Positions 1 through 11,314 of a DNA stretch of 11,314 bases are shown here, piece after piece. A model generated the notes under the pieces. It did not search any database. It was not told where the DNA came from and saw only the letters and a list, made by a program, of their open reading frames with translations. The stretch covers positions 1-11,314 of the forward strand of contig JACCXQ010000271.1 of assembly GCA_013696945.1 (NCBI GenBank). The letters run 5' to 3'. The DNA comes from Chloroflexota bacterium. Lineage in GTDB: Bacteria > Chloroflexota > Limnocylindria > Limnocylindrales > CSP1-4. Position 1 is the first letter of the stretch; each line of letters starts with the position of its first letter. Position numbers and translations under genes: made by a program.

Positions 1-1
1 T

Positions 2-1987
2 GGCGGGGCCATCGGCGAGTGGCTGTCCGGGACCTTCTCGGACCTGGTGAGCCCCGCCGGAGCGGTCGTCGTCCTGCTCGGGTTCGTCACGGCCGGCGTG
101 CTCCTGATGTTCGACCTGACGCTGCGCTCGCTCTTCCGTCCCGTGACGGCAGGCGGGCGCGCACTGGCGGCGACCATCCCGCAGCCCTCGATCCGGCAAC
201 GCTCGCGCGTCGATGGTGACGAGAGGGAGGGGCGCATCGCGGTCGCCGTGCCCGTCGAGACGGCCCAGGCCGGCGGTCGTGGTCGTGGACGCCGCCGCGG
301 CATGGAGGCGGACGCGTCACCCGCGTCATCGGGTGGGCCGCTCTCCGCAGGCACCGAGCTCCCGCTACCGGTGCCGAGTCCTGCGCCGGTGAGCCAGACG
401 GTCTGGTCCGGCGGCGGGGGAGGGGCCGCTGCGCCGGCTGCCCAACGCGCTGCGGCATCGAGCGCCACCGCGATCGAGGAGCCGTCAGGTCTCGATGAGG
501 GCGATGGACCGCCGCCGCTCCACGAGAGACCGTGGACCCTGCCGCCCACCGACGTCCTTGATGCGACCCGGCCGGCGGTCACCGGCAACCGACTCGATCA
601 CGACCGCAACATCCGGATCATCGAGGAGAAGCTGCGCAGCTTCCAGATCCCGGCCAATGTGACGGCCGTCAACACGGGGCCCGTAGTGACCCAGTACGAG
701 GTCAAGCCGGACGTCCGCGTCAAGCTGTCGCGCATCGAGGGTCTGGCCGACGATCTCGCGATGGCACTCGCAGCGCGCACCATCCGCATCGAGGCGCCCA
801 TCCCGGGGCGCGACGTCGTGGGCGTCGAGATCCCGAACCACGCGTCGGAGATCGTCTCGTTCCGGGCGCTCTACGACGACTCCGGGATGGCCGAGGCCAC
901 GAGCCGGCTGACCTTCGCGCTGGGCCGCGATGTGTCCGGCAAGGCCTATGCGGTCGACCTGGCCAAGATGCCGCATCTCCTGATCGCCGGCGCCACGGGA
1001 TCGGGCAAGAGCGTGTGTGTGAACGCCCTGATCACGAGCATCCTGATGCGGGCGCGCCCGGATGAGGTCCGCCTCGTCCTCATCGACCTCAAACGCGTCG
1101 AGCTGGCGGCCTACGAGGGGCTGCCGCACCTCCTGACCAGCGTCATCGTGGAGGCGGCGCACGCTCGCTCTGCGCTGTCCTGGGCGGTGCACCAGATGGA
1201 AGAGCGGTACAAGGCGCTCGCATCGCGCGGCGAGCGCAACATCACCGCCTACAACGCCAGTCCCCGGATCTCGCTCGACGAGCGGCTGCCGTACATCGTC
1301 ATCGTCATCGACGAGCTCGCTGACCTGATGATGCGGGAGGGCCGGAAGGTCGAGGATCCCGTCGTGAAGCTGGCCCAGAAGGCTCGCGCCGTGGGCATCC
1401 ACCTCGTCCTGGCCACGCAGCGTCCGAGCGTCAACGTCGTGACGGGGCTCATCAAGGCGAACGTGCCAAGCCGCATCGCCTTCGCGATGTCATCGAACGT
1501 CGACAGCCGGACCGTACTCGACCAGCCGGGCGCGGAAGATCTCATCGGGCGCGGCGACATGCTCTATCAGCCGGCCGACCTGCCGCGACCGGTCCGGCTC
1601 CAGGGTGTCTTCGTGAGCGACGCCGAGGTCCACGCGGTGACCGACCACTGGCGCGAGCAGGCGCCCGAGCCGCACTACGACCCCGACCTCCTCTCCGCCG
1701 CCGACGAGGACGATGCCGGTGGCTCGGAGTTCGCGTGGCTGGCCAGGATGGCGCAGGACGAGCTCACTGCGAGGGCGGCAGAGCTGGTCATGCAGACCGG
1801 CAAGGCGTCGACATCGATGATGCAGACCAAGCTCAAGGTCGGGTTCAACCGTGCCAGCCGCCTGGTCGACGAGCTGGAGCGATACGGCATCGTAGGACCG
1901 CAGGATCCGCGCAACCCTGCCGTCCCGCGCCAGGTCTACGGTCCAGAGAACTGGCTCCGCGGTCCCGAGGATGCCGATGACCTCTGA
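2..1987 (+). CDS. ftsK: FtsK/SpoIIIE-family DNA translocase, 5'-truncated by window edge
   Basis: This is a septum-anchored, ATP-driven DNA pump that clears chromosome DNA from the division site. The frame is open to base 2, and the residues before the GTG at 47 (G-G-A-I-G-E-W-L-S-G-T-F) resemble the loop before the last N-terminal membrane helix of FtsK. The gene therefore starts upstream and the GTG at 47 is not the true start. Numbering from that GTG: a membrane helix at about 5-26; a low-complexity Gly/Arg/Pro/Ala linker at about 45-185; the alpha/beta motor at about 190-540 with Walker A GATGSGKS at 315-322 (nt 989-1012) and Walker B IVIVIDEL ending near 424; and a winged-helix gamma domain at about 568-632, which in the family reads polar KOPS-type sequences. 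The stop is TGA at 1985-1987. A 114-nt gap separates it from rodZ. Family assignment is certain. About 100-150 N-terminal residues are probably missing, judging from usual family length. Confidence 0.97.
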   Translation, partial: GGAIGEWLSGTFSDLVSPAGAVVVLLGFVTAGVLLMFDLTLRSLFRPVTAGGRALAATIPQPSIRQRSRVDGDEREGRIAVAVPVETAQAGGRGRGRRRGMEADASPASSGGPLSAGTELPLPVPSPAPVSQTVWSGGGGGAAAPAAQRAAASSATAIEEPSGLDEGDGPPPLHERPWTLPPTDVLDATRPAVTGNRLDHDRNIRIIEEKLRSFQIPANVTAVNTGPVVTQYEVKPDVRVKLSRIEGLADDLAMALAARTIRIEAPIPGRDVVGVEIPNHASEIVSFRALYDDSGMAEATSRLTFALGRDVSGKAYAVDLAKMPHLLIAGATGSGKSVCVNALITSILMRARPDEVRLVLIDLKRVELAAYEGLPHLLTSVIVEAAHARSALSWAVHQMEERYKALASRGERNITAYNASPRISLDERLPYIVIVIDELADLMMREGRKVEDPVVKLAQKARAVGIHLVLATQRPSVNVVTGLIKANVPSRIAFAMSSNVDSRTVLDQPGAEDLIGRGDMLYQPADLPRPVRLQGVFVSDAEVHAVTDHWREQAPEPHYDPDLLSAADEDDAGGSEFAWLARMAQDELTARAAELVMQTGKASTSMMQTKLKVGFNRASRLVDELERYGIVGPQDPRNPAVPRQVYGPENWLRGPEDADDL

Positions 1988-2033
1988 TCGGCGGTGCGGC
2001 GGGGCACCGGCGGAGCCCTCGTCGAGAACCGCG

Positions 2034-2039
2034 TATCCT
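2034..2039 (+). promoter_or_regulatory. Candidate -10 element (TATCCT) upstream of rodZ
   Basis: TATCCT lies in the 114-nt ftsK-rodZ gap and matches four of six bases of the sigma-70 -10 consensus TATAAT. No convincing -35 is visible 16-18 nt upstream. If used, it would give a leader of about 55 nt before the ATG at 2102. The rest of the gap (1988-2101) shows no clear terminator; a short GGGA-TCG-TCCC inverted repeat sits at about 2086-2096. Confidence 0.3.
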
Positions 2040-2101
2040 GTGTACCGGGCACGGCCGAGGCTGGACCGCGAGCCCATCGCTGAGAGGGATCGTCCCGTCC
2101 G

Positions 2102-3496
2102 ATGACCGCCCGACACCAGATCAGAGTGGGTGGGAGGCGACTCGGTCGCGACCGTGGAGCCCCCATCGACGCCACCCCCGCGCCGCCGCTCGGTGAGGTG
2201 CTGCGCCTCGCTCGTGAGCGTAAGGGTGTCGATCTCTATCGGGCGGAGCGCGACACGAAGATCCGCGCGAAGCACCTCGAAGCGCTGGAGAACGGCGATT
2301 ACGCGGAGCTCCCCGGCGCGGTCTACACGAAGGGATTCCTGCGCAACTACGCGGTCTACCTTGGCCTTGACCCCGAGGAGACCCTCGAGCGCTGGCGCGA
2401 CGAGACCAGCATGACCCGGCGGAGCGAGGCGGTCGCCGTCGCACCGCCCCGGCCGATCGCCGAGCCGCGGCGGGGTCTCATCTTCACGCGCGGCGTGCTC
2501 GTGGCCGCGCTCATCAGCTTCGTGTTCATCGCGTTCGTGGGCTACGTCGCCCTCCAGGTCGCCCGTTTCTCCCAGACGACGCAGTTTGCCGTGGACCCGC
2601 CGCTCGTGCGCGTGCTAGCCGAGGACGCGGAGACGACCATGCTCTCGGGGACGACCATCGCCGGCGCGACGGTGACGGTGACGGGACCGGTGGACTTCCT
2701 GCGCACGACCGAAGCTGGTTCGAACGGTCGCTGGTCGATGGAGGTCCCGGTCGCCAAGGGTCGGAACGACTTCTCGATCATCGCGCGTGATCCGGACACG
2801 GATCGTGACTCCCCGCCGGTGAACGTCATCGTCACCGTGCCCGTCCCACCCACTCCGGCACCGCCGAGCAGCGGATCATCACCGATCCCGTCGCTCGCGG
2901 CCACGGGACTCACGGTCGCGCTGCCACTCGAGGGCGCCGCCTTCACGGAGGGCGTGGTCCACGTCCAGGGCACGACCGATGGGACGCGCGTCACGATCAC
3001 CGCCGCCCAGGCTGCCCAGCCGGTCCCGAGCGGAGCACCCGCGCCGAGCCTCCCCTCCGCCTCGCCGCGGACGGGACCCGGGGCCGTCACCGCCACACCG
3101 ACCGATGGCTCATTCGAGGCCGATGTCCCGCTCCCGGTCGGTCGCTGGACGCTCACCATCACCGCCACCGCGGAGGGCCGCGTGGACGCGGTCGCGACGC
3201 GGACGGTGTCTGTTGCCTTCGAGGGACTGTCCGTGGCCGTCGAAGCCCAGCGCGGCAATGCTTACATCCAGGTCTGGGTCGATGGGCGACCGCTCGCCGG
3301 CTGGAACCCCGGTCGTGTGCTGCGGCGCGGCGACTCGCAGACGTTCACCGCGAACCGGACCGTCCTGGTCCGGACCGGCAACTCCGGGGCGACCTCATTC
3401 ACGGTCAACGGGGAGCTGCTGGGCCCCCTCGGCGATACCGGGGATGTCGAGAACTGGCTCTTCGAGAAGGGGAGGTCGCCTCGCCGCACCCCGTGA
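2102..3496 (+). CDS. rodZ: RodZ-like membrane-anchored HTH protein with DUF4115 tail
   Basis: The 464-aa protein has the RodZ layout. A cytoplasmic Xre-type helix-turn-helix spans about residues 29-95, including the family-typical L-P-G-A-V-Y-T-K-G-F-L-R-N-Y at 70-83. A basic stretch follows, then one membrane helix at about 131-151, then a long extracytoplasmic part. In RodZ the HTH domain binds MreB and helps set cell shape. The outer part has two Ig-like beta modules (about 160-245 and 270-378) separated by Pro/Ser-rich linkers, ending in a DUF4115 domain from about 380 (I-Q-V-W-V-D-G, then V-R-T-G-N-S-G, then F-T-V-N-G). The start is ATG 2102; it lacks a strong Shine-Dalgarno, and GTG 2126 is an alternative that would also keep the HTH whole. 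The TGA stop overlaps the pncC GTG as GTGA. Direct MreB partnership is inferred, since no mreB is visible here. Confidence 0.85.
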   Translation: MTARHQIRVGGRRLGRDRGAPIDATPAPPLGEVLRLARERKGVDLYRAERDTKIRAKHLEALENGDYAELPGAVYTKGFLRNYAVYLGLDPEETLERWRDETSMTRRSEAVAVAPPRPIAEPRRGLIFTRGVLVAALISFVFIAFVGYVALQVARFSQTTQFAVDPPLVRVLAEDAETTMLSGTTIAGATVTVTGPVDFLRTTEAGSNGRWSMEVPVAKGRNDFSIIARDPDTDRDSPPVNVIVTVPVPPTPAPPSSGSSPIPSLAATGLTVALPLEGAAFTEGVVHVQGTTDGTRVTITAAQAAQPVPSGAPAPSLPSASPRTGPGAVTATPTDGSFEADVPLPVGRWTLTITATAEGRVDAVATRTVSVAFEGLSVAVEAQRGNAYIQVWVDGRPLAGWNPGRVLRRGDSQTFTANRTVLVRTGNSGATSFTVNGELLGPLGDTGDVENWLFEKGRSPRRTP

Positions 3497-3993
3497 ACGG
3501 GGGATCGAGCGACGAGCCCGGGCTGGTCCAGCTGGCGCGCCTCATCCAAGTGCGGTGCTTAGAGCGTGGCCTGACCCTCGCCACCGCCGAGTCGTGCACG
3601 GGTGGCCTGATCGCCCACCTCCTCACCGAGGTCCCCGGGTCCAGCGACTACTTCATCGGCGCGGCGGTGACCTACAGCGACGCGCTGAAGCGCGGCCTGC
3701 TGAACGTGCCGGGCGAGCTGCTGCGGACTGGCGGGGCAGTGTCCGCGGATGTCGCGATCGCGATGGCCGTGGGATGCCGTAGCAAGCTGGGCTCCGACAT
3801 GGCCGTGAGCGTGACGGGCATCGCAGGCCCGGATGGAGGTTCGCCGGAGAAACCCGTCGGGCTGACGTACGTCGCGATCGCGGACGCGGCAGGGCACGAT
3901 GTCCGCCGCTTCGTTTGGTCGGAAGGACGCAGTGGGAACAAGCGCCGCAGCGCGGAAGCCGCGCTCACGCTGCTCCTGGAACGCCTCGCATGA
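3493..3993 (+). CDS. pncC: Nicotinamide-nucleotide amidohydrolase PncC (stand-alone CinA C-terminal domain)
   Basis: The 166-aa protein is the CinA C-terminal domain without the N-terminal MoaB-like half. Members deamidate nicotinamide mononucleotide to nicotinate mononucleotide in pyridine-nucleotide salvage. Family signatures are A-E-S-C-T-G-G at 32-38, whose Ser34 is the expected nucleophile; V-P-G-S-S-D-Y-F-I-G just downstream; then G-A-V-S, V-T-G-I-A-G-P-D-G-G and P-E-K-P-V-G-L. Length fits the stand-alone family (about 160-170 aa). The GTG start at 3493 overlaps the rodZ stop by 4 nt. A GGGGAGGT at 3469-3476 is 16 nt away, too far for an optimal ribosome site, so translation probably depends on coupling to rodZ. 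The stop overlaps the next start as ATGA. cinA beside rodZ is a known arrangement in Firmicutes. Confidence 0.95.
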   Translation: MNGGSSDEPGLVQLARLIQVRCLERGLTLATAESCTGGLIAHLLTEVPGSSDYFIGAAVTYSDALKRGLLNVPGELLRTGGAVSADVAIAMAVGCRSKLGSDMAVSVTGIAGPDGGSPEKPVGLTYVAIADAAGHDVRRFVWSEGRSGNKRRSAEAALTLLLERLA

Positions 3994-5189
3994 CCAGGTC
4001 CGGTCACGAGATCGGCGCCGGCCTCGACCCGGCACGGGCGGCACGCCCCGTCGCCCAAGGCGAGCGTATCCATGTGGTGGGAGCGGCGGGAGCAGGGGCT
4101 TCGGCGGCGGCACTCCTCGCCCATGGCGTGGGAGCCGCCGTCACGGCGTGCGACTCCGGCGGTCCGACGCCGTACGTTCGAGCGCTGGCGCACGAGCGCA
4201 TCCCCATCGAGTGGTCGCATGATCCGGCGCACATCGGCGCCGGGGACAGGGCGTCGGTCGACCGCGTCGCCGTCACCAAGGCCCTCACCTCGGTCGATCC
4301 CGATCACCCTGAGCTGATGGCCGCCCGTCGACTGGGTGTCCCCCTCGAGTCCTGGCAGCAGGTCGTGGCGGATGCGGCCGCAACCACAGGGCAGAGACTC
4401 GTCGCCGTGACGGGCACGCACGGGAAGTCGACGAGCAGCGGCTGGCTGGTCCACCTGCTGGCGCACGCCGGCCGGGATCCGTCCGCCTTCGTCGGTGCGC
4501 TCCTCCCGGCAGCGCTGACCTCAGGCGTCGCGTCCACTGCCCGCCTGGGCGACGGGGACGAGTTCATCGTGGAAGCGGACGAGTACGCTGGGAACTTCGA
4601 CCCATACCACCCACGGATCGCGGTGCTCCTCAACGCCGAGTGGGATCACCCGGACGTCTTCGCGGATGCGGCCGCCGTGCACGATGCGTTCGCTGCCTGG
4701 ATCGAGGCGGCGGCGAACGCGGCCACGGCGGAGGATGGGTCTGGGCTCGTGGTCGTGGCGAACGTCGGTGATGCGGGCATCCGAGCGGTCCTGGAACGCG
4801 TCCGCGGCGAGCATGTGCGCGTGGTCGGTGCCGCGCTCGCGGATGAGGCATCGGCCGTGCCTGATGGGACCGAGGTCATCGGTACCCTGGCAGACGGGAT
4901 CCTGCGACTCGACGGCGTCGGCGATGCTCCCGTCTGGGTCCGGATGCCGCTTGACGGGCGCCACAATGCGGCCAATGCTGTCTGCGTAGCTGCGGCTGCG
5001 TTCGAGCTCGGCGTCCCAGGCGACCAGATCGGCGCGGGCCTGGCATCGTTCGGGGGCGTCGGACGACGGATGGAACTCATGGGCGAGCCGCGCGGTGTGA
5101 CCGTGCTCGACGACTACGGCCATCACCCGACGGCTATCGCGGCGACGCTCGATGCTGTCCAGGGTCGCTATCCCGGCCGGCCCGTCTGA
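3990..5189 (+). CDS. murC: MurC-type Mur ligase, reading frame cut by in-frame TGA
   Basis: MurC couples L-alanine to UDP-N-acetylmuramate using ATP, the first amino-acid step of peptidoglycan precursor synthesis in the cytoplasm. ATG 3990 overlaps the pncC stop (ATGA) and fixes the start. The 399 residues hold the N-terminal Rossmann-like domain (I-H-V-V-G-A-A-G-A-G near 28-37), the ATP loop G-T-H-G-K-S-T at 142-148, the E-A-D-E-Y motif with a following L-N-A-E-W-D-H-P, H325-N326 of the H-N-x-x-N motif, G-V-G-R-R-M-E, and D-D-Y-G-H-H-P at 374-380. The frame then ends at TGA 5187-5189 after Y-P-G-R-P-V, about 110 residues short of a full enzyme. The missing part follows in the same frame. MurC is favoured over Mpl or MurD by the H-H-P and E-A-D-E signatures, but it is divergent. 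It may not be the only copy, since no other dcw-cluster gene is nearby. Confidence 0.85.
   Translation: MTRSGHEIGAGLDPARAARPVAQGERIHVVGAAGAGASAAALLAHGVGAAVTACDSGGPTPYVRALAHERIPIEWSHDPAHIGAGDRASVDRVAVTKALTSVDPDHPELMAARRLGVPLESWQQVVADAAATTGQRLVAVTGTHGKSTSSGWLVHLLAHAGRDPSAFVGALLPAALTSGVASTARLGDGDEFIVEADEYAGNFDPYHPRIAVLLNAEWDHPDVFADAAAVHDAFAAWIEAAANAATAEDGSGLVVVANVGDAGIRAVLERVRGEHVRVVGAALADEASAVPDGTEVIGTLADGILRLDGVGDAPVWVRMPLDGRHNAANAVCVAAAAFELGVPGDQIGAGLASFGGVGRRMELMGEPRGVTVLDDYGHHPTAIAATLDAVQGRYPGRPV
5187..5189 (+). other. In-frame TGA interrupting the Mur ligase, at a probable Trp/hydrophobic position
   Basis: Read in the 3990 frame, the codons run CGG CCC GTC TGA GCC GTC TAC GAG CCA. The residues either side align to the MurC segment usually written R-R-x-x-A-V-F-Q-P-H, so TGA replaces the third residue before the aromatic F/Y. 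That residue is V in Escherichia coli and Bacillus subtilis MurC and, from memory, often W in high-GC lineages. One G-to-A change (TGG to TGA) is the simplest origin. Other genes here stop normally at TGA and use TGG for Trp, so a code change is unlikely. Confidence 0.9.
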
Positions 5190-5525
5190 GCCGTCTACGA
5201 GCCACTGACCTACCACCGGACGGCGGCGATGCTCGATGAGTTCGCCGTGGTGCTGGCGCGAGCCGACCACGCCGTCATCGCGGACATCTGGGCGGGCCGT
5301 GACCCGGACACGACCATCACCAGCGCAGACGCTCTCGCCCGCGCGGTCTCAGCGAAGGCTGTCGAGGCTGCCACCGCCCCCGGCAGCGTCGAGCGCACGG
5401 CGGATCATCTCGCTGAGCGCGTGCGCCCGGGCGATGTCGTCCTCGTGATGGGCGGCGGACGCTCATACGTCATCGCGGAGCGGCTCATCGCCCTCCTGTC
5501 CGATGCGAGCGCCGCGGGCCGCTAG
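5190..5525 (+). pseudogene. murC: In-frame C-terminal remainder of the Mur ligase after the TGA
   Basis: These 111 codons continue the Mur ligase C-terminal (amino-acid-binding) domain without any frame change: A-V-Y-E-P-L-T-Y-H-R-T corresponds to the family's A-V-F-Q-P-H-x-Y-x-R-T, D-I-W-A-G-R-D to the D-I-Y-x-A-R-E segment, and G-D-V-V-L-V-M-G-G-G to the G-D-x-x-L-x-x-G-A-G-D segment. The stop is TAG at 5523-5525. With the TGA read as an amino acid, the whole protein would be 511 residues, within the family range. If expressed separately, the first ATG is at 5229, but it has no Shine-Dalgarno and would lose the conserved Y-E-P motif. A separate gene is therefore unlikely. Either the whole locus is a recent pseudogene, or the TGA is an error or is read through. 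The Gln and His of F-Q-P-H are Glu and Leu here, and G-A-G-D is G-G-G-R. Confidence 0.8.
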
Positions 5526-5528
5526 ACT
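5523..5528 (+). promoter_or_regulatory. Candidate -10 element (TAGACT) overlapping the murC stop
   Basis: TAGACT fits the TAnnnT core of sigma-70-type -10 elements. Its TAG is the murC stop codon, and it ends 10 nt before the ATG at 5539. Transcription would start only a few bases before that codon, giving a nearly leaderless mRNA. No clear -35 is seen. Such a promoter would free the downstream genes from polarity caused by the TGA in murC. Confidence 0.4.
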
Positions 5529-5538
5529 CTCGCGGGAA

Positions 5539-5979
5539 ATGCCCGACCTGACACCCGGTGACGGCCAGGATCTCCTCGAGCGCTACAAGCGCGCATGGGA
5601 GGGCCGTGACGCGGACGCAGCGATGGAGCTCTACGCGCCAGATGCCGAACACCGTGATCACCCATTCCGTGAGCCCTTCGTGGGGCAGAACGACATCCGC
5701 GCGATGTGGAACGACATCTGCGCCGGCCAGGCCCATATCGAGTTCGACGCGGAGCGTGTCTGGGTCGCCGGTCGGACCGTCCTGGCGAGCTGGCACGCCG
5801 CATACACGGATCGGACGAACGCGCGGCGTGTTCGGATGAGGGGGTTCGCGACGTTCGAGCTCGACGACGCCGGCCGGATCCAGCGCGTCCGCGAGTGGCC
5901 GATGTCTCAAGTGGTCGGCGTGGACAGCACGTTCATCCCGGACCGACAGGAACAGGGGAGGACGGGGCATGGCAGGTGA
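5539..5979 (+). CDS. SnoaL/NTF2-like family protein
   Basis: This 146-aa protein has the sequence pattern of the small NTF2-like cone fold (SnoaL-like, nuclear transport factor 2 family). A helical start (L-L-E-R-Y-K-R-A-W-E-G-R-D) is followed by A-M-E-L-Y-A-P-D-A-E-H-R-D-H-P-F, the G-Q-N-D-I-R-A-M-W segment, and then four beta strands ending in I-Q-R-V-R-E-W. The family includes polyketide cyclases, steroid isomerases, limonene-epoxide hydrolases and many proteins without known activity, so substrate and reaction cannot be assigned. The ATG at 5539 is preferred over an in-frame upstream start at 5503 because the upstream residues overlap the murC end, look non-conserved, and would lie before the candidate promoter. 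The last 11 nt overlap yajQ, and the yajQ ribosome site lies inside this gene's tail, which suggests coupled translation. There is no signal peptide. Confidence 0.8.
   Translation: MPDLTPGDGQDLLERYKRAWEGRDADAAMELYAPDAEHRDHPFREPFVGQNDIRAMWNDICAGQAHIEFDAERVWVAGRTVLASWHAAYTDRTNARRVRMRGFATFELDDAGRIQRVREWPMSQVVGVDSTFIPDRQEQGRTGHGR
5955..5962 (+). promoter_or_regulatory. Shine-Dalgarno (GGGGAGGA) of yajQ
   Basis: A strong purine-rich site lies six nt before the ATG at 5969, inside the end of the NTF2-like gene. It fixes the yajQ start and contrasts with the minus-strand genes here, which lack such sites. Confidence 0.75.
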
Positions 5980-6466
5980 CGTCTCGTTCGACGTCGTGAG
6001 CGACTTCGATCGGCAGGAGCTCGTGAATGCGCTCGACCAGGTGCGCCGCGAGATGGCCACGCGCTATGACTTCAAAGGCGCCAAGGCGGACATCGAGCTC
6101 GGCAAGGACGAGCTGGTGATCCGCGTCGACACCGACCATCGCGCTCAGGCCATCCGCGATCTGGTCGAGTCCAAGGCCATCCGGCGCGGCCTCTCGCTCA
6201 AGATCTTCGACTGGGGGGAGGTCGAGCCGGCCGGAGGAGACACCGTCCGTCAGCAGGTGACGCTCCGTCGGGGCCTGCCCGAGGACGTCGCCAAGCGGAT
6301 CTCGAAGCTCATCCGCGACGACTTCCCGAAGCTGAAGTCGCAGATCCAGGGCGATGCCGTGCGCGTCAGTGGGAAGAACAAGGACGATCTTCAGAAGGTC
6401 ATCGGCCGGCTCCGCGAGGAAGGGGAGGGCTACCCGGTGGCACTCCAGTTCCAGAACTACCGCTAG
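5969..6466 (+). CDS. yajQ: YajQ family nucleotide-binding protein (DUF520)
   Basis: The 165-aa protein matches YajQ over its full length (family about 160-165 aa): S-F-D-V-V-S near the start, T-R-Y-D-F-K-G at about residues 30-36, a central R-Q-Q-V-T-L-R-R-G, then I-R-D-D-F-P-K-L-K-S-Q-I-Q-G-D-A-V-R-V-S-G-K and D-D-L-Q-K-V-I near the end, closing with Q-F-Q-N-Y-R. YajQ has two ferredoxin-like subdomains. Xanthomonas members bind cyclic-di-GMP and act with a transcription factor, while other members bind tRNA or GTP or associate with phage transcription, so the role here is open. No diguanylate cyclase or cognate regulator is visible. The start overlaps the preceding gene by 11 nt and the stop (TAG) is 9 nt before the ThDP enzyme gene, so all three genes are probably co-transcribed. 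Confidence 0.95.
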   Translation: MAGDVSFDVVSDFDRQELVNALDQVRREMATRYDFKGAKADIELGKDELVIRVDTDHRAQAIRDLVESKAIRRGLSLKIFDWGEVEPAGGDTVRQQVTLRRGLPEDVAKRISKLIRDDFPKLKSQIQGDAVRVSGKNKDDLQKVIGRLREEGEGYPVALQFQNYR

Positions 6467-6475
6467 GAACCGAAG

Positions 6476-8458
6476 ATGGACGCGATCGGTCGTGCTGAGG
6501 AGGTCGAGGCTTCGGCCGACGTTCCGGCGTTGACGGTGGACGCGACCGGCGAGCCGGCTGCCGATCCGGAGTCGGCGCCTGCGCCGGAGCCGGAGGTGGA
6601 GCAGGAGACCACGCATGACGCCGACACGAGCGCCTCCGAACCATCTCCAGACCCTGAGCCCGCCCCAGACCCTGAGCCTGCTCCTGCCATCGAGTCTGGC
6701 TCGGCCGAGTCCCCGCCTTCGCCCCCGTCAGCGGTCGAGACGCCCCGTCGCACCGTCGGGCAGGCCATCGCCGAGCGACTGGCCGCCGCGGGAGCCCGGT
6801 TCGCCTTCACCGTTCCCGGGGAATCGTTCCTCGGGCTGCTCGACGGGCTGGAGGGCGCGGGGGTCCGCATCGTCGCCACACGTCACGAGGGTGGTGCGGC
6901 GTTCATGGCCGCCGCAGCCTCTCGGTTGATGGGGAAGCCGCAGTTATGCCTTGGGTCGCGCGCCGTGGGCGCCGCGAACCTCGCGATCGGCATCCACGCT
7001 GCCCGGGCCGACTCGGTCGCAATGGTCGCCGTCGTGGGCCAGGTCCGCCGCGAGCACCGAGGGCGCGAAGCGTTCCAGGAAGCGGACCTCGTGGGGAGCA
7101 TCGGGCGGCTCGCCAAGTGGGCTGGCGAGGCGGATGACCCGCTGGGCGCGCTCGCTCTCATCGACCAGGCCCTCGCTCGCGCCACCGAGGGGCGCCCGGG
7201 ACCTGTGCTTGTGTCGGTCCCCGAGGACCTCCTGGACAAGATGCTGCCCGCATCCACGGGCACATCACGTCATCGCTCCCCGCTTCCCACGGCAGCCGCG
7301 TTGCCGCCGGACCCTGACGCCGTCCGCGCCGCGCTCCGCATCCTGGCTTCATCGAAGCGTGGCGTGATCTTCGCCGGCGGCGGCGTCCTCGCCGCGAACG
7401 CGGGTCGACGCCTCCTGCGGCTCGCGGACGCGCTGGCGCTCCCCGTCATCGCCGCTTGGCGCCGCCCCGATGTCGTGCCCAACGGTCACCCGCTCTACCT
7501 TGGGATGGCCGGATACGCCGCGCCGAGCACTGTGCTGCCGCGGCTGCTCGAGGCCGATGCCGTTCTGGTCATCGGGTGCCGGCTGAGCGAGGTCACCACG
7601 TTCGGGTACCAGGTGCCCGCGGCCGGGAGCCGCTGGGTCCACGTCGACATGGAGCCCCGCGCGGGGTCAGCCGGGCTTCCGCCAGCCGCGATCTCGATCG
7701 AGTCCGACGCCGGTCGTTTCGTGGACGCCGCCTACTCCATCCTGCGTGGCGCCGCGATCGATGCCGAGAGTCGCGCGCAGCGCATGGCCCTCGCGGAGGA
7801 GGACCGCCAGGCGTTCACCGAGGCTCGCGTCGTGGATGCCGGCGACTGGGATGGCCCGGGCGTGCATCCAGGACGTGTCATCACGGAGCTCGGGAAGGCG
7901 CTCTCGCCCGATGCGATCCTCACCACCGACGCGGGCAATTTCGGCGGGTGGGCCGCGCGTGGGTTCCGATTCCGTCGCGCCGGCACTTTCCTCGGCCCGA
8001 CGTCAGGGGCGATGGGCTACGGGCTCCCGGCCGCGATCGCGGCGTCTCTCGCACTGCCCAAGCGACAGGTCGTGGCGCTGACGGGTGACGGCGGGTTCGC
8101 GATGACCATGGTGGAGCTGGAGACGGCCGTGCGCGAGGGTGTCGCGCCGCTCGTGCTCGTGTTCGACAATCAGCGCTACGGCACGATCTCGATGCACCAG
8201 GAGCGAGAGGGCCGGCAGGTCACCGGGACCCTCCTCGGGCCGATCGACTTCGCCGCCGCAGCGCGGGCCTTCGGGGCCGACGGTCACACCGTCGAGCGTG
8301 ACGAAGAGCTCCCCGATGTGTTGCGCGACGCGCTCGCCAGCGGGCGGCCTTCCGTCATCCATCTCCGCCTGGACCCGCGCTGGGTCTCCGTCGATCAGCC
8401 GGCGATCATGCCGGACTCCCCCGGGTCGAGCGCCAGTGACATGGCCAGCGCGCCGTAG
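6476..8458 (+). CDS. Acetolactate-synthase-like ThDP-dependent enzyme with acidic N-terminal extension
   Basis: The 660-aa protein has the three-domain layout of the acetolactate synthase/benzoylformate decarboxylase superfamily. A pyrimidine-binding domain (about 91-255) carries the catalytic Glu138 in R-H-E-G-G-A and a G-Q-V then A-F-Q-E-A-D segment. A central Rossmann-like domain spans about 275-430. The pyrophosphate-binding domain (about 460-640) has the Mg/ThDP motif G537-D-G with Asn565 in F-D-N-Q-R-Y-G. A ThDP enzyme is certain, but the substrate is not. The T-S-G-P-G signature of true acetolactate synthases is replaced by L-G-S-R-A-V-G, and no ilvN is adjacent. Residues 1-90 are an Asp/Glu/Pro/Ala-rich, probably disordered extension absent from usual members (about 550-580 aa). 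The ATG at 6476 has AGGA at 6465-6468, spaced 7 nt. The 3' end overlaps the minus-strand GNAT gene by 64 nt. Confidence 0.9.
   Translation: MDAIGRAEEVEASADVPALTVDATGEPAADPESAPAPEPEVEQETTHDADTSASEPSPDPEPAPDPEPAPAIESGSAESPPSPPSAVETPRRTVGQAIAERLAAAGARFAFTVPGESFLGLLDGLEGAGVRIVATRHEGGAAFMAAAASRLMGKPQLCLGSRAVGAANLAIGIHAARADSVAMVAVVGQVRREHRGREAFQEADLVGSIGRLAKWAGEADDPLGALALIDQALARATEGRPGPVLVSVPEDLLDKMLPASTGTSRHRSPLPTAAALPPDPDAVRAALRILASSKRGVIFAGGGVLAANAGRRLLRLADALALPVIAAWRRPDVVPNGHPLYLGMAGYAAPSTVLPRLLEADAVLVIGCRLSEVTTFGYQVPAAGSRWVHVDMEPRAGSAGLPPAAISIESDAGRFVDAAYSILRGAAIDAESRAQRMALAEEDRQAFTEARVVDAGDWDGPGVHPGRVITELGKALSPDAILTTDAGNFGGWAARGFRFRRAGTFLGPTSGAMGYGLPAAIAASLALPKRQVVALTGDGGFAMTMVELETAVREGVAPLVLVFDNQRYGTISMHQEREGRQVTGTLLGPIDFAAAARAFGADGHTVERDEELPDVLRDALASGRPSVIHLRLDPRWVSVDQPAIMPDSPGSSASDMASAP
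6647..6682 (+). repeat. Two-copy 18-bp tandem repeat in the ThDP gene extension
   Basis: Two adjacent 18-bp units (6647-6664 and 6665-6682) differ at two third-codon positions and each encode P-D-P-E-P-A. They lie in the acidic Pro-rich N-terminal extension, so the extension may have grown by slipped duplication while keeping frame. Confidence 0.85.
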
Positions 8459-8928
8459 GGCGAGCCCGACTCCGCGTCCGGTCCGGCAGCGATCACCGCG
8501 AAGCCAAGCCGCTTGTAGAAGCAGATCGCGACATCGTTGGCACCGAAGACCCAGAGCACGATCGTGGTTGCTCCCCAGCCGCGCGCCCAGTCCGACACCG
8601 CGTCGAGGAGCGCCCGGCCGATCCCGGCGCGACGGTGGCCCGCATCGACCCACATCGAGAAGACGAGTGCAGTGTCAGGCGGCCGCCGGCGCGCGAGAAC
8701 GAGACCAACGGGCACGTCGTCGATCTCCGCGATGAGCCATGCGCGACGCTCCCCGCTGCTCGCGGCGCGTGCCTGGGCGGTCCAATCGTCGTCGGTCCGC
8801 GCCCGCGCCTCATCGGCCGTCTGACCGAATGCCTCCGGCGCGTCCGAGAGGCTGCGTAAACGCAGCTCGCGCAGGAGCGGCCCGTCGTCCGGTGCGATCC
8901 GCCGCACCCGAACCGTGCCCGCGTCCAT
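8395..8928 (-). CDS. GNAT-family N-acetyltransferase
   Basis: The 177-aa protein is a Gcn5-related acetyltransferase, which transfers acetyl from acetyl-CoA to an amine. It opens with V-R-V-R-R-I-A-P-D-D, typical of beta-1/alpha-1. The acetyl-CoA pyrophosphate loop is H-R-R-A-G-I-G-R-A-L-L at 98-108, preceded by the strand S-M-W-V-D. The late A-x-x-F-Y-K-R-L-G-F segment is at about 132-142. The acceptor is unknown. ATG 8928 is preceded by TACCGT six nt away and has no Shine-Dalgarno, suggesting a leaderless message. Its final 64 nt are antisense to the end of the ThDP gene; both reading frames look genuine up to there, and the GNAT end (A-L-A-M-S-L-A-L-D) fits a usual last strand. The next minus-strand gene upstream ends 30 nt away. 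Confidence 0.9.
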   Translation of the reverse strand: MDAGTVRVRRIAPDDGPLLRELRLRSLSDAPEAFGQTADEARARTDDDWTAQARAASSGERRAWLIAEIDDVPVGLVLARRRPPDTALVFSMWVDAGHRRAGIGRALLDAVSDWARGWGATTIVLWVFGANDVAICFYKRLGFAVIAAGPDAESGSPYGALAMSLALDPGESGMIAG

Positions 8929-8934
8929 CGCCCG

Positions 8935-8962
8935 ACGGTAGCACGACGCTGGAGTCAGTCAG
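8935..8962 (-). promoter_or_regulatory. Candidate promoter of the GNAT gene (leaderless)
   Basis: On the minus strand, TACCGT (8935-8940) lies six nt before the ATG at 8928 and is preceded by TGC, an extended -10 pattern. CTGACT (8957-8962) matches four of six bases of the -35 consensus with a 16-nt spacer, so transcription would begin at or beside the start codon. The -35 sits in a short GACT repeat at the end of the DUF1801 gene. Confidence 0.45.
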
Positions 8963-9435
8963 TCGGCACCAGGACGAGTCATGTCCTCGCCAGCGTGGCC
9001 CTTCGGACGTCCCGGATCCCACTCGTCGTCCAGGGCGAGCGACATCCGTCCTCGTGGGGACAGCGCAGCGACCCGGACCGCCTCGCGGGTCAGCCCGGCG
9101 ACGACCTCTCGAGGGATGGCCTGTCCCGGCGCGAACGTGAGATACCGGACCTTGCGCAAGGGGAGGTGTGCGCCCTCCAGCAGCCGCTCGGGATCGCGCA
9201 TCCAGACGCCGTACTCGAACCCGAGATGCACGTGCACCGGCTCCGGCGCGATGTAGGCGAAGTACCGAAGCCGCCGGCCGACCGGGACGTCGTAGCCGAT
9301 CAACCGCCAACCGGGTCGGACCCGCTCGACCACATCAGGCACGGTTCGTCTGACGATCGCTCGCAGCCTCTCGGCCGCCAAGCGGATCGCGACAGGGTAC
9401 GACTCGAGGAACGCTTCGGGCGGGATGGGGTCCAC
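8959..9435 (-). CDS. DUF1801 domain-containing protein
   Basis: This 158-aa protein resembles DUF1801 (YdhG-like): an N-terminal segment of helices (Y-P-V-A-I-R-L-A-A-E-R-L-R-A-I-V-R-R), V-V-E-R-V-R-P-G-W-R-L-I-G-Y-D-V, the strand R-Y-F-A-Y-I-A-P, and H-V-H-L-G-F-E-Y-G. It then continues with H-L-P-L-R-K-V-R-Y-L-T-F-A-P. The biochemical role of the family is unknown; some members are frataxin-like by structure. No membrane helix or signal peptide is seen. The start is GTG 9435; an in-frame TGA lies a few codons upstream, so no longer start is possible. The C-terminal tail (D-D-E-W-D-P-G-R-P-K-G) is polar and probably flexible. The gene is 30 nt upstream of the GNAT start, but the latter seems to have its own promoter. 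Confidence 0.75.
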   Translation of the reverse strand: MDPIPPEAFLESYPVAIRLAAERLRAIVRRTVPDVVERVRPGWRLIGYDVPVGRRLRYFAYIAPEPVHVHLGFEYGVWMRDPERLLEGAHLPLRKVRYLTFAPGQAIPREVVAGLTREAVRVAALSPRGRMSLALDDEWDPGRPKGHAGEDMTRPGAD

Positions 9436-9443
9436 GGCCGCAC

Positions 9444-9449
9444 ATCATG
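9444..9449 (-). promoter_or_regulatory. Candidate -10 element (CATGAT) of the DUF1801 gene
   Basis: On the minus strand CATGAT ends eight nt before the GTG start at 9435 and matches TATAAT at four positions. There is no Shine-Dalgarno. The spacing resembles that of the two flanking minus-strand genes, which is the main reason for listing it. Confidence 0.3.
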
Positions 9450-9460
9450 GCGCGGCGATG

Positions 9461-9477
9461 CGGACAGGACATGTCCG
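9461..9477. repeat. Short inverted repeat between two minus-strand genes
   Basis: CGGACA and TGTCCG form a 6-bp stem with a 5-nt loop. The same stretch contains the perfect 10-bp palindrome GGACATGTCC at 9467-9476. It could be an operator or a weak hairpin behind the AAC(6')-like gene; no T-tract follows, so it is not a classical terminator. Confidence 0.4.
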
Positions 9478-9489
9478 GTCTCCCCGGTC

Positions 9490-9999
9490 CTATCGCACGA
9501 GCTCGTGCGCCAGCATCTCCATCAGCAGCCCATCGACCCAGACGCCCGACGCGACTCGCTGGTACCGCCGCATTCGCCCGACCGGGCGAAAGCCCACCTT
9601 GGCATAGGCAGCGATGGCCCGGGCGTTGTCGGCGGCCGGGTCGATCGTCAGCCGGTGATGGCCCCGCCGGTCGATGAGGTCGGCCGCGACGGTGCGGATG
9701 GCGTCCGGGCCCAGGCCCTGGCCCTGGGACCCGCGCGCGAGATAGAGATCGATGCTGGCGTGACGGAACTCGGGATCGTCCTCCTCGACCACCTGGATGT
9801 AGCCGACGACTTGGCCCTGGTGCTCGATGACGTACGGCTCCTCCTCGGGGTCATCGGTGAAGAGCTCGCGCCTGACCCGCTCGGCGTCATAGTCCGGCCA
9901 CCAGCGCGCCACGGACGGTTCAGCGAGGATCGCCGCCAGCGCCTCGACATCCTCGAGCGTGGGTGGCCGAAGCGTCACGTGTTGACCGCGCAGGCGCAT
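9490..9999 (-). CDS. GNAT acetyltransferase resembling aminoglycoside 6'-N-acetyltransferases
   Basis: The 169-aa GNAT protein follows the order of motifs of AAC(6')-Ib-type enzymes: L-R-P-P-T-L-E-D near the start, V-A-R-W-W at 30-34, P-Y-V-I-E-H-Q-G-Q-V-V-G-Y-I-Q at 55-69, A-S-I-D-L-Y-L, the acetyl-CoA loop S-Q-G-Q-G-L-G at 91-97, and D-P-A-A-D-N-A-R-A-I-A-A-Y-A-K-V-G-F at about 119-136. The same fold covers RimJ/RimL-like and other acyltransferases, so aminoglycoside modification is only a possibility and drug resistance cannot be claimed. ATG 9999 is chosen because the family domain starts there. The frame stays open to 10371, but that stretch is Arg/Ala-rich and runs across the palindromic promoter and the divergent small gene. 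TACCCT lies six nt before the ATG. Confidence 0.87.
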   Translation of the reverse strand: MRLRGQHVTLRPPTLEDVEALAAILAEPSVARWWPDYDAERVRRELFTDDPEEEPYVIEHQGQVVGYIQVVEEDDPEFRHASIDLYLARGSQGQGLGPDAIRTVAADLIDRRGHHRLTIDPAADNARAIAAYAKVGFRPVGRMRRYQRVASGVWVDGLLMEMLAHELVR

Positions 10000-10001
10000 C
10001 A

Positions 10002-10019
10002 ACGGAGGGTACCCTCCGT
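10002..10019. promoter_or_regulatory. Perfect 18-bp palindrome in the divergent intergenic region
   Basis: ACGGAGGGTACCCTCCGT is fully self-complementary and is centred between the minus-strand start at 9999 and the plus-strand small ORF at 10064. It gives a TAnnnT -10-like hexamer on both strands sharing the central TA. Two readings are possible: an operator for a dimeric repressor, or a symmetric bidirectional promoter core. The remaining bases of the 64-nt gap hold the plus-strand leader and a Shine-Dalgarno. Confidence 0.6.
10006..10011 (-). promoter_or_regulatory. Candidate -10 element (TACCCT), leaderless, for the AAC(6')-like gene
   Basis: On the minus strand TACCCT ends six nt before the ATG at 9999, the same spacing as the GNAT gene at 8928. 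There is no Shine-Dalgarno and no strong -35. It lies inside the palindrome at 10002-10019, which carries the same hexamer on the plus strand (10010-10015). Confidence 0.4.
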
Positions 10020-10052
10020 GGGGAGAGCCACAGCTGCCTTGAGACCCAGTAG

Positions 10053-10058
10053 GGAGGG
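10053..10058 (+). promoter_or_regulatory. Shine-Dalgarno (GGAGGG) of the small ORF
   Basis: GGAGGG lies five nt before the ATG at 10064, an optimal spacing. It is the main evidence that the 43-codon frame is translated. Confidence 0.6.
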
Positions 10059-10063
10059 TCAGG

Positions 10064-10195
10064 ATGCCTGACAGAGACCCAAGCGGTGGTCCGACGGCGG
10101 ACCCGTCGGCACAGATCGATGCGCACCTCGCGACGCTGCTCCGGGACCAGCGTGCCGCGCTCGAGGATCTGCGCCGGACAGCCGCCAGGAAGTAG
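10064..10195 (+). CDS. Small 43-aa hypothetical protein
   Basis: A 43-codon frame begins at ATG 10064 with a well-placed GGAGGG and ends at TAG 10193-10195, 22 nt before the methyltransferase start. The first 15 residues are Pro/Gly/Asp-rich (M-P-D-R-D-P-S-G-G-P). From about residue 16 on, the sequence is a likely charged helix (I-D-A-H-L-A-T-L-L-R-D-Q-R-A-A-L-E-D-L-R-R) with hydrophobic residues every three to four positions. There is no membrane segment. I recognise no family. It may be a small helical protein or coiled-coil partner, or a translated leader that couples to the methyltransferase, whose own start lacks a good ribosome site. Confidence 0.5.
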   Translation: MPDRDPSGGPTADPSAQIDAHLATLLRDQRAALEDLRRTAARK

Positions 10196-10217
10196 GCCGA
10201 CGATCCCCGAGCTGGCG

Positions 10218-10943
10218 ATGTACGGCGAGCTCGCGCCGTGGTTCCACCTCCTGACGCCGCCGGAGGACTACGCCGGTGACGCCAAGTCGGTGCTCGACCT
10301 GCTGCGCGGACACGTGGACGGTCGGGTCGAGACCCTCCTGGAGCTCGGTTCTGGCGGCGGCAACACGGCATCGCACCTGCGGCGAGACCTGCATCTGACC
10401 CTGAGCGACCTCTCGCCGCAGATGCTCGAGCTGAGCCGCACCATCAACCCGGACATCGATCATATCTGTGGCGACATGCGGACGTTGCGGCTGGGACGGA
10501 CGTTCGACGCTGTCCTCATCCACGACGCCGTCTGTTACATGACCACGGAGTCGGATCTGCGCGCCGCCATGGCGACATGTTTCGCACACCTTCGGCCGGG
10601 CGGTGCGGTCGTCCTCGAGCCCGACCACGTGCGCGAAACCTTCCAGCCGGGGACCGACCACGGAGGAGGGGATGGCCCCGACACGCCGGACGGACTGCCC
10701 GGCCGCGGCTTGCGCTACCTGGAGTGGACGACTGACCCGGATCCGTCCGACACGACCTACCGGGTGGACTACGCGCTTCTGCTGCGCGAGCCGGACGGCT
10801 CCGTCCTTGTCCGCCATGATCGACACATCGAGGGACTGTTCTCGACCAAGACCTGGCTGGATCTCCTCGGCGATATCGGGTTCAGGCCATCGGCGCGCGA
10901 AGGCAGCGAGGGACGTTTGGTCTTCGTGGGTCAGCGGAAGTAG
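10218..10943 (+). CDS. Class I SAM-dependent methyltransferase
   Basis: The 241-aa protein has the Rossmann-type methyltransferase motifs: motif I L-E-L-G-S-G-G-G-N at about 41-49 for SAM binding, L-S-D-L-S at the end of beta-2, G-D-M-R-T-L-R-L just downstream, F-D-A-V-L-I-H-D-A-V-C-Y-M as motif II, and L-R-P-G-G-A-V-V-L-E as motif III. The C-terminal part has alternating strands (Y-R-V-D-Y-A-L-L-L-R, L-V-F-V-G-Q) typical of the fold. The acceptor (small molecule, protein or nucleic acid) is unknown. ATG 10218 is preferred because M-Y-G-E-L-A-P-W-F-H starts the conserved region; in-frame GTGs at 10086 and 10152 would add Arg-rich sequence overlapping the small ORF. It has no clear Shine-Dalgarno, so coupling to the small ORF is plausible. 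Confidence 0.9.
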   Translation: MYGELAPWFHLLTPPEDYAGDAKSVLDLLRGHVDGRVETLLELGSGGGNTASHLRRDLHLTLSDLSPQMLELSRTINPDIDHICGDMRTLRLGRTFDAVLIHDAVCYMTTESDLRAAMATCFAHLRPGGAVVLEPDHVRETFQPGTDHGGGDGPDTPDGLPGRGLRYLEWTTDPDPSDTTYRVDYALLLREPDGSVLVRHDRHIEGLFSTKTWLDLLGDIGFRPSAREGSEGRLVFVGQRK

Positions 10944-10946
10944 ATT
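10917..10946 (+). promoter_or_regulatory. Candidate promoter for the DsrE-family gene
   Basis: TAGATT (10941-10946) overlaps the methyltransferase stop codon, with TTGGTC at 10917-10922 eighteen nt before it as a weak -35. A start site near 10953 would leave a leader of about 45 nt containing GGAGGT at 10987-10992. The remaining 53-nt gap shows no terminator. Confidence 0.3.
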
Positions 10947-10996
10947 CTTCTGGTCGCGGCGTCGAGCGAACCCGCGGCGCTTCAGTGGAGGTCCAT

Positions 10997-11314
10997 GTGT
11001 CCAAACTGCTCGTCCAGATCGCGACAGGGCCAGAGAATCCGACCCGGGCAGCGCTCGGGCTCCTGCTCGCCCGGGCCGCGCTGGAGGGCGGTCACACGGT
11101 CGACGTCTTCCTTGGCGGCGACGCCGTGGCGCTCCTTCGACCGGCGACTCTCGCCGCCGCGCACGGGGTCGGGACGGGCAGCCTGCGCGAGCACGTCGAT
11201 GCGTTGGTGGCTGGTGGAGCCAGGTTCCACCTGTCGAAGATGTCGAGCAACGCCCGGGCGGTGTCTCCCGAGGAGCTCGGCGACCTGGAGGTCACGATGG
11301 TGCTGCCCTCGCGG
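10997..11314 (+). CDS. DsrE-family protein, 3'-truncated by window edge
   Basis: The frame from GTG 10997 runs off the end of the window after 106 codons with no stop. It begins S-K-L-L-V-Q-I-A-T-G-P-E-N-P-T-R-A, continues with L-L-L-A-R-A-A-L-E-G-G-H-T-V-D-V-F-L-G-G-D-A-V and later G-A-R-F-H-L-S-K-M-S-S-N-A-R, which is the DsrE/DsrF-like alpha/beta fold. Characterised relatives (DsrEFH, TusBCD) carry sulfur on a conserved Cys in sulfur relay, but many members are of unknown role. No Cys is seen in the visible part, so sulfur transfer is not supported here. GGAGGT at 10987-10992 is 4 nt before the GTG. ATG 10995 is out of frame, and GTG 10985 is a weaker in-frame alternative. Confidence 0.85.
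   Translation, partial: MSKLLVQIATGPENPTRAALGLLLARAALEGGHTVDVFLGGDAVALLRPATLAAAHGVGTGSLREHVDALVAGGARFHLSKMSSNARAVSPEELGDLEVTMVLPSR

What the first reader, a model, noticed from the sequence alone, without database searches (positions are those of the whole stretch)
5160..5525. Mur ligase split by one in-frame TGA at a probable Trp position
Frame 3990-5186 and frame 5190-5522 are the same frame, and together they give a complete 511-codon MurC-type enzyme. Only one codon (TGA, 5187-5189) breaks it, at the residue three before the aromatic of the F-Q-P-H-like motif, where V or W is usual. The downstream part is free of stops for 111 codons and keeps recognisable family segments, so any decay is very recent. 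Options: a TGG-to-TGA nonsense mutation in a redundant ligase, a sequencing or assembly error, or functional readthrough. A second intact murC elsewhere would make a true pseudogene plausible.
Basis: partly seen in the sequence, partly recalled or inferred. Interest (0 to 1): 0.72.

Follow-up and report, generated by a model that had tools for sequence, protein, structure and literature searches.

The report
One-base stop in a murC gene
A cell-wall gene in a draft genome of an uncultured Chloroflexota bacterium is cut by one premature stop codon where close relatives encode tryptophan; a near-identical intact copy exists on another contig, so this is most likely a sequence error or a fresh dead allele, and it is ordinary.

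Summary
A 511-codon MurC-type ligase gene (3990-5525, +) is open except for one in-frame TGA at 5187-5189, codon 400. The aligned codon is TGG in 23 of 29 relative loci, including all 4 same-genus ones, and Ile, Val or Leu in the other 6; none has a stop there. A protein from a separate 3,645-base contig is 508/511 identical, full length, with Trp at 400. Conservation continues undiminished after the stop. No second MurC-type gene was found in the 65%-complete draft. TGA is used as a stop here, and 14 tRNAs include none with UCA. Best reading: a one-base consensus error in a draft metagenome assembly; next, a real, very recent nonsense allele. Readthrough, recoding and two separate products have no support. 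Against the error reading: two relatives, 93% and 87% complete, show no MurC-type gene, and one of them lacks it cleanly at this very locus, so the gene may be dispensable or movable. Without raw reads, error and true allele cannot be separated.

The parts
3990..5186 (+). 5' part of the MurC-type ligase gene: N-terminal domain, middle (ATP) domain and about the first 40 residues of the C-terminal domain
   Evidence: Pfam PF01225, PF08245 and PF02875 positions 1-39; TIGR01082 positions 1-342, 209 bits, below its cut-off of 335.1
5187..5189 (+). in-frame TGA, codon 400 of 511
   Evidence: the aligned codon is TGG in 23 of 29 relative loci and Ile/Val/Leu in 6 of 29; Trp in P0001
5190..5525 (+). 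3' part of the same gene: the remaining 111 codons of the C-terminal domain, then TAG
   Evidence: PF02875 positions 53-126 (just under cut-off) and TIGR01082 positions 351-448; 72-81% amino-acid identity to the five relatives compared, higher than the part before the stop
3493..3993 (+). cinA-type gene upstream, ending in TGA that overlaps the murC ATG
   Evidence: PF02464; stop codon TGA
5503..5979 (+). SnoaL-like gene downstream (an alternative in-frame ATG lies at 5539)
   Evidence: PF12680; sequence
5969..6466 (+). yajQ-type gene, a conserved neighbour
   Evidence: NF003819 above its cut-off; found in 25 of 29 relative loci

Best explanation
The gene is an ordinary single-copy MurC-type UDP-N-acetylmuramate ligase gene. 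The TGA is most likely a one-base error in the consensus of a fragmented draft metagenome assembly, and the living population carries the intact gene. Shown: one stop; an otherwise intact frame that is as constrained after the stop as before it; Trp at this codon in the same-genus relatives and in a 508/511-identical protein from another contig. Inferred: that the base is wrong and not a true allele.
For: One stop in 511 codons with no other damage. TGG in all 4 same-genus loci and in 23 of 29 loci overall. P0001, on a 3,645-base contig and not the window's 11,314-base contig, is intact with Trp at 400 and differs at only 2 other residues. After the stop dN is 0.16-0.25 with dS 0.8-1.3 against five relatives, lower in dN than before it. 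No other gene in the genomes searched scores like a MurC, so a fixed null would be expected to be harmful (that MurC is essential in peptidoglycan-making bacteria is recalled knowledge, not tested here). The genome is a 342-contig draft, 65% complete.
Against: No reads, quality or coverage were available. The draft is not visibly error-rich: 0 of 33 ABC_tran and 0 of 6 adh_short matches hold a stop, and a coarse scan of 184 kb showed no other interrupted gene. P0001 differs at two further residues, so it is another strain's sequence and does not show what this strain has. G027 (93% complete) and G028 (87%) show no MurC-type gene; in G027 cinA and yajQ are neighbours with no murC between them.
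Confidence: 0.57

Rival explanations
1. A real, very recent nonsense mutation in this strain. The product would end after 399 residues and lack most of the C-terminal domain, so it should be inactive. The allele would be doomed, rare in the population, or tolerated because the gene is dispensable or backed up in the unassembled part of the genome.
For: One codon changed with an unaltered remainder. A sister sequence with two other residue differences shows that strain variation exists. The stop is isolated, with no sign of general error in the draft. Two relatives show no MurC-type gene, one of them with the locus closed up.
Against: No second MurC-type gene was found in the draft or in the relatives searched, though the draft is only 65% complete. 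The gene is under purifying selection in the relatives compared.
Confidence: 0.35
2. Leaky or programmed readthrough: UGA is decoded at some rate, for example by tRNA-Trp, so that some full-length MurC is made.
For: The position is Trp in close relatives, and near-cognate UGA decoding by tRNA-Trp (recalled knowledge) would give that residue. Conservation continues after the stop.
Against: The stop is not shared (0 of 29 loci). RF2 is present. The one Trp tRNA found has anticodon CCA and none of 14 tRNAs has UCA, in an incomplete genome. No tRNA-Sec above its cut-off. The RNA after the stop folds no better than shuffles, z -0.40. No Rfam match in the window at gathering thresholds.
Confidence: 0.05
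3. Two separate products: the C-terminal part is translated on its own, for example from the ATG at 5229, as a split enzyme.
For: A 98-aa downstream ORF exists and is in the database from the window's own contig (P0121, 11,314 bases, two member sequences).
Against: The 29 loci and the copies of G015, G034 and G039 run straight through this place. P0001 is continuous. The 568 short proteins matched were not examined one by one; many lie on contigs of about 1 kb and are probably contig-edge fragments.
Confidence: 0.03

Closest known systems
MurC, UDP-N-acetylmuramate--L-alanine ligase (TIGR01082; solved examples 9ir5, 7bva, 2f00)
   Same: All three Mur ligase domains, a GTHGKST segment, MurC chains as the best solved relatives of P0001 over residues 26-500; best NCBIfam model is murC
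   Different: Below NCBI's curated cut-off, as in all 37 genomes and all 5; interrupted by TGA here
Nonsense variant or consensus error in a draft metagenome-assembled genome (kind recalled, no paper found)
   Same: One codon, no further decay, intact near-identical copy elsewhere
   Different: Reads were not available, so neither is proven
Mpl, UDP-N-acetylmuramate:tripeptide ligase (TIGR01081)
   Same: Second-best model over the same stretch
   Different: Lower score than MurC: 139.9 against 209 bits

Membership tests
MurC (TIGR01082) | score over the curated cut-off of 335.1 bits | tested here: not met
   209 bits for the 5' part and 265.6 bits for the locus read across the stop; 0 of 37 genomes and 0 of 5 reach the cut-off, so the clade's enzyme is divergent
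MurC (TIGR01082) | three Mur ligase domains in order | tested here: met
   PF01225, PF08245, PF02875 in the 5' part, all over their cut-offs; PF02875 goes on in the 3' part at 26.9 bits, just under 28.4
MurC (TIGR01082) | closer to MurC than to MurD, MurE, MurF or Mpl | tested here: met
   best NCBIfam model is murC; the ten best solved chains are all named UDP-N-acetylmuramate(--)L-alanine ligase
MurC (TIGR01082) | L-alanine ligase activity | not testable with these tools
   needs biochemistry
Programmed UGA readthrough or selenoprotein | stop conserved among relatives | tested here: not met
   0 of 29 loci have a stop at this codon
Programmed UGA readthrough or selenoprotein | decoding machinery (tRNA-Sec or UCA tRNA) | tested here: inconclusive
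   five tRNA-Sec matches, none above the cut-off; no UCA among 14 tRNAs; but the genome is 65% complete and 14 tRNAs are a partial set
Genetic code with TGA = Trp | TGA not used as a stop; RF2 absent | tested here: not met
   6 of the 10 other window frames listed end in TGA; the prfB model is matched over its cut-off
Old pseudogene | relaxed constraint after the stop | tested here: not met
   dN is lower after the stop than before it against each of the five relatives compared

The most novel reading that the evidence does not exclude
The TGA is real in a living strain and MurC is made by near-cognate UGA decoding with Trp, so that a cell-wall enzyme runs on low-level readthrough; or this is the first step of a loss of MurC that relatives such as G027 may already have completed.
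Probability: 0.05. Interest if true: 0.45.

Novelty: not a real feature. Interest (0 to 1): 0.09.

Why it matters
It matters mainly for annotation: the locus is predicted as separate pieces (a 424-aa ORF by the first possible start and a 98-aa ORF; the 98-aa piece is in the database), which could be misread as a lost or split MurC. If the stop were real and tolerated, it would be a natural case of a cell-wall enzyme depending on stop-codon leakage, or of MurC being dispensable in this group.

Tried and rejected
Redundant ligase: the other three Mur_ligase_M loci of the draft read as MurE-type, MurD-type (between MraY- and FtsW-like frames) and cyanophycin-synthetase-type. These names are my own reading of the translations; no family search was run on them. 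As MurC they score 90.5 bits (C104) and 81.2 bits (C259) against 265.6 for this locus.

Genome-wide TGA recoding, selenocysteine and a structured readthrough signal: not supported.

Stops in relatives: one search flagged one stop each in G008, G015, G030, G034 and G039. Read, these are the ordinary ends of those genes. Partial matches that end or begin at codons 397-398 in G047 and G014 are contig ends. Pieces in G005, G006, G018, G024, G031, G032 and G033 were not read.

Essentiality: first taken as a strong argument, then weakened. On rechecking I saw that G027 and G028 gave only weak matches. One search found no MurC-type gene in them. Searches showed ftsK-, rodZ-, cinA-, yajQ- and TPP-type genes of G027 in order with murC and the SnoaL-like gene missing between cinA and yajQ. 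G028 showed no yajQ either, so its locus may simply be unassembled. In one named record (L045) murC lies about 2 kb beyond yajQ, so the gene can sit elsewhere.

One search read the minus-strand loci in the wrong orientation; it was discarded and redone. Two paper searches on nonsense variants or assembly errors in metagenome-assembled genomes gave 0 papers, which does not show that nothing is in print. From PMC10608941 I saw the search listing and passages, not the whole text; it did not bear on the stop.

Full report
What is there. The window is a whole contig (C215, 11,314 bases) of a 1.76-Mb draft genome in 342 contigs, 65% complete. Database relatives bear the names Chloroflexota and Candidatus Limnocylindrales. 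A MurC-type ligase gene runs from 3990 to 5525 on the + strand, right after a cinA-type gene whose TGA stop overlaps the ATG. It is open for 511 codons except for TGA at codon 400 (5187-5189). Both sides of the stop match consecutive parts of the same models.

What relatives have. One search covered 60 relative genomes besides the own one; it fetched loci for 29 of them, and all 29 were aligned. The codon is TGG in 23, including all 4 same-genus loci, and Ile (3), Val (2) or Leu (1) in the six loci of the other family of the order. None is a stop. Of the genomes read afterwards, G014, G015 and G034 have Trp, G039 has Leu and G047 has Ile; G045 is cut off by its contig before this place. Among the 120 database proteins listed, out of 3,883 matches, 118 have Trp, 1 Leu and 1 Ile. 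That database holds predicted proteins and the search is limited by length, so interrupted genes are under-represented in it.

A near-identical intact copy. P0001 (511 aa, on a contig of 3,645 bases) is 508/511 identical to the window gene; the differences are Trp at 400 and two other residues. Its source is not shown by the tool. The window's own downstream piece appears separately as P0121 with the contig length 11,314, so I take P0001 to be from another contig. P0121 stands for two member sequences and P0001 for three; whether any of these members shares the stop cannot be seen.

No decay. Identity to the five relatives compared (four of the genus and G010) is 72-81% after the stop and 61-67% before it. 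dN after the stop is 0.16-0.25 against 0.27-0.32 before, with dS 0.8-1.5 (dS is high and rough). GC at the three codon positions is similar: 0.79/0.54/0.81 before, 0.76/0.54/0.86 after.

What would be lost. PF02875 starts at residue 359. The stop leaves about 40 residues of this domain and removes 111, so the 399-residue product should be inactive (inference).

Is there a spare? With the full protein the own genome has one match. In the 37 genomes the highest match outside this locus is 110.8 bits, against 223.9-287.5 for copies matched whole; many relatives' copies were reported in pieces at lower scores, and the tail of the listing was cut. No genome reaches the curated murC cut-off, so the name MurC-type rests on best-model and best-structure matches.

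Results against the idea of an indispensable gene. G012 (62% complete) shows no copy, and G014 (66%), G045 (89%) and G047 (79%) only copies cut by contig ends. More telling, G027 (93%) and G028 (87%) give no MurC-type match: best 94.8 and 106.5 bits, in the range of the other ligases. In G027 the neighbours are in their usual order with cinA and yajQ next to each other and no murC. The gene may have moved to an unassembled part or been lost; these tools cannot say which. Of 29 loci, 2 (L013, L025) have none of the four tested neighbours in the fetched flanks, and in L045 murC lies beyond yajQ, so relocation does occur.

Is TGA a stop here? A prfB match over its cut-off is present. Of the 10 frames other than murC listed, 6 end in TGA (among them the ftsK-, rodZ-, cinA- and SnoaL-type genes) and 4 in TAG. 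Fourteen tRNAs were found: Trp has CCA and none has UCA. tRNA-Sec stays below its cut-off. The RNA after the stop is unremarkable and Rfam finds nothing at gathering thresholds.

How common are such stops in this draft? None in 33 ABC_tran matches or 6 adh_short matches. A coding-score scan of 184,218 bases (window plus 20 contigs) gave 7 same-frame junctions. By my reading of their translations six are ordinary gene boundaries and one is this gene. The scan was trained on the window's own genes, its sensitivity was not measured, and it does not detect frameshifts or arms under 60 codons.

Verdict. A consensus error is favoured because the frame is otherwise untouched and a near-identical intact copy exists. 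A genuine recent nonsense allele is the main rival, and a somewhat stronger one since relatives without a visible MurC-type gene were found. Raw reads would decide.

Noticed in passing
L171 (G027:C9:32000-39697), locus positions about 4745-5798: In a 93%-complete relative of the same family cinA and yajQ are neighbours and murC and the SnoaL-like gene are missing between them; no MurC-type gene was found elsewhere in that genome. Loss of MurC or relocation to an unassembled part is open.
   Followed up: partly
window 2102-6466: cinA, murC-type and yajQ form a conserved neighbourhood: cinA is found near murC in 21 of 29 and yajQ in 25 of 29 relative loci within the fetched flanks.
   Followed up: partly
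L002 (C104 of the own genome): A MurD-type gene sits between MraY- and FtsW-like frames (my reading), on a different contig from the MurC-type gene, which has cinA and SnoaL/yajQ-type neighbours.
   Followed up: no
L141 (G047) and L142 (G014): Contigs of two relatives end at nearly the same place in the gene (codons 397-399). It looks like coincidence at contig ends, not stops.
   Followed up: yes
window 5503-5541: The SnoaL-like frame could start at 5503, overlapping the end of murC, or at the in-frame ATG at 5539, after it.
   Followed up: no
genomes: None of the 37 and 5 genomes searched reaches NCBI's curated murC cut-off, so automatic annotation may miss MurC in this clade; some records call the relatives cyanophycin synthetase.
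   Followed up: partly
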